This document shows, piece by piece, positions 1 through 63,673 of a DNA stretch of 63,673 nucleotides. The DNA lies in NCBI GenBank assembly GCA_965371225.1, contig CBDUXP010000019.1:1-63673 (forward strand), in the 5' to 3' direction. Position 1 is the first letter of the stretch. Each line of letters starts with the position of its first letter. Position numbers and translations under genes: made by a program. The notes under the pieces were generated by a model. That model made no database searches. It had not been told where the DNA came from and was given only the letters and a program-made list of their open reading frames with translations. This stretch comes from CBDUXP01 sp965371225 [NCBI: uncultured bacterium]. Its GTDB lineage: Bacteria; Abyssobacteria; SURF-5; CBDUXP01.

Positions 1-3000
1 AGTTGCGTGTCGGTCGAGAAATTGCCGACGCTATCCGTGGCGGTCCACGTGACCAGGGTCGCCCCGAGCGGGAACAGGGCCGGGGCATCGTTCAGGATCG
101 AGCTGAGCAAGCAGGAATCGCCGGCGCTGGCGACGCCGATGACGACCGCGGTGCCGGCCGGCCCCGCACACTCCGCCATGACGTCCGCCGGCGCGGTGAT
201 CGTCGGGGGGGTCGTGTCCTGCACGGTGATCAACACGGTGTCCCCGTCCGAGTTGCCCACGCTGTCGGTGACGAGCAGGAAGACGGCGTGCGTGCCGAGG
301 CTAAAGGGAAGCGTCAGCATCGGGCCTGTGCCGAGGAGCGTCTCGACTTCGAACCATTCGTAAATGACGATGTCGGCGGTCCCGTTCGGATCCGTCGATC
401 CCATGCCATCCAGCGTCACGGGCGCGCTGGCGCTGCCGCCCGTGCACTCGACGGGCTGATCCGTCCCGGCGTTCGCCACCGGCGGCAGGTTCGCCTCGAT
501 GGTGATGAAGCCGGTGGAGAAGGCCTCGCACGCCGCATCGTCCGCTGCCTGCACGCGGACGAAGTAATCGCTCGCCGGCGGGATGGTGCCCGGCACGGTC
601 CAGTTCGCGAAGCCCACGTTCGGGATGTTCGCTGCGATGGACGCCACCACCGTGAAAGGCTCTTCGAGCTGCACGAAGTCCACGTTCACGGTCCCGCCCG
701 ACACCGTCGTCCCGGTCCAGAACACGGTTACGTCCGTGTCGACGAACCAGGTATCTCCGTCCGCGGGCCCGAACACGTCCAGCGTGCACCCACCTGCGAG
801 GCAGTTATCCGCGACGAAGATGTCGGTTAGGCCGTTCATGTCGCCGGGTACCAAATTCGATGCGGCTGAGGCGAAGGCGACGACCCGGCCATCTGCGCTG
901 AGAGTGGGGATGAAGTTACTATTGTTCGCTTCAGCGCCCGTGGCGGCTACGCTCACTCGCGTGGTTACGCCCGAGGCTCGGTCGTGTACGAAGATATCAC
1001 CCGTGTTCGTATCCCCGGGCACGAGATTCGACCCAAGCGACACGAACGCCACAAACTGTCCGTCTGCGCTGATGCTCGCGAACTCGCTGGCGCCGTTGCT
1101 CTGTGTCCCGTCCGACGCCACACTTACGCGCGTCGTCGTGCCGGTGGTCCGGTCGTGTACGAACACGTCGTTGAACGCGCCATTCGTATCGCCGGGCACC
1201 AGATTTTGCGCGAGGGACTGGAATGCGACGAACTGGCCATCGGCGCTCAGGCTGGGTTGAGCCGAAAAGCCGTTTGGCTGCACGCCGGCCGAGTCCACGC
1301 TCACCCGTTCCGTGACTCCCGTCACGCGGTCATGCACGAAGATATCACTTATCCCGTTCGTGTCGCCGGCCACCAGATTCGCGGCATTCGAGGTGAACGC
1401 CACGAACCGCCCGTCGGCGCTGAGACTTGCCTGGGAGGACGTGTTATTCCCTTGCACGCCGGCCGAGTCCACGCTCACCCGCTCAGTGATCCCGTTCAGT
1501 CGGTCATGCACGAACACATCGAAGACGCTGTTCGTGTCGCCGGCCGCGAGGTTGGTCGCGCCCGATTGGAAAGCCACGAAGCGGCCGTTGGCGCTAATGC
1601 TCGGAATGGCCGAACCGCCGTTCCCCTGCACGCCCGCCGAGTCCACGCTCACCTGCTCGGTCGTGCCCGTCAGGCGGTCGTGCACGAACACATCCCCGAC
1701 TCCGTTCGTGTCGCCGGCGACCAGATTCGTGGCGTTGGAGTTGAACGCCACGAAGCGGCCGTCGGCACTGATGCTCGCGCTCGCCGAAGGGCCGTCCGCC
1801 TGCGTGCCGCTCGAGTCCACGCTGACGCGTGTGGTGGCGCCGGTCACGCGGTCGTGCACAAAGATGTCTGTCGCACTGTTCGTGTCGCCCGGCACGAGGT
1901 CGGTGGCGTCGGAATGGAACGCCACGAACCGGCCATCGCCGCTCGCACTGGGGAAGGATGAGGCCCCATTGGTCTCCATGCCGGCCGAATCGACGCTGAC
2001 GCGTTCGAGGACGGCGCAGAGCAGGTTCACGGTGACGGTCTGGGTGTCCGCGGCGGTATTGCCCTGGGGATCCTCGGCCGTCCAGGTGACGATGGTGGTG
2101 CCCGGCGGGAAGATGCCGGGCGCGTCGTTCGTGACGGTGACGGCGCCGCACGTATCCGCCGCCGTGGCCGTGCCGATAACCACCGCGGTGCCGGCCGGGT
2201 CGCTCGTCTCCACGCTCACGTCCGCGGGCGCGGTGATGGTGGGCGGCGTGGTGTCCTCGATGGTAACCAGTTGCGTGGCCATCGCAACGTTGCCGGCGAG
2301 GTCGACCGCGGTCCAGGTGACGGTAGTGGGGCCGACAGGGAAGAACTCCGGCGCGTTGTTGCCGACCGACTCCAGCCCGCACGCGTCGGCGACCAGCGGG
2401 ACGCCCAGGATCACGGGCGTGCCCAGGATGTCCGTGCATTCGGTCGTCACGGTGGCGGGGGCCGTAAGCGCGGGGGGCGTGGTATCCACCATCACCTCGA
2501 CGACCTGGGTGTCGGTCGCCGTGTTGCCGCCGGGGTCCGTCGCGGTCCAGGTGACGGTGGTGACGCCGGCGGGGAACAGGGCCGGCGCGTCGTTCGTCAC
2601 CACGGCGCCACAGGCGTCCTCCACCGTCGGGGTCCCCAGGTCGACCGCAGTGCCCTCCGGATCCCCGCACGAGGTGAAAATGTCCGCCGGCGCGATGAGC
2701 GTGGGGGGCACGCTGTCCAGGACGATGATGACCGCCTCGTCCGTATCCGTACTGCCCGCCTCGTCTGCGAGGGTCAGCGTAATGACGTGGGTGCCGACGG
2801 GCAGCGCCACGTCCAGGAGCGGCGTGGTGCCGAGCACCGTGGCGCCCTCACTCCACGCCAGCGCGGCCAGGTCTCCCACCCCGTCGGGGTCGGTCGAGCC
2901 CGTGGCGTCCAGCCGCACGAGCGTGCTGCCGGCCTCGGTGCATTCCAGCACCCGGTCCGGGCCCGCGTCGGCGACAGGCGGCCGGTTCCCGACCGTGACC

Positions 3001-5561
3001 TCGACGGGATTCGACCCGACCGTGAAGTCGCTACACCCGAAGCTGTTGCAGGCGCGGATGCGGTAGAAATAGGTGCCCGGCTCCCGATCCGTGAGGGTGG
3101 TGCTCAGCGACATGCCAAGGAACACTGGGACGGCGTCGGAGAAGTCGACCCGCGTCGCCTCCTGCAGCCGGTACCGGCCGACGACCCCGCCGGCGGCGGC
3201 CCACGCCACCGGGAAGCTGCCGTCGTCGTCCGTCTCCGGCACCGCCAGGAACGGCGGCGCACTCGGCGGCTCGGCTGGTTCGACGGGATCGTCCACCGTG
3301 ACCTGGATCGACAGGATGGGCGCGAACGCAAACTGCACGGTGTTCTGCGCGAAGGCGGCGTAGTAGAGCGTGCCCGCGCTGGTCACCTCCGGCACCTGCA
3401 CCACCGTCTCGTACTCCCCGTTGCCGTTCAACTGATCGGGCGTCTGACCCACGACCGTGGTCACGCCCCACGCCACCGCGTTCTTCGTCAGGGGCACGTC
3501 GAAGTCGCTGACCTGGTAGCGCACGGTGAACTGGCCGCCGCTGGGCACGCTCAGCGGACCGTGCGCGAGCCACCGGACGGCGGCTGCGCCCGAGCCCGCA
3601 CTGACTTCCGTGGACAGGATCGGCGAGGTGACGAGTTCGCCGTCGTTGAGCGCGGCGGCGACGAATTGGAACGACTTCGGCGACTGGTTCGCACTGATGT
3701 TCGGCGCGGTGAAGGTGAAGCTGTGCACGCCGTTGGTGCCGGGCTGCTCCGGGGAACTCAGCATGATGCTGTTGATGCCCAGGTGCACCTGATTCTCGGT
3801 AATCAGGCCTTCGGTAAAGTCGCGCAGCTCCCACTCGACGAAGATGGGGTCACCGCCCACGGCCGTCGGCGGCGGCGGCGTGATCCACACGATTTCCGGC
3901 ACCACCTCGCCCACCAGGATGGTGACGGTGGTGGTGGTCTGCAGCAGGTCCACGGGACAGTCGTCCGTGGCGCGGAAGGTGAACGTATGGGCGCCCAGGT
4001 CCTCCACCGGGGGGGTGTAATCGAAGGTGCTGCTGATGGGATTCCCCGCGATGGAGAGGGCGGGGGTCATGGTGGCACCCGCGGGCAGGTCCGTCACGCT
4101 GAGCGTGACGGTCTGCTCGGCGTCGAAGTCCGACGCCACCACCGCGAACGAGACGGGGGTGCCGGGAGCGACGGTGATCGTGGCGCCGTCGACGGGGGTG
4201 GGCGCGTCGAACGTGGGCGGCACGCAGGGCACGGCGATCGCGTCCAGGGCCAGGCCGCCGGGGTACCCGTAGGAATCGTCGGTCGCGAACCCGTAGGCGT
4301 ACGCGCCGAAGAGGCTGGAGCAGGTCACCGTGTGCGTGCCGGTGTCGACGGGCACCTGCGCGCCGGAGAACCCGCTGGTACCGATGGGCGTAAAGGTCTC
4401 CGCGATCGGGTTCCCATCGAGCAGGCACGTGGAGACGTCCGCCGTAGCCGCGACCACATTAATGAAGTTCGTGAATGCCACGGGGGAGGCCGCGGGGGTG
4501 CTCAACGTGTAGGCGGGCAGAAACTGCTCGGTGGGCGGCACCATCATCATGAACGGGTCCGAGCTGACGCCGTCCGCATTACTACCCTTGGAGTACTGCA
4601 TGACCAGCGCGGGGCCGGCTGTGGCGATGGCGTTGTACGCGGTCGAGGGCGAGTCGATCTCCACGAATTGTCCCGCGGCGAGCGTCGTCAGGGGCGACCC
4701 GTTCAGGACCACATCCGTGCCGTTGTCCCGTGCCAGCACCCGGATGATGTCGCCCCCGGTGCGCGTCGCCAAGGGGACGGTCAGGAAGTCAGTGCCCCAC
4801 GTGCCGACGGAGGGCAGCTGCTCCACCAGGTGATCGCAGAAGGACACCCCGAGGGGCACATTCGCGCACCGGTGCCCGCCGAACGCCGCGACCGGGCGGT
4901 CCGCGCTAATCAAGGTTCCTGTGAGGTCTTCCCCTGCTCCGTCCGCCTCGAGCTGGTAGGTTTCGAAGCGGTCCAGCACGATCGTGTACGGCACCCCGGC
5001 GGCGCGCGTCCCGGTGTCGATGCTGGGGGTGATGGTGACCTGCGAGCCGTCCTCGACGCCCACCACCAGGAGCTGCGAGGGACTGCTCCCGGACGCCGAC
5101 ACATACGACATGACCACGTACTCCGACCCCAGAATGTCCGTGGGCAATGCCAGAAAGGCGTCAGTGGTGAACTGGATCTGGTTCAGGCCGTAGACGACCA
5201 CCTCATCCGCGGCCGTGACGCGCACCCCCAACTGGCTCGTGACGTCGCTGCCGACAACCCGCGCGTCGACGGACACTCCCACCTGCGTGGTGGCGCCAGG
5301 AGTAACCGTGAACGGTGTCGAGAAGCCCAGGCCCGGCACCTCGACCGTCCCGCTGGTGGCCGTGTCGCCGGTGATGAAAAGCACCAGGTTCCCACCGACG
5401 CCCAAGTTCTCTGAAAAGCCCAGCATGAACTCGGTGCCCTTGTTGTCCCGAGTCTGGGCGGCGAGGGGCCGCGCGCCGAGGCCGAGCGCGGCGACGGCCC
5501 AAAGCGTGGCGATCAGGCAGAGGCGGGGCGCGCCCCCCATACGTCGCAGCCCCAAGGACAT
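1..5561 (-). CDS. Giant secreted mosaic surface protein (IgGFc-binding-like N-terminus, Ig/HYR-like modules, WD40-like propeller repeats), 3' end outside window
   Basis: The minus-strand frame is open from an ATG at 5561 to the window edge, giving at least 1,853 residues with no stop. The N-terminus (MSLGLRRMGG, then a hydrophobic stretch ending ARPLAAQ) is a typical Sec signal peptide. A GGGGGAG ribosome site lies 9 nt upstream, and an in-frame TAG just before excludes an earlier start; a second ATG at 5540 is the alternative. Residues about 36-445 (starting TRDNKGTEFMLGF) resemble the IgGFc-binding N-terminal domain of bacterial adhesin-like proteins. Ig-like and FN3-like stretches follow to about 850, then a PKD-like module (PPVADAGPDRVLEC), three HYR-like modules (PPTITAPADV...) at about 947-1180, seven WD40/TolB-like repeats at about 1180-1582, and a second PKD/HYR block running off the edge. 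It is probably extracellular or surface-attached. Ligand and anchoring cannot be seen. Family assignment is by eye; the reading frame is secure. Confidence 0.85.
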   Translation of the reverse strand, partial: MSLGLRRMGGAPRLCLIATLWAVAALGLGARPLAAQTRDNKGTEFMLGFSENLGVGGNLVLFITGDTATSGTVEVPGLGFSTPFTVTPGATTQVGVSVDARVVGSDVTSQLGVRVTAADEVVVYGLNQIQFTTDAFLALPTDILGSEYVVMSYVSASGSSPSQLLVVGVEDGSQVTITPSIDTGTRAAGVPYTIVLDRFETYQLEADGAGEDLTGTLISADRPVAAFGGHRCANVPLGVSFCDHLVEQLPSVGTWGTDFLTVPLATRTGGDIIRVLARDNGTDVVLNGSPLTTLAAGQFVEIDSPSTAYNAIATAGPALVMQYSKGSNADGVSSDPFMMMVPPTEQFLPAYTLSTPAASPVAFTNFINVVAATADVSTCLLDGNPIAETFTPIGTSGFSGAQVPVDTGTHTVTCSSLFGAYAYGFATDDSYGYPGGLALDAIAVPCVPPTFDAPTPVDGATITVAPGTPVSFAVVASDFDAEQTVTLSVTDLPAGATMTPALSIAGNPISSTFDYTPPVEDLGAHTFTFRATDDCPVDLLQTTTTVTILVGEVVPEIVWITPPPPTAVGGDPIFVEWELRDFTEGLITENQVHLGINSIMLSSPEQPGTNGVHSFTFTAPNISANQSPKSFQFVAAALNDGELVTSPILSTEVSAGSGAAAVRWLAHGPLSVPSGGQFTVRYQVSDFDVPLTKNAVAWGVTTVVGQTPDQLNGNGEYETVVQVPEVTSAGTLYYAAFAQNTVQFAFAPILSIQVTVDDPVEPAEPPSAPPFLAVPETDDDGSFPVAWAAAGGVVGRYRLQEATRVDFSDAVPVFLGMSLSTTLTDREPGTYFYRIRACNSFGCSDFTVGSNPVEVTVGNRPPVADAGPDRVLECTEAGSTLVRLDATGSTDPDGVGDLAALAWSEGATVLGTTPLLDVALPVGTHVITLTLADEAGSTDTDEAVIIVLDSVPPTLIAPADIFTSCGDPEGTAVDLGTPTVEDACGAVVTNDAPALFPAGVTTVTWTATDPGGNTATDTQVVEVMVDTTPPALTAPATVTTECTDILGTPVILGVPLVADACGLESVGNNAPEFFPVGPTTVTWTAVDLAGNVAMATQLVTIEDTTPPTITAPADVSVETSDPAGTAVVIGTATAADTCGAVTVTNDAPGIFPPGTTIVTWTAEDPQGNTAADTQTVTVNLLCAVLERVSVDSAGMETNGASSFPSASGDGRFVAFHSDATDLVPGDTNSATDIFVHDRVTGATTRVSVDSSGTQADGPSASASISADGRFVAFNSNATNLVAGDTNGVGDVFVHDRLTGTTEQVSVDSAGVQGNGGSAIPSISANGRFVAFQSGATNLAAGDTNSVFDVFVHDRLNGITERVSVDSAGVQGNNTSSQASLSADGRFVAFTSNAANLVAGDTNGISDIFVHDRVTGVTERVSVDSAGVQPNGFSAQPSLSADGQFVAFQSLAQNLVPGDTNGAFNDVFVHDRTTGTTTRVSVASDGTQSNGASEFASISADGQFVAFVSLGSNLVPGDTNTGDIFVHDRASGVTTRVSVAATGAEANNSNFIPTLSADGRVVAFASAASNLVPGDMNGLTDIFVADNCLAGGCTLDVFGPADGDTWFVDTDVTVFWTGTTVSGGTVNVDFVQLEEPFTVVASIAANIPNVGFANWTVPGTIPPASDYFVRVQAADDAACEAFSTGFITIEANLPPVANAGTDQPVECTGGSASAPVTLDGMGSTDPNGTADIVIYEWFEVETLLGTGPMLTLPFSLGTHAVFLLVTDSVGNSDGDTVLITVQDTTPPTITAPADVMAECAGPAGTAVVIGVASAGDSCLLSSILNDAPALFPLGATLVTWTATDSVGNFSTDTQ
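815..2030 (-). repeat. Seven tandem WD40/TolB-like coding repeats, period ~174 bp
   Basis: Inside the giant surface protein, a unit of about 58 codons recurs seven times. Each contains a version of SADGRFVAF, then NLVAGDTN, then DVFVHDR and RVSVDSAG. Anchor sequences reading cggtcrtgyacraa on the plus strand lie near 978, 1151, 1328, 1501, 1676 and 1850, at spacings of 173-177 bp. Seven blades fit a closed beta-propeller. The near-identity of neighbouring units suggests recent unit duplication. Confidence 0.85.
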
Positions 5562-5665
5562 GTACTACTTCTCCCCCCACGGCGGCCCGCGGACCCCCTG
5601 TCCGCGCCCGGCGCCCGTCTGCGCTTCACACTCTATCCCCGGCGGTCCCGGGTCAGCAAGCAGGG

Positions 5666-6289
5666 TCAGCCGGAGGGATGTGGTTCCGTGTCACTGGGTG
5701 TTCGGTGTCCGGTCAGGCGCAGGTAGCCCAGGGCCAGCAGCGCGCCCACCAAGTCCGCCACCAGGTCCAGCGCCGTGTTCGTGTAGCCGCCAACGCCCGT
5801 CTCGGGGACCACCACGGTCGCGGCGAACTCGACGATCTCATTCAGCGCGCCGACGCCCAGCCCGGCCATCACCACGACGATGCCCAGGGCGGCGCTTCGC
5901 GTCACGTCCGCGCGCAAGAGCGGCCGGAGCAGCACGTGCATCATCAGCGTCGCCACGCCGAAGCCCACGATGTGCACGAACTGGTCGAAGCGGAAGATGC
6001 CGTACTCCGCGGACACGGGCACGAGAATGCCATGATACAGCAGCGTGCCGTTGATGACGAAGCTGCCGCCCGCCATGTGCAGGAACGCCCAAAGGGTCAG
6101 GCCCCACAGCACGCCGGTCGGGTACGCCACCCGCCGGTTGGTGGCCAGGACCAGCCCGAGGAAGAACACGATCACCCCGATGTACATGAGGAACTCGTAG
6201 TTCTGCCGCGTCCCGAAGAAGAACGCAAAGCCCACGAGGATACAGCCATTGACGATCAGGACCGGCCGTTGACCCGGTTTCAGGAGCAT
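5666..6289 (-). CDS. DUF2238 (YjdF-like) inner-membrane protein
   Basis: A 207-residue polytopic membrane protein beginning MLLKPGQRPVLIVNG. It has about six hydrophobic segments: two near the N-terminus, the LWAFLHMAGG and VHIVGFGVATLMM helices, GIVVVMAGLGVGALNE and a C-terminal LVADLVGALLALGYL. The pattern of short helices with conserved H, D and E (LHMAGG, FDQFVH, NEIVEF, DLVADLVG) matches the DUF2238/YjdF family, whose function is not established. The ATG at 6289 was chosen over a longer open frame because it has an AGAGGAAC ribosome site and the upstream extension is arginine-rich and unlike a membrane N-terminus. The adjacent giant secreted protein is in the same orientation but about 100 bp away. 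Confidence 0.75.
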   Translation of the reverse strand: MLLKPGQRPVLIVNGCILVGFAFFFGTRQNYEFLMYIGVIVFFLGLVLATNRRVAYPTGVLWGLTLWAFLHMAGGSFVINGTLLYHGILVPVSAEYGIFRFDQFVHIVGFGVATLMMHVLLRPLLRADVTRSAALGIVVVMAGLGVGALNEIVEFAATVVVPETGVGGYTNTALDLVADLVGALLALGYLRLTGHRTPSDTEPHPSG

Positions 6290-6381
6290 GGTTCCTCTCC
6301 TTCGTCCGCGTGCGCGCGGCGGTCCCTGTGCCCGCACGTCGAACGTGCCCGGCGCCAGCATCTGCGCGTCCCATCGCGGTT

Positions 6382-6390
6382 TGCTACAAT
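6382..6390 (+). promoter_or_regulatory. Candidate extended -10 promoter (TGC-TACAAT)
   Basis: TGCTACAAT lies 83 bp upstream of the GTG of the barrel protein gene. No convincing -35 is seen, but the TGn extension can substitute for one. TACAAT recurs ahead of several other genes in this window. Confidence 0.4.
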
Positions 6391-6472
6391 ACCGTGTCCG
6401 CTTGTGCAACCACATCTCCCCCGCGTGGTGCCTCCCCCTCCGCCCCTTCACGACCGCAGCCATCGACTACCC

Positions 6473-7333
6473 GTGAAGCGATTTGCGTGCGGCGGCGTCC
6501 TGTGCGTGCTCTGCTGGTTCGCCGCGGCCGGGCCGGCGCGGGCGCAGGTGTATCCGATCAATAGCGACGCGTCGCTGCACCCGCCCCCGGGCCGGGTCCT
6601 GGAGCGCGGAAGATCCGTCTTGCGGTACGCGGAGATCGAGGGGACCGATCCGGATACGGACGTGGACACTCTCCGGCTCGAGATCACCACCGTCCTGAGT
6701 TTCAGCGAGCGCTTCTCCTTCCAGATCACCGTGCCCGAAGTCACGCGCGAAGTGGACGGCACCATTCTGCCGGACGAGACGAACGACATCGGCGACATTC
6801 TGGTGCTCGGGCGCCGCCGGATCTGGACGGGGGGGGATGACGACGGCGGGTCGGCCTGGGCGGTGCTGGCCGGCGTGGAAATCCCGTCGCACGACGGCAC
6901 GATCTCGTCCCACTCCTGGGATCCCCTCGTGGGCACCGTGTTCTCCACGCGCGGGGGCCGGGCCGGGTTCGACGCGGACATCACCTACCAGTTCAATACG
7001 GAGAGCCACCGGGACCTCAAGCAGGGGGACCTGCTTCGGGCAAACCTGGCGCTCCAGTACCGGCTGTGGCCCGGTCCCAACATCGAGACGCCGGTGGTGG
7101 CGTGGACGGGCCTGCTGGAATTGAATGCCGAGCGGCAGGACAAGACGGAAGCGGCCGGCCGGCGCCTGCCCGACACCGACCGCACGGTGCTGTTCTTCAG
7201 TCCCGGCATCGTGGCCACCACCGGCATCGGGCTCATCGAGTTCAGCGTGCAAATGCCCATCGCGCAGGACGCGGGACAATTCGCCCAGGAGGACGATGTG
7301 CGCTGGGTGCTCGGCTTCACCGCGCTGTTCTAG
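6473..7333 (+). CDS. Secreted outer-membrane beta-barrel-like protein (MetA-pathway / transporter-like)
   Basis: A 286-residue protein starting at GTG 6473 (VKRFACGG). Its hydrophobic signal sequence ends AGPARAQ, giving AxA-type cleavage near residue 25. The mature part alternates polar and hydrophobic residues as in outer-membrane strands (for example RLEITTVLSFSERFSFQITVPE and GIGLIEFSVQMPIAQ) and ends in a phenylalanine (VLGFTALF), the usual C-terminal barrel signature. The layout recalls the Phenol_MetA_deg/transporter family of small barrels often annotated near metal or electron-transfer genes, but the specific function is not visible. The frame is open far upstream; GTG was chosen because it begins the signal peptide. 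Confidence 0.7.
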   Translation: MKRFACGGVLCVLCWFAAAGPARAQVYPINSDASLHPPPGRVLERGRSVLRYAEIEGTDPDTDVDTLRLEITTVLSFSERFSFQITVPEVTREVDGTILPDETNDIGDILVLGRRRIWTGGDDDGGSAWAVLAGVEIPSHDGTISSHSWDPLVGTVFSTRGGRAGFDADITYQFNTESHRDLKQGDLLRANLALQYRLWPGPNIETPVVAWTGLLELNAERQDKTEAAGRRLPDTDRTVLFFSPGIVATTGIGLIEFSVQMPIAQDAGQFAQEDDVRWVLGFTALF

Positions 7334-7373
7334 TCGGCGCGCGTCCACGCGCCTGCGGCGCGGCAGGCCCCCG

Positions 7374-8315
7374 TCAATGTCCGCCCCGGTGCACGCACAG
7401 CAGCGCGATGAAGACGCAGGCGATGCCCACCGCGTGCGTCCACACGAACGGTTCGCCCAGCACGCCATAGGACAGCAACAGCGTGCTGACGGGCGGCACG
7501 CCCATGAACACGGCGGCGGTGGAGGCCGGGATGCGCCGGAGACCGCTGAACCAGCACCACATGGAGACCACGCCGCCGAGGCCGTAGTAGCAGAGGACGA
7601 GCCACACCTGGCGGTCGATGGCGGCGAAGTCCACTCCCCGCGCCTGCACGGCGGCGAACGGGGCGAGCAGGGCCACGGCGCACAGGTTGACCAAGAGTGC
7701 CACGCGCAATGGGGGCAACGCGTCCGCCGCCCGTTTGCCGACGATGACCGACACCGCTTCGGCGAGGACGGCGCCCAGGACCAGCCCGTTGCCCAGCAGC
7801 CGGTTCGGCGCGTGCGCGCTGGGCGAGGCACCCACCGCTGTCAGGACGACCAGCCCCAGCACGCCGAGCCCCACGCCGAACCACCCCAGACGCCGGAGCC
7901 GTTCGCGAAGGAGCAGCGTCGCCAGCGCGGCGGCGGCGGCAGGAATCATGGCCAGCAGGATGCCCGCGTCGCTCGCGGTCGTGAACCGCACCCCGGCCAG
8001 CATGAACACGCTCCCGCATACGACGCCGGTCAGGGCTTCCAGGAACGGCCACCGGCATTCCCGTAACCGGAAGCGTGGCACCCCGCCCTCCGCCCACACG
8101 GCCAGCGCAACGAGCACCGGGGTGCCGATGACCAGGCGCAGCCACGAGGTGAGGAACACCGGGAGGCTCGCGACGGCCACCTTGCCGGCCACGACCCAAC
8201 TGCCCATGAGCACCGTCGCGAGGCCGACGGCGAGATAGCCGCTTGCGCGATGCACGCGTGGCGAACCCGGGGCCACCGCCGCGTTCGAACTGTGGGGCTC
8301 GGATGTCTGCATCAT
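7374..8315 (-). CDS. EamA/DMT-family transporter
   Basis: A protein of about 313 residues with ten predicted hydrophobic helices arranged as two EamA repeats, as in drug/metabolite exporters (RhaT/YdcZ-like). Visible hallmarks are an early helix GLATVLMGSWVVAGK, the mid-protein SDAGILLAMIPAAAALATLLLRERL typical of the EamA repeat end, and the same pattern in the second half (ASTAAVFMGVPPVSTLLLSYGVLGE). The substrate is unknown. The start could be ATG 8315, ATG 8312 or GTG 8333; none has a strong ribosome site, and ATG 8315 is preferred only because it is the outermost ATG. Its 3' end converges on the barrel gene with a 40-bp gap. Confidence 0.85.
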   Translation of the reverse strand: MMQTSEPHSSNAAVAPGSPRVHRASGYLAVGLATVLMGSWVVAGKVAVASLPVFLTSWLRLVIGTPVLVALAVWAEGGVPRFRLRECRWPFLEALTGVVCGSVFMLAGVRFTTASDAGILLAMIPAAAAALATLLLRERLRRLGWFGVGLGVLGLVVLTAVGASPSAHAPNRLLGNGLVLGAVLAEAVSVIVGKRAADALPPLRVALLVNLCAVALLAPFAAVQARGVDFAAIDRQVWLVLCYYGLGGVVSMWCWFSGLRRIPASTAAVFMGVPPVSTLLLSYGVLGEPFVWTHAVGIACVFIALLCVHRGGH

Positions 8316-8333
8316 TGCACCACGCCGCGGCAC

Positions 8334-8671
8334 CCGGGCCCAGGCCGCGCATGTGGCAACGTGCGAAGTTCATGCCAATCGGGCACCGCCCGGGAGCCAC
8401 GGGGGCTGCGTGCCGTGCGCGTCCGGTCTGCTCAAAAACCCGGCGCGAGGAACCTTATCTGCCGCTTCTTTCGGCACCAACTGCGCAAGGCGGGACGGCT
8501 GGCACCGTGCGGCCGGCGCGACATAATGGAAGGAGCAAGGTCCGGCCGCAGCCCGGCGTGCTGCGCGCGCGAAGGGCCATGTTGGCCGTGCGGCCAGTCA
8601 CGAATCGGCGGCGCGGCCGGACGGGTGTAAGTACGGCCTGCGCGCGCAGTTACGCGGCAATGTCGGGATGC
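8334..8671. other. Gene-free stretch between the EamA gene and the respiratory operon promoter
   Basis: About 340 bp of GC-rich sequence separates the divergent EamA and HEAT-repeat genes. The short open frames here have arginine/alanine-rich, low-complexity translations and no ribosome site. I see no tRNA, hairpin with T-tail or conserved leader motif, apart from the promoter that follows at 8672. Confidence 0.5.
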
Positions 8672-8701
8672 TTGACACGGTGCGGCATGGCGCTTTATAG
8701 T
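8672..8701 (+). promoter_or_regulatory. Sigma-70-type promoter for the bc respiratory operon
   Basis: TTGACA (8672-8677) and TATAGT (8696-8701) are separated by 18 bp, the best -35/-10 pair in the window. Transcription would start near 8708, giving a leader of about 137 nt before the HEAT-repeat gene and the four respiratory genes behind it. Confidence 0.65.
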
Positions 8702-8844
8702 CCCGAGGCTCCACCCACGTTATGCCGTGGCCGCATCCGCGCGCGGAGCCGCGAGTGGCGCGCAGCGCGCCGCAAGAGACATCCCCCAGTTGCTTTCGGA
8801 CCCCGCGCGCGCCGGCCGGGCTCGGGCGCCGCACGACCTGAGGC

Positions 8845-9816
8845 ATGACGGACGAGTTTGAGCTGACACCCCCCGACGAGCCCGCCGCCTACGCGGAGCC
8901 CGATACCGGGGAGATGCCTCCGGAGGATGTGGAAGCGATGAACCAGACGCTTCCCATGCTCATCTCGTTCCTCGTCATTCCCCTGCTCATCGTCATCGTC
9001 GGCACCGGGGTGTTCCTCGCCTTCGGCATGGCGTCCTATGAAGAGGTCGAGCCGCGCGCATTCGTGGAACAACTGCGCAGCGGCAGCGCGAACCGGCGCT
9101 GGCAGGCGGCCTTCGAACTGGCGAAACACATCGCGCAGAATCCCGAGGCCATGCGCGAGCAAGACCTCGCGCCCCCGCTGATTCAGCTCTTTACCAAGAC
9201 CGGAATCGAGACGGAGGAGGAACGCGTGGTGCGCCGGTACCTGGCCTTGTGCCTGGGCTCGCTGGGCGACCCGGCGGCCGTGCCCGCGCTGCGCGAGGCG
9301 CTTCAGGAGTCCGACGCCGAAACGCGCATTTATGTGGCGTCCGCCCTCGGACAATTGGGCGCGCCCGAGGCGGCGCCGGACTTGATCGCGCTGTTGGAGG
9401 ATCCGGACGCGGGCGTGGTGAAGGCGGCCGTCTACGGGCTGGGGGCGTTGGATACGCCGGCGGTGCGCCCGGCGCTGGTGCTGATGCTGGACCATGCGGT
9501 GGCGGACGTGCGGTGGAACGCGGCCGTGTCGCTGGCGAAGCTGGGCGATCTGCGGTGCGCGCCGGTGCTGCGCGAGATGCTCGACCGCACAGCCGTGAGC
9601 GCGGCCCCGGACATCGACCAGGATCAGGTCGAGCAGGTTATGACGAGTGCGATCCGCAGCGGGACGGCGCTGCGGCTGGACGGCATGCACGACACCTTGG
9701 TGGCGTTAGCCGAATCCGATCCGAACCTCCGGGTGCGCGATGCGGCTTTTCAGGCGCTCGAGGCGCTGCGGCCCCAGCCCGAGGCGCTGGCGGGCACGCT
9801 GCACGTGCACGGGTAA
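8845..9816 (+). CDS. Membrane-anchored HEAT-repeat protein at head of the bc-complex operon
   Basis: A 323-residue protein with an acidic N-terminal tail (MTDEFELTPPDEP), one transmembrane helix at about residues 33-62 (TLPMLISFLVIPLLIVIVGTG) and a long helical-repeat region. The repeats follow the HEAT/PBS-lyase pattern: GDPAAVPALREALQESDAETR, LGAPEAAPDLIALLEDPD, LDTPAVRPALVLMLDHAVADVR and LGDLRCAPVLREML. There are no haem or Fe-S motifs. It is first in the operon, 15 bp before the Rieske gene. I infer a membrane-bound scaffold or assembly factor for the quinol:cytochrome c oxidoreductase, with the repeats on the side opposite the short tail. Other HEAT-repeat functions cannot be excluded. 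Confidence 0.8.
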   Translation: MTDEFELTPPDEPAAYAEPDTGEMPPEDVEAMNQTLPMLISFLVIPLLIVIVGTGVFLAFGMASYEEVEPRAFVEQLRSGSANRRWQAAFELAKHIAQNPEAMREQDLAPPLIQLFTKTGIETEEERVVRRYLALCLGSLGDPAAVPALREALQESDAETRIYVASALGQLGAPEAAPDLIALLEDPDAGVVKAAVYGLGALDTPAVRPALVLMLDHAVADVRWNAAVSLAKLGDLRCAPVLREMLDRTAVSAAPDIDQDQVEQVMTSAIRSGTALRLDGMHDTLVALAESDPNLRVRDAAFQALEALRPQPEALAGTLHVHG

Positions 9817-9831
9817 AGGGAGTACGGCGGC

Positions 9832-10344
9832 ATGAGCAACGGGACGCAAGACGCCGGCACCACGGGACGGCGCGGCTTTTTCTCGATCGCGTGGGCGGCG
9901 TGGGCCGCCTTCGGCGCGGTGAACGCGGTGATGCTGGGCGCGGCCGCACGGTTCATGTTCCCCAACGTGGTGAACGAACCGCCGTCGACCTTCAAGGCGG
10001 GCCTGCCGGACGAATTCGCGATCGGGCTCGTGGACGAGCGGTTCAAAGAGACGCGTGGGGTGTGGCTGGTGCGGACGTCGGAGGGCATGTACGCGCTGTC
10101 CACCGTGTGCACGCATCTGGGCTGCACGCCGAACTGGCTGCCGAACGAAACGAAATTCAAGTGCCCGTGTCACGGGAGCGGGTTCTACCCCACGGGGATC
10201 AACTTCGAGGGCCCCGCGCCCCGGCCGCTGGAGCGGTTCCGCATCGTCTTTGCCGAAGACGGGCAGATCCTGGTGGACAAGTCCAAGAAGTACCAGTACG
10301 AAAAGGGAGAGTGGGAAGACCCGGAGGCGTTCCTGGCCGTCTAG
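9832..10344 (+). CDS. Rieske iron-sulfur protein of a bc/b6f-type complex
   Basis: A 170-residue protein with an N-terminal RRGFFSIAWAAWAAFGA segment: the arginine pair and hydrophobic helix suggest a Tat-dependent uncleaved anchor. The two Rieske cluster motifs are intact: CTHLGC at about residues 100-105 and CPCHGSGF at about 117-124. The cysteines and histidines ligate the [2Fe-2S] cluster that takes one electron from quinol at the Qo site. The ribosome site GGAGTACGGCGGC precedes the ATG. It sits between the HEAT-repeat and cytochrome b genes, as expected for a bc-complex operon. Length suits b6f/menaquinol-type Rieske proteins. Confidence 0.93.
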   Translation: MSNGTQDAGTTGRRGFFSIAWAAWAAFGAVNAVMLGAAARFMFPNVVNEPPSTFKAGLPDEFAIGLVDERFKETRGVWLVRTSEGMYALSTVCTHLGCTPNWLPNETKFKCPCHGSGFYPTGINFEGPAPRPLERFRIVFAEDGQILVDKSKKYQYEKGEWEDPEAFLAV

Positions 10345-10433
10345 GCGGTCCGGCGCGCGGACGGGGCCCCCCGATCCTCCACGTCCAGCCCGCGGCGGCG
10401 GGGGCACCCGCCCCACCGCGGCAGGAGTGAAGC

Positions 10434-11222
10434 ATGGCTGAAGAAAAGAAGTCGCTCGGCAGCGTCATCGCGGAGTCGCAGATCTGGAAGAGCATCTTCC
10501 GGCACGGGACGCCCAATACGACCCGGAACCGGATGCTCGTCATGGTCACGAATTTCGTGCTGCACGTGCATCCGGCCAAGGTCCGCAAGTCCGGCATTCA
10601 GCTGCGGTTCACGTGGTGCATGGGGGGCCTCACGTTTTTCCTGTTCCTGGTGGAGACGATCACCGGCCTGCTGCTGATGTTCTACTACCGCCCGACCATC
10701 GAGCTGGCGTACTACGACATCGTGGACCTGCGCGAACACGTGCCGCTCGGCGTCATGCGCGAGGTGCACCGCTGGGGCGCGCACCTCATGGTGATCACGG
10801 TGTGGCTGCACATGTTCCGCGTTTTCATGACCGGCTCCTACAAGCCGCCGCGCGAGTTCAACTGGAACGTGGGCGTCATCCTCCTGGTCCTCACCCTCCT
10901 GCTCTCGTTCACCGGGTACCTGCTCCCCTGGGACCAGTTGGCGATCTGGGCGATCAACGTGGGCTCCAACATGGCCCGGGCCTCCCCGTTCCTCGGCCAC
11001 GAGGGGCCCGGCGCGTCGCTGCTCCAAATCGGCGACCTGAAGATGATCCACGCGGGCAGCGACGCGCGCTTCGCCATGCTGGGGGGGCGGTTCATCGGTG
11101 AGGGCACGCTCATCCGGTTCTACGTGTTGCACTGCGTGGGGATCCCGCTCGCGGCGGCGTTCCTGATGGCGATCCATTTCTGGCGCGTCCGCAAGGACGG
11201 TGGCATCTCCGGGCCGCTTTAG
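10434..11222 (+). CDS. Cytochrome b N-terminal subunit (cytochrome b6-like)
   Basis: A 262-residue membrane protein carrying the two b-haems of a quinol:cytochrome c oxidoreductase. Histidine pairs are visible in helix B (EVHRWGAHLMVITVWLH) and helix D (LHCVGIPLAAAFLMAIHF). The GSYKPPREFNW segment after helix B is typical of split, b6-type cytochrome b. About 40 N-terminal residues precede the family core (KSIFRHGTPNTTRNR...), slightly longer than plant-type PetB. The C-terminal half of cytochrome b is encoded separately by the next gene 21 bp downstream, so the complex is of the split b6/subunit IV type common in menaquinone users. Confidence 0.92.
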   Translation: MAEEKKSLGSVIAESQIWKSIFRHGTPNTTRNRMLVMVTNFVLHVHPAKVRKSGIQLRFTWCMGGLTFFLFLVETITGLLLMFYYRPTIELAYYDIVDLREHVPLGVMREVHRWGAHLMVITVWLHMFRVFMTGSYKPPREFNWNVGVILLVLTLLLSFTGYLLPWDQLAIWAINVGSNMARASPFLGHEGPGASLLQIGDLKMIHAGSDARFAMLGGRFIGEGTLIRFYVLHCVGIPLAAAFLMAIHFWRVRKDGGISGPL

Positions 11223-11243
11223 GCGGCCCGCCCGGAGTTCTCC

Positions 11244-12338
<1,095 letters not shown>

Positions 12339-12349
12339 CCGGGGGCCCC

Positions 12350-15286
12350 ATGCCGCGTCAGCCGACTATCCACGCGTACCGCCTCTCGCGCCTCCACGCC
12401 GTCTTCCTCGTCAGCAACCTGCTGCTGCTCGCGTCGATCCTCTGGATGGTCGTCGGCGATTACACGCGCGAGTGGAAGGACGTGCAGCGCGGGTTTCAGG
12501 ACCTGGAACGGAGTAGCACCGCCGCGGCCCTGGACGCGGAACTGGCGTCGCGCGACCAGGCAGCGCTGGAGCAGGCCCAGGCCGACCTGGCGGCCGCGGA
12601 AGCGGCCCTGGCCGAGCAGCAAGAGGCCTACGAGGTGGCCGCCGCCGAGCTGGCCGTGCTCGAAGGCGCCGCGTACGCCCGCGACCTGGATCTCAAGAAC
12701 GCCAAGGCGAATGTGGCGGTCTACAAGTACAACTACGAACTCGCCCAAGATGGGCACCACGATCATGACGTCACCGAGACTGAACGGTTGTATACGGACA
12801 TTGCCCGTGAGATCGCGCGGATGGAGCTGGCCTACGAGGGGTTTCAGCAAGAACTGGACGCGGCCAGCGCCAAGGTGGAGTCGTACACCGGCGCGGGGGA
12901 TGAGGCGCGGAAACGCATCGAACGGCTGCGGGACACCGAAACGCGCCTCCTGACCGGGCTGCGGCGCTTCGACGATACCTACCTTCCCAACAAGGTGCGG
13001 GACGCGGTCCTCATCGATTTTCTCGACCCCCGCGTGAAAATTCAGCAGATCCTGCTGCCGGAGTTCGTGGACGATCTCAACATGGACACCACCATGAAGA
13101 TCGACCGCTGCACCACCTGCCATCAGGGCATCAACACGGCGGCGTACGCGGACGCGCCTCAGCCGTACACGGCCCACCCGCAGAAGGCCCTGTTCGTCGG
13201 GTCGGACTCCCCGCACCCGATCGAAACTTTCGGCTGCACGGTGTGCCACAGCGGGCGGGGCCGCGGGACCACCTTCCTGCGCGCCACCCACTGGCCGAAC
13301 AGTCCGGCCGACGAGGCACGCTGGCGCGACGAACATCACTGGCATGAGATGCACCACTGGGATTTCGACCAGGTCCCGACGCGGTTCTTGGAAGCGAACT
13401 GCTACCAGTGTCACCAGGGGCAGACCGAGATCGACGGCGCGCCCAAGTGGAACCGGGGCATTCAGCTCATGAAGCTGCACGGCTGCTTCGGCTGCCACAA
13501 GGTGAAGGGGTACGAGGACGTTCGGAACGCCGGCCCCACGCTGCGCCACCTCGCCAACAAGACGACGCCGGACTGGGCGTATCAGTGGATTCGCGACCCG
13601 CGCGGCTACCGGCCCGCCACGCGGATGCCGCAGCTCTTCGACCTGGACAACATCAGCGACGAGGAAAACAGGCGGCTGACCACGGCCGGCATCAACGCGA
13701 TGGTCGCGTACCTGTTCGCTGAGAGTGAGGGGCACCCCCCCGCCGACCTCCCCGTCGCGGGGAACGCCACCCGCGGCAAAGCGCTGGTGCAGAGCGTGGG
13801 CTGCATGGGCTGCCACCAGCTTGGGGCGCCCACCACGCTCGACCGCCTGCATCCGCGGAACCGGGGCCCGAACCTGGCGAACCTGGGCAGCAAACTGAAC
13901 GCACCGTGGCTGTTCTCGTGGCTGAAGGATCCGCGCGCGCACTTCCCCGACACGTGGATGCCCAACCTGCGCCTGAGCGACCAGGAAGCCGCCGATATCA
14001 CCGCGCACCTGCTGCGGCAGCGGGATGCGGAATTCGAAGCGCGCGTGCGGGCGGAAGCGCCGCCGGCAGCCCGCGAGACGCTGATGCTCGAATTCCTCCA
14101 ACGGTCGCTCACCGAGAAGGCCGCGCGGGAGAAAGTGGCCGGCATGAGCATCGCCGAACAGGAGCACTTCCTCGGCCGGCGGCTCATCGCGCGCAACGGC
14201 TGTTTCGGCTGCCACGACATCGCCGGATTCGAGAACGAGCAGCGCATCGGTACGGACCTGACCGAAGAGGGCAGCAAGGACGTGCTGCGGTTCGACTTTG
14301 GCCTCATTCCCTCCCACCCGGACGGTGGCCACGAGAAGCACGCGTACACCATGGACCACAGCGCGCCCGCGAGCGACGCGGCGGACGCGCACTTCTACGT
14401 GCCGCGCACGCGCCACGACTGGCTCATGACCAAGCTGCTGCATCCGCGCATCTGGGACCGGGGCCGGGTGAAGTCCTATGACGAGTACTTGAAGATGCCG
14501 TTCTTCGACTTCTCGGTCCAGGACGCCGAAGAGATCACGACCGCCGTGCTCGGCTTCCAGCGGAGCCTGGTGCCCGGCGGCCGCAAGTACCGCATGTCGC
14601 CCGAACGGCTCGGCATTTCCGAGGGCCGGCGCATGGTGCAGGATTTCAACTGCCGCGCGTGCCACGTGATCGAAGGCGAGGGCCGCGCCATCGCGGAGAC
14701 CATCGACGAGCCCGCCTTCCTGCCGCCCATCCTCACCGGCCAGGGACAGAAAACTCAGACGCAGTGGCTCTTCGACTTCCTGGTCAAGCCGGTCCCGATC
14801 CGGCCGTGGCTCAAAGTGCGCATGCCCACGTTCGGCTTCCGCGGCCCGCAATCGAACACGTTCGTGGAGTACTTCGCGCGGCTGGACGATGAAGAGTTCC
14901 CGAGCGTGTACTACGATCCGGACTCGATCTCGAAGGAGTCGCTCGCGATCGGGGAACAGATGTTCACCATGTTCCAATGCCAGCAGTGCCACGTGCTGGG
15001 TACGATCCCCAAGGGCGTGGACCCGATCAGCCTTGCGCCGAACCTGCGCATGGCGCGCACGCGGCTAAAGCCCGGATGGGTGACGAACTGGATTCTGGAT
15101 CCCGACGTCTACCAGCCGGGCACCAAGATGCCTGCGTTCTTCCCCGACGGCGCCGAAGAGGAGAGTCCGTACGATGCGTGGTTCGAGGCGGATCCCGTCC
15201 AGCAGGCGGGCGCCTTGCGCGACCACATCTTCGTCGGCCTGCACGGCGGCAACGGGAACTATAAGCCCGGCGGCGCGGCCGAATAG
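12350..15286 (+). CDS. Large membrane-anchored octahaem cytochrome c, terminal subunit of the bc-type operon
   Basis: A 978-residue protein. Residues about 12-35 (LHAVFLVSNLLLLASILWMVV) form one transmembrane helix. A long alanine/glutamate-rich coiled coil follows (about 50-200). The rest carries eight CxxCH haem sites: CTTCH ~254, CTVCH ~296, CYQCH ~351, CFGCH ~378, CMGCH ~485, CFGCH ~618, CRACH ~767 and CQQCH ~877. Several domains resemble cytochrome c oxidase cbb3-type/mono-haem modules (GPTLRHLANK..DWAYQWIRDPRGYRPATRMPQ and similar WIxDP...TRMP repeats). It should accept electrons from the Rieske protein and pass them on along a haem wire in the periplasm. It is last in the operon, 12 bp after cytochrome b. 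Most bc complexes have one or two c-haems, so eight is unusual. No histidine-for-cysteine loss was seen. Confidence 0.9.
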   Translation: MPRQPTIHAYRLSRLHAVFLVSNLLLLASILWMVVGDYTREWKDVQRGFQDLERSSTAAALDAELASRDQAALEQAQADLAAAEAALAEQQEAYEVAAAELAVLEGAAYARDLDLKNAKANVAVYKYNYELAQDGHHDHDVTETERLYTDIAREIARMELAYEGFQQELDAASAKVESYTGAGDEARKRIERLRDTETRLLTGLRRFDDTYLPNKVRDAVLIDFLDPRVKIQQILLPEFVDDLNMDTTMKIDRCTTCHQGINTAAYADAPQPYTAHPQKALFVGSDSPHPIETFGCTVCHSGRGRGTTFLRATHWPNSPADEARWRDEHHWHEMHHWDFDQVPTRFLEANCYQCHQGQTEIDGAPKWNRGIQLMKLHGCFGCHKVKGYEDVRNAGPTLRHLANKTTPDWAYQWIRDPRGYRPATRMPQLFDLDNISDEENRRLTTAGINAMVAYLFAESEGHPPADLPVAGNATRGKALVQSVGCMGCHQLGAPTTLDRLHPRNRGPNLANLGSKLNAPWLFSWLKDPRAHFPDTWMPNLRLSDQEAADITAHLLRQRDAEFEARVRAEAPPAARETLMLEFLQRSLTEKAAREKVAGMSIAEQEHFLGRRLIARNGCFGCHDIAGFENEQRIGTDLTEEGSKDVLRFDFGLIPSHPDGGHEKHAYTMDHSAPASDAADAHFYVPRTRHDWLMTKLLHPRIWDRGRVKSYDEYLKMPFFDFSVQDAEEITTAVLGFQRSLVPGGRKYRMSPERLGISEGRRMVQDFNCRACHVIEGEGRAIAETIDEPAFLPPILTGQGQKTQTQWLFDFLVKPVPIRPWLKVRMPTFGFRGPQSNTFVEYFARLDDEEFPSVYYDPDSISKESLAIGEQMFTMFQCQQCHVLGTIPKGVDPISLAPNLRMARTRLKPGWVTNWILDPDVYQPGTKMPAFFPDGAEEESPYDAWFEADPVQQAGALRDHIFVGLHGGNGNYKPGGAAE

Positions 15287-15301
15287 CGGCCCCGCACCCA
15301 C

Positions 15302-16123
15302 TCAGGCGAGTAGATCGAGGAAATCGCTCTCGGGCTGCGCGGGCCCGGGCACTCCGGCCGCGGCGCCGACCAGGTCCCTGGTCGTCTCGAGCCGAGTCTC
15401 AGTCGCGGTGAGCAGGGTGCGGTTGATCTGGGCAGTGGATACGGCCAGTTGCGCCAGCCGGATGCGATTGATCTCCCGCTCGATTTGCGCGGCTTGGCGG
15501 CGCAGGGCGGCCGTCTCCCGGCGGACATCCGCGGCGGCTTCGGGGTCACTCAGCCGGATGCTCACCCCCGCGATCTGGACCAGTTGCCGCTGAATGCGGC
15601 CCTGCTGCACGACCAGGTTCCGTTCGACCTGGGCCGTTTCGGGATTGGCGAAGCGGAAGCCACTGTTGAACAGGCCGATGCTCCCCCCGTTGCCCACCGC
15701 GATGGCCTCTCCGGGCTCGATCTGCGGTGCCGGCACCGGCACGGTCGGCCCGCCGGTGTCCGCGGGGGGCGCTGGGGCTGGGGCATCTCCCCCTTCTGCG
15801 CGTGCTTCCGCGACGGCTTGGGCCGTCTCGACCGGCGTGGGTCGCGGCTCGACCGATTCCACCCGCGTCTGGCCGGCCAGGGTTCCGAGAAAGCTGCCCG
15901 TGTCCCCCCGGGTGAACGTCCGCGTCGACCGGGTGACGACGCGGCCCGCGCGGAGGGCCGCCGCTTCGAGCCGGCGGGTGTTCCGCCCCTCTTGCTCCGC
16001 GACCCGGAGAGTGCTCTGGCTTGCCGGGGCGCTCCGGAGCACCCCGGGCTCGCCGGGATCCAGCCGGAACCCCAAGCTGGGATTGGCGAGAGCCTGTGTG
16101 GCCCCCCCGATGCGGAAACCCAT
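15302..16123 (-). CDS. Hypothetical protein with proline-rich linker and C-terminal coiled coil
   Basis: A protein of 273 residues not recognised by family. From ATG 16123 it begins MGFRIGGATQALANPSLGFR; there is a GGTGG ribosome-like site just upstream and a candidate extended -10 promoter at 16170-16178. Residues about 95-145 are rich in proline, alanine and glutamate. Residues about 200-255 are a heptad-like coiled coil (ALRRQAAQIEREINRIRLAQLAVSTAQINRT...). The short N-terminal motif and helical C-terminus loosely recall flagellin-type termini, but the match is too weak to name. There is no signal peptide and no cysteines. It converges on the octahaem cytochrome gene with only 15 bp between. 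Confidence 0.6.
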   Translation of the reverse strand: MGFRIGGATQALANPSLGFRLDPGEPGVLRSAPASQSTLRVAEQEGRNTRRLEAAALRAGRVVTRSTRTFTRGDTGSFLGTLAGQTRVESVEPRPTPVETAQAVAEARAEGGDAPAPAPPADTGGPTVPVPAPQIEPGEAIAVGNGGSIGLFNSGFRFANPETAQVERNLVVQQGRIQRQLVQIAGVSIRLSDPEAAADVRRETAALRRQAAQIEREINRIRLAQLAVSTAQINRTLLTATETRLETTRDLVGAAAGVPGPAQPESDFLDLLA

Positions 16124-16169
16124 ATACCACCAGTGGCGCCGCTGCGCCGGGCACACCGTGCCTGACTAC

Positions 16170-16178
16170 ATTATAGCA
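16170..16178 (-). promoter_or_regulatory. Candidate extended -10 promoter (TGC-TATAAT) for the hypothetical gene
   Basis: On the minus strand TGCTATAAT, a perfect -10 with TGn extension, lies 46 bp before the ATG at 16123. No clear -35 is present. A plus-strand TGG-TATAGT at about 16294-16302 could serve the divergent MoxR operon. Confidence 0.45.
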
Positions 16179-16398
16179 CTGGATGCGCCAAATTCCCCGC
16201 CACGTTGGCGGCGTGCCATTCGTAACTACTCTGATATCAGCAGGTTCTGCATAGGATTGACGCCGGACCAATCTGGCGTCGCCCATACACGCATGGTATA
16301 GTTCGGACACACAACGTCGCGAAATCGCCCGGCCCGCCGGCCCCGAAGTGGCCGGACAGGCCGCCGTGGACCACCCCGGCCCCCAGCTCCCGGAGCTT

Positions 16399-17361
16399 AT
16401 GCAGAGCACAATCGACGCCCCCGCGGTCATCGAGAAGCTCCCCGCCCTGCGCGCCAATATCGGCCGCGCCCTGCTGGGCAAGGACGACGTCATCACCCTG
16501 GCCCTGGCCGGCCTCCTCGCCAAAGGCCACCTCCTGATCGAGGACGTGCCGGGCATCGGGAAGACCACCCTGGCCCGGGCCATCGCCCGGTCCATCGACT
16601 GTGCGTTCCACCGGGTGCAGTTCACCAGCGACCTGCTGCCCAGCGACATCCTCGGCGTCACCATTTACAACCAGCACACGCAGGAGTTCGAGTTCAAGCG
16701 CGGGCCGATTTTTGCGAATGTGGTGCTGGCGGACGAGATCAATCGCGCCACGCCGAAGAGCCAGAGCGCGTTGCTCGAGGCCATGAGCGAGACACAAGTC
16801 TCCGTGGACGGCGTGACGTATCCCTTGAGCGAGCCGTTCTGGGTGCTCGCGACGCAGAACCCGATCGAGTATCACGGCACGTATCCCCTGCCCGAAGCGC
16901 AACTGGATCGCTTCCTGCTGCGCATCGGCATCGGCTATCCCGACGCGGCCAGCGAGCAGCGCATCATGACGGGGGATGCGGCGTTAGTCGCGCCCGAGGA
17001 CTTGTCCGCGGTCATTACCCGCGAAGAAACCTGCGCGCTCCAGGCGGACGTGCCGAACGTGCGGGTGGACCCCACGCTGCTGGAGTACGCACTCACGGTG
17101 GTGCACGCCACGCGCACGCACGGGGGGATCGAGCTGGGGGCGTCGCCCCGCGCCGCCGCCGGCTGGTACCGCGTCGCCCAGGCGTTCGCCCTGCTCGACG
17201 GGCGCGACTACTGCGTTCCGGACGACTTCACGCGGACGGCCGTGCCCGCGCTGGCGCACCGCTTGGTCCCGGCGCTGCAGTTTCAAGCCGATGGGGACCG
17301 GTCGGGCCAAGGTCCGCGGCTGGTCACCGACATCCTCGCCGACACGCCGCTGCCGCGATGA
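16399..17361 (+). CDS. MoxR-family AAA+ ATPase
   Basis: A protein of about 320 residues. The Walker A motif GIGKTT is at about residue 52 after LLIEDVP, and Walker B VVLADEIN is at about 110. The sensor region LATQNPIEYHGTYPLPEAQLDRFLLR is nearly diagnostic of MoxR ATPases. The lid domain at the C-terminus contains GASPRAA. MoxR proteins act as chaperone-like ATPases, often on DUF58/VWA partners, and here it overlaps the DUF58 gene by ATGA. The ATG at 16399 has GGAG very close (3 nt); an in-frame GTG at 16348 would add 17 residues. Confidence 0.92.
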   Translation: MQSTIDAPAVIEKLPALRANIGRALLGKDDVITLALAGLLAKGHLLIEDVPGIGKTTLARAIARSIDCAFHRVQFTSDLLPSDILGVTIYNQHTQEFEFKRGPIFANVVLADEINRATPKSQSALLEAMSETQVSVDGVTYPLSEPFWVLATQNPIEYHGTYPLPEAQLDRFLLRIGIGYPDAASEQRIMTGDAALVAPEDLSAVITREETCALQADVPNVRVDPTLLEYALTVVHATRTHGGIELGASPRAAAGWYRVAQAFALLDGRDYCVPDDFTRTAVPALAHRLVPALQFQADGDRSGQGPRLVTDILADTPLPR

Positions 17362-18542
17362 GCGGGGCGGAGCGCGGACCGCGCCGCCGGCTCGGGCGGT
17401 TCGTGCGTGATCCGCTGGCCCCGCTGCGCCGTCGGTGGGGCCGGGTCCGGCACGCTTGGCGCACCCTGCCCCAGGCCACGCGCTACTACCTGATCCTGGT
17501 GGCCGTGGTCGGCTTCGCGGCCTTCAACACCATCAACAATTTGCTGTATCTGGTGGGGGGGTTGATGTTGGCGCTGTTGGCGGTGAGTGCGGTGTTGGCG
17601 CGCGCGAGCGTGCGGGGGCTCACCGTGACCCGCTCGATCCCGCCGCACCTGTATGCCGGTGACCCGGTGGCCCTGACCCTGGCGGTGACGAACACCAAGC
17701 GGCGCCTGGGAGCCTTTACGCTGCGGGTGCGCGACGCGGTGGACGGCGCGCCGACGCACGACGCGTTCCTGCTCGCGCTGCCGCCGGGCGAGACGCGCAC
17801 GACCCGGTACGGGCACACTTTCAGCCGGCGGGGCCGCCACACGTTCGAGGCGCTCACCGTGCACAGCGCGTTTCCCTTCGGCTTCTTTCCGCGCACCGAC
17901 ACGTGCACGGCGCCGCAACCGGTGGTGGTCTTCCCCCATATCGATCCCGTAGACGAGCACCTGTTTGCCAGTCTGGTAGACCCGCAACGCTTCGCCCACC
18001 TGACGCGCGGCGAGGGGGCGAACATCTACGGCATTCGGGACTACCAGGCCGAGGACGATGCGCGCCACATCGCCTGGAAACTGTCCGCCAAGGCGAGCAC
18101 GCTCCTGATACGCGAGTTCGAAACGGAGCAATCGCGCGAGGTGACCCTGGTCCTGGACAACGGCGTGCAGACGCGGGATGCGCTGGCGGACGAGCGGTTC
18201 GAGAGCGCGGTGCGGTTGACCGCGTCCTTGGCCTGGGCGCTCATCGACGCGCACTTCTCGGTGCGGCTCATCACGCGCAGCGGTCGCACGCGGGCGGCGC
18301 GGGGGCAAGAGCATCTGTACCGGTTGCTGTACGACCTCGCACTCATCGAACCGCTGTTTGGCGCGGAGCGCACGCTGCCCCCGTTGCGGGTCGCGGACGT
18401 CAACCCCGCGCTGACCGCCGTGGTGTTGGCGGATCCGGCTATGGTGTGGCCCCGCCGGAGCCGGTTTCCGGTGGTGGCGGCGCCGGCCGGCCCGCCCGAG
18501 GATGCCGCCGTGGCCGCCGGCGGAAATGGGGATGCGCAGTGA
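17358..18542 (+). CDS. DUF58 (VWA-like) membrane protein
   Basis: A 394-residue protein. Two adjacent transmembrane helices at about residues 45-85 (YYLILVAVVGFAAFNTINN and LLYLVGGLMLALLAVSAVL) are followed by a periplasmic beta-rich region. The DUF58 signature YQAEDDARHIAWKLSAK is at about 229-245 (family consensus YxxGDxxRxIdWkasar), followed by a VWA-like fold (REVTLVLDNG). The usual R/W of the motif are present, but YQAED replaces the common YxpGD. The start overlaps the MoxR stop (ATGA), and the stop overlaps the transglutaminase start (TGATG), so the three genes are translationally coupled. The MoxR/DUF58/transglutaminase set is widely conserved, with a proposed role in envelope maturation. 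Confidence 0.9.
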   Translation: MSGAERGPRRRLGRFVRDPLAPLRRRWGRVRHAWRTLPQATRYYLILVAVVGFAAFNTINNLLYLVGGLMLALLAVSAVLARASVRGLTVTRSIPPHLYAGDPVALTLAVTNTKRRLGAFTLRVRDAVDGAPTHDAFLLALPPGETRTTRYGHTFSRRGRHTFEALTVHSAFPFGFFPRTDTCTAPQPVVVFPHIDPVDEHLFASLVDPQRFAHLTRGEGANIYGIRDYQAEDDARHIAWKLSAKASTLLIREFETEQSREVTLVLDNGVQTRDALADERFESAVRLTASLAWALIDAHFSVRLITRSGRTRAARGQEHLYRLLYDLALIEPLFGAERTLPPLRVADVNPALTAVVLADPAMVWPRRSRFPVVAAPAGPPEDAAVAAGGNGDAQ

Positions 18543-20872
18543 TGCGCTTGGAGCAGGCGGCGCGCCGCAGCGTGTTCGCCGTGATCGGTGCCGCCTGGTT
18601 GATCGTGCTGGCGACGCCCGAGTACGGCCTCCTGTGGATTGCGGGCGGGGCGGCGGTGCTCCTGATGGCCTGGCGTTCCCGCGGCCGGTGGGTGCAGCGC
18701 CGCGGCGGCCGCCGCTTCTGGCGCGTGATGGCCGTCGGGGCGCTGGTGGCGCTCCCGCTCGACCTCTTGCTCAGCGCCAGCGTGTTGCATCCCGCGATCC
18801 ACATGGCCCTGCTCACGCAGGCACTCATGCTGTTCGACGCGCCGGCCCCGCGGCGCCATCGCCTGCTGGTGGTGCTCAGCCTGTTCGACGTGCTCGCGGC
18901 CACCGTGCTCACCCAGTCGCTGCTGTTCGCGGTGCTCCTCCTGCTGTACGCGGGCCTGGCCATCGTCGCCCTGACCCTGTTGCATCTCGTGGAGAGCGCG
19001 GCCGAAGCGGCACCGACCCCCGCGGCGGCCGCGGCCGAGGCCCTGCGGTTCGGCGCCGCCCGGCCCCTGGTGCTGGTCATGCTGAGCGCCACCCTGGCCG
19101 TGGTGCCCATCGTCGTGCTGCTGTTCCTGACGCTGCCGCGGTGGGAGTACTCGCTCCTGGCCCGGACCCCGATGAATACCGACGCAGTGCGGCGGCTGCA
19201 GCAGCTCGACCAGGCGCGCAAGCAGACCGGCTTCAGTGACCGGGTCGAGCTGGGGGACTACGGCCGGGTGCAGGAGGACCCGACCGTCGTCATGCGCGTG
19301 AAATTCCCCACCGGCCGGCCCGAGGCGCTGGCGGGTCGCGCCATGTATTGGCGCGCGGGTGCGCTGGACTATTACGACGGGTATAGCTGGGCCGCGAGCA
19401 AGAGCGAATTTGCGTATTACCGGGGCGATCCCGCCAATGCGGACGGCCAGGTCATGCTGGCGCTGGGCGAAGGGCGCGGCCACATCCCGCCCACCGTCGG
19501 CAGCACGGTCTTCGTGAGCACGTACCTTGCGGACAAGGACGTTGCTTCCCTGGAGGACCTTCGGAATCTGGCCGACGTGATTGAACAGGAGGTGTTCCTG
19601 GAGTTGCCGTACGCCGATAACGTGCTGGGACTGCCGCGCGTCGTCGCGATCGACGGGTTCTTTCCCCGCGGCCTGTCCGCGGACCTGAACGGGAGCTACC
19701 GCGTGCTCAGCCGGCCCCTGCTGGCGGAGAAGGTGAGTTACACCGCGTTCTCCGTGTTGCCGACGGCGGACCCCACGGACCTGGGCGACCTCACCATGGA
19801 CACGTTCTTGCCGCTCTTCACGTCCGAATTCTTCGGCCCCTTCTTTCAGGAGCATTACCTGCAGGTGCCGCGCAACCTGACGGCGGAGGTGCGCCGGCAG
19901 GTGGAAGAGCTGACAGCCGGGGCGCCCACCGTGGACGCGAAGGTCGCGGCGCTGCTCGACTACTTCAGCGGTTTTACCTACTCGCTGGAAACGGAGCGGG
20001 TGGCGTTGGGCAGTTGGCCGCTGGATGATTTCTTGTTCGCGACGCAGCAGGGCTACTGCGAGCACTTTGCCACCGCGATGGTCATCATGCTGCGCACGGC
20101 GGGCATCCCGGCGCGCCTTGCCACCGGCTTCAAGGGCGGGATCTGGAACGCCGTGGGCGAGTTCTACGCCATTCGCCAGGCCGATGCCCACACCTGGGCG
20201 GAGGTCTGGGTGCCGGGGCACGGCTGGATTCCCGTCGACCCGGTGCCGGGGGGGAACCCCGCGCCGGATCTCCAACCCTGGCTGGTGCCGGAACAGAACG
20301 CGTACCTGCTGTACGCGCGGGCGTTCTGGCAGGAGCAGGTGCTGGGGTACAACCTCGCCAATCAGACCCGCGCCGCCTCCCTGGCGTGGCAGTGGGTGCG
20401 CGCGCGACCCGGCGTGGTGTGGGACTGGCTACGGCGCGTGCTCGGGAGCATCGGCCGCGGCGTGGGCTGGCTACTGGGGGTGGGCCTGGCGTGGGCAACC
20501 GTGCTCGCCCCGGTGGCCCTCGGCGCGGTGCTGTTCATTCTGTACGTGTGGCGCAACGGTCTGCCCGGTGGCACCCTGCCCCTGCCCGGCCGCAGGGGCC
20601 CCCTCGTGCCCTTCTACCGCGAGATGCTGCGGGCGCTGTATCGTGCCGGTTTCGAGAAGGGGCCGAGCGATCCGCCGCGCGCCTTCGCCGGCCGGGTGGG
20701 TGCCGTCCGCCCGGACCTCGCCGCGGACGTGCGGGCGCTCACGCACATGTACGAGCGGGTGCGCTTCGCCGGGCGCGGCCTGACCGGCCCGGAGACCGCG
20801 AGCGTCCACGCCACATTGAAGCACCTGCGCCGCCGCGCGCCCCGCACCCCGGTGGGCGTGGCGGACGATTGA
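18542..20872 (+). CDS. Transglutaminase-like membrane protein (TgpA-type, DUF3488/DUF4129)
   Basis: A 776-residue protein. The N-terminal ~200 residues form about six membrane helices (DUF3488-like). The periplasmic transglutaminase core has its catalytic triad: Cys in QQGYCEHFAT (~505), His in QADAHTWAEVW (~549) and Asp in IPVDPVPG (~565). A C-terminal helix (~640-665) precedes a cytoplasmic DUF4129-like tail with the RALYRAGFEKGPSDPPRAFAGR pattern. Members of this family are predicted periplasmic cysteine proteases or crosslinking enzymes; TgpA is essential in some Pseudomonas. The third gene of the MoxR operon starts on the last base of the DUF58 stop codon. Confidence 0.92.
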   Translation: MRLEQAARRSVFAVIGAAWLIVLATPEYGLLWIAGGAAVLLMAWRSRGRWVQRRGGRRFWRVMAVGALVALPLDLLLSASVLHPAIHMALLTQALMLFDAPAPRRHRLLVVLSLFDVLAATVLTQSLLFAVLLLLYAGLAIVALTLLHLVESAAEAAPTPAAAAAEALRFGAARPLVLVMLSATLAVVPIVVLLFLTLPRWEYSLLARTPMNTDAVRRLQQLDQARKQTGFSDRVELGDYGRVQEDPTVVMRVKFPTGRPEALAGRAMYWRAGALDYYDGYSWAASKSEFAYYRGDPANADGQVMLALGEGRGHIPPTVGSTVFVSTYLADKDVASLEDLRNLADVIEQEVFLELPYADNVLGLPRVVAIDGFFPRGLSADLNGSYRVLSRPLLAEKVSYTAFSVLPTADPTDLGDLTMDTFLPLFTSEFFGPFFQEHYLQVPRNLTAEVRRQVEELTAGAPTVDAKVAALLDYFSGFTYSLETERVALGSWPLDDFLFATQQGYCEHFATAMVIMLRTAGIPARLATGFKGGIWNAVGEFYAIRQADAHTWAEVWVPGHGWIPVDPVPGGNPAPDLQPWLVPEQNAYLLYARAFWQEQVLGYNLANQTRAASLAWQWVRARPGVVWDWLRRVLGSIGRGVGWLLGVGLAWATVLAPVALGAVLFILYVWRNGLPGGTLPLPGRRGPLVPFYREMLRALYRAGFEKGPSDPPRAFAGRVGAVRPDLAADVRALTHMYERVRFAGRGLTGPETASVHATLKHLRRRAPRTPVGVADD

Positions 20873-21010
20873 CTGCGCCCGCGCGGGCGACATCTCACGT
20901 TTCATAAGAGGGTAGGCGCCGGTCGAAGGGGAAAGCGGTTGCGCGAAGCGCAGAGCGGGAGTCCGGGCTCGGCGGCGACAAAGACCGGCCACTACCCGGT
21001 CGCCGGTCAG

Positions 21011-22828
21011 CTACGGCTGGTGATGGCGCAGGCGCTGCTCGGGATGATCGCCGTCCCGGGCCGGTGGCGTGCTCACGCGGATCCCCAGGTCCGCGAGCTG
21101 CTCCGGCGCGACCGCTGAGGGGGCGTCCGTGAGCAGGCAGGTGGCCTTCTGCGTCTTGGGAAACGCGATGGTGTCGCGGATCGACGGGAGGCCGGCCAGC
21201 AGCATGACGATGCGGTCCAGGCCGAACGCGACGCCGCCGTGGGGGGGCGCACCGTAGCGCAACGCGCGCAGGAGGAAGCCGAATTGCGCGTCCGCATCCG
21301 CTTCGCCTATGCCGAGCAGCGCGAACACCTGCTTCTGGAGGTCCGCGTCGTGGATACGGATGCTTCCGCCGCCCAGCTCCACGCCGTTCAACACCAGGTC
21401 GTACGCCTGTGCTTGGCAGGCGAGCGGATCCGACTGCAGCAAGGGAAGGTCCGCTTCGGCCGGCGCGGTAAACGGATGGTTGACGGACATGTACGCGCCG
21501 GTGGCCGGATCCTGTTCCAGCAGCGGCCAATCCATGATCCACGTAAAGGCCCATGTGTCGGCCGGAATGAGCCCCAGCTGCTCGGCTAGGTGCTTGCGCA
21601 GGAAGCCGAGGGATGCGGCGACGACCGCCGTCGAATCCGCGCAGAAAAACAGCGTGTCTCCCGCGTGCGCGTCCATGCGTTCTTGCAGCGCTTGGAGTGT
21701 CGCGGCGTCCAAGAATTTGGCGATGGGCGATTCCAGGGCGCCATCCGCGGTGCACCGGAGCCACGCGAGCCCCTTCGCCCCGTAGGGTCTCACCGCGTCC
21801 ACCAGCGCATCCTGCTTGCGGCGTGGAAACTCATCGATCCCCGGCACGCAAATGCACCGCACGGCCCCGTTCCCCTCCAGCGCGGTGGTGAACACGCGGA
21901 ACCCGCACCCCTGCACGATGTCGCCCACGTCCACGATGGGCAGGTCGAAGCGCAGGTCCGGCTTGTCCGTGCCATAGCGCAGCATGGCGTCGGCGTAGGC
22001 CATGCGCGGAAGCGGCAGGTCCAGGGGCACGTCGATGAGCGCGAAGAGGCGCGTCATCAACCCCTCGATGACCTCAATCACGTCGTCCGGCGTGACGAAT
22101 GACATTTCCAGATCAATCTGGGTGAATTCCGGCTGGCGGTCCGCGCGCAGGTCCTCATCGCGGAAACACTTGGCGATCTGGAAGTACCGGTCGAAGCCGC
22201 TCACCATGAAGAGCTGCTTGAAGAGTTGGGGCGACTGCGGCAGCGCGTAGAAGGTGCCGCTGTTCACGCGGCTGGGCACCAGGTAATCCTTGGCGCCCTC
22301 GGGCGTGCTCTTGGTCAGCGCCGGCGTCTCGATCTCAAGAAACCCCTGCTCGTCCAAGAACCGGCGCGTCTCCTGCATGACGCGGTGGCGCAGGCGGAAA
22401 ATCCGTTGGAGGCCGGGCCGCCGCAGGTCCAGAAAGCGATATCGCAGGCGCAGGTCCTCGTTCACCTGCACGTCGTCCTCGATGGGGAAGGGTGGCGTCT
22501 CGGCGGCGTTCAGCACCTGCACCTCGTCCACCAGCACTTCGACCGCGCCCGTCTCCAGCTTGGGATTCTTCGCATCGTCCGGCCGCGGCCGTACGGTGCC
22601 GCGCACGGCGATCACGTATTCGTTGCGCAGCGAATCGGCGATGTCGTGGGCGGCTGTCGAGTGCTCCGGGTTGAACACGGTCTGCACGAGGCCCGTGCGG
22701 TCGCGCAGGTCGATGAACACCACGCCGCCGTGATCGCGCCACTTGGCGACCCAGCCCATGAGCACCACCTCGGCCCCTGCGTCGGAGGCGCGCAGCACGC
22801 CGCAGTAGTGCGTGCGTCGCCAGGTCAT
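21011..22828 (-). CDS. aspS: Aspartyl-tRNA synthetase
   Basis: 605 residues. The N-terminal OB anticodon-binding domain (MTWRRTHYCGVLRASDAGAEVVLMGWV) is followed by class II catalytic motifs: CFRDEDLRADRQPEFTQID (motif 2) and GGVAFGLDRIVMLL (motif 3). The bacterial GAD insertion is present (about residues 290-420), so length fits bacterial AspRS. It charges tRNA-Asp. Whether it also misacylates tRNA-Asn cannot be read without gatCAB context. The start overlaps the hisS stop as ATGA, so hisS and aspS are one minus-strand unit. A converging 138-bp gap to the transglutaminase gene holds no clear terminator. Confidence 0.97.
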   Translation of the reverse strand: MTWRRTHYCGVLRASDAGAEVVLMGWVAKWRDHGGVVFIDLRDRTGLVQTVFNPEHSTAAHDIADSLRNEYVIAVRGTVRPRPDDAKNPKLETGAVEVLVDEVQVLNAAETPPFPIEDDVQVNEDLRLRYRFLDLRRPGLQRIFRLRHRVMQETRRFLDEQGFLEIETPALTKSTPEGAKDYLVPSRVNSGTFYALPQSPQLFKQLFMVSGFDRYFQIAKCFRDEDLRADRQPEFTQIDLEMSFVTPDDVIEVIEGLMTRLFALIDVPLDLPLPRMAYADAMLRYGTDKPDLRFDLPIVDVGDIVQGCGFRVFTTALEGNGAVRCICVPGIDEFPRRKQDALVDAVRPYGAKGLAWLRCTADGALESPIAKFLDAATLQALQERMDAHAGDTLFFCADSTAVVAASLGFLRKHLAEQLGLIPADTWAFTWIMDWPLLEQDPATGAYMSVNHPFTAPAEADLPLLQSDPLACQAQAYDLVLNGVELGGGSIRIHDADLQKQVFALLGIGEADADAQFGFLLRALRYGAPPHGGVAFGLDRIVMLLAGLPSIRDTIAFPKTQKATCLLTDAPSAVAPEQLADLGIRVSTPPARDGDHPEQRLRHHQP

Positions 22829-24093
22829 GACCCGGACCGCTTCGCCGCGAGATGCGCGGCCACGCCGTCGAGTGGCACCGGCGTCTGCGTGCTGGTGTCT
22901 AGCTCGCGCACCTGCGCGGCGCCGGCCGCCAGTTCATCCTCGCCCAGCAACACGGCGAACCGCGCGCGCCGCCGGTCCGCGCTCTTGAGCTGCGCCTTCA
23001 GCCGGCGGCCGGACCAGTCCACGTCCGCCACGAGCCCCGCGTTCCGCAGCGCGGTCACCATGCGTTGCGCCGCGCTCCGCGCGTCTGGGGTGAGCAGACA
23101 GATGACCGCATCCAGGCCCGCGTCACCGGGCAGGACCAGCCCTTCCCGCTCCGCTGCCAGCAGCACGGGCACCACGCCGATGCTGAAGCCGACCGCCGGG
23201 GTGGGGGGGCCGCCAAGTTGCTCCACGAGACCATCGTACCGCCCGCCGCCGCACAACGCGCTGCGCGCGCCCAGGCCCGCGTGGTGGACTTCGAACACCG
23301 TGCGTGTGTAGTAATCCAGCCCGCGGACCAAAGTGCGGTCCTCCGTGTACGGCAGGTCCGCCGCGGCGAGCAGTTCTATCACGGTGTCATGGTGCGTGCG
23401 GCAGTCCGCGCAAATGAAGTCGAACGGGGTCGGCGCCGCGGCGAGCAGCGGTTGGCAGCCGGGGACCTTACAATCGAGCACGCGCATGGGGTTCGTGTCC
23501 AGCCGTGCCCGGCATTCCGGGCACAGCTCGTCCAGATGGTGTGCGAAGTGGCTGCGCAGGGCGTCGTAATACGCCGGCCGGTCCGCCGCGCACCCGAGCG
23601 AGTTGAGGCCCACCGTCAACTTCGTGAAGCCCAGGTCGCGAAAAATGTCGTAGGCCAGCGCGGCGATCTCCACGTCGTACCCCGGCGCGGCGGACCCCAG
23701 CACCTCGGCGCCGATCTGATCGAACTGGCGGGTGCGGCCCGCCTGCGGGCGTTCGTACCGGAACATAGGGCCCACGTAGAAGAGCTTGGTGGGCGCCGGG
23801 TCCGTGTACAGCTTGTGTTCCACGAAGGCGCGCACGACACCGGCGGTGTTCTCCGGCCGCAGGGTGAGGCTGCGGCCCTTCCGGTCCGCGAACGTGTACA
23901 TCTCCTTGGAGACGATGTCCGTGTCGCTGCCGATGGAGCGGCTGAACAGGGCGGTATCCTCGAAGTGCGGCGTGCGAATCTCGCCGTACCCCGCCTGCGC
24001 AAACCGTTGGCGCGCAAGGGTTTCCAGATGTTGCGCGCGGGCGGCGGCGGCGGGGAGCAGGTCCACGGTGCCGCGCGGGGCGGTGAGGGGCAT
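22825..24093 (-). CDS. hisS: Histidyl-tRNA synthetase
   Basis: 422 residues from ATG 24093 (MPLTAPRGTVDLLP). Class II motifs are LTLRPENTAGVVRAFVEH and MFRYERPQAGRTRQFDQIG. The histidine-binding motifs LVRGLDYYTRTVFE and LCGGGRYDGLVEQLGG are all present, and a C-terminal anticodon-binding domain follows. A CPEC...C...CADC set of cysteines in the insertion (about residues 195-230) suggests a structural zinc site, seen in some HisRS. The longer upstream frame was rejected because it lacks similarity and crosses the rpmB promoter region. It lies immediately upstream of aspS, a common pairing. Confidence 0.97.
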   Translation of the reverse strand: MPLTAPRGTVDLLPAAAARAQHLETLARQRFAQAGYGEIRTPHFEDTALFSRSIGSDTDIVSKEMYTFADRKGRSLTLRPENTAGVVRAFVEHKLYTDPAPTKLFYVGPMFRYERPQAGRTRQFDQIGAEVLGSAAPGYDVEIAALAYDIFRDLGFTKLTVGLNSLGCAADRPAYYDALRSHFAHHLDELCPECRARLDTNPMRVLDCKVPGCQPLLAAAPTPFDFICADCRTHHDTVIELLAAADLPYTEDRTLVRGLDYYTRTVFEVHHAGLGARSALCGGGRYDGLVEQLGGPPTPAVGFSIGVVPVLLAAEREGLVLPGDAGLDAVICLLTPDARSAAQRMVTALRNAGLVADVDWSGRRLKAQLKSADRRRARFAVLLGEDELAAGAAQVRELDTSTQTPVPLDGVAAHLAAKRSGS

Positions 24094-24240
24094 GGCTGGT
24101 GGGGCGGGCCCAGGGCGCGGACCGCAAGTTGCCAAACGGAGGCGCGTTCCTTTACGCTGAACCTCTTTTTGAGAAACTGAGCGCGCTAGTCTACCAGAGG
24201 GTCCGGGCACGCTCAAGATCCGCGAACCGAGGAGCGATTG

Positions 24241-24432
24241 ATGTCCCAGCGTTGCGCCATTTGCGGCAAACACCCGTCCGTGGGCAACAACGTGAGTCAC
24301 GCGAAGAATCGCACGAAGCGTCGGTGGTTGCCGAATTTGCAGCGGATGAAGGTGAAGCTCGACGGGTCGGTGCGGACCGTGCGCGTGTGCACGAAATGTC
24401 TGAAGGCCAACAAGGTCCAAAAGGCGATCTGA
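24241..24432 (+). CDS. rpmB: 50S ribosomal protein L28
   Basis: 63 residues, the usual L28 length. It shows [30 protein letters not shown] and the C-terminal CTKC pair, i.e. the zinc-binding C+ paralogue (CxxC...CxxC). It is part of the large ribosomal subunit. The GGAG ribosome site lies 6 nt before ATG 24241. The gene is divergent from hisS, and the 147-bp gap must hold both promoters; a minus-strand TGG-TAGACT at 24188-24196 is a weak candidate for hisS. Confidence 0.97.
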
Positions 24433-24456
24433 TCGCGGCCCGGGGGAGCGACGACC

Positions 24457-24705
24457 GTGCCGCTCGCGGCGTTTCTGGTCTGGTTGCTGAGTCTGTTGAA
24501 GGGGGCGCTCATCATTCACGTGCTTCTGTCGTGGGTGCGGCTATCGGAGGACAACCCCATCGTGGTCGCGTTGAACGTCGTGTGTGAGCCGCTGCTCGCG
24601 CCGATTCGCCGCGTGCTGCCACCCGCGGCCGGGCTGGACTTCTCCCCCTTCGTCGTACTGATCATCCTGCATCTGCTGCAGGGCCTGATCCGGGGAACGG
24701 TCTAG
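24457..24705 (+). CDS. YggT family membrane protein
   Basis: 82 residues from GTG 24457. Two hydrophobic helices flank the family motif: HVLLSWVRLSEDNPIVVALNVVCEPLLAPIRRVLP, followed by LDFSPFVVLIILHLLQGLI. The length and the P-L-L-x-P-I-R-R-x-x-P motif are typical of YggT proteins, implicated in envelope or division-related functions and in osmotic-stress phenotypes. It is 24 bp after rpmB and 3 bp before the next gene, so probably cotranscribed. Confidence 0.9.
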   Translation: MPLAAFLVWLLSLLKGALIIHVLLSWVRLSEDNPIVVALNVVCEPLLAPIRRVLPPAAGLDFSPFVVLIILHLLQGLIRGTV

Positions 24706-24708
24706 GCC

Positions 24709-25146
24709 ATGGTTCCCGCCATGTACGTGCACTTTGCCGTGTGCGGCCTGCTGGCGGTGAGCGGGTTCCTCGCCATCCTGTTCGGCCTGACCCGCGGCGG
24801 CCGCGTCCGCGCGCGCATGCCGTTCGTGCTGGGCGGACTGGTGCTCGTATTGTACGCCGCCTCCTACGGCGTGACCTACTGGGGATCGCGCTTCGGGGTG
24901 TTGGCGGGCATGGCCGAGGGGTCCGGCAGGGGGAACGAGCAGACGCAGATGGTGCGGAAGCTCGAAGCGTTATCCTTTCCGGCCGCGGCCCTGGAGCCCA
25001 TCGCCGTCCTGATGCTGGCGCTGGGATTCGGCGCCATTGCGCGCGCGACGCCCACGGGCGCGGCACCGGCCGGTACGGGAACGGCGCCTTCGAGCGGAGC
25101 CGACGACGGCCCCCCGGGGGAGGATGACTATCCCTTTGACGACTAA
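24709..25146 (+). CDS. Hypothetical small membrane protein
   Basis: 145 residues, family not recognised. Three hydrophobic helices (HFAVCGLLAVSGFLAILFGL, FVLGGLVLVLYAASYGVTYWG and AALEPIAVLMLALGFGAIA) are followed by a short polar acidic tail ending DDYPFDD. There are no cysteines beyond one in the first helix and no catalytic motif. It begins 3 bp after yggT and is followed 20 bp later by another small membrane protein, suggesting these form a unit of unknown role. The start ATG 24709 has AGGCC just before it. Confidence 0.65.
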   Translation: MVPAMYVHFAVCGLLAVSGFLAILFGLTRGGRVRARMPFVLGGLVLVLYAASYGVTYWGSRFGVLAGMAEGSGRGNEQTQMVRKLEALSFPAAALEPIAVLMLALGFGAIARATPTGAAPAGTGTAPSSGADDGPPGEDDYPFDD

Positions 25147-25166
25147 CCGAATCCCGCGGGGGGGCG

Positions 25167-25508
25167 ATGCCGAACCTGTCTGATCCCGGGTTGCAAGCCG
25201 CCCTGTTCCGCAATGGGTGCATGTTCCTCGCGCTGCTCGGGACGCTGCGCATCACGTGGATCGCTTTCCGGCGGTACAACACCAAGCCCACCCCGTCCGC
25301 GCAGTGGCAACTGGCCTTGCTGGGCGGTTTCCTCGCGACGGCCGCCTACGTGGCGATCCTCGCCGTCTCGGGCGCGCCCACGGGGGACAGCTTCATGGTC
25401 TCCACGTCCTCCGGCCCCGCGGCCACGATCGACTACGTCTACCTCCTGAAGGCCGGGTTTCTGCTCATCCTCTTCGGCGCGTTCAGCGCCACCAAACCGC
25501 CCGCCTGA
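25167..25508 (+). CDS. Hypothetical small membrane protein
   Basis: 113 residues, family not recognised. The N-terminus is QAALFRNGCMFLALLGTLRITWIAF, followed by two hydrophobic segments (LALLGGFLATAAYVAILAVSG and YVYLLKAGFLLILFGAFSA), for about three helices. A GGGGGCG ribosome-like site precedes ATG 25167. There is no signal peptide and no catalytic motif. It sits between the preceding small membrane protein and an OmpA-family gene. Confidence 0.65.
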   Translation: MPNLSDPGLQAALFRNGCMFLALLGTLRITWIAFRRYNTKPTPSAQWQLALLGGFLATAAYVAILAVSGAPTGDSFMVSTSSGPAATIDYVYLLKAGFLLILFGAFSATKPPA

Positions 25509-25550
25509 CCCGGCGCCGGCCTTAACCGGCCATGTGGTAGAGTGCGCGCA

Positions 25551-26558
25551 ATGCACCGGGTGACATGGAGTTGTGCCTGCGCCATGCTGCTGGCGGGCGC
25601 CGCGCCCGCAGTGGCAGCGGACGGATTTGCCCACCACGTGACAGGGGTGGCCCTGCCCCCTAAAGCCGAACAGGCCGGCGATCCGTTGCTGGCCGATTTT
25701 TATCTGGACGTGGGCCGGGCCGGCGGCGCGTTGCCGGGCGCGCAGTACTGGGTCTACCGCATCGCGTCCCTCGCCGGCGGGCGCGAGGTGTCCATCCCGG
25801 TCGCGCGGCTGGAAGTGTTCCACGTGGAGGAACGGGTCAGCATCGCGCGCGTCGCCGCCCTCACGCTGCCCGAAAACGACGCGTTCGTCGAGTACCGGAC
25901 GGTGATGCTGGGTGATCCGGTCGAGCGGATCGTGGGCACGGGCCTGCCGCCGTTGGGGGAGCGCGACCTGCCGGCCGAAACGTTCGACGTGTCGCCCGCG
26001 CTGCTCCCGCCCCTGCGGCCGGAGGACCGCGCGGTCCGCACGTTCTACGTGCCGAACGTGGTGCTGTTCGATTTCGATAAGAGTACCCTGCGGCCCGAGG
26101 GTAAGGAGATCCTCAAGCAGATCACTGCGTACGTGCGCGAGACGAACGGCCGGACCGTGCGCATCGAGGGGCACACGTGCTCCATCGGCTCGCTCGCCTA
26201 CAACCAGGGGCTGTCCGGACGCCGTAGCGCCGCCACCAAGCAGTACTTCGCCGAGGTGTTGGGGCTGCCGGCGGCGCGGATCGTAGACGTGGGCTACGGC
26301 GAGACCCGGCCCGTGGCCAGCAACGCCACCGAGCCCGGCCGCGAACGCAACCGCCGCTCCGAAATCACCGTGGACGGGCGGCGCCCCGGCCGGACCGTGC
26401 CCGATGGCCTGGCCGTGCCGCCCGAGGCGCTGCTGCCCGAGGCCCCACCGCCTGCGCCCCGCGCCGGGCTCCCCGTAGTGGAGCAACCGCCCGCGCCCAC
26501 CTCGGCACCCGTCGACCTGGGCCCGCCCCTCCCCGAGCTGGCCCGCCCGCGTTCCTAG
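25551..26558 (+). CDS. OmpA-family peptidoglycan-binding protein
   Basis: About 335 residues. The signal sequence MHRVTWSCACAMLLAGAAPAVAA is cleaved around residue 23. The first ~160 residues have no recognised domain. Residues about 165-275 are an OmpA C-terminal domain: VVLFDFDKSTLRPEGKEIL, RIEGHTC, YNQGLSGRRSAATKQYFAE, VGYGETRPVASN and NRRSEITVDG. The D and R that bind diaminopimelate in this fold appear conserved. The tail after 285 is proline-rich. It likely tethers the outer membrane or periplasmic complexes to peptidoglycan. A TGG-TAGAGT sequence ends 7 nt before ATG 25551, so the message may be leaderless; GTG 25542 is an alternative start. Confidence 0.9.
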   Translation: MHRVTWSCACAMLLAGAAPAVAADGFAHHVTGVALPPKAEQAGDPLLADFYLDVGRAGGALPGAQYWVYRIASLAGGREVSIPVARLEVFHVEERVSIARVAALTLPENDAFVEYRTVMLGDPVERIVGTGLPPLGERDLPAETFDVSPALLPPLRPEDRAVRTFYVPNVVLFDFDKSTLRPEGKEILKQITAYVRETNGRTVRIEGHTCSIGSLAYNQGLSGRRSAATKQYFAEVLGLPAARIVDVGYGETRPVASNATEPGRERNRRSEITVDGRRPGRTVPDGLAVPPEALLPEAPPPAPRAGLPVVEQPPAPTSAPVDLGPPLPELARPRS

Positions 26559-26736
26559 GGGGCTGGGGACGCAGGGGCCGCTACAGCGAGATCCCCGCAT
26601 GCATCTTTTTCGGCCCAGGCGCGTTTATACGACTGGGACGCGGCATGGGGTCGCGCCCCCCGGACCGCCAGGGTCCCGCCGCCGATGGCCGGGACGCCCG
26701 GCGGGCGGCGCGTGACCACATAAGGGAGCCGGCCGA

Positions 26737-27348
26737 GTGTACGAGGCGCTGAGTGATGAGGCGCTGATGCTGGAATTCCAGCGCGGGGACGCCGCGGCGT
26801 TCGACGTGCTGCTGGGCCGGCACCGCCGTCCGCTGTTCAGCTTCCTCTGGCGCCAGGTCGGGAATGCCACCGTGGCCGAGGACTTGTTTCAGGACGTGTG
26901 TGAACGCATATTCAAACAGGCGCCACGCTACAAGGTGGCGGCCAAGTTCACCACCTGGATGTACACCATCGCCCGCAACCGCACCGTCGATTACTACCGC
27001 CGGCAGAAGTTCCGCCGGACCGATTCCCTGTCGCGTCCGGTCGCCGGTGGGGAGGACGGCCAGGCGCCGGTGTTGGGAGACACGTTGCCCAGCCCGAATC
27101 CCGGGCCCGATACGCTGACCGATCGGGCCGCCACGCGCGCGGCCATCGAAGAATGCGTCGCGCAGCTCGAGCCGGTGCAGCGGGAAGTCTTTCTCCTGCG
27201 CGAGGTGCAGGGCTTGCCTTTCGACGAAATCGCACGCATCACTGACGCGAACCTGAGTACCGTAAAGAGCCGCATGCGCTACGCGCTGCAACACCTGCGG
27301 CGTCTCTTGACGGCGGCCCAGGTGCTGCCGGAGGCGACGGCATCATGA
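26737..27348 (+). CDS. ECF RNA polymerase sigma factor
   Basis: 203 residues from GTG 26737. Region 2 (about 20-85: EFQRGDAAAFDVLLGRHRRPLFSFLWR, then AEDLFQDVCERIFK and KFTTWMYTIARNRTVDYYR) and region 4 (about 135-190: LEPVQREVFLLREVQGLPFDEIARITDANLSTVKSRMRYALQHLR) are both intact, with no region 3, as in ECF sigma factors. An acidic/proline linker joins them. The stop overlaps the start of the next gene by ATGA, which is how sigma/anti-sigma pairs are usually arranged. The promoter it recognises is not evident; the 178-bp gap upstream holds only a TATACG near 26626 with no matching -35. Confidence 0.93.
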   Translation: MYEALSDEALMLEFQRGDAAAFDVLLGRHRRPLFSFLWRQVGNATVAEDLFQDVCERIFKQAPRYKVAAKFTTWMYTIARNRTVDYYRRQKFRRTDSLSRPVAGGEDGQAPVLGDTLPSPNPGPDTLTDRAATRAAIEECVAQLEPVQREVFLLREVQGLPFDEIARITDANLSTVKSRMRYALQHLRRLLTAAQVLPEATAS

Positions 27349-28874
27349 AGGTGTCACGGGAAAACTTCGACGACCTGCTGCTGGACTACGTGTACGGCGA
27401 GCTGGATGCGGCGGCGCGCACGGCCTTCGAGGCGTACGTGGCCGACCATCCGGACGCGCAGGCGGCGCTGGCCGAGATGCGGGATACGCGCGCGGCGCTG
27501 TCCCCGCTCGCCGCCGACCTGGAGCCGTCGCAGGTCACCACCAACCGCGTGCTCGCCCACGCGCGGGATGCGGCCGAGCGCATGGAGGGCGGCCGGTCCT
27601 GGAGCTTCTTCCCGCGGTACGCCACGGCGCTGGCGGCGGTGTTCGTTGGCGCGTTCACGCTGATCGTCCTCCGGCCCGTGGTGCAGCGGCAAAGCGAATC
27701 CCAGTTGGTCCGGGGCGCGGACGCCGTCAGCCCCCACGCGGAGACGGAGCCGGCGCGGGAGTACGATGAGGTAGGCGCGGCCGCGTTCGACGAGGTAGCA
27801 CCGGCGGACAACCGGCGCGGGTTTGCGGTCGGCGGCGCAGCGTTTGAGAATGAAACCGCCCGCGATGCGGGCCGCGCCGGCGCGCGCGAGGAAGGCGGCA
27901 CGTGGGCCTTCAACATGGAACGCGCGGCCCCGGACCAGGACGGGCGCTTGGAAGACGCGGACGTGTATGGCGGGGTCGGCAGCGAGAGTGTGGACGCTGC
28001 GCTCTTGCGAGCCCGGCGGGTCGCGGCGGCTCCGCCCGCTGCGGCGCGGGAATCGGCCAAACGGCTCGATGATTCGCTTATGGTAGGCGGCGCAGCGGTG
28101 GGGAGCGGTTTTGCGGATGCCACGGAAGAACCGCTCGTGCTGAACCGCCTGGCATACCAGGGACCCGTCACGCTGGCCGAGGAAGCGCGCGTGCAAGAAC
28201 GCGACGCCCCGCTGGGCGTGTTGGCGGCGAAGCCCCTTGCGAAGCCCAAGCTGGAGGTCGCGAACGCGGCCTCCGAACCGGCCGTGCCCGAGGCGAAAGC
28301 GGCGGCGGCGGAGCCTAACGAGGTGGCGGCCGGCGACCGCCTGAATCAGTACTCGGCGGAACCCGAGTCGGCCGAGTCGGCGCTACGCGCGGATAAATCG
28401 GACGGGCAGTGGCGGACCGTGGCCAAGTCGCAGCCGCAGGTGCCGCTCAATCGGTGGCTGGTTGCCGGGCGCGAGCAGCAGTTGGCCGGCGCCCATCGTG
28501 ACGCGATTCGGAACTTCCAGCTCGTCGTGCTCAATGCGCCGGATGCGCCCGTCGCTGCCGAGGCACAGTACGAGACCGCGCGCAGCCTGATGGATTTGGG
28601 CGACTGCCCGCGCGCCGTCGCGACGTTCCAGGACATCCTCGACAACGCCCCCGCGTTTCCGGAACGGGACGAGGTGCTGTTGGCGCAAGCCGTATGCTTC
28701 AATCGCCTGCGTGACTTTGAAGCCGAGTTGGAGCGCTACGCCATGTTCGAGGCCGAGCATCCGACCCGCGCGGCAGAAATCTCGACGCAACGAGTGCTGG
28801 CCGAGCAGCAATTGGTGGGCCGCGTCAAGAAAGCGCGGGAACCGGCCATCCCCGCGACCACCGGCACGAAGTAG
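27345..28874 (+). CDS. Putative anti-sigma factor with TPR-like C-terminus
   Basis: 509 residues. The N-terminal ~65 residues (NFDDLLLDYVYGELDAAARTAFEAYVADHPDAQAALAEM) follow the anti-sigma/zf-HC2 helix pattern but lack the HxxxCxxC zinc ligands. A transmembrane helix at about 90-110 (YATALAAVFVGAFTLIVLRPVV) separates it from a long low-complexity alanine/glutamate-rich periplasmic stretch (about 115-365). A C-terminal tetratricopeptide-like region follows (about 370-490: REQQLAGAHRDAIRNFQLVV, AAEAQYETARSLMDLGDCPRAVATFQDIL). It is coupled to the ECF sigma gene by ATGA. I infer it holds the sigma factor at the membrane and senses an envelope signal through the TPR part. Confidence 0.8.
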   Translation: MKVSRENFDDLLLDYVYGELDAAARTAFEAYVADHPDAQAALAEMRDTRAALSPLAADLEPSQVTTNRVLAHARDAAERMEGGRSWSFFPRYATALAAVFVGAFTLIVLRPVVQRQSESQLVRGADAVSPHAETEPAREYDEVGAAAFDEVAPADNRRGFAVGGAAFENETARDAGRAGAREEGGTWAFNMERAAPDQDGRLEDADVYGGVGSESVDAALLRARRVAAAPPAAARESAKRLDDSLMVGGAAVGSGFADATEEPLVLNRLAYQGPVTLAEEARVQERDAPLGVLAAKPLAKPKLEVANAASEPAVPEAKAAAAEPNEVAAGDRLNQYSAEPESAESALRADKSDGQWRTVAKSQPQVPLNRWLVAGREQQLAGAHRDAIRNFQLVVLNAPDAPVAAEAQYETARSLMDLGDCPRAVATFQDILDNAPAFPERDEVLLAQAVCFNRLRDFEAELERYAMFEAEHPTRAAEISTQRVLAEQQLVGRVKKAREPAIPATTGTK

Positions 28875-28899
28875 CCCCGCTCCCGCGGTGGCACGCGCG

Positions 28900-28905
28900 T
28901 ACAAT
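28900..28905 (+). promoter_or_regulatory. Candidate -10 element (TACAAT) close to a start codon
   Basis: TACAAT lies 6 nt before ATG 28912, so initiation of transcription about 7 nt downstream would give a leaderless message. No ribosome site is seen for that ATG, which agrees with this. No -35 was found. Confidence 0.35.
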
Positions 28906-28911
28906 ACGCCG

Positions 28912-30183
28912 ATGCCGGGGCCATTCCAGACAGCGGCCGCCGTTGTCGCGTCTGTACAAAGCGGCGACACAGTGGCCCTCATGCATGCGTGTGGCGAGCC
29001 GCAGACGCTGGTGGAGGCGCTGGTGGCGCGCGCGCCCGACCTCCGTGGCGTGCGCGTGCTCACCGGCTGGCACGGGATCAGCCCGGCGCCCTACGCCGCG
29101 CGCGAAGTGGCCGACGCGTTTACGCCGGTCACCACCATCCCCGGCCCGGCCACGCGCCCGGCGATCGCGGAAGGCCGGGGCGAGTACTTGCCGTTGCGTT
29201 TCGGTGAGCTGGCGCGTGCGATTCGGGATCGCCGCGTGCGCGTGGACGTGGCGTTCCTGCAGGTGTCGCCGCCGGACGCGCAGGGCCGGTGCAGCCTTGG
29301 CGTATCCGTGGACTGTTCACCGGCGATGCTCGACACGGCGCGCGTGCGAGTGGCGGAAGTCAACGCGCAAATGCCGGTCACGCGGGGCGACACCCTGGTG
29401 CCGTTCGACCTGTTCGACGCGACCGTGGAAGTGGACCGTCCGTTGCTGGAGCTTCCCGTGCCTCCCATGACCGCGCAGTTCGAAGCCATCGGCCGCGCCG
29501 CCGCCGCGCTCGTCCCGGACGGCGCCACGATTCAGGTGGGGGTTGGCACCATGCCCAACGCGGTGCTCGCCGCCTTCGCCGGGCACAAGGACCTTGGCGT
29601 GCACTCCGGCCTTGTGAGTGACGGCGTCATGGACCTGTTCCGCGCGGGAGTCATCACCAACACACGCAAGAGTGTAGACCCCGGCCGGCTTGTAAGCTGC
29701 GGCGTCATCGGCAGTCGGGCGTTGTTCGCGGCGGTGGATGGGTTGGACGCGCTGCAGATGCGCCCGGCCACGTACACGCACGACGGGGCCGTCCTCGCGC
29801 AGCAGGAGCGCTTCGTCGCGATCAACAGCGCGCTGCAGGTGGACCTGCAGGGGAACGTGAACGCGGAAGTGGTGAACGGCCGGCGGCTCAGCGGCCCCGG
29901 TGGACAGCCGGAGTTTGCTGCGGGCGCCGCCGCCGCGCCGGACGGGCAGTCCATCTTCTGTCTGCCGGCGACTGCGAAGGACGATACGATCTCGCGCATC
30001 GTCGCCCACCTGGATGACGGCGCGCCCGTCACGACGCCCGCGGAACACGTGACGGCCGTCGTGACCGAGTACGGGGCGGCGGACCTGCGCGGTCTGGCAC
30101 GCCGCGCCCGGGCCGACGCCATCGCCGCGATCGCGCATCCCAACTTCCGCGCCGCGCTCCTGCAGGCGGCCACGGAGTATTAG
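28912..30183 (+). CDS. Acetyl-CoA hydrolase/transferase family (4-hydroxybutyrate CoA-transferase-like) protein
   Basis: 423 residues. The two halves of the CoA-transferase fold are visible: N-terminal MPGPFQTAAAVVASVQSGDTVALMHACGEP and C-terminal YTHDGAVLAQQERFVAINSALQVDLQGNVNAE, GPGGQPEFAAGA. The CoA-binding IQVGVGTMPNAVLAAF and the C-terminal VTEYGAADLRGL...RADAIAAIAHPNFR are family hallmarks. In characterised members a catalytic glutamate lies in a HSE-type motif after this loop; here the corresponding segment is VHSGLVSDGV, with glycine in that position. Either glutamate is supplied elsewhere or the enzyme is a hydrolase or inactive variant. The ATG at 28912 is preferred over the longer frame, which overlaps the anti-sigma gene. 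Confidence 0.88.
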   Translation: MPGPFQTAAAVVASVQSGDTVALMHACGEPQTLVEALVARAPDLRGVRVLTGWHGISPAPYAAREVADAFTPVTTIPGPATRPAIAEGRGEYLPLRFGELARAIRDRRVRVDVAFLQVSPPDAQGRCSLGVSVDCSPAMLDTARVRVAEVNAQMPVTRGDTLVPFDLFDATVEVDRPLLELPVPPMTAQFEAIGRAAAALVPDGATIQVGVGTMPNAVLAAFAGHKDLGVHSGLVSDGVMDLFRAGVITNTRKSVDPGRLVSCGVIGSRALFAAVDGLDALQMRPATYTHDGAVLAQQERFVAINSALQVDLQGNVNAEVVNGRRLSGPGGQPEFAAGAAAAPDGQSIFCLPATAKDDTISRIVAHLDDGAPVTTPAEHVTAVVTEYGAADLRGLARRARADAIAAIAHPNFRAALLQAATEY

Positions 30184-30199
30184 GCCCGGGAGGAGTAGT

Positions 30200-31021
30200 A
30201 TGGTCGCGATGCAAGAGTTTCTCCCGGTAGCCATCTCGCTCGCGCGGCAGGCGGGGGCCGTGGTGCGCGAGAAGCTGGACCGCGTGGAGAACGTGCGCAG
30301 CAAGGGCACGAGCATCGACATGGTGACCGAGAGCGACCTGGCGAGCGAGCGGGTCATCACCGAAGGCCTCCTCGCCGCGTATCCGGATCACGGCATCCTG
30401 GGCGAAGAGGGCGGCGTGCAGGGCGTCGCCGGCAGCGCGCATCAGTGGATCGTCGATCCGCTGGACGGCACCACCAACTACGCGCACGGGCTGCGCCAGT
30501 TCTGCGTGTGCATCGGGCTGGAGGTGGACAAGGTCCCGGCGCTCGGGGTGGTGTACGACCCGATTGCGGAAGAGATGTTCACGGCGTACACGGGAGGCGG
30601 CGCCTTTCTCAACGGGCACACCATTCACGTGAGCGACCGCGCGCCGCTGGCGGACTGCGTGCTCGCCACCGGCTTCGCGTACGACGTGCACACGAACCCG
30701 AACAACAACCTGGACCGCTTCTGCGCGTTCCTCAAGCGCACCCGCGCCGTCCGCCGCTTCGGCAGTGCGGGGCTCGACCTGTGTTACACCGCGTGCGGCC
30801 GGTTCGACGGGTTTTGGGAAACGTTTCTCGGGCCGTGGGACCTGTGCGCGGGGAGGGTGATCCTGCGCGAGGCGGGCGCGACGGTCACGGACTTCACCGG
30901 TGGGGAACACACGCTCTACGGCGGCACCACGGTGGCGTCCAACGGGCATATCCACCAAGAGATGCTCGATGTCATTGCGGCGGCGGGTCCGCACTCGCTG
31001 ACGGAGACGGTGGACCGCTGA
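30200..31021 (+). CDS. suhB: Inositol-1-monophosphatase family protein
   Basis: 273 residues. The metal-binding motifs are intact: GILGEEGG (EE, about 73), IVDPLDGTTNYAHG (DPxDGT, about 90) and GPWDLCAGRVILREAGATVTD (WDxxAG, about 214). These coordinate Mg2+ and the phosphate of inositol-1-phosphate or related sugar phosphates; in E. coli SuhB also assists rRNA transcription. AGGAG ends 4 nt before the ATG. It is 16 bp after the CoA-transferase gene and shares its last base with the next start (TGATG). The symbol is given on family grounds; substrate is unproven. Confidence 0.9.
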   Translation: MVAMQEFLPVAISLARQAGAVVREKLDRVENVRSKGTSIDMVTESDLASERVITEGLLAAYPDHGILGEEGGVQGVAGSAHQWIVDPLDGTTNYAHGLRQFCVCIGLEVDKVPALGVVYDPIAEEMFTAYTGGGAFLNGHTIHVSDRAPLADCVLATGFAYDVHTNPNNNLDRFCAFLKRTRAVRRFGSAGLDLCYTACGRFDGFWETFLGPWDLCAGRVILREAGATVTDFTGGEHTLYGGTTVASNGHIHQEMLDVIAAAGPHSLTETVDR

Positions 31022-31476
31022 TGCCGACGCTCATTCACCAGCGCGTGCGCGCCGCGCGGGAGGGCGAGAACCCGACCGTGGTCTGCCGCATGGCTTCCGG
31101 CTGGGTCGTGTTCTGCGATCAACAGGTCGTCCCCGCGCAATCCCTCTTGCTGCCCGATCCCGTCGTCGACGACCTCAACCGGTTGGACCCCGGCGCGCGC
31201 GCGGTGTACTTGCGCGACATGGTGCTGCTGGGTGACGCACTGCTCGAAGTGACCGACGCGGAGCGGATCAACTATGAGATTCTTGGCAACGCGGAACCCG
31301 CCCTGCACGCGCACGTGGTCCCCCGGTATGCGAGCGAACCCGCCGATCTGCGCCGCGGCCCCATCTGGAACTACGCGTGGGCGGACGCCCCGCCTTTCGA
31401 TCTCGACCGCGATCGCCCAGTGATGCAGGAAATCGCGTCAACGATCGCGCGGCTCGGCGGCGCAGCGGCCGACTAA
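31021..31476 (+). CDS. HIT-like hydrolase
   Basis: 151 residues. The core ERINYEILGNAEPALHAHVVPRY matches the HIT fold, in which helix-strand NYEILGN is followed by the histidine motif. The motif is H-A-H-V-V-P-R-Y, i.e. the third histidine of the canonical HxHxH is replaced by proline/arginine, as in the HxHxxPR subgroup of diadenosine tetraphosphate hydrolase relatives. It probably acts on nucleoside phosphate anhydrides. The ATG overlaps the suhB stop as TGATG. Its stop codon overlaps the stop of the convergent TIGR02757 gene by four bases (31473-31476). Confidence 0.82.
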   Translation: MPTLIHQRVRAAREGENPTVVCRMASGWVVFCDQQVVPAQSLLLPDPVVDDLNRLDPGARAVYLRDMVLLGDALLEVTDAERINYEILGNAEPALHAHVVPRYASEPADLRRGPIWNYAWADAPPFDLDRDRPVMQEIASTIARLGGAAAD

Positions 31477-32375
31477 AGACAGCAGACCGGGTCGAGGGGG
31501 CAGGCGGAGCAGATACTGGCTTCGCGCGTGCTGCGGCAGACCTTCAGAATCCCCAGGCGGCTGATGGCGAAGTCGTACTTCACCGGATCGCGCGGGTCGA
31601 ACGCGCGCAGGGCGCCGGTAATCTGCTCGGCCATGGTCCAGTCCGCCGTCGCCCGTTGCGTGAGGCCGACGAACCGCGCGATGCGCGCCACGTGCGTATC
31701 CACCGGCATGAGCAGATGCGCCGGGTCCACGTCCCGCCACAGCCCCAGGTCCACGCCGTCACCCCGCCGCACCATCCAGCGCAGGTAGAGGTTCCAGCGC
31801 TTGCACGCGCTGCCGCGCCGGGGATCGGCCAGCGAGTGCCAGATGCCCGCGTGCCGGTTCCGCGCGCGTCCCTTGCCCACTTCCGTGTTTGCCGCGTCGC
31901 GAAGGCGATCGATGAGGAGCGCCAGCGCTTCGCGCACGTCGCCCCCGCATCCTTTATAGAAGGTTGTAAACGCTGCGCCGATAGAGCCGAACTCACGTTG
32001 CACGGATTGCACGCCCACCAGCAGCAACGCCACGTCGAGTCCGTCGTGAAACCGGTGCCGAAATCCTGCGAAACGCTCGCGCAGTTCGGCCGGTGCGGCC
32101 CGCTCCAGCACGCGCGCCGGTGCGTGGTCCAGCCGGGCGAGCGCGTCGCCCACGCTGGCCTGGATGATCGGCACGGCGCCGTACGCGAGGGAACTGGCGA
32201 GGATGCCGGTGACCTCCTGGTCCGCCGGATCGGTGAACTGATGCAACCAGCGCACGGGATCGGATTCGATGTCCGCCGACCCGTACGTGGCGCGCAAATG
32301 GTCCAAGTGTTCGTGGAGGTTCGGCCGCGGGCTGGGTCGAGGCACGTGCGGGAGTGCGGGCGCGCGTACGCTCAC
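31473..32375 (-). CDS. TIGR02757 (DUF2400) family protein, HhH-GPD-like with cysteine cluster
   Basis: 300 residues. The N-terminal LHEHLDHLRATYGSADIESDPVRWLHQFTDPADQEVTGILASSLAYGAVPII and the central GSACKRWNLYLRWMVRRGDGVDLGLW match the uncharacterised TIGR02757 family. The C-terminus VKYDFAISRLGILKVCRSTREASICSACPLDPVCCL has cysteines spaced C-x8-C-x2-C-x5-C, like the [4Fe-4S] loop of endonuclease III relatives, suggesting a DNA-repair-like protein. The GTG start at 32375 overlaps the stop of the upstream Nudix gene (GTGA). The longer open frame upstream is a shadow of that Nudix gene. Function is not established. Confidence 0.85.
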   Translation of the reverse strand: MSVRAPALPHVPRPSPRPNLHEHLDHLRATYGSADIESDPVRWLHQFTDPADQEVTGILASSLAYGAVPIIQASVGDALARLDHAPARVLERAAPAELRERFAGFRHRFHDGLDVALLLVGVQSVQREFGSIGAAFTTFYKGCGGDVREALALLIDRLRDAANTEVGKGRARNRHAGIWHSLADPRRGSACKRWNLYLRWMVRRGDGVDLGLWRDVDPAHLLMPVDTHVARIARFVGLTQRATADWTMAEQITGALRAFDPRDPVKYDFAISRLGILKVCRSTREASICSACPLDPVCCL

Positions 32376-32872
32376 GGTTGACTCTCCCGCCGCCCGACGC
32401 GCGCGTGCATCACATCCCACGCGGTGCTCCGGCCGTTGATGTAGGGGGCTTGTTCCGCTTCCCCGTACGCGTTCGCCGCCAGCACCTCGCCGATGGGCGG
32501 ATAGAGAATCAAGCTGCGCAGCTCGCTGACCGGGTGCCACGCCACGCGATTGACGTCCGGGTCCTCGCCCACGGCCGGGGTGCCTTCCCACCGCTGTGCG
32601 CGGAACACGATGTGCACCATGTGCGACCCGAGCGGATCGTCGTCCAAGAGCATCTCGGTCACGCACAGCACGCGGCCGGGCTGCACGTCAAGACAGACCT
32701 CTTCCCGGCTTTCGCGGACGGCGGCATCGTGCAGGCTCTCGCCGAGGTCGACCCCGCCGCCGGGCACCAGCCAGAAGTTTTCGCCCCCGCGCTCACTCTC
32801 CACGAGCAGCACGCGATCATCGTCGTAGATGGCGATGCCCACGCGGACGCGCGGGCGCAGTTGGAAGGGCAT
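32372..32872 (-). CDS. Nudix hydrolase (first of two)
   Basis: 166 residues. The Nudix box GGVDLGESLHDAAVRESREEVCLD fits GX5EX7REUXEEXGU except that the glycine of the last position is cysteine (EEVCL for EExGL). The metal-binding RESREE is intact. Upstream LRPRVRVGIAIYDDDRVLLVESER is the usual Nudix first strand. It hydrolyses a nucleoside-diphosphate-linked substrate that cannot be told from sequence. A minus-strand TACAAT at 32896-32901 is a possible -10 element, 23 bp before the start. It overlaps the TIGR02757 gene and lies 37 bp after the second Nudix gene. Confidence 0.9.
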   Translation of the reverse strand: MPFQLRPRVRVGIAIYDDDRVLLVESERGGENFWLVPGGGVDLGESLHDAAVRESREEVCLDVQPGRVLCVTEMLLDDDPLGSHMVHIVFRAQRWEGTPAVGEDPDVNRVAWHPVSELRSLILYPPIGEVLAANAYGEAEQAPYINGRSTAWDVMHARVGRRESQP

Positions 32873-32909
32873 GGGGTGGCTCGGGTGCGGGCGCTATTGT
32901 AGCGTGCGC

Positions 32910-33377
32910 TCAGGGCGCCTCGCGCCAGCGGGGCCCCAGGTTGGGCAGCGCCGGCCCGGTGCCCTGCGCGGCGGCGCGCAACTCCTCCACGATGGGCGGA
33001 AAAAATACCAGGTCGGGCCACGTATCGAGCGGGTGCCACTGCATGGCCGCCAGCCGCGGTTCCACGCCCAGCCGTTCCTCACCCCCGACGATGCGGCCGC
33101 GCAGTGCCAGGTGCAGGATGTGGCGCCGCGCGTGCGGCGGGAGCGATTCCGCAACCGCGACGAGATCCCCCGCCTCCACCTCGAGCCCGAGTTCCTCCTT
33201 GCACTCCCGCTCCGCGCACTCCTGAATCGACTCGCCCCACTCGAGCCCGCCGCCCGGCAGCAACCAGTACTCGTTGCCGTCGCGTCGATGCTGCACGAGC
33301 AGGACTTGGCCGTCGCGCACGAGCAGCACCCCCACGCGCACGCGCGGCCGGTCGGGCGTCGGATCGAGGTGCGTCAT
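32910..33377 (-). CDS. Nudix hydrolase (second of two)
   Basis: 155 residues from ATG 33377 (MTHLDPTPDRPRVRVGVLLVRDG). A complete Nudix box is present: GGLEWGESIQECAERECKEELGLEV, matching GX5EX7REUXEEXGU without exception. The other residues differ from the neighbouring Nudix protein by more than half, although both open with the same PRVRVG strand, so they look like an old tandem pair with separate substrates. The start overlaps the stop of the DUF1015 gene (ATGA). The tail NLGPRWREAP has no known motif. Confidence 0.9.
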   Translation of the reverse strand: MTHLDPTPDRPRVRVGVLLVRDGQVLLVQHRRDGNEYWLLPGGGLEWGESIQECAERECKEELGLEVEAGDLVAVAESLPPHARRHILHLALRGRIVGGEERLGVEPRLAAMQWHPLDTWPDLVFFPPIVEELRAAAQGTGPALPNLGPRWREAP

Positions 33378-34618
33378 CCGGGGTCGTCGGCCAGGGAACG
33401 GATGACGAGACCGGTGAGCAGCTTGGGGTGGAAGTAGGTGCTTTTCTGCGGCATGCGTTTCCCGGCGCGGGCGCACGCGACCACGCTGTCTCGCGGCACC
33501 GGGTTGACGAGCACGGCGAGGTTCGCTTCGCCCTCATGCACGCGCAGACAGGCCTCGGCCCCGTCCGGGGTGTATGTGAGATCGCCCTGGTGGCCCAGTG
33601 TCTCGATGTCCAGCCCCCACGCGTTCTCGAAGAGGTGCCGCTGCAGGACCACCACGTCCAGGCCCGACGGATGCACCGCCTGCGGGTCGCGCGCCACGTG
33701 CACGAGGCGGAACGTGCCCGGCGTGTAGAGGGCGAAGGCGTGATGCGCCGTGCGCAACTCGGCGAGCCGGGCCTCCGCCTGTGGCCACACGTCGCCACCG
33801 CCGGGCAGCGTCTCCTGCGTCCACCCGGCGGGCACGGACGCCTCCAGGTCCGCCTCGCTCGACACGGGCAGGCGCGCGAGCATCCGGTGGTACGGATACA
33901 GGCGCAGGCCGGGGCTCTTCAGGCTGACGCACATCATCATGACCGCGTCGCTGCCCGGCCCGCCCACTTCCTCCGCGTAGGTGACGCTGGTCTCGTACCG
34001 GTGGTGTCCGTCCGCGATGACTACGTGGGCGTCGTGCATGGTGCGGGCGATGGCGGCGCAGCGCGCCGGATCGGCTTCCACCCACATCCGGTGGTGCACC
34101 CCGGCGGCGTCCGTGAAGTCCGCGGCCGGATGCGCGGACATGGCGTCGGTCACGGCGCGGTCGATGGCGCCGTCGCCGTCTTCCACGAGGCCGAAGATGG
34201 GACTCAGATTCGCGCGGCACGCGGACAGCAGCGCGAAGCGATCGTCCTTCGGCCCCTGGTGCGTCCGCTCGTGGCCCCAGATGCCGGGCCCGTGCGCGAC
34301 CGCGCCGATGATCCCCGCGCGGGTCAAGGGCTCGCCGCCCAGAAAGCGGAACGTCTGCGCGTAAATATAGAACGCGGGGACGGGCTCGGACGACAGAATG
34401 CCGCCGTTGCGCCAGGTTTGCAAGGTCGCCGCCGCCTGCGCGTAGCCGTCGCCCGCCGGCCCCGGCTCCGGCAGGATCAGGCGCACCGCGTTGTGCGGTT
34501 GCTCGGCCAAGCTCGCGCGGTCCTCCACGTCGATCACATCGTACGGGGGGGCCACCGCCAGCGGGAGGTCCACGTGCGAGGCGTAGCGCAGGCCGCGAAA
34601 CGGCCGAATGTCAGGCAT
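33374..34618 (-). CDS. DUF1015 family protein
   Basis: 414 residues beginning MPDIRPFRGLRYASHVDLPLAVAPPYDVIDVEDRASLAEQ, the DUF1015 opening (RPFrglRy...APPYDVI). Further family blocks are the FRFLGGEPLTRAGIIGAVAHGPG region, HERTHQGPKDDRFALLSACRANLSPIFGL, MWVEADP, VVIADGHHRYETSVTYAEE, KSTYFHPKLLTGLV. The conserved ADGHHRYET histidines and the C-terminal KSTYF look intact. Function is unknown; a SerK-like kinase fold has been proposed for relatives. It is the first gene of the minus-strand set with the two Nudix genes and TIGR02757, so the four may share a nucleotide-related task. Confidence 0.92.
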   Translation of the reverse strand: MPDIRPFRGLRYASHVDLPLAVAPPYDVIDVEDRASLAEQPHNAVRLILPEPGPAGDGYAQAAATLQTWRNGGILSSEPVPAFYIYAQTFRFLGGEPLTRAGIIGAVAHGPGIWGHERTHQGPKDDRFALLSACRANLSPIFGLVEDGDGAIDRAVTDAMSAHPAADFTDAAGVHHRMWVEADPARCAAIARTMHDAHVVIADGHHRYETSVTYAEEVGGPGSDAVMMMCVSLKSPGLRLYPYHRMLARLPVSSEADLEASVPAGWTQETLPGGGDVWPQAEARLAELRTAHHAFALYTPGTFRLVHVARDPQAVHPSGLDVVVLQRHLFENAWGLDIETLGHQGDLTYTPDGAEACLRVHEGEANLAVLVNPVPRDSVVACARAGKRMPQKSTYFHPKLLTGLVIRSLADDPG

Positions 34619-34738
34619 GCAGGCGGGCGAGTGCGGGTAGAGGACAGCAGTCGCGCCGGAGTATAGGCGCGCCCCCGCGGCGGGTCAAATGTACGCCGAT
34701 GTATGATCTAGCCAATCCGAGGGAGACGGGGGGATCGT

Positions 34739-35794
34739 ATGACCATGACGCGGACGGTGCGGGCGGCGGCAGTGCAGGCGGCGCCGGCATTTTTGGATCG
34801 GGACGCGACGACGGCGAAGGCGGTCGCGTACATCACGGAGGCGGCGGGCAACGGCGCGGAACTCATCGTGCTGCCCGAGACGTTTATCCCGTGCTACCCG
34901 TTCTGGATCTGGCTGGCGGACTCGGGCACGGTGGGCGGCCTCTACCCGCGGCTGCTGGATCAGGCGGTGGACCTGGACGGGGAATGCGTCGCCACGCTCC
35001 GGCAGGCGGCGCGCGACGCGGGGGCGATCGTCGCCTGCGGCATCAACGAGCGGGCGGGCGGCACCATCTATAACAGCCAACTGCTCATCGACGAGACCGG
35101 CGAGATACTCGGCGTGCGGCGGAAGCTGATGCCCACGTCGGCGGAGCGGACCGTGTGGGGCCGCGGGGACGCGCGGGACTTGCAGGTGTGGGACACGAAG
35201 CTGGGCACCCTCGGCGCGCTCATCTGCTACGAGCACAGCATGACCGCGGCCCGCGCGGCGCTGGTGGGGTTGGGGGAGGAGATCCACATCGCCATGTGGC
35301 CGAGCCTGCCGGCCGAGAGCCCGACCGACGACATTCGCGTGATCACGGCCGCCATGCAGACGTACGGCTGGGAGACGCAGAACTTCGTGGTGCACGCATC
35401 CGCGCTGGTGAGTGATGACATGGTGCAGGGGATGAAGCAGGCCATGCACCCGGCGTCGCACGACATGCTCGACGCGTTCGCGGCGGTGGCGCGCGGGACC
35501 ACGGGCGTTGTGGATCCCACGGGGCATCACATCGCCGGGCCGGTGCACGCGGGCGAGCAGATCGTGTACGCGGACTTGGATCCCGAGGTGCGCGCCCGCG
35601 CCAAGTTCACGATCGACAGCGCCGGCCACTACGCCCGGCCCGACGTGGTGCACACCGTCATCGGCGATCCCCCGCCCCCGGTGGTGGAACGGCGGGTCCG
35701 TGCGGAAAGCAGGGGAGCAGAGACTCCTTCGCGTGGGAATGGAGAGCCAGCGCCGGCGGTCAAGCCCGAGGCGGAACGGGCGTCGAACGCTTAG
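34739..35794 (+). CDS. Carbon-nitrogen hydrolase, nitrilase branch
   Basis: 351 residues from ATG 34739. The catalytic triad is visible: Glu in IVLPETFIPCYPF (~47), Lys in GVRRKLMPTSAE (~130) and Cys in LGALICYEHSM (~165). The sequence around Cys and the FIPCYPFWIW loop place it with the aliphatic nitrilase/cyanide hydratase branch (usual CWE replaced by CYE). It would convert nitriles to carboxylic acids plus ammonia, or amides in some members. The C-terminal ~35 residues are low-complexity. A run of G (GGGGGG) lies just upstream. The stop overlaps the stop of the convergent M48 gene by four bases. Confidence 0.92.
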   Translation: MTMTRTVRAAAVQAAPAFLDRDATTAKAVAYITEAAGNGAELIVLPETFIPCYPFWIWLADSGTVGGLYPRLLDQAVDLDGECVATLRQAARDAGAIVACGINERAGGTIYNSQLLIDETGEILGVRRKLMPTSAERTVWGRGDARDLQVWDTKLGTLGALICYEHSMTAARAALVGLGEEIHIAMWPSLPAESPTDDIRVITAAMQTYGWETQNFVVHASALVSDDMVQGMKQAMHPASHDMLDAFAAVARGTTGVVDPTGHHIAGPVHAGEQIVYADLDPEVRARAKFTIDSAGHYARPDVVHTVIGDPPPPVVERRVRAESRGAETPSRGNGEPAPAVKPEAERASNA

Positions 35795-37152
35795 GCGGTC
35801 TGCAGGAACGCGACGTTGATATCCCGCGCCGTGTGGCGGTTGATGCGGGACCAGTTGTCGAACAGGTGCGAGACGGGCTGCCGGGCGGTCGCCTCTTTGG
35901 CCGCGTAGCGCTTCGCGTAGTGCAGGCGGATGCGCAGCGGCGGATGCGTCGCGGCGGAGTCGGCCTCCGGGTCGGGGGCCAACAGCTTCTGCTGGGCTTC
36001 CTTGAGATTCGTATCGTGGTACGCCCGCTGCATGAACGCGCGGCAATCGGTGAGCACGCGGTAATCGAGCAACGCCTTGCCCATGTGCTTGCCCATGATC
36101 TCGGTAAACAGGTATTCGTTCACGGCGAGCCGCTGCAGCGCGTGGCCGAACGCGGAGCCGTACAGGCGGACCGCTTCGATGTCGGCCATCACTTCCCGCG
36201 CCTGCGTGAAGCCGCGCGTCATGCGCAGGAACAGGGCGGCGAAGAACGCGAACATCCAGAAGCCGGGGTTGCACAGCCTGAGCCACTGAATGGGGGGCCG
36301 CTCGTTCGGGTCGGCGAACGCGCGTTTCCGGGTCGGGGGCCGCGACACGTCCAGGGCGAAGCGGACGAGCCGCAGCGTCCGGCGCCAGCGGGTGACGCGC
36401 AGGCTGAAGTGGCCGAACTCGTGCGCGAGGATTGCCTCGAGATCGTCGACGGTCATTCCGTGCGTCGCGGGCAGGCCCAGCACCAGCACCCGTTCGCCGC
36501 CGCCGAACAATTTTCGCAGCGCCCCGCCCTCGCGCCGCACCGCGATGGTGGGTTCGGACACGAGCACGATCCGTTCGGCGGGGGCGGTGCCCACCCGGGC
36601 CGCCACCTTCTTCATCGTCGCCCAGAGCGCCTGGTGTTCGTCCGGTTCGACGAGCACGACGTTCTTGCGCGTGCGGGGTTCCGAGCGCAGGCGCCGCCAC
36701 GCTTCGCGGCACAGGCCGGCCGCAATCCCGGTGATGAGCATGCCGCCGGTGACGTACAGGACGCGCAGGACGGTGGGGGGCGCCACGCCCTGGGTGGCCA
36801 ACGCCCAGCCGCCGAACACCAGGAACATGCCGAGCCCGTACAGGCTGAGGACCAGGAGGAAAACGAAGTACGGCACGAGGGTGACGGTGAACAGCGCCAG
36901 GGCGAGCCCCTGCGCGTGGCCGAGCACGAGCGTCCGCGTTTCGCCGGCCGCGAACCGCTCGACTGCTCTGAGGAAGCTGCGGTTCAGCCACGCACCGGCG
37001 ATGCGCAGCAGCACGTAGGCCGCTGCCGCCATCAGGCCCAGCATCGCCAGTTCGCCCGGGGCCAGGGTGGGCTGGGGCAGCAGGAGCCGCGCGAGCATGG
37101 CGAGGCCCACCCAGATCACGGAGCAGGCGCCGAATAGAGCGAAGAGGTACAT
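35791..37152 (-). CDS. M48-family membrane metallopeptidase (HtpX-like)
   Basis: 453 residues with about five membrane helices: residues 1-25 (YLFALFGACSVIWVGLAMLARLLL), 34-52 (LAMLGLMAAAAYVLLRIAG), and a pair around 90-135. The zinc motif LAHEFGHFSL is at about 238-247 (HEXXH), and the third ligand lies in ADIEAVRLYG at about 323. M48 enzymes are membrane proteases that cleave damaged or specific membrane proteins. HtpX itself is about 290 residues; the extra C-terminal part (residues 330-453) contains KHMGKALLDYRVLTDC and a HLFDNWSRINRH stretch. The ATG at 37152 lacks a good ribosome site. Confidence 0.9.
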   Translation of the reverse strand: MYLFALFGACSVIWVGLAMLARLLLPQPTLAPGELAMLGLMAAAAYVLLRIAGAWLNRSFLRAVERFAAGETRTLVLGHAQGLALALFTVTLVPYFVFLLVLSLYGLGMFLVFGGWALATQGVAPPTVLRVLYVTGGMLITGIAAGLCREAWRRLRSEPRTRKNVVLVEPDEHQALWATMKKVAARVGTAPAERIVLVSEPTIAVRREGGALRKLFGGGERVLVLGLPATHGMTVDDLEAILAHEFGHFSLRVTRWRRTLRLVRFALDVSRPPTRKRAFADPNERPPIQWLRLCNPGFWMFAFFAALFLRMTRGFTQAREVMADIEAVRLYGSAFGHALQRLAVNEYLFTEIMGKHMGKALLDYRVLTDCRAFMQRAYHDTNLKEAQQKLLAPDPEADSAATHPPLRIRLHYAKRYAAKEATARQPVSHLFDNWSRINRHTARDINVAFLQTA

Positions 37153-37393
37153 ACGTGCGGGGGGGTGGAGGGGGAGTTCGTCTGGTGCCCTGGAGGTCTT
37201 CGCTGCTTTCGAGCCGAGTAGGCGCGGGCACCTCTCTACAGCGTTCCACCAATATTAGCGTAAAACGCTGGTGCTTTCCACTAGGGGCACCCGTCCCGGG
37301 CTAATGGCCATAACTTATTGAAGATATATGATTTATGAACCTAAAGAGGCTGGCCCACGGCACTGGTGCCGGGGCTCGGGGCCGTCGGGCAGC
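37153..37393. other. Gene-free gap with an AT-rich segment
   Basis: About 240 bp between the start of the M48 gene and the end of the alpha/beta hydrolase gene. The middle (about 37245-37345) is far richer in A and T than its surroundings and contains a short inverted repeat AGCGT-AAA-ACGCT near 37256 and another GGTGC...GCACC. It should contain the M48 promoter. I see no coding sequence. Confidence 0.5.
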
Positions 37394-38296
37394 TCAGCCG
37401 GTGGCCGCGCGGGCGGCCTCGGCCTGGTGGGTATGCGCGGTGACGGCCTCGATCACCTGGGGCCACATGGGGACCGGGAGGCTGTGGCCCCAGCCCTCGA
37501 CGGTGATGAGCTGCGCGTCCGGGATGGCGGCGGCGGTGGCTTCGCCGTGCTCCACGGGGATGAGCGGGTCCGCGCGACCGTGCATGACCAGAGTGGGGAC
37601 CTCCAGGGAGCCCAACGCTGCCGTCCGGTCCTCGGCGCAGAGGGCCGCCAGGTACTGGCGTCCGGCGCCGGGGGGATGGTGGCACCGGTCGTAGGCGCGG
37701 GCCGCGGTCTCGCGTACCGCCGCTTCGTCCACGGGGAACGTGCCGTTCAGCACCCGGTTCTCGCGGGCTTTCTGCTCGATGAAGTCCTCACGCGACTTGG
37801 AGGGGGGCGCGAGCAAGACCGCCTGGGCCTCGGGAGTTGGGTGCGGACTGCGGCGCATGCAGGGGGTGGACATGACGCTGGTCAGACTGCGGACCCGCTC
37901 CGGGTGGCGCAGCGCCCACACCTGCCCGATCATTCCGCCCAGGGAGACGCCGCAGACATGCGCGGCATCGAGTTCCAGCGCGTCCAGCAGCCCGGCCGTG
38001 TCGTCGGCCATGTCCTGCAGTGTGTAGGGCGGCGCGTACGCCTCACCGTTGCGTAGCGCGGCGATGGCCTTCATGACCCGCGGCGGCCCCAGGTGGTCCA
38101 GCTTGGAGGAGAGGCCCACGTCGCGATTGTCGAAGCGGATTACGTAGTGGCCTGCCTTCGCCAGCCGCTCGCAGAATTCCAGCGGCCAGTGGATCATCTG
38201 GCGGCTGAGCCCCATGATCAGCACCAGCGGCGGCTGGGCGAACGAGCCGAACGTCTCGTATTCCAGTTCGATGCCGTTGGATTGTGCGCGCGGCAT
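37394..38296 (-). CDS. Alpha/beta-hydrolase fold protein
   Basis: 300 residues. The oxyanion/core region is PPLVLIMGLSRQMIHWPLEF, the nucleophile elbow AAHVCGVSLGGMIGQVWAL (GxSxG, Ser about 107), the acid in VMHGRADPLIP and the histidine in VEGWGHSLP, together giving Ser-Asp-His. The family resembles esterase/haloperoxidase-like hydrolases (RFDNRDVGLSSKLD is typical). Substrate unknown. It stands alone on the minus strand with 240 bp downstream and about 190 bp upstream, the latter leading into the lysS-duplication region. Confidence 0.9.
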   Translation of the reverse strand: MPRAQSNGIELEYETFGSFAQPPLVLIMGLSRQMIHWPLEFCERLAKAGHYVIRFDNRDVGLSSKLDHLGPPRVMKAIAALRNGEAYAPPYTLQDMADDTAGLLDALELDAAHVCGVSLGGMIGQVWALRHPERVRSLTSVMSTPCMRRSPHPTPEAQAVLLAPPSKSREDFIEQKARENRVLNGTFPVDEAAVRETAARAYDRCHHPPGAGRQYLAALCAEDRTAALGSLEVPTLVMHGRADPLIPVEHGEATAAAIPDAQLITVEGWGHSLPVPMWPQVIEAVTAHTHQAEAARAATG

Positions 38297-38349
38297 GGCC
38301 AGATCATTTCAAGTTGGCACGCCCTCCGTCAAATGGGGCACGAGCGAAG

Positions 38350-38369
38350 GGGCCGGGAAGTCCCGGCCC
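38350..38369. repeat. Perfect inverted repeat (hairpin)
   Basis: GGGCCGGG and CCCGGCCC flank AAGT, a 9-bp perfect palindromic stem if the A-T closing pair is counted. No T-run follows, so it is not a canonical terminator. It lies 80-100 bp left of the duplicated lysS promoter. Confidence 0.6.
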
Positions 38370-38448
38370 TGCGAGGCCGGTGCCAGCCGGTGCTGAGCTT
38401 TGTCATGCCTGCCGTGGACGCATGGCATGGTCCATATCCTTTCCCGGT

Positions 38449-38560
38449 AAGGACTTACACGCGCAAAGTCTGTAGAATGTTTCCCCAATGGCGGACGAAT
38501 CTCCGGAGCGGCTGCGGCAGCATCGGCTGGACAAGCTGGCGGCGACGCGCGAGGCGGGGA
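38449..38560. repeat. Left copy of the lysS 5'-end direct repeat (112 bp)
   Basis: Matches 39592-39703 at 109 of 112 positions. The three differences are at 38459, 38481 and 38483, all upstream of the ATG; the 73 coding bases are identical. The copy holds the whole lysS -10 region (TAGAAT at 38473-38478) and codons 1-24. It ends precisely where the foreign DUF4238 segment begins, so it is a partial gene duplication that brackets the insert. Confidence 0.9.
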
Positions 38561-38604
38561 GCCATATGTCTAATGCGCCTAAGACTGACAAGGAACGCAT
38601 TTGA
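38488..38604 (+). pseudogene. lysS: Truncated lysS 5' fragment fused to a short foreign reading frame
   Basis: ATG 38488 begins the same 24 codons as the true lysS (MADESPERLRQHRLDKLAA, then TREAG). The frame then continues into foreign sequence for 14 codons (SHMSNAPKTDKERI) and stops at TGA 38602-38604. The next three bases are the ATG of the DUF4238 gene. An AAGGAA at 38590-38595 inside this reading frame is a good ribosome site for DUF4238. The result is a 38-codon leader ORF that could couple translation of DUF4238 to the lysS promoter copy. Confidence 0.8.
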
Positions 38605-39528
38605 ATGAGCCATATGACTAGCGGGCGACATGAGCAGAAGGTTAAACATCACTATCTTTCCCGCTTTTATCTCGCTGCCTTCACTGACGATGGTACTCGG
38701 AGGGGCGCGTTGACGGTAGTCGATAGGTGGTCGGGTTCGGTGAGAGGCAGTAGGCCGGGAAGTGAAGCTTTTGAAAAGCACTACAACACGGTTTCAGGAC
38801 CAAGACCGGATATAGCGGAGGACATTCTCGCGAAGTTTGAAGGAACCCTTGCACCACCTATCAAGGATTTTGTCAAGCACCGTTCTTTCCTCAGTAATGG
38901 ACATGTCGACTGTGTGACTTTGTACCTGGCATTCATGCACGTCACCACGCCGGTCATTCGTTCTACATATAACGCGCTGGTAGAGGAACATATCCAGTAT
39001 GTCTATGACACGATGACATACCGAGGTGAGTTTCCTCCTCTAGACCCCAATTTGCCACCGAAGGTTCGGGAAGCTCTGAAGTATGTGCGAGCGAAAGCCG
39101 ATATTCCCCCTGACTGGTTTCTATCACAGCTTCCACAAGCGATGAGTGTGATATGGGAGCTCTTCAAGAAGAGAAAGTGGCGCGTGATACTGGCAACTGA
39201 CGATTCTGGAGATCTGGTTTCTTGCGATAGACCCATTGCTTTGGAGCGAAACGACGTGCCAGTAGGAATGATCCGTGACGATGTCCGGTTCGACGAGCCC
39301 AATACAACCGTGTACGTTCCGATGGGTAAGAAGGTGGGCCTTTTAGGAAGCTCTGACAGGACTGCGAGATCGATCATGGCGGATCGCACAATGGTCGCGT
39401 CTCTGAACTCCATAATCGCAATGAACGCGCAGCGGTGGATCTATTGCAGTTCAAGCGATGTGGAGTTCATGTTTCGAGGTGGAATTACGACTATGGAGGA
39501 GTACCTCAAGCAGGCGGGGCTTGGGTAA
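38605..39528 (+). CDS. DUF4238-domain protein, low-GC foreign gene
   Basis: 307 residues. KVKHHYLSRFYLAAFTDD near residue 12 and the C-terminal DDSGDLVSCDRPIALERND followed by TTVYVPMGKKVGLL fit the DUF4238 family, whose function is unknown. The gene is visibly poorer in G+C (about half) than all neighbours and uses ATA, AGA and AGG codons that they avoid, pointing to lateral acquisition. It has no transposase, integrase or partner beside it. Start ATG 38605 follows a TGA with one reading frame shared, and AAGGAA lies 9 nt upstream. No signal peptide or membrane helix. Confidence 0.88.
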   Translation: MSHMTSGRHEQKVKHHYLSRFYLAAFTDDGTRRGALTVVDRWSGSVRGSRPGSEAFEKHYNTVSGPRPDIAEDILAKFEGTLAPPIKDFVKHRSFLSNGHVDCVTLYLAFMHVTTPVIRSTYNALVEEHIQYVYDTMTYRGEFPPLDPNLPPKVREALKYVRAKADIPPDWFLSQLPQAMSVIWELFKKRKWRVILATDDSGDLVSCDRPIALERNDVPVGMIRDDVRFDEPNTTVYVPMGKKVGLLGSSDRTARSIMADRTMVASLNSIIAMNAQRWIYCSSSDVEFMFRGGITTMEEYLKQAGLG

Positions 39529-39591
39529 TTGATGGGGAGCCTAGCGGTCCGGGCGACCCCGCCCCAAGCTGGCCAGATTCTCTTTGATTGC

Positions 39592-39703
39592 AAGGACTTA
39601 CGCGCGCAAAGTCTGTAGAATGTGTGCCCAATGGCGGACGAATCTCCGGAGCGGCTGCGGCAGCATCGGCTGGACAAGCTGGCGGCGACGCGCGAGGCGG
39701 GGA
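39592..39703. repeat. Right copy of the lysS 5'-end direct repeat (112 bp)
   Basis: The functional copy, continuous with intact lysS. It begins AAGGACTTAC and runs into codon 24 of lysS. The distance from the left copy is 1,143 bp. Sequence immediately upstream of both copies shows only faint resemblance (CTTT...AAGG), so the repeat ends sharply. Confidence 0.9.
39616..39621 (+). promoter_or_regulatory. lysS -10 element (TAGAAT)
   Basis: TAGAAT ends 9 nt before ATG 39631, with no ribosome site between them, so the lysS message may be leaderless. The same element is at 38473-38478 in the left repeat copy. A -35 is not clear. Confidence 0.45.
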
Positions 39704-41166
39704 TCGAGCCGTACGTGCCGCAGTTCCGCCGGACGCATACGGCGACGGACGCGCGCGCGGCGGCGGACGCGGCGCCGGCACGGCTGGAGGAGGGCGGCGC
39801 GCCGCTGACGGTGACGGTGGCCGGGCGGCTGATGGCCCGGCGATCCGCGTTCGGCACGCTGGAGGACAGCACCGGGCGCATCCAACTCCTGGTACACAAG
39901 GATTTCCTCGGGACGCCCCTGGACGGGGCCGCGCCGGACCCGGACGCGCCGCTCGCCGGCAAGCCGGGCTACAAGCGCTGGGAGAAGCTGTTCAACATCG
40001 GCGACATCATCGGCGCGACGGGCGAACTGTTCACGACCAAGACGGGGGAGTTGACGGTGCGGGTGCGCGAGCTGACCATGCTCACGAAGAGCCTGCAGAT
40101 GCTGCCGGAGAAGTGGCACGGGCTGAAGGACAAGGAGCTGCGCTACCGGCAGCGGTACGTGGACCTGATCGCGAACCCGGAGGTGCGCGCTGCGTTCCGC
40201 ACCCGGAGCACGATCCTCAGCACCCTGCGGCGGGCGTTCGAGGCGCGCGGCTATATAGAGGTAGAGACCCCCGTGCTCCAGCCCATCCCCGGCGGGGCGC
40301 TGGCGCGGCCGTTCCGGACGCACTACAACGCACTGGAGCGGGACATGTACCTGCGCGTGGCGCTGGAGCTGCACCTGAAGCGGCTCATCGTCGGCGGGTT
40401 CGACAAGGTGTTCGAAATCAACCGGTGTTTCCGGAACGAGGGACTCAGCTACCGGCACCAGCCGGAGTTCACCATGCTGGAGAGTTACGAAGCGTACGCG
40501 GACTACACGGACATCATGGTGCTGCTGGAGGAGACGCTGACGGAAGTGGTGCAGGCCGTGTGCGGCGGGCCCACGTTCACCTACCAGGGGCAGGAGATCA
40601 CGGTGCGCCCCGGCTGGCCGCGGATCGCGCTGCTGGACGCCATCGCCGAGCACTCGGGCGTGGCGCTGCACGATACGGACGACATCGCCGAGGCGAAGCG
40701 GCGCACGCGGGACTTGAAGGAGCTGGACCTGCCGCCGGGCGCGGGGTATGGCAAGCTGGTGGACGAGATGCTCAAGACCTTCGTGGCGCCGAAGCTCATC
40801 CAGCCGACGTTCTTGATCGATTACCCCCTCGAACTCTCGCCCCTGGCCAAGAAGCACCGCAGCAAAGCCGGGCTGACGGAGCGGTTCCAGCCGTACATCG
40901 GCGGGCTCGAGCTGGGCAACGCGTTTACCGAGCTGAACGATCCGCTGGACCAGCGCGCCCGGTTCGAGAAGCAGCAGGAGCTGAAGGCGCAGGGCGACGC
41001 GGAGACGCACCCGCTGGACGAAGATTTTCTGACGGCGCTGGAGTACGGCATGCCGCCCACGGGCGGGCTCGGAATCGGCATCGACCGCCTCGTAATGCTG
41101 CTCACGGACAGCGCGCACATTCGCGACGTGATCTTCTTTCCGCAGTTGCGCCAGGAGGCCACCTAG
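39631..41166 (+). CDS. lysS: Lysyl-tRNA synthetase, class II
   Basis: 511 residues from ATG 39631. The N-terminal OB-fold contains TVTVAGRLMARRSAFGTLEDSTGRIQLLV. Class II motifs are YRQRYVDLI, FEINRCFRNEGLSYRHQPEFTMLESYEAY (motif 2) and GGLGIGIDRLVMLLTDSAHIRDVIFFPQLR (motif 3). The length is normal for bacterial LysS. It charges tRNA-Lys. An in-frame GTG at 39622 would add three residues, but the ATG is the conserved site in both repeat copies. It is followed 9 bp later by the lipoprotein-release permease. Confidence 0.97.
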   Translation: MADESPERLRQHRLDKLAATREAGIEPYVPQFRRTHTATDARAAADAAPARLEEGGAPLTVTVAGRLMARRSAFGTLEDSTGRIQLLVHKDFLGTPLDGAAPDPDAPLAGKPGYKRWEKLFNIGDIIGATGELFTTKTGELTVRVRELTMLTKSLQMLPEKWHGLKDKELRYRQRYVDLIANPEVRAAFRTRSTILSTLRRAFEARGYIEVETPVLQPIPGGALARPFRTHYNALERDMYLRVALELHLKRLIVGGFDKVFEINRCFRNEGLSYRHQPEFTMLESYEAYADYTDIMVLLEETLTEVVQAVCGGPTFTYQGQEITVRPGWPRIALLDAIAEHSGVALHDTDDIAEAKRRTRDLKELDLPPGAGYGKLVDEMLKTFVAPKLIQPTFLIDYPLELSPLAKKHRSKAGLTERFQPYIGGLELGNAFTELNDPLDQRARFEKQQELKAQGDAETHPLDEDFLTALEYGMPPTGGLGIGIDRLVMLLTDSAHIRDVIFFPQLRQEAT

Positions 41167-41175
41167 GTCGCGCGC

Positions 41176-42405
41176 ATGGGATTCGTGCTCCGCGTCGCCT
41201 GGCGCTATTTCGCTTCCAAACGGAAAACGTCCTTCATCAGTCTGATCGCGTTCCTCAGCATCGGGGGCATCGCCATCGGGGTCATGGCGCTCATCGTCGT
41301 CCTGGGCGTGATGACCGGGTTCGATCAGATGCTGTTCGAGACGGTCATGGGCGCCACGAGCGACGTGGTGGTCACCCGCGAGGGGGGCATGGTGGAATGG
41401 CAGCAGGTGCTGGAGGAGGTGCGGCAAGTGGACGAGGTGGAGAGTGCCGCGCCGTTCTTCCACGGCCAAGTGCTGCTCCGGTCGGCGGATCACGTGATCG
41501 GCGCGGCCCTCCGCGGCGTATCGCCGGGCGAGGACGGGACGGTGACGGACTTCTACGCGAACCTGCGGAAAGGGGAAGGCGTGCTGGAGCCCGGGGGCAT
41601 CGTGCTCGGCCGCGAGCTGGCGCGCACGCTGCGCGTCGGCGTGGGCGACACGATCCAGGTCATTTCCCCGTACTTCATCTCGACGCCGCGGGGGGAGGTG
41701 CCGCTGCGCAAAGCCATGCCGGTGACGGGGCTGACCGTGAGCGGCATGTACGAGTACGATTCGACGTTCTGTTACGTGACGCTGCAGCAGGCGCAGGCGC
41801 TGTTCGGGGTGGTGGACACGGTCGCGGGCATCGAAGTGCGGCTGGTGGACCCGTACCGGGCCGAACAGGTGAGCGCCATCATCGCCGAGCGGTTGGACTA
41901 CCGGTACGACGCGCGGAGCTGGGTGGCGTTGAACCGCACGTACATCGCGGCGCTGCGGCACGAGAAAGTCATCATGGCGATCATCCTGATCCTCATCCTG
42001 CTGGTGGCGGCGTTCAACATCGCGAGCACGCTGATCATGGTGGTGATGGAGAAGACGAAAGACATCGGCATTCTCAAGACCATCGGCGTTACCGCGCGCC
42101 AGGTGCAGGCTATTTTCATTCTCGTGGGCGTCATCGTCGGCAGCCTGGGCTTGGCCCTCGGCAACGTGGGCGGCATCCTGCTTAGCCGGAACCTGAACGC
42201 GGTGGTGGACTTCGTCGAAGCGCGATTTGGCATCGGTCTGTTCCCTGCCGATATTTACTATTTTCAGGAAATTCCCGTTTTGATCTCCCCACCGGAAGTG
42301 CTTGCGATCAATGCCTTTGCGCTTTTAGTCACCGTGGCGGCGGCGTGGTACCCCGCCTGGCACGGTTCCCGCCTGCCTCCCGTCGATGCGCTGCGCTATG
42401 AGTGA
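41176..42405 (+). CDS. lolC: Lipoprotein-releasing ABC transporter permease LolC/LolE family
   Basis: 409 residues with four membrane helices: one near residues 20-50 (KRKTSFISLIAFLSIGGIAIGVMALIVVLGV, a LolC/E hallmark) and three at the C-terminus (VIMAIILILILLVAAFNIAST, QAIFILVGVIVGSLGLALGN, LLVTVAAAWYPAW). A large periplasmic domain lies between. The GILKTIGVTARQV coupling segment contacts the ATPase. Only one permease gene is present here, so it may act as a homodimer (LolF-like) or pair with a LolE elsewhere. Its last bases overlap the lolD start (ATGAGTGA). Confidence 0.92.
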   Translation: MGFVLRVAWRYFASKRKTSFISLIAFLSIGGIAIGVMALIVVLGVMTGFDQMLFETVMGATSDVVVTREGGMVEWQQVLEEVRQVDEVESAAPFFHGQVLLRSADHVIGAALRGVSPGEDGTVTDFYANLRKGEGVLEPGGIVLGRELARTLRVGVGDTIQVISPYFISTPRGEVPLRKAMPVTGLTVSGMYEYDSTFCYVTLQQAQALFGVVDTVAGIEVRLVDPYRAEQVSAIIAERLDYRYDARSWVALNRTYIAALRHEKVIMAIILILILLVAAFNIASTLIMVVMEKTKDIGILKTIGVTARQVQAIFILVGVIVGSLGLALGNVGGILLSRNLNAVVDFVEARFGIGLFPADIYYFQEIPVLISPPEVLAINAFALLVTVAAAWYPAWHGSRLPPVDALRYE

Positions 42406-43078
42406 CGTGGTCCGCGCGGTCGGATTGCAGAAGGTGTACCGCACTGGTACACTTGAAGTTGAGGTTCTCCGAGGCATCGACTGCACCTTTCAGGCTAACG
42501 AGACGGTGGCCGTGGTGGGGGCGTCTGGTGTTGGAAAGAGCACGCTGCTCCACGTGCTGGGGACGCTCGACCGGCCGACCGGGGGCGCCGTCTACTACGG
42601 GGAGCAGGACATTACGCTGCTGGATGATCGCCGCCTCGCGGCGGTGCGCAACCAGCACGTGGGTTTCGTGTTCCAGTTCTTTCACCTGTTGCCCGAGTTC
42701 ACGGCGCTTGAGAACGTGGCCCTTCCGGCCTTGGTGGCCGGGCAGCCCCTCAGCCCCGCCCGGGGTCGCGCCCAGGCGTTGCTGGAGGCCGTCGGGCTCG
42801 GAGCCCGCGCGGCGCACCGCCCGGACCAATTGTCCGGCGGCGAGCAGCAGCGGGTGGCGATTGCACGTGCGCTGATCAACGAACCGCAGATCGTGTTCGC
42901 TGATGAGCCCACGGGCAATTTGGACGAAGAAACGAGCAACGATGTGCTGGCATTGCTTTGGAATTTGCAGCAGGCCCGTGGGACGACGCTGGTCGTGGTC
43001 ACCCACGATCCGGATGTGGCCCGCCGGGCGGACCGGACGCTGCATTTAGTGGACGGCCGATTTGTCGATAAAGACTGA
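42398..43078 (+). CDS. lolD: Lipoprotein-releasing ABC transporter ATP-binding protein
   Basis: 226 residues from ATG 42398. Walker A GASGVGKST (about 40), Q-loop VFQFFHLLPEFTALENV, signature LSGGEQQRVAIARAL, Walker B IVFADEPTGNLDEE and switch VVVTHD are complete. The combination of FHLLPEFTALENV and DEPTGNLD is characteristic of the LolD/MacB subgroup. Together with the preceding permease it extracts lipoproteins from the inner membrane. Its start lies 8 bp inside the permease gene. Confidence 0.95.
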   Translation: MSDVVRAVGLQKVYRTGTLEVEVLRGIDCTFQANETVAVVGASGVGKSTLLHVLGTLDRPTGGAVYYGEQDITLLDDRRLAAVRNQHVGFVFQFFHLLPEFTALENVALPALVAGQPLSPARGRAQALLEAVGLGARAAHRPDQLSGGEQQRVAIARALINEPQIVFADEPTGNLDEETSNDVLALLWNLQQARGTTLVVVTHDPDVARRADRTLHLVDGRFVDKD

Positions 43079-43080
43079 GG

Positions 43081-43611
43081 ATGAACTGCCAAGTGTGTAA
43101 GGCCAATGCGGCCACGATTCACCTGCGGGAGATCAAGGACAACCTGGTCGCCGAGGTGCACCTGTGCCAGACCTGCTTCCAGCAGCGGTCCGCCAGCGAG
43201 GCCGGGGCCGACACCACGGCGCCCGCGCTGAACCTCGCCACCTCCCTGGATCACGCGAGCGATTTCCAGGCCCGGCGGGAGGCCCACGAACGCTCCGATC
43301 TCACGTGCCCGGACTGCGGGATGGCGTTTCGGGATTTCCTCGAGATCGGCCGGCTCGGCTGCGCCACGTGTTACCAGGCCTTCGGGGAAGAGCTGCGGCC
43401 GTTCCTCATGAAGATTCACGGCGCCACCGTGCACGCGGGCAAAGCCCCGCAGGAGGAAACCAAGAGCCTGGACCTGCGCACGAAGCTGAGCAAACTGCAG
43501 ACGGACCTGGATCAGGCCATCGAGACCGAAGAGTATGAGCGGGCAGCCTCCCTGCGCGACCAGATTCAACACTTCGAGCGCGAAGCGGCCGAGGAGTGTC
43601 CCGATGCTTGA
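43081..43611 (+). CDS. mcsA: McsA-like zinc/UVR-domain protein, activator of McsB
   Basis: 176 residues. Two zinc-binding CxxC pairs at the N-terminus (CQVCKANAATIHLREI...CQTC) and two more (LTCPDCGMAFRDFLEIGRLGCATC) match McsA. The C-terminal UVR coiled-coil reads LRTKLSKLQTDLDQAIETEEYERAASLRDQIQHFE. In Bacillus, McsA activates the arginine kinase McsB and helps deliver substrates to ClpC; here mcsB overlaps its end by 8 bp and clpC follows. The gene starts 2 bp after lolD. Confidence 0.9.
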   Translation: MNCQVCKANAATIHLREIKDNLVAEVHLCQTCFQQRSASEAGADTTAPALNLATSLDHASDFQARREAHERSDLTCPDCGMAFRDFLEIGRLGCATCYQAFGEELRPFLMKIHGATVHAGKAPQEETKSLDLRTKLSKLQTDLDQAIETEEYERAASLRDQIQHFEREAAEECPDA

Positions 43612-44659
43612 CGGGATGGCCCAGGGCGTCGGCGCGTGGCTCCAGACCCGGGGGCCCGAGGCGGAGATCGTCTTCAGCAGCCGGGTCCGGCTGGCGCGCA
43701 ACCTGCGCGGCATCCCGTTTACCCCGAAGGCGACCCCCGCCCAGCAGCGCGAGGTGCTCAGCCTCATCAAGGTGGCCGCGGCCCGGGTCGTCGCGCTGCG
43801 GGAAGCGCAGCTGTTGGACTTCCGCGAACTCGCCGCCTCCGACCAGCAGTTCCTGACGGAGCGCTACCTTATTAGTGCGGACCTGGCGCAGGCCACCGGC
43901 GAGCGCGCCGTGCTCATCGGCCCGCGGGAGGGCCTCAGCGTCATGGTGAATGAAGAGGACCACCTGCGCATGCAGACCCTGCGCAGCGGCCTGCAACTGG
44001 CCGAGGGCTGGGCCGCGCTGGATACGGTGGACAACGCGCTGGACGCCCAACTGGATTTCGCGTACGACGAGAGCCTCGGCTTCCTCACCGCGTGCCCGTC
44101 CAATACGGGCACGGCCCTGCGCGCCAGCGTCATGGTGCACCTGCCGGCGCTGGTGCTCACGCGCTCGATCGGTGAGGTGCTGAGCAGCGCGGCGCATCTG
44201 CGGCTCGCGGTCCGCGGGATGCACGGGGAGGGCAGCGAGGCGGTCGGCGATTTCTTCCAGATCTCCAATCAGGTCACGCTCGGCGTCTCGGAGGCCGAGG
44301 TGCTGACCCTGACCGAGCAGTTGACCCGGGACATGGTCACGCACGAGCGGCAGGCCCGGGACCGCCTGCTCCGCGAGCGGCGGACCTACCTGGAGGACCG
44401 CGTCGGGCGCGCCATGGGGATCCTGACCCACGCGCAGATGATTGGCGTGCGGGAGGCCATGGAACGCCTGTCGGACCTGCGGCTGGGGGTCGCGGTCGGC
44501 CTGGTGCCGCAAATTAGTGTCGACGCGCTGAATGAACTTCTGATAGAAATACAACCGGCACATTTGCAAAAGCGGCACGAGGGCCACCTGGACCCCGAGG
44601 CGCGGGATATCGCGCGTGCCGCCTTGATTCGCCGCACCTTGACGTGCGGAGAGGGCTAG
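43604..44659 (+). CDS. mcsB: Protein-arginine kinase McsB
   Basis: 351 residues, the usual length. ATP:guanido phosphotransferase motifs are present: IVFSSRVRLARNLRGIPF, NEEDHLRMQ, ACPSNTGTALRASVMVHLP (containing the family's conserved CPSN(I/T)GT) and VRGMHGEGSEAVGDFFQISNQ. The C-terminal RDIARA matches the allosteric RDxxRA motif that binds phosphoarginine in Geobacillus/Bacillus McsB, so the regulatory pocket looks intact. It marks proteins with phosphoarginine for ClpCP degradation. The start lies inside mcsA (overlap of 8 bp). clpC begins 3 bp after its stop. Confidence 0.95.
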   Translation: MLDGMAQGVGAWLQTRGPEAEIVFSSRVRLARNLRGIPFTPKATPAQQREVLSLIKVAAARVVALREAQLLDFRELAASDQQFLTERYLISADLAQATGERAVLIGPREGLSVMVNEEDHLRMQTLRSGLQLAEGWAALDTVDNALDAQLDFAYDESLGFLTACPSNTGTALRASVMVHLPALVLTRSIGEVLSSAAHLRLAVRGMHGEGSEAVGDFFQISNQVTLGVSEAEVLTLTEQLTRDMVTHERQARDRLLRERRTYLEDRVGRAMGILTHAQMIGVREAMERLSDLRLGVAVGLVPQISVDALNELLIEIQPAHLQKRHEGHLDPEARDIARAALIRRTLTCGEG

Positions 44660-44662
44660 CTG

Positions 44663-47167
<2,505 letters not shown>

Positions 47168-47256
47168 CCACCGCGGCGGACGGCGCCGCTCCCGGCTCGC
47201 ACTGAGAAACGGGCCTGTTGCACGACACAGTACCGGGCGCCCCGAGGCGGCCGACC

Positions 47257-49557
47257 ATGATTCCTTACTCTCGCGGGTGCGCCCGGCGGATGGTCGCCGT
47301 GCTGTTGTGCGCGTGCGGCGTGTTCGCGCGTACGGCGCCCGCGTCCGCCCAGGGCGGGAGCCACACGACCGTGACCGAGGTCCTGCTCACGGGCAACCGG
47401 AGCGTCAGCGATCAGCTCATCCGGTCCCAACTGCGCGTGCGCCCAGGCCGCCCCTACGACGCCAGCGCCGTGCAGCGGGACATCCGCCGCCTGTTCGAGT
47501 TGGGCTACTTCAGTGATATCAAGGCGGACGTGCGGGAGACGGGCGCAGGGGTGACGGTGGAGTACATCTTCACGGAACGGAAGATCATCCGCGACGTGGT
47601 CATCGTCGGCAACCGGTACGTGCGCGACGAGGATTTGGAAGCGTTCGTAAAGATCCGCGCGGGCGAGACGTACATCCCGGGCAGTTACGAGCGCGACCAG
47701 GAGAACATCGTCGCCCTGTATCGCCAGCGCGGATTCGCCGCCGCATCCGTGGACGTGCGGGTCCGCGAGATCAGCCCGACCGAAGTGGAACTGATTTACA
47801 CCGTCAACGAAGGCCTGAAGGTCCGCGTGCGCCGCATCACGATTCTCGGCAACGCCGCGGTGAGCGAACGCACCCTGCGCCGCGCGATGAAGACGCGGCC
47901 GCCCATCCTCCGCCTGTTCGGGGGCATGTACCACGATGAGGTCTTCCGCCAGGATCTCACCCGCCTCCTGGACGAGTACGCGAACCACGGGCGCATCGAT
48001 GCCCAGATCGAGGAGACCCGGGTGGAGTTCGTGCCCCCGAAGAACAACCGGGTGGACCTCACCATCGTGGTGACCGAAGGGCCCGAGTACGTAGTGGACC
48101 GTATCGCGGTCGACGGGAACCAGGTGTACGATGCCGGGCCGCTCCTGGGCCTGACGCGCAGCGTCGTCGGGCAGACGTACAACAAGAGCCAGGTCGAGAC
48201 GGATTCAGGCGAGATCGAAGCGCACTACTCGGATCGCGGGTACATTCTGTCCACCGTCACCCCGCGCCTGGATATCGACCGCGCGCAGCACACCATCGGC
48301 GTGACGCACAGCGTGCAGGAGCGGGAGTTGATGTACGTGGGGCGCATCCTGGTCCGCGGCAACGTGAAGACGAAAGACGAGGTCATCCGCCGCGAGCTGT
48401 CCATCCACCCCGGCGACCGGTTCGACGGCACGAAGCTGCGCGCGAGCCGGGACCGCGTCATGCGCACGGACTACTTCACCGAGGTCCAGATCACCACCGA
48501 GCCGACCGATGCGCCCAACCACCGCGACCTCGTGTACCTGGTGGAAGAACAGCGCACCGGCCAGTTCAACTTCGGCGCCGGGTTCAGCACCAACGACGCC
48601 GTCGTCGGGCAAGTGTCGGTCTCGCAGAGCAATTTCGACATCACCAACCCCCCCACCTTCACCGGCGCAGGGCAGCGCTTGGTGGCGACGGCTGCGCCGG
48701 GCACCGTGTTCTCCAGCTATCGGCTATCCTTTACGGAGCCGTACCTGTGGGGCAATCCGGTGTCCGGGGGCTTTGACCTGTTTCTCCTCAACCGGGAGTT
48801 CCGGCAGTACGACCAGGACACCATGGGCTTCAGCCTGCGGTTGGGGAAGCGCCTCACCGATTTCACCCGGGCGTCCGTGGGCTACACCTATCAGACGGTG
48901 GACATCGACGACGTGGACCTGGACGCGCCGCAAGTGATTCGGGACGAGGAAGGCAGTACCACCAAGAGCAGTATCTCCCTGGGGTATGTGACGGATACGC
49001 GCGACAGCATCCGCTTCCCCTCCCGCGGGTACCTGCACCGGGGCAGCATCGAGTTCGCCGGGCTGGGCGGCGACTCGGAATTCACCAAGCTGCAGCAAGA
49101 GTCCACCTACTTCTGGCCCGTGCCCTGGCGCGAAGAATGGACGTTCATGGTGCGCGTCGAGGAAGGCATCGCCTTCGAGCACGGGGACGAAGATACGGTC
49201 CCGCTGTTCGACCGGTTCTTCGCCGGCGGCTCGGGCACCGTGCGGGGCTACGAGTTCCGCGAGGTCGGCCCGCGGGTGCTGGGCGACCCCATTGGCGGCG
49301 AGCTGCTGCTGGACGGCACCTTCGAGCTGGGGATTCCGCTATTCCCCATTGTGCGCTGGTTCACGTGGTTCGATTGGGGGCAGGTCTGGAGCGAGCCGGG
49401 GGATTTCCCGGATCCCGAGCCCAATACCAGCATCGGCCTGGGGATCGGCCTCATTACGCCGCTGGGGCCCATGCGGTTCGATTACGGGATCCCGTTGAAC
49501 GCGGACGATGACCAGGGCAACGGCAAATTTCACGTGTCCACCGGGTTCTCCTTCTAA
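47257..49557 (+). CDS. bamA: Outer-membrane protein assembly factor BamA
   Basis: 766 residues. The signal peptide MIPYSRGCARRMVAVLLCACGVFARTAPASAQ ends near residue 32. Five POTRA-like repeats follow (for example VTEVLLTGNRSVSDQLIRSQ, RRITILGNAAVSERTLRRAM), then the Omp85 barrel with the conserved L6-loop GGSGTVRGYEFREVGPR and a C-terminal strand FHVSTGFSF with a terminal phenylalanine. BamA folds outer-membrane barrels. A GAGGCGGCCGACC ribosome region precedes ATG 47257; TTG 47218 is an unlikely alternative. It is followed by two OmpH/Skp genes, the standard bamA-skp-lpxD order. Confidence 0.95.
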   Translation: MIPYSRGCARRMVAVLLCACGVFARTAPASAQGGSHTTVTEVLLTGNRSVSDQLIRSQLRVRPGRPYDASAVQRDIRRLFELGYFSDIKADVRETGAGVTVEYIFTERKIIRDVVIVGNRYVRDEDLEAFVKIRAGETYIPGSYERDQENIVALYRQRGFAAASVDVRVREISPTEVELIYTVNEGLKVRVRRITILGNAAVSERTLRRAMKTRPPILRLFGGMYHDEVFRQDLTRLLDEYANHGRIDAQIEETRVEFVPPKNNRVDLTIVVTEGPEYVVDRIAVDGNQVYDAGPLLGLTRSVVGQTYNKSQVETDSGEIEAHYSDRGYILSTVTPRLDIDRAQHTIGVTHSVQERELMYVGRILVRGNVKTKDEVIRRELSIHPGDRFDGTKLRASRDRVMRTDYFTEVQITTEPTDAPNHRDLVYLVEEQRTGQFNFGAGFSTNDAVVGQVSVSQSNFDITNPPTFTGAGQRLVATAAPGTVFSSYRLSFTEPYLWGNPVSGGFDLFLLNREFRQYDQDTMGFSLRLGKRLTDFTRASVGYTYQTVDIDDVDLDAPQVIRDEEGSTTKSSISLGYVTDTRDSIRFPSRGYLHRGSIEFAGLGGDSEFTKLQQESTYFWPVPWREEWTFMVRVEEGIAFEHGDEDTVPLFDRFFAGGSGTVRGYEFREVGPRVLGDPIGGELLLDGTFELGIPLFPIVRWFTWFDWGQVWSEPGDFPDPEPNTSIGLGIGLITPLGPMRFDYGIPLNADDDQGNGKFHVSTGFSF

Positions 49558-49609
49558 TGCGGCCGGCGCCGGCCCTCCGCCGTTGTCAGGCCCCAGGGGC
49601 CGTGGTACA

Positions 49610-50239
49610 ATGAGCCGCACGCTGGCACAGGTGTTACGCACGGTGTTACGAGGCCTGCGCTCTGTCGCCCACGGTTGCCGCACCGGCGCGAGCCCGAATC
49701 GGGCTGGCCGGTGGGCCGGCTTCAGCGTTCTTCTCGCCCTCCCGCTCTGCGTTGCGGTGGTTTCGGCCGCCGGCGCCGAACCGACGCCACCACTGAAGAT
49801 CGGTGTCGTCGACATCGGGGTCATCTTTCAGGCGTATCACCGAATCTCGGACATCGAGAATCAATTGGACGGGGAAATTGCCCGGTATGAAGCCTTGGTA
49901 GCCGCGCGGCGGGAACGGGTAGAAGCCTTGGAACGCGCCGCCCGGACGCCGGTGCGCCGCCGGTTGTTCGCGCGGTCGTCCGCGCAGGAGCTGACCCAAG
50001 CCCGGGCGGCGCTGCGCGAGGCGCGGCGGGAAGCGAATGAGGAGTTGCGCCTCTTGGAGGAACAGGCCACCGCCGCCGTGTTGGCCGACGTGCGGCGCGC
50101 GGCCGCCCGGGAGGCCGCGGTACAGGAATTGGATCTCGTGCTGGATCGTACCGATGCGAGTTTGCTGTTCGTGCGGGCCGGCACCCCGCTCGTGGTGGAC
50201 GTGACGGACGCCGTCCTGGCGCGCTTGAACGCGCCGTGA
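49610..50239 (+). CDS. OmpH/Skp-family periplasmic chaperone (first copy)
   Basis: 209 residues. After an N-terminal arginine-rich stretch, a hydrophobic segment WAGFSVLLALPLCVAVVSAAGA is the signal. The mature protein begins KIGVVDIGVIFQAYHRISDIENQLDGEIARYEALVAAR, the OmpH pattern, followed by a long charged coiled coil. It likely escorts barrel proteins to BamA. The TGG-TACAAT extended -10 (49603-49611) overlaps the ATG at 49610, which raises the possibility that translation begins instead at GTG 49631 or 49643; the true start is therefore unsure. The next gene is a second OmpH. Confidence 0.82.
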   Translation: MSRTLAQVLRTVLRGLRSVAHGCRTGASPNRAGRWAGFSVLLALPLCVAVVSAAGAEPTPPLKIGVVDIGVIFQAYHRISDIENQLDGEIARYEALVAARRERVEALERAARTPVRRRLFARSSAQELTQARAALREARREANEELRLLEEQATAAVLADVRRAAAREAAVQELDLVLDRTDASLLFVRAGTPLVVDVTDAVLARLNAP

Positions 50240-50287
50240 GGAACCGCACGCCCGTGTGCAGAAGCGTAAGCGGAGGAGGATTAGCGT

Positions 50288-50830
50288 ATGCGTAAGGAAG
50301 CTCAGCGGACAGGGGGGGCGACGCGGCGTGCGGTCGCGGTGGGGCTCGGCGCGCTCCTGGCGATCGCGGTGGCGGGCCCCGGGCGGGCCGCCGATCAGAT
50401 TCGTATTGCGGTCATTGATTTCAATCGCGTCGTGAGCGAAGTGATCAAGGCGACGCCGGAGTATCGGGATTTCAAGATCGAGAAGGAGAAGCGCGAACTC
50501 GAGTTCGAACGCCGCCGGCAGGAGATCGACAACCTGACGCGCGAACTGGAGGAAAACAAGCATCTCTGGTCCGAGGACAAGCTGCGGGAGCATCGGGAAA
50601 ACCTGCGCGACAAGCGCGCCGACGCCCGCTACTACGCCGAGAGCGTGGATCGGTTCATCCAGACCGAGCAGGCCAAGATCACCCGGCGCAACTTGCCGCA
50701 GGTGCGCGAATTCCTGTCGGAGTACGGCACGCGCAACGGGTACAGCCTGATCATCGACCGGGCGAACACCTACTACTCCAATGAGGCCCTCTCGATCACC
50801 GAGGACGTCATCAAGGAGCTGGCCAAATAG
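50288..50830 (+). CDS. OmpH/Skp-family periplasmic chaperone (second copy)
   Basis: 180 residues. Signal sequence RAVAVGLGALLAIAVAGPGRA, cleaved near residue 36, then IRIAVIDFNRVVSEVIKATPEYRDFKIEKEKRELEFERRRQEID, an OmpH/Skp coiled coil. The AGGAGGATTAGCGT ribosome site (AGGAGG) is the strongest in the region. It is about 50 bp after the first copy and 21 bp before lpxD. The two copies share the IGVVD/IAVID opening but are otherwise dissimilar, so they are unlikely to be redundant. Confidence 0.88.
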   Translation: MRKEAQRTGGATRRAVAVGLGALLAIAVAGPGRAADQIRIAVIDFNRVVSEVIKATPEYRDFKIEKEKRELEFERRRQEIDNLTRELEENKHLWSEDKLREHRENLRDKRADARYYAESVDRFIQTEQAKITRRNLPQVREFLSEYGTRNGYSLIIDRANTYYSNEALSITEDVIKELAK

Positions 50831-50851
50831 CCGGCCGCCAGGACCCGGACC

Positions 50852-51883
50852 GTGACGCTGACGCTGGGCGAAATCGCCACCATGCTGCACACCGACCTGG
50901 AAGGGGATCCGGGGATGGAGATCCGCGGCGTGTGTGGCCTCGAGGACGCCGGGCCCGGCGATATCACCTTTCTCGCCAACCTGAAGTACGAGCCCCTGCT
51001 GCGCACGACGAAAGCCAGTGCCGTCATCGTGGGGCCGGACGTTCCGGTGGCGGGCCCGGCCATCTTGCGCGCGGCCGACCCGTACCTGGCGTTCGGCCGC
51101 CTCCTCGCGCATTTCGCCGGCGAGGCGGGCCATCACACCGGTCGCCACCGGAACGCGGTGGTTGCGCCGACCGCCTCCGTAGCGGCGAGCGCGGCGCTGC
51201 ACGCGGGGGTTGTGGTGGAGGCGGACGCCGTCATCGAGGCGGACTGCGTGCTCTACCCCGGCGTGTTCATCGGCGCGGGGAGCCACATCGGGACGGGGGC
51301 GTTGCTGTATCCGAACGTAGTCGTGCGGGGGCGCGCGCACATCGGCGCGCGGTGCATCCTCCACAGCGGCGTCGTGCTGGGCGCGGTGGGTGCGCCTCCG
51401 CCCGGCGCCGCCGACACGGACCCGGCGCCAGCGGGCCCGCGCATTATCCTCGAAGACGACGTAGAGCTGGGTGCGCACACTACGGTCGACAGCGGCGTCG
51501 AGCTTCCGACCACTATCGGCGCGGGCACCAAGACGGACAACCTGGTGCACGTGGGGGCGAGCGTGACCATCGGCCCGGGCTGCCTCGTGGTGGCGCAGGT
51601 GGGCATCGGCCCGGGCGCCACCATTGGCGCGGGCGTGACCTTGGCCGGCCAAGCCACCGTGCTGCCCAACGTCAGCGTGGGTGACGGGGCGATCGTCGCC
51701 GCCAAGGCGGGCGTGCAAGACGATTTGCCCGGCGGCCGCCTGTACTCCGGCACTCCCGCGCGGCCCCATGAAGAGCAGAAGCAGATGTATGCCGCGATGC
51801 GCCGCCTGCCGCGCAGCCGGCTGCGCGTGCAGGACCTGGCGCGGCGGCTGCGCGCGTTGGAGGAGGACCGGGCGGGTGGCTAA
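50852..51883 (+). CDS. lpxD: UDP-3-O-acylglucosamine N-acyltransferase
   Basis: 343 residues starting at GTG 50852. The N-terminal domain (TLGEIATMLHTDLEGDPGMEIRGVCGLEDAGPGDITFLAN) is the LpxD uridine-binding part. The rest is the left-handed beta-helix of hexapeptide repeats, including IGTGALLYPNVVVRGRAHIGARCILHSGVVLG, ending DLPGGRLYSGTPARPHEEQ. It adds the second hydroxyacyl chain to UDP-GlcN(acyl) in lipid A synthesis. The stop overlaps the lpxC-fabZ start by 8 bp. Confidence 0.94.
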   Translation: MTLTLGEIATMLHTDLEGDPGMEIRGVCGLEDAGPGDITFLANLKYEPLLRTTKASAVIVGPDVPVAGPAILRAADPYLAFGRLLAHFAGEAGHHTGRHRNAVVAPTASVAASAALHAGVVVEADAVIEADCVLYPGVFIGAGSHIGTGALLYPNVVVRGRAHIGARCILHSGVVLGAVGAPPPGAADTDPAPAGPRIILEDDVELGAHTTVDSGVELPTTIGAGTKTDNLVHVGASVTIGPGCLVVAQVGIGPGATIGAGVTLAGQATVLPNVSVGDGAIVAAKAGVQDDLPGGRLYSGTPARPHEEQKQMYAAMRRLPRSRLRVQDLARRLRALEEDRAGG

Positions 51884-53255
51884 ACAGCGCACACTGGCGC
51901 GCCCGGCCACCTGCCGCGGCATCGGGTTGCATACCGGGCATGACACCACCATGACGTTTCAGCCGGCGCCGCCGGACACGGGGCTCGTCTTCCGGCGCGT
52001 CGACCTGCCGGATGCCCCGTGCGTGCCGGCCGATGTGGCGCACGTGACCGGGACCGATCGGGGCACGACCCTCGCCGTCGGGGACACGGCCATCCACACG
52101 GTGGAACACGTGCTCGCGGCCCTGTACGCGATGGAGATTGACAACTGCGTGGTGGACCTGGACGCGCCCGAGCCGCCGGTGCTCGATGGCTCGTCCGTCG
52201 GGTTCGGCCAGGCGTTGGCCGCAGCGGGCGCGGTCGAACAGGACGCGACCCGGGCCGAGTACGTGGTGACCGAACCGATCGCCCTGTCCCTCGGTGACGT
52301 GACCATCTCCGTCCTTCCCGCCGACGAATTGCGCCTGTCCTACACGATCGCCTACGGGCACCCGGTCCTGGGCTCCCAGTTCGGTTCCCTCGTCATTTCG
52401 CCCGACACCTTCCTGCAAGAAATCGCCCCGGCACGCACCTTCTGCTTCCTCTCGGATGTGGAGGCGCTCAAGGCCAGTGGGCTGATCCGCGGCGGGAGCC
52501 TCGAGAACGCGGTGGTTATCGGGGAGGACACCGTGCTCAACGAGGAGCTGCGGTTCGCCGACGAATTCGTGCGCCACAAGATGCTCGATCTGTTGGGGGA
52601 TCTGGCGCTCTTCGGCCCCCGTCTGCGGGGCCACGTAACGGCTACCAAAGCCGGCCACGGAGCGCACGTGGCGTTCCTGCGGCACCTGCGCGAGCGGACG
52701 GGGGTGGTGGCCGGTCCCAATGGGCGGACCGAGAACCCGGCGCCGGCGGACGGGCTTCAGCCCTCCATGGGCGTCGCCGCAACGCGGAAGTTCCTACCGC
52801 TGGATCGCGACGCCATCGGGCGCCTCATTCCGCATCGAGAACCGTTCCTGTTCGTGGATGAGATTACGGAATTGCGCGAGGATTTCGTGGCGGGCACGTA
52901 CCGGTTGCGTGAGGATGACTGGTTCTTCCGCGGCCACTTTCCCGGCATGCCCGTCACCCCCGGGGTGATCATGATTGAGGCCGTGGCGCAGGTGGGCGGC
53001 GTACTGATCCGCGTCGTGCTGCCGGATCCGGATTGCATTCCCGTCATGCTCACGCTGGAGAACGTCAAGTTTCGCGCCGCGGTCCGGCCGGGCAGCGTGC
53101 TGCGCGTGGAAGTGAAGGCCCTGCGAATGAAGCGGCGGATCGGCAAGCTGGATGGCCGCGCCTACGTGGACGGGGACCTGGTCTGTGAGGGGCGGGTGGT
53201 GTTCAGCATGGTACCGGCGGCGCGCGTCCGGACCCTGGGGCGGGCGGGCATTTGA
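51876..53255 (+). CDS. lpxC/fabZ: Bifunctional LpxC/FabZ: UDP-3-O-acyl-GlcNAc deacetylase and 3-hydroxyacyl-ACP dehydratase
   Basis: 459 residues from GTG 51876, behind GGAGGAGG. Residues about 1-300 are LpxC: IGLHTGHDTTM, HTVEHVLAALYAMEIDN, ARTFCFLSDVE and FVRHKMLDLLGDLALFG contain the zinc histidines and the catalytic residues. Residues about 312-445 are FabZ: LIPHREPFLFVDEI and GHFPGMPVTPGVIMIEAVAQVGG carry the catalytic His and the Glu. A short linker (NGRTENPAPADGLQ) joins them. The fusion couples the committed step of lipid A to the dehydratase competing for its precursor. Fusions of this kind are known from Bacteroidetes and some other phyla. Confidence 0.94.
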   Translation: MAKQRTLARPATCRGIGLHTGHDTTMTFQPAPPDTGLVFRRVDLPDAPCVPADVAHVTGTDRGTTLAVGDTAIHTVEHVLAALYAMEIDNCVVDLDAPEPPVLDGSSVGFGQALAAAGAVEQDATRAEYVVTEPIALSLGDVTISVLPADELRLSYTIAYGHPVLGSQFGSLVISPDTFLQEIAPARTFCFLSDVEALKASGLIRGGSLENAVVIGEDTVLNEELRFADEFVRHKMLDLLGDLALFGPRLRGHVTATKAGHGAHVAFLRHLRERTGVVAGPNGRTENPAPADGLQPSMGVAATRKFLPLDRDAIGRLIPHREPFLFVDEITELREDFVAGTYRLREDDWFFRGHFPGMPVTPGVIMIEAVAQVGGVLIRVVLPDPDCIPVMLTLENVKFRAAVRPGSVLRVEVKALRMKRRIGKLDGRAYVDGDLVCEGRVVFSMVPAARVRTLGRAGI

Positions 53256-54049
53256 TCGTGGCCAGCCGGGCCGCCCCCGATATCCACCCCACCGCCGTGG
53301 TCGCGCCCGGCGCTCGCGTGGGCGCCGGCACCACCATCGGGCCGTACGCCGTGCTCGGGCCCGAGGTCACCCTCGGCGAGGATTGCCGCATCGGGACCCA
53401 TGCGGTGATCGAAGGCCACACCACCATCGGGCATCGCAATCAGATTTTTACCGGCGCCATCCTGGGGAACATCCCGCAGGACATGAAGTATCAGGGCGAG
53501 CCCTCGCACCTCGTCGTCGGAGATGACAACCGCTTTCGCGAATACGTGACCGTGAATACCGGCACCGGTGAGGTGGCGACGACGCGCATCGGCAATCACA
53601 CGCTCGTGATGGCGTACGCCCATGTGGCGCACGATTGCACCATCGGCGACCATGCGATCATCGCGAACAGCGGCACGCTGGCGGGGCACGTGGTGGTGGA
53701 GGACTGGGCGATCCTGGGGGGGCTCTGTGGCGTGCACCAGTTCGTGCGGCTCGGCGCGCACGCGATCGTCGGGGGCGCGAGCAAAGTGACGAAAGACGTC
53801 CTGCCGTACTCGCGCGTGGACGGCCACCCCTGCCGCTGCTATGGGCCGAACACGATCGGGTTGCAACGGCACGGATTTACCGCCGACCAGATTCGCCTGC
53901 TCAAGCGCGCCTTCCGCACACTCTCCCATCAGGATTTGAACACGTCGCAAGCGGTCGCGCGCCTGCAACCGCTCGCGACGGAGTCCGCCGAGGTCCGAGA
54001 CCTCGTCGACTTCATCGAGAATCGCGCCACGCGCGGGATCATTAAGTAG
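53252..54049 (+). CDS. lpxA: Acyl-ACP--UDP-N-acetylglucosamine O-acyltransferase
   Basis: 265 residues. It is a hexapeptide beta-helix (IHPTAVVAPGARVGAGTTIGPYAVLGPEV, IGHRNQIFTGAILGNIPQDMKYQGEPS), with the LpxA-type catalytic histidine in YAHVAHDCTIGDH and a C-terminal helical domain (FTADQIRLLKRAFRTL). It performs the first acylation in lipid A synthesis. The TTG at 53252 overlaps the lpxC-fabZ stop (TTGA); GTG 53258 is an alternative start. It is followed 17 bp later by a Gfo/Idh/MocA oxidoreductase. Confidence 0.94.
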   Translation: MIVASRAAPDIHPTAVVAPGARVGAGTTIGPYAVLGPEVTLGEDCRIGTHAVIEGHTTIGHRNQIFTGAILGNIPQDMKYQGEPSHLVVGDDNRFREYVTVNTGTGEVATTRIGNHTLVMAYAHVAHDCTIGDHAIIANSGTLAGHVVVEDWAILGGLCGVHQFVRLGAHAIVGGASKVTKDVLPYSRVDGHPCRCYGPNTIGLQRHGFTADQIRLLKRAFRTLSHQDLNTSQAVARLQPLATESAEVRDLVDFIENRATRGIIK

Positions 54050-54066
54050 CACATCCAACGGGCGGC

Positions 54067-55080
54067 ATGCCGCCACGGTCCATGCTTGATATGACACCTG
54101 TTCCGGTCGCAGTTATCGGCGTCGGCCACCTGGGGTACCACCACGCCCGGGTCTACGCGCAGATGCCCGACGCGGAGCTGGTGGCCGTCGTCGACATCGA
54201 CACGGCGCGGGCCGCGCAGGTCGCCGAGGCGTTCGGCTGTGCGGGGGGCGACCGCATCGAGCCGTTCCTGGACCGGGTCGAAGCCGTGAGCGTGGTCGTT
54301 CCCACCGCCGCCCACACGGCAGTGGCGGAACCGTGTCTGCGCGCCGGCAAGCACGTGCTGGTGGAGAAGCCCATCGCGTCCACCCTGGCCGAGGCCGATC
54401 GACTGCTCGCCGCCGCGCGGGACGCGGGCACGACGCTCCAGATCGGGCATCTGGAGCGGTTCAACGGCGCGGTCCAGAAGCTCCGCGAGGTCCTCGTCGA
54501 ACCGCGCTTCATCGAGGCGCATCGCCTCGCGCCCTTCAATCCGCGCGGCACGGACGTGGACGTGGTGCGGGACCTGATGATCCACGACCTGGATATCGTG
54601 CTCAGCCTGATCGACGCGCCCCTGGTGAGCCTGGAAGCCGTCGGCGTGCCCATGCTCACCGAGTTCGAAGACGTGGCGAACGCGCGCCTCCGGTTCGCGA
54701 ACGGCTGCATCGCCAACCTGACCGCGAGCCGCGTAGCGCCGGAGAGCATGCGCAAGATTCGCTTCTTCCAGGCGTACACCTACATTTCCCTCGACTACGA
54801 AGCGCAGGAGATGAAGGTGTACCAGGTGCCGGACGGGCCGCTGGACTTCCGCAACCTCAGCGGTGCGCCCTTCCGGTACGAACACTTGGCGCTGGACGAA
54901 GGGGAGCCCCTGCAGAAAGAGTTGCAGGCGTTCCTCCGCCACGTGCGAGACCGCACAGCGCCCGAGGTGAGCGGCGACCACGGGCGCGCGGCGCTCGCGT
55001 TGGCGTTGGACATCGTCGAACACATGCGGTCGACTGCGGCGGACGTGCGCGCCGGTTGGACGGGAGGCGTGCATGGCTAA
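54067..55080 (+). CDS. Gfo/Idh/MocA-family oxidoreductase in the lipid A cluster
   Basis: About 337 residues. NAD-binding PVAVIGVGHLGYHHARVY at the N-terminus, the family motif HVLVEKPIAS at about residue 98 and a C-terminal alpha/beta domain are all visible. The position beside lpxA recalls gnnA of Acidithiobacillus, which oxidises UDP-GlcNAc at C-3 to make 2,3-diamino lipid A, and similar genes in other LPS clusters. No aminotransferase partner (gnnB) is present here, so this role is a guess. Several ATGs are possible; 54067 is outermost, 54091 is internal. The stop overlaps polA by 8 bp. Confidence 0.85.
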   Translation: MPPRSMLDMTPVPVAVIGVGHLGYHHARVYAQMPDAELVAVVDIDTARAAQVAEAFGCAGGDRIEPFLDRVEAVSVVVPTAAHTAVAEPCLRAGKHVLVEKPIASTLAEADRLLAAARDAGTTLQIGHLERFNGAVQKLREVLVEPRFIEAHRLAPFNPRGTDVDVVRDLMIHDLDIVLSLIDAPLVSLEAVGVPMLTEFEDVANARLRFANGCIANLTASRVAPESMRKIRFFQAYTYISLDYEAQEMKVYQVPDGPLDFRNLSGAPFRYEHLALDEGEPLQKELQAFLRHVRDRTAPEVSGDHGRAALALALDIVEHMRSTAADVRAGWTGGVHG

Positions 55081-57802
55081 GCGGCGGCCACGCTTCCTGC
55101 TCATCGACGGCCACTCGATGGCGTTTCGCGCATTCTTCGCGATCCGCGAACTCACCACAAGTCGGGGCGAGCCCGTGAACGCCGTCTTCGGCTTCACGAA
55201 GACGCTGCTGATGCTCCTGCGCACCGAGGCGCCGGATTACGTCGCCGTGGCGTTCGATACGCCCGCGCCCACGTTCCGGCACGAGCGGTATCCCGCCTAC
55301 AAGGGCGACCGCGCCGAGACGCCGGAAGATTTCCGCCCCCAGGTGCCCCTGATCAAGGACGTGGTCCGCGGATTGAACATCCCCGTGATCGAGCGCGACG
55401 GCTATGAGGCGGACGACATCCTGGTGACGCTCGCCCGGCAGGGCGCCTGCGCGGGGATGAACGTGGTCATCGTCACCCACGACAAGGACCTCATGCAGGT
55501 CGTCAACTCGCACATTACCGTGCTGAATCCCCACGGCGAACTCACCCTGTACGACGCGGTCAAGGTCAAGGAGAAGTACGGGGTGCGCCCCGATCAAATC
55601 ACCGATTTCCTCGGGCTGGCCGGCGACAGCGTGGACAATATTCCCGGCGTGCCCGGGGTGGGGACGAAGACCGCCGCGGCGCTCCTGGCAGAGTTCGACA
55701 CGCTCGAGGGTGTCCTGAGCAACGTGGACAAAATCAGCGGCAAGAAGCGGAAGGAAAACCTCACCGCGTTCGCCGACCAGGCCCGGCTCAGCCAGGAACT
55801 GGCCACCATCATGCCCGATGTGCCGCTGGACGTGGCCCCCATGGATTGCGCCCGCCACGAGCCCGACCGTGCGGTGCTGATGCCCTTGTTCGCGCGGTTG
55901 GAGTTCCGCAGCATCGCGCAGGAGGTGCTGGGCGAGGAGTTGGCGCCCGAAGCCCCCGCGCCCGCGGCGCCGGATGCGGTGAGCTACACCACTATTCTGT
56001 CCGAGGCGCAGCTCAAGGGGCTCATCCGGCGGCTGAAAAAGGCCCCGGCATTTTGCGTCGACCTGGAAACCACGTCGACGGACCCCATGCTGGCCGAGAT
56101 CGTGGGGATCGCCCTGTCCTGCGAAGCCGGCGTCGCCTACTACGTGCCGGTGGCGCATACGGGCCCCACCGACCTGACGGCGGCCGAGGGGCCACCGGAA
56201 CAGATTCCGCTGGACACGGCGCTCGCGCTGTTAAAGCCCCTCTTCGCCGATCCGGCGTACGGCAAGGTGGGCCAGAACATCAAGTACGACATGACCGTGT
56301 TGGCGGAGGCGGGGGCCGCACTGGACGGCGTGACGTTCGACACGATGGTTGCCTCGGGCCTGCTGGCGCCGACCCAACTGCGGCACAACCTGGACACGCT
56401 GGCGGCAGAGTGGCTCGACCATACGATGATTCCCATCAGCGACCTGATCGGGAAGGGCAAGCACCAGATCAGCATGGCCGAGGTCCCCGTGGAGCGGGCG
56501 AGCGAGTACGCGTGCGAGGACGCGGACATCACGTGGCGCCTGCACGAACGCATGGCGCCCGAGCTGGAGGCGCTGGGGCTGGAGGAACTGTTCCAGACCG
56601 TGGAAGTGCCGCTGGTGGCGGTGCTGACGCGCATGGAACGGCACGGCATCTGCCTCGATACGCAGGCGCTCGCGAAGCTCCACACACAGATCGACCGGAA
56701 ACTCGACACGCTCGGGCGGGACATCCACGCCGCTGCGGGGCACGAGTTCAACATCAATTCCACCCAGCAGCTGGGGCACATCCTGTTCGAGGAAATCGGT
56801 CTGAAAACCGGCAAGCGGACGAAGACCGGGTTCTCGACGGATTCCAAAGTGCTGGAGTCCCTGGCGACGCAGCACGCGCTGCCCGGCCTGGTGCTGGAGT
56901 ACCGCGCCCTCGCGAAGCTCGATTCCACGTACGTGCAGGCGCTGCCGAAACAGGTGAACCCGAAGACGGGGCGCGTGCACACGTCGTACAACCAGACGGG
57001 GGCGGCGACCGGGCGGCTGAGCAGCAAGGATCCGAACCTGCAGAACATCCCCATCCGCACCCCGCTCGGGCGGGAGGTACGCCGCGCGTTTGTGGCCGCG
57101 GACGATCGGCACGTGCTGCTCTCGGCGGACTACAGCCAGATCGAGCTGCGCATCCTCGCCCACCTGACGGACGACCCGATCCTCACCGCGGCGTTCCAGG
57201 CCGGCGTGGACATCCACGCGGAGACGAGCAGCAAGATTTTCGGCGTGGCGCTCGACGCGGTGACCCCGGACATGCGCCGGAAGGCGAAGGTGGCGAACTT
57301 CGGACTCATCTACGGGATGGGGCCGGTCAAGCTGGCGGCGGACATGGGCATTAGCCGGGGCGAGGCGAAGCGCTTCATCGACGAGTACTTTCGGGTCTAT
57401 CCGGGGATCCGCACATACATGACGCAGGTGGTAGAAAACGCCACCCGGGACGGGTACGTGACGACGTTGCTGCAGCGGCGCCGGCCGCTACCGGACCTGA
57501 CCAGCGGGCGGCCCCAGCTGCAGTCCATGGCGGAGCGCGCCGCGATCAACTCCCCGGTCCAAGGGTCGGCCGCCGACCTCATCAAGCTTGCAATGCTGCG
57601 GTTAGCCGACGCGCTGGTGGCCCATCCGCAGTGGAAAATGCTGTTACAAGTTCATGACGAACTCGTGTTTGAGATACCCCAGGCTGACGTCTCCCAGGCG
57701 GCGGCCCTGATTCGCGACACGATGGAGCAGGCGTATCCTTTGCGCGTGCCCCTCGTGGTCGACGTAGGTTACGGAAGGAGTTGGCTCGATGCGCACTTCT
57801 AG
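55073..57802 (+). CDS. polA: DNA polymerase I
   Basis: 909 residues. The 5'-3' exonuclease domain ([17 protein letters not shown]..., [26 protein letters not shown]) is followed by a 3'-5' exonuclease with the DxE pair ([12 protein letters not shown]) plus NIKYDM and YACEDADI, so proofreading appears intact. Polymerase motifs are [16 protein letters not shown] (A), [15 protein letters not shown] (B) and [11 protein letters not shown] (C). It fills gaps and removes RNA primers. The start overlaps the preceding oxidoreductase and the end overlaps rho by 14 bp. Confidence 0.97.
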
Positions 57803-59207
57803 AAGCCGTGGCCGCCGGAGCGGCGGGCAGCGGCGTAGTTACAAAGGCCGCAGCCAGCGGCGCCGGCCAGTTCACGACGACCTGCCGGCCGACGACTTCG
57901 AGTCGTACGAAGGCGAAAACGGTCAAGGCATACCCACGATCGCGGAAGCGGCCGAGGTGTTAGAGATCAGCGATCTCAAGACCATGGACGTGAACGCGCT
58001 GTACGACAAGGCCCAGGCCATGGGCGTGGACGACGCGGAGGACCTGAAGCGGCACGACGTGATCTTCAGGTTGCTGCAAGCCAGCGCCGACCACGACACG
58101 GCCATCGTCGGCGAGGGGGTGCTGGAGATCCTGCCGGACGGCTATGGGTTCCTGCGCTCGGCGCTCCATAGCTACGTGTCCGGTCCGGACGATATCTACA
58201 TTTCGCCCGCGCAGGTCCGCCGCTTCCGGATGCGCACCGGGGACTCGATTCGCGGCCAGATTCGCCCGCCGAAAGACGGGGAGCGCTACTATGCGCTGCT
58301 GCGCGTGGAGACCTGCAACGGCGATCCGCCGGAGGTGTCCCGGCGCAAGGTCTCGTTCGATGACCTGACCCCGCTGTATCCGGAGGAACGCTTCCATCTG
58401 GAAACCACGGCGGAGAACACGTCCATGCGGATCATGGATCTGCTCACCCCCCTGGGCAAGGGGCAGCGCGGGTTGATCGTCTCGCCGCCCCGCACCGGGA
58501 AGACGATGCTGCTCCAGGCGATCGCCAACAGCATCACCACGAACCATCCGGATGCGGTCCTCATGGTGCTCCTCATCGACGAGCGGCCCGAAGAGGTGAC
58601 CGACATGCAGCGGTCCGTGAAGGGTGAGGTGATCAGCTCCACGTTTGACGAGCTACCGGAGCGGCACGTGCAAGTGGCGCAGATGGTGATCGAGAAGGCG
58701 AAGCGCCTCGTGGAGCACCAACGGGACGTGGTGATCCTGCTGGACAGCATCACGCGTCTCGGCCGCGCCTACAACACGGTGCAACCCTCCAGCGGGAAGG
58801 TGCTCTCCGGTGGGATTGACGCCAACGCGCTCCAGCGGCCCAAGCGGTTCTTCGGCGCCGCGCGGAACATCGAAGAGGGCGGCAGCTTGACGATCATCGC
58901 CACGGCACTCATCGACACGGGCAGCCGCATGGATGACGTGATCTTCGAGGAGTTCAAGGGCACGGGCAACATGGAGATTCATCTGGACCGGCGCCTCTCC
59001 GACCGGCGCGTCTTCCCCGCGGTGGACATCAACAAGTCCGGCACGCGCAAGGAAGAGCTGCTCCTGACGGAAGAGGAATTGCACAAGGTCTGGATTCTCC
59101 GCAAGGTCCTGAACACCATGGGAGTCATGGAGAGCCTCGAACTGCTGCTCGACAAGATGGGCCGCACGAAGAGCAACCGCGACTTCCTCGACTCGATGGC
59201 CAAGTAG
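57789..59207 (+). CDS. rho: Transcription termination factor Rho
   Basis: 472 residues. The N-terminal ~45 residues are very basic and arginine-rich ([15 protein letters not shown]), an extension beyond E. coli Rho. The RNA-binding domain contains [17 protein letters not shown], and the ATPase has [20 protein letters not shown] (Walker A), [16 protein letters not shown] (Walker B) and [11 protein letters not shown]. It is a hexameric helicase ending transcription. The start lies 14 bp inside polA. Given the lack of T-tailed hairpins in this window, Rho-dependent termination may carry much of the load; that is inference. Confidence 0.96.
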
Positions 59208-59235
59208 GCCCGCGGCGGGCCGGACCGCCGGCGGC

Positions 59236-60333
59236 TCAGGTGGGAGCGCGCCGCAACCAGCCTGCGCCCAGGCCGCCCGCCAGCACGTGCGGGCCCCAGG
59301 CGGCCACCACCGGCGGCAGCACGCCGCCCCGCCCCAGCGCAAGCCCCACCTGGCGCAGGGCGAAGAACGCGACGCAGGCGGCGACGCAGAGCACCACGCC
59401 GCGGACGAGTCCCCGGCGCTCGATGCTCAATGCCCCCGGAATCGTCAGGAGCGCCACCACCAGCGTGGACCAGGGCTCCGCCCATTTCGCGTAATACATG
59501 ACGGACAGGCCCGCGGGCGCCTGCGCCGACCGGGCCAGGGCCGCCCGCCGCCGCCGCAACTGCGCGAGGGACAGGTACGCCAGGTCATACGTGTCCAAGG
59601 CCAACCGCTTCTCGATGCGCAGGTCCCGCGGAGAGGCGCGCAAGCGGCCGGGCCGCTCACGCTCGCGCGTTTGCGTCAGTATGCGCTGCTCCGCGTCGAA
59701 CGTGCGCGCCGTGATGTCCGACCAGATCCACCGGCGCCGCCGCGGGTTCCACTTCCCCCGCTCCGCGTCCATCTGCTCGACGATGCGGTTGTCGACGACC
59801 CGGTCCATGTGCACGTTCCGCGCGGTTCCGGACGCCACGTGGAGCGACCCGATGACGTACGCCCGGTCGTCCGCCGAATAGTACGAGATGTTCGCGATCG
59901 TCCCGCGGAGGTCCACCTCGGCGTCGCGGTCGTGCATGCCCCGCAGGCTCGCCATGGCATCGCGGGCGCCGGGGACCAGCGTCTCCTGGATGCCGAACAC
60001 CGTGACCGCGAGCAGGCCGGCCACCAGCAACGCGGGGAGGGTGATCTGGTAAATGCTCACCCCGCTCGCGAGGGCGGCGGTGTACTCCCGGTGGCGCGCC
60101 ATTTGGCCGAACACGAGGAGCGATGCGGCCAGCATGGCGACCCACGCGGCTTGTACCACCAGGTCGGGCGCCTTGAGCAACTGGAGTTGCAGGATGATCC
60201 GGACGGGGACGCCATCGCGCAGTTCGCCCGCGAGGTTGCCCATCAGATCCGCAGCGAGCATGAATGCGCCGATGGCCACGAGGCCGAACACCACCGCGGA
60301 CCCGAGCTGCCCCGTGACATACCGCAGCAGCAT
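59236..60333 (-). CDS. lptG: LPS export permease LptG (YjgP/YjgQ family)
   Basis: 365 residues from ATG 60333 (MLLRYVTGQLGSAVVFGLVAIG). Six membrane helices are arranged three at each end around a periplasmic domain, as in LptF/LptG. The second half contains KWAEPWSTLVVALLTIPGALSIERR, close to the family PLxxLxxxLLAIPLS pattern. Together with the upstream LptF and LptB2 it would extract LPS from the inner membrane. It starts 33 bp after the lptF stop. A GTG at 60342 is an alternative. Assignment as G rather than F rests on gene order. Confidence 0.82.
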   Translation of the reverse strand: MLLRYVTGQLGSAVVFGLVAIGAFMLAADLMGNLAGELRDGVPVRIILQLQLLKAPDLVVQAAWVAMLAASLLVFGQMARHREYTAALASGVSIYQITLPALLVAGLLAVTVFGIQETLVPGARDAMASLRGMHDRDAEVDLRGTIANISYYSADDRAYVIGSLHVASGTARNVHMDRVVDNRIVEQMDAERGKWNPRRRRWIWSDITARTFDAEQRILTQTRERERPGRLRASPRDLRIEKRLALDTYDLAYLSLAQLRRRRAALARSAQAPAGLSVMYYAKWAEPWSTLVVALLTIPGALSIERRGLVRGVVLCVAACVAFFALRQVGLALGRGGVLPPVVAAWGPHVLAGGLGAGWLRRAPT

Positions 60334-60365
60334 GCGGGGGACGGCGCGGCTGGGCCGCCCGCCCC

Positions 60366-61586
60366 TCAGCGTTGCCACACGCGCTTCATGGCGACGATCC
60401 CCGCGCCGCTGACCAGGAGATTGGGCAGCCAGAGGCCCACCAGGGGATGCACGGCCCCCTCCCGGCTCAAGGCTTCGCCCACGCTGTACAACAGGAAGAA
60501 CACCAGCGCGAGCGCGATGGACAGCACCGCGCCGTATGCGTGGACGGACCGGTGTGGGCGGATGCCGAGCGGGGCGCCGATCAGCACGAAGCTGAAGCAC
60601 GCGAAGGGCAACGCCGTCCGGTTCGCGATCTCCTGCCACGCCCGGCGGGCCATGCTCGCGTCCGCCCGCGTGTACTGCAGGAGTTCACCGAGGGGTTTCT
60701 CGCTCAGCTTCTCGCCGGAGGCGCGTTCGGCCCAGCGGTGCAACACATAGATCGGGAAGGGGATGCGGACGCTCCGGAATTCCAGCACGGTGTACGCGTC
60801 GGGGTCCGCCGCATCGGCCTGGTGCATGGTCCCGTCGTGCAGCTCGAGCGTCACGCGGTTGTCCGCCGGTTCCACCTCGATCCGCCCGGTCGCCGCGGTA
60901 ATGGTCTGGGTGCCCCCGTCCGGGTCGTCGCGGTAAATGCGCAAGTCCCGCAACTCCCCGCTGGCGTCGTCGATGTCGCCAACCCACACGTGCATGCCGT
61001 CGACTTTGCGGAGCCAGGTCTGCGGCTCCAGCAGCAAGGTGGGGTGGGCCAACAGGGTCTGCACGAGAAACTCCCGGCTCTGATACCGGTAGATGGGGAT
61101 GACCGCGTTCGCGAGCCAGCAATTGAACACTGAGGCCACGAGGCCGATGGCTAGCACCGGGCCGAACAGGCGCTGCCAGGAGACGCCCGCCGCCTGCATG
61201 GCGACGATTTCGTGATCTTCAGACAGGCGGCCGAAGCTGACCAGAATTGCCAGGAGGAGCGCGACCGGAATGGTGAAGATGAGCAGGGGGGGGAGCAAAT
61301 ACCACAGGACGCGCCACGCGACGGCGAGCCCGAGGCCGCGGTTCATCCACTTATCAATGATCTCGCGCAAGAACTCACCCGACACCAGCAGCAGGCTCGC
61401 CAGCACGAACGTGAGCGCGAACGGCACGGCAAGTTCCCGCAGAATGTAGCGGTCCAGACGTCCGAAGTGCAGGCGGGGCCGCAGGGCCGGCGCCCCGGCG
61501 ATGGCGCTCACGTGGGACGCGGCGGTGCCGGCGGCCGCGGCGAACGCGGGGCCGGAGTCCGGGTGGGGCGCGTCGACAGGGGGCAT
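60366..61586 (-). CDS. lptF: LPS export permease LptF (YjgP/YjgQ family)
   Basis: 406 residues from ATG 61586. After a 35-residue N-terminal extension rich in alanine, LDRYILRELAVPFALTFVLASLLLVSGEFLREIIDKW begins the permease domain. Further hallmarks are LPPLLIFTIPVALLLAILVSFGRLSEDHEIVAMQAAGVSWQRL and C-terminal IANRTALPFACFSFVLIGAPLGIRPHR. The SFGRLSEDHEIVAMQAAG motif is diagnostic of this family (cytoplasmic coupling to LptB). The upstream 264 bp is non-coding and holds a palindromic repeat element. It is the first gene of the lptF-lptG pair. Confidence 0.92.
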   Translation of the reverse strand: MPPVDAPHPDSGPAFAAAAGTAASHVSAIAGAPALRPRLHFGRLDRYILRELAVPFALTFVLASLLLVSGEFLREIIDKWMNRGLGLAVAWRVLWYLLPPLLIFTIPVALLLAILVSFGRLSEDHEIVAMQAAGVSWQRLFGPVLAIGLVASVFNCWLANAVIPIYRYQSREFLVQTLLAHPTLLLEPQTWLRKVDGMHVWVGDIDDASGELRDLRIYRDDPDGGTQTITAATGRIEVEPADNRVTLELHDGTMHQADAADPDAYTVLEFRSVRIPFPIYVLHRWAERASGEKLSEKPLGELLQYTRADASMARRAWQEIANRTALPFACFSFVLIGAPLGIRPHRSVHAYGAVLSIALALVFFLLYSVGEALSREGAVHPLVGLWLPNLLVSGAGIVAMKRVWQR

Positions 61587-61694
61587 AAGCGGCGCAACCC
61601 CGACGGCAGCGGGACCGGCGGGGCTGCGCGAAGTATAGCATGCGGTCCCGCGCCGCGAACCGCCAGGGCGACCGGGGCGCCAAGACAACACTGG

Positions 61695-61804
61695 AACCGC
61701 AGATACACGCAGATGCACGCAGACATAGGCGGGCGGACACACGGGTCCGCCCCTGCCGCCACCATGAATGGTTCAGCCGTGTTCATTGGCGTTCATCCGC
61801 GGTT
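61695..61804. repeat. Extragenic repeat element: decamer repeats flanking a GC hairpin
   Basis: Three copies of CGCAGATRCA-type decamers (61698-61727) are matched, in inverted orientation, by GTTCATTGGC/GTTCATCCGC decamers (61781-61800): the reverse complement of the latter reads AACCGCGGATGAACGCC, parallel to AACCGCAGATACACGC. Between them lies a perfect 8-bp stem GGGCGGAC/GTCCGCCC (61731-61738 and 61745-61752). Such decamer arrays with AACCGCGGATGAACGC ends are known as dispersed intergenic sequence in several environmental phyla and generate spurious proteins. Confidence 0.6.
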
Positions 61805-61850
61805 GCGCTTCTCACGCTTGGCGTTCTCGGCGTCTTGGCGGTGCCCATTG

Positions 61851-62699
61851 CTACAGCCACAGGCCCGTGGTGAGTAAGAGAAAGCGGCTCGCGGCTTCAC
61901 CGGCGAACACGGTGAGCAGCGCAATGTACAGCAGCCCGGTGGCGGACATGGTGCTGCCGCTGCGCGCGGTGTCGCGAATCATGTACGCCAGCACGACGGG
62001 AAAGGCGAGGCCCACGACCAGGCGCAACCACACGAAGATGCCGTCGAAGCTCTCCAGCTTCAAGCCCGTCAGCAGGGCGTCGCGCCGGTCCGCGTGCTGG
62101 CAGAAGAGCAGCAGGAGCGCCGTACACGCGCTCTGGGCCACGAGCACCGCGAGCAAGACCGTGCTCACCCGCTGCAGCGGCTGCAACGGCAGCCGCGCCA
62201 TGAGATACCAGTGTCCGAGGTTCATGCCCACGGCGACGCCGCCCAGCGCCAGCGCGCCCAGCAGGAACGAGAGGGCGAGCAGGGGAAACAGTGTGGGGGT
62301 CACGAGCAGGTGGCGCATCTCGTAAGCCGGCAGCAGCACGGCTGCGGCCCCCACCCCTCCGGCCACGATGCCGCAGGCGTGGACGATCCGGTCGCTCCCG
62401 GTGCGCACGACGCTCAGCATGAACGCGATGCATGCGGCGAGCGTGGCGAGCATGGTCCAGAACTCGAGGAGGCTCGGGCCGGGCGCGCTCGCCGCCGCGC
62501 CGTGCCGCAGCAGACCGCGAAGGTCCGCCGCCGGATAGCGCGCCAGCATGGCCAGGAAGATCAGGATGACGGCGCACACCGTCATCAGCCGGTAGAAGTT
62601 CACGCCGATGGTCCGGCGGGGCACCCAGGCCAGGAGCCACACGGAGCCCACAGCCATGTGGGTGAACGCGAGGAACATGGTGAAGCGGACGGGGCTCAT
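61851..62699 (-). CDS. Unknown polytopic membrane protein
   Basis: 282 residues from ATG 62699 (MSPVRFTMFLAFTHMAVGSVWLLA). About eight membrane helices cover most of the chain. Family not recognised. Histidines sit in or near helices (FTHMAVG, GMNLGHWYLMARLPL, LFCQHADRRD), and the final segment YIALLTVFAGEAASRFLLLTTGLWL loosely recalls the DmsC/NrfD type of quinone-binding anchor subunit, but no Fe-S or molybdopterin partner is nearby. The upstream frame extension into the rRNA leader was rejected because it is not membrane-like and lacks a ribosome site. It is 264 bp before lptF. Confidence 0.75.
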   Translation of the reverse strand: MSPVRFTMFLAFTHMAVGSVWLLAWVPRRTIGVNFYRLMTVCAVILIFLAMLARYPAADLRGLLRHGAAASAPGPSLLEFWTMLATLAACIAFMLSVVRTGSDRIVHACGIVAGGVGAAAVLLPAYEMRHLLVTPTLFPLLALSFLLGALALGGVAVGMNLGHWYLMARLPLQPLQRVSTVLLAVLVAQSACTALLLLFCQHADRRDALLTGLKLESFDGIFVWLRLVVGLAFPVVLAYMIRDTARSGSTMSATGLLYIALLTVFAGEAASRFLLLTTGLWL

Positions 62700-62939
62700 G
62701 CTGGGAGGGGGGCGCACTATAACACGCTGCGTCATTGGGCCAGGCGGCAGGGTGGGCCCGCGGGCCGCCCGCGGATGGCCCCCACCCCGCCTCCCCGTGG
62801 GCCCGGAAAAGTGCTGATTTGGAACAGTTTGGGTGCTCGGTGGCTCTCCCAGATCTCCGGCCCCTGCCTGGGGTTCTGAGCGGGCATAACATCTTGGCCT
62901 GTGGAGAGTTCCGGTGGCCGGGTCGCTGGGAATGCGGCC

Positions 62940-62968
62940 TTGACCGAATGGGGGCAGTATGGTATTGT
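62940..62968 (+). promoter_or_regulatory. rrn promoter (TTGACC-17-TATTGT)
   Basis: TTGACC (62940-62945) and TATTGT (62963-62968) are spaced by 17 bp. Start of transcription would be about 62975, giving a leader of about 415 nt before mature 16S rRNA. Confidence 0.55.
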
Positions 62969-63150
62969 TTCGTCCCGTCGCTCGGAAGGGCGACGCGTTC
63001 TTTCTGCATAGCCGATCCACGGCACCGGGGAGCGCGGGTGCGCAAGTACCTGCGTTCATATTATGTGGGGTCGTGGGACCGGACGTGTTGCTGCCCGCAT
63101 GAGGTGGCCCCGGGTATGGAATCTGCCGTGATGAGCGGCGGTCCGGGCGG

Positions 63151-63162
63151 GCTCTTTGAAAA
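63151..63162 (+). promoter_or_regulatory. boxA-like antitermination element
   Basis: GCTCTTTGAAAA resembles the rrn boxA (E. coli TGCTCTTTAACA). It lies about 230 nt upstream of the mature 16S start, where Nus factors would bind the transcript. Confidence 0.6.
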
Positions 63163-63389
63163 TTCACGGTGATGCACGGACCGTGCGCGAGCATGGTCGT
63201 GCGTAGTGCGACTCCGTCGTGTTGAACGACCAGCGCTTCCGTGAGGAAGCGTAGCACCCATTCCTTCGGGAGTGGGAGCGACTCCCCCGTTTCTTTGGGT
63301 GGCTTTCGGGCCGGCCAGGGAAACGGGTAGTAACCCAATCGAGAAAGACAAACTGTCCCCGTCTTTGGGCGGGGCCGGTTGAAGGAATT

Positions 63390-63673
63390 CAACTGGAGAG
63401 TTTGATCCTGGCTCAGAACGAACGCTGGCGGCGTGCTTAACACATGCAAGTCGAACGCGAAAGCCCCCTTCGGGGGGCGAGTAGAGTGGCGAACGGGTGA
63501 GTAACGCGTGGGTAACCTGCCTCGAAGTGGGGGATAACGCCGGGAAACCGGCGCTAATACCGCATACGGTTGCGCCGTCTTCGGACGGGGCAAGCAAAGC
63601 CTTCGGGCGCTTTGAGAGGGGCCCGCGTCGCATTAGCTTGTTGGTGGGATAACAGCCTACCAAGGCTTCGATG
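63390..63673 (+). rRNA. rrs: 16S ribosomal RNA, 5' part (runs off the window)
   Basis: The AGAGTTTGATCCTGGCTCAG primer-site sequence begins at 63397, equivalent to E. coli position 8, so the mature 5' end is about 63390. It continues through AACGAACGCTGGCGGCGTGC, the ACATGCAAGTCGAACG region, variable region V1 (CGCGAAAGCCCCC/GGGGGGC hairpin), GGCGAACGGGTGAGTAACGCG and V2 to the edge at 63673. About 284 nt of the gene are present, on the plus strand. Confidence 0.97.

What the first reader, a model, noticed from the sequence alone, without database searches (positions are those of the whole stretch)
38449..39703. A low-GC DUF4238 gene sits between a 112-bp duplication of the lysS 5' end
The lysS promoter and first 24 codons occur twice, 1,143 bp apart, 109/112 identical; all three differences are outside coding sequence. 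Between them lies a single A+T-rich gene with foreign codon usage. The right copy leaves lysS whole. This looks like a cargo gene that inserted at the 5' end of an essential gene while rebuilding it, the mirror of integrative elements that restore tRNA 3' ends. There is no visible integrase. Such units may be passed by homologous recombination across the conserved lysS region.
Basis: partly seen in the sequence, partly recalled or inferred. Interest (0 to 1): 0.8.

Follow-up and report, generated by a model that had tools for sequence, protein, structure and literature searches.

The report
Anti-phage-type gene inserted before lysS
A single foreign gene, of a family in which one member defends against a phage, sits in front of an essential tRNA-synthetase gene between two copies of that gene's start region, a rare form of an already described kind of insertion that leaves the essential gene whole.

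Summary
A 112-nt segment (38449-38560 and 39592-39703, 109/112 identical) holding the lysS start region occurs twice, 1,143 nt apart. Between the copies lies one gene, DUF4238, with the lowest GC3 and the most deviant codon usage of 43 ORFs compared in the window. The left copy is now a 38-codon ORF, in frame with DUF4238, ending at TGA directly before its ATG. The right copy leaves lysS, head of a lysS-lolCE-lolD run, intact. No integrase, transposase or tRNA was found in the window.

Best reading: a horizontally acquired defence-type gene inserted with long target duplication, probably by recombination anchored on lysS homology. That class was described for restriction-modification genes in Helicobacter (original seen only as cited). 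Elements that rebuild a gene's 5' end are also known (SXT at prfC, IMEs at dusA), so the 'mirror of tRNA 3' ends' idea is not new.

It is not a habit of DUF4238: 3 of 85 testable loci have flanking direct repeats, none a protein-gene 5' end. No long second copy of the lysS start was seen at 101 testable lysS loci (95 distinct places). No close relative is held (best full-length LysS identity 57%), so the empty site and misassembly could not be tested.

The parts
37394..38296 (-). alpha/beta hydrolase, divergently oriented left neighbour
   Evidence: Pfam Abhydrolase_1 E 9e-25
38449..38560 (+). left copy of the 112-nt lysS 5' segment (39 nt upstream + 24 codons + 1 nt)
38488..38604 (+). leader ORF: 24 lysS codons + 14 foreign codons, stop TGA directly before the DUF4238 ATG, same frame
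   Evidence: translation; that it is translated is inferred
38590..38594 (+). possible Shine-Dalgarno AAGGA, 10 nt before ATG 38605
   Evidence: read by eye; inference
38605..39528 (+). DUF4238 gene, 307 aa, GC 51.1%, GC3 0.56, codon-usage outlier
39529..39591 (+). 63-nt GC-rich (63.5%) spacer between the DUF4238 stop and the right copy; origin unknown
39592..39703 (+). right copy of the 112-nt segment, forming the present 5' end of lysS
39616..39621 (+). -10-like TAGAAT, 9 nt before the ATG (same at 38473-38478 in the left copy); suggests a near-leaderless promoter inside the repeat
   Evidence: by eye; the consensus scan did not call it; inference
39631..41166 (+). lysS, lysyl-tRNA synthetase, intact
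   Evidence: Pfam tRNA-synt_2 E 4e-87 and OB fold; full-length relatives up to 57% identical
41176..43078 (+). lolCE-like permease and lolD-like ATPase, co-oriented, in the same order behind lysS in many other genomes
   Evidence: Pfam MacB_PCD/FtsX and ABC_tran; synteny

Best explanation
A foreign single-gene unit carrying a DUF4238 (anti-phage-type) gene was inserted at the 5' end of the lysS operon with long target duplication. Inferred route: incoming DNA carrying the gene next to a lysS 5' segment recombined with the resident lysS through that homology, and the left join was illegitimate, inside lysS codon 25. Single crossover of a small circle would give the same product. Either way the upstream start region and 24 codons were left as a leader in front of DUF4238, while a second start region kept lysS and its operon going. 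Shown: duplication, foreign composition, intact lysS, leader/ATG arrangement, no recombinase found. Inferred: insertion rather than another rearrangement, the recombination route, a promoter inside the repeat that also drives DUF4238, and the defence function.
For: Repeat and boundaries. DUF4238 is the strongest composition and codon outlier of 43 ORFs. All mismatches lie in the first 35 nt of the repeat and the next 77 nt are identical, as a crossover inside the repeat would leave; chance 0.029. lysS leads a lysS-lolCE-lolD run that recurs, for example in L002-L004, L009, L010 and L102, so an insertion without a rebuilt start would cut off genes known as essential elsewhere (recalled). No integrase or transposase among the 43 ORFs scanned, no tRNA. 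DUF4238 is patchy: 2 of 68, 1 of 12, 25 of 385, 15 of 369, 37 of 396 and 13 of 346 genomes. It is a PADLOC family, and a single DUF4238 protein gave strong resistance to T7 (PMC9122126, passage). Insertion with long target duplication is said to be frequently associated with R-M genes in H. pylori (PMC1643837, passages).
Against: No empty site could be shown. Similarity does not extend significantly upstream of the repeat, as a homologous donor flank might show: anchored extension p 0.475; an unanchored local alignment gave p 0.02 against simple shuffles, weak and not trusted. Three mismatches are few for a crossover argument. The same anatomy was not found at 101 other lysS loci or 85 DUF4238 loci, so nothing independent repeats it. 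A misassembly across a 112-nt repeat cannot be excluded without reads.
Confidence: 0.66

Rival explanations
1. Remnant of a larger integrase-driven element of the SXT/prfC or dusA type, which restores the 5' end of its target: the integrase part was lost and the repeats are attachment sites.
For: [quoted passage not shown] One DUF4238 locus of the survey (L125) lies between a tRNA 3' end with its flank and a diverged 281-nt copy, and another (L180) between 56-nt repeats near an ORF that looks by eye like a serine recombinase.
Against: The repeat is 112 nt and near-identical over upstream and coding region, longer than att cores as I recall them. The interval holds one gene and 107 other nt. 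No recombinase among the 43 ORFs scanned. No long repeated lysS start at 101 other lysS loci.
Confidence: 0.12
2. In-situ rearrangement: a tandem duplication of the lysS region, entry of DUF4238 into one copy, then deletion of the rest of that copy, leaving a 112-nt remnant.
For: Gives the same end product and explains near-identical copies without a donor lysS. Tandem duplications are common in bacteria (recalled).
Against: Needs three events, and the 63-nt spacer 39529-39591 is not the native sequence upstream of the left copy.
Confidence: 0.12
3. Assembly artefact: strain variants of a metagenome joined through the 112-nt repeat.
For: No whole genome is held for the window, so it may come from a metagenome; the repeat length is in the range that confuses short-read assembly (recalled).
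Against: The two copies differ at three sites and each has its own unique flanks; the leader ORF and gene start fit together in frame.
Confidence: 0.1

Closest known systems
Insertion with long target duplication (Nobusato et al. 2000, H. pylori; not read, seen as described in passages of PMC1643837, PMC4978471 and PMC3154945)
   Same: A defence-type gene between direct copies of host sequence far longer than a transposon target duplication, no transposase
   Different: Cargo is a single DUF4238 gene, not an R-M system; the duplicated target is the start region of an operon-leading essential gene; no empty-site strain available
Integrative elements at gene 5' ends: SXT at prfC, IMEVchUSA3 at dusA (PMC8409611, passages)
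   Same: Insertion in the 5' end of a host gene that keeps the gene going with a supplied promoter and N-terminus
   Different: Those are larger, have an integrase and supply a diverged N-terminus; here one gene, no integrase found, the 24 codons identical in both copies
Homology-facilitated illegitimate recombination (PMC3240628, abstract; PMC5361080, passages)
   Same: One homologous and one illegitimate join would give this anatomy; strings of orphaned 3' ends elsewhere are the mirror of the orphaned 5' end here
   Different: A process, not an element; not demonstrated here
DUF4238 anti-phage gene of the P2 hotspot (PMC9122126, passage); PADLOC DUF4238-Pers
   Same: Same Pfam domain, single gene
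   Different: Relatives are distant (20.5% identity to the protein of Escherichia phage pro483); function here untested
Minimal mobile elements of Neisseria (search listing only)
   Same: Genes exchanged between conserved flanks by homologous recombination, no own recombinase (recalled)
   Different: No alternative cargo at lysS has been seen

Membership tests
Insertion with long target duplication | long direct repeats of host sequence on both sides of the inserted gene | tested here: met
   112 nt, 109/112
Insertion with long target duplication | single copy of the target at the empty site in a relative | not testable with these tools
   no close relative held; best full-length LysS identity 57%
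Insertion with long target duplication | no transposase or integrase in the insert | tested here: met
   DUF4238 is the only domain-bearing ORF between the repeats
5'-end-restoring integrative element (SXT/dusA type) | integrase in the element | tested here: not met
   none in the insert, and none among the 43 ORFs of at least 450 nt listed; shorter ORFs and the rest of the genome were not scanned
5'-end-restoring integrative element (SXT/dusA type) | target gene start rebuilt | tested here: met
   right copy continues into intact lysS
DUF4238 family (PF14022) | full-length profile match above the curated cut-off | tested here: met
   92.1 bits against 27, profile 1-281 of 281
DUF4238 anti-phage defence | protects cells from phage | not testable with these tools
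   only by analogy with PMC9122126 and a PADLOC match E 1.4e-13

The most novel reading that the evidence does not exclude
A self-contained 1,143-nt mobile unit without a recombinase: an anti-phage gene linked to the start region of an essential, operon-leading gene. The lysS segment would serve at once as homology arm for excision and re-insertion, as promoter for the cargo (with the leader coupled to it) and as repair of the target, letting single defence genes spread among relatives wherever the lysS 5' end is conserved.
Probability: 0.06. Interest if true: 0.65.

Novelty: new member of a known kind. Interest (0 to 1): 0.33.

Why it matters
It is a clean example of how a lone defence-type gene can settle in front of an essential operon without a recombinase and without killing the cell, apparently behind a housekeeping gene's own start region. 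If relatives show the same repeat with other cargo, it would extend 'insertion with long target duplication' from R-M systems to single-gene defence and to gene 5' ends.

Tried and rejected
DUF4238 as a gene that habitually inserts this way: rejected. Of 93 loci fetched (several are two fragments of one gene), 85 had enough flank. Of these, 3 had a direct repeat across the gene at E up to 1e-3: L125 281 nt at 79%, L180 56 nt at 98%, L148 21 nt. L125 and L180 were read and are not protein-gene 5' ends; the 21-nt one was not read. A rough control with random gene-sized stretches gave 5 of 300. The versions of this test used wrong gene limits or one strand only and were replaced.

lysS as a hot spot: not supported. 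A first look at 110 lysS loci included loci without upstream DNA; it gave tandem, inverted or non-coding repeats in several loci (L004/L086, L019, L044, L047, L058, L074, L096, L098) and a meaningless result for L068. The recount used the 101 of 110 loci with at least 700 nt upstream (95 distinct places, six fetched twice): the only direct matches to the start region further upstream are 27 nt in L042 and 23 nt in L062, both at the edge of significance. In four of the 101 the LysS match begins at residue 58-62, so the start there is a guess.

All nine were looked at. L030, L031 and L215 look like one gene between repeats: L030 and L031 repeat a gene 3' end, L215 a non-coding stretch. L019 and L047 are non-coding repeats several genes apart; L059 and L220 lie within long ORFs (in L059 the right copy also holds an ORF start); L231 and L249 are tandem whole genes. 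None is a duplicated 5' end with a foreign gene between. So the general kind is seen about once per Mb; the 5'-end form was seen only here.

Read-through of the TGA into a LysS-DUF4238 fusion: unlikely, TGA ends 15 of 36 window ORFs. RNA fold of leader and spacer: no signal (z 0.53 and 0.78). Rfam: only the 16S 5' end. Structure prediction of DUF4238 from a single sequence: mean pLDDT 33.9, not used. No solved relative better than E 0.39. The viral-contig scan, which reaches close relatives only, found none; 12 plasmid records and 2 records of one phage hold distant relatives. In one search the mcsB query was cut out of frame by mistake, so its absence there means nothing; nothing here rests on it.

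Full report
WHAT IS THERE. The window carries the segment 38449-38560 again at 39592-39703: 112 nt, three mismatches, start-to-start 1,143 nt. It is the only such long, near-identical direct repeat in the window (the repeat-rich start of the window, 1-2600, has only copies of about 71-79%). The segment holds 39 nt upstream of the lysS ATG, 24 codons and one more base. The right copy runs on into an intact lysS (39631-41166; tRNA-synt_2 E 4e-87). The left copy runs on for 14 foreign codons to TGA (38602-38604), and the next three bases are the ATG of the gene between the repeats, in the same frame. That gene, 38605-39528, is a DUF4238 protein (92.1 bits against a cut-off of 27, full profile). 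An AAGGA lies 10 nt before its ATG (by eye). So DUF4238 could be translated from its own site or by re-initiation after the leader; which one is not shown.

FOREIGN GENE. GC is 51.1% against 67.8% for the window; GC3 is 0.56 against 0.93 for lysS. Among 43 ORFs picked by a rough composition rule its codon adaptation to the other 42 is lowest, 0.345, with the next at 0.515. Every 1-kb block of the window lies between 0.63 and 0.74 GC except the two that hold this gene (0.582 and 0.607). The surroundings are housekeeping: aspartyl- and histidyl-type tRNA synthetases, cytochrome b, BamA-like, LpxC, PolA, Rho, LptF/G. All 43 ORFs were scanned with Pfam and none matched an integrase or transposase family; a weak TniB hit on the ClpC-like ATPase (below that protein's AAA matches) I take as its AAA domain. 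Shorter ORFs were not scanned. There is no tRNA.

HOST. LysS is at best 57% identical, full length, to any of 68 genomes of the Hydrogenedentota phylum (67 of 68 with a match; shorter fragments reach higher values). The top seven of the 80 loci kept from the species-wide genome scan are Hydrogenedentota or an unnamed bacterium of the same phylum set, 51-54%. The 16S 5' end at 63390-63673 is at most about 80% identical over its full length in that phylum (38 of 68 genomes with a match).

OPERON. lysS is followed 9 nt on by a lolCE-like gene, which overlaps a lolD-like gene; then come a McsA-like UVR-motif protein, an ATP:guanido phosphotransferase (McsB-like) and a ClpC-like ATPase. lysS-lolCE-lolD order recurs in many fetched loci. 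An insertion at the head of this run survives only if the start is rebuilt, which is what the right copy does.

MECHANISM. All three mismatches lie in the first 35 nt of the repeat and the remaining 77 nt are identical. Chance of this is 0.029, and of all three in the 39 non-coding bases 0.040. A crossover inside the repeat, with the part upstream of it from a donor and the part downstream from the resident gene, would leave this. A donor piece [DUF4238 - lysS 5' end], joined homologously on the right and illegitimately on the left at codon 25, gives the anatomy in one step; so does single-crossover integration of a small circle. Against this, no significant similarity continues upstream of the repeats (anchored p 0.475; a local, unanchored match p 0.02 against simple shuffles). 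I keep the route as inference.

IS IT GENERAL? I fetched 93 DUF4238 loci from six searches covering 1,576 genome look-ups (at least four genomes were searched twice; several loci are fragments of one gene). Of 85 testable, 3 have a flanking direct repeat; L125 (tRNA 3' end side) and L180 are substantial and neither is a protein-gene 5' end. A rough control gave 5 of 300. At 101 testable lysS loci (95 distinct places) no long second lysS start was found; two matches of 23 and 27 nt are at the edge of significance. In 2.95 Mb of other DNA, three of nine loci with long direct repeats look like one gene between repeats, two of them repeating a gene 3' end. In E. coli, S. aureus and S. pyogenes 10-18% of small variable segments are flanked by direct repeats, 66-94% of which are under 30 bp (PMC2884548, section 10). 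So the kind is ordinary; the length and the 5'-end position are unusual.

WHAT IS KNOWN. 'Insertion with long target duplication' was described from H. pylori and is said to be frequently associated with R-M genes (PMC1643837, passages; also PMC4978471, passages, and PMC3154945, passages; the original paper was not read and Furuta 2010 is not held). Elements that insert in a gene's 5' end and supply promoter and N-terminus are known (SXT/prfC, dusA; PMC8409611, passages). Homology-facilitated illegitimate recombination is known (PMC3240628, abstract; PMC5361080, passages). A DUF4238 single-gene system gave strong resistance to T7 (PMC9122126, passage). I searched papers with five queries and did not search specifically for lysS insertions, so I do not claim that none is in print.

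VERDICT. Observation confirmed; interpretation partly supported; a new member of a known kind, with a 5'-end, operon-saving twist. Interest 0.33.

Noticed in passing
L125 (reverse complement), about 107-374 and 2522-2801: A DUF4238 gene and an antitoxin-like ORF (by eye) lie between a tRNA 3' end with its flank and a diverged 281-nt copy of it (79%), like an old insertion at a tRNA.
   Followed up: partly
L180, 516-571 and 2560-2615: A DUF4238 gene between two 56-nt, 98% identical repeats, next to an ORF that looks by eye like part of a serine recombinase.
   Followed up: partly
L030, 19127-19259 and 20594-20726; L031, 19011-19263 and 20023-20275: Single genes (FAD-dependent enzyme; GNAT acetyltransferase, both by eye) between long direct copies of a neighbouring gene's 3' end, the 3' counterpart of this finding.
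   Followed up: partly
L059, 19576-19793 and 20773-20990: A 218-nt, 94% repeat inside ORFs with the methyltransferase-like motif NPPYQ (by eye), perhaps a rearranged R-M gene.
   Followed up: no
window 1-2600: Repeat-rich ORFs without Pfam match, internal copies of about 71-79% identity.
   Followed up: no
window 51681-53255: LpxC and FabA-like domains in one ORF, an apparent LpxC-FabZ fusion.
   Followed up: no
window 63390-63673: 5' end of a 16S rRNA gene, at most about 80% identical over its length to Hydrogenedentota genomes: a deep, unplaced lineage.
   Followed up: partly
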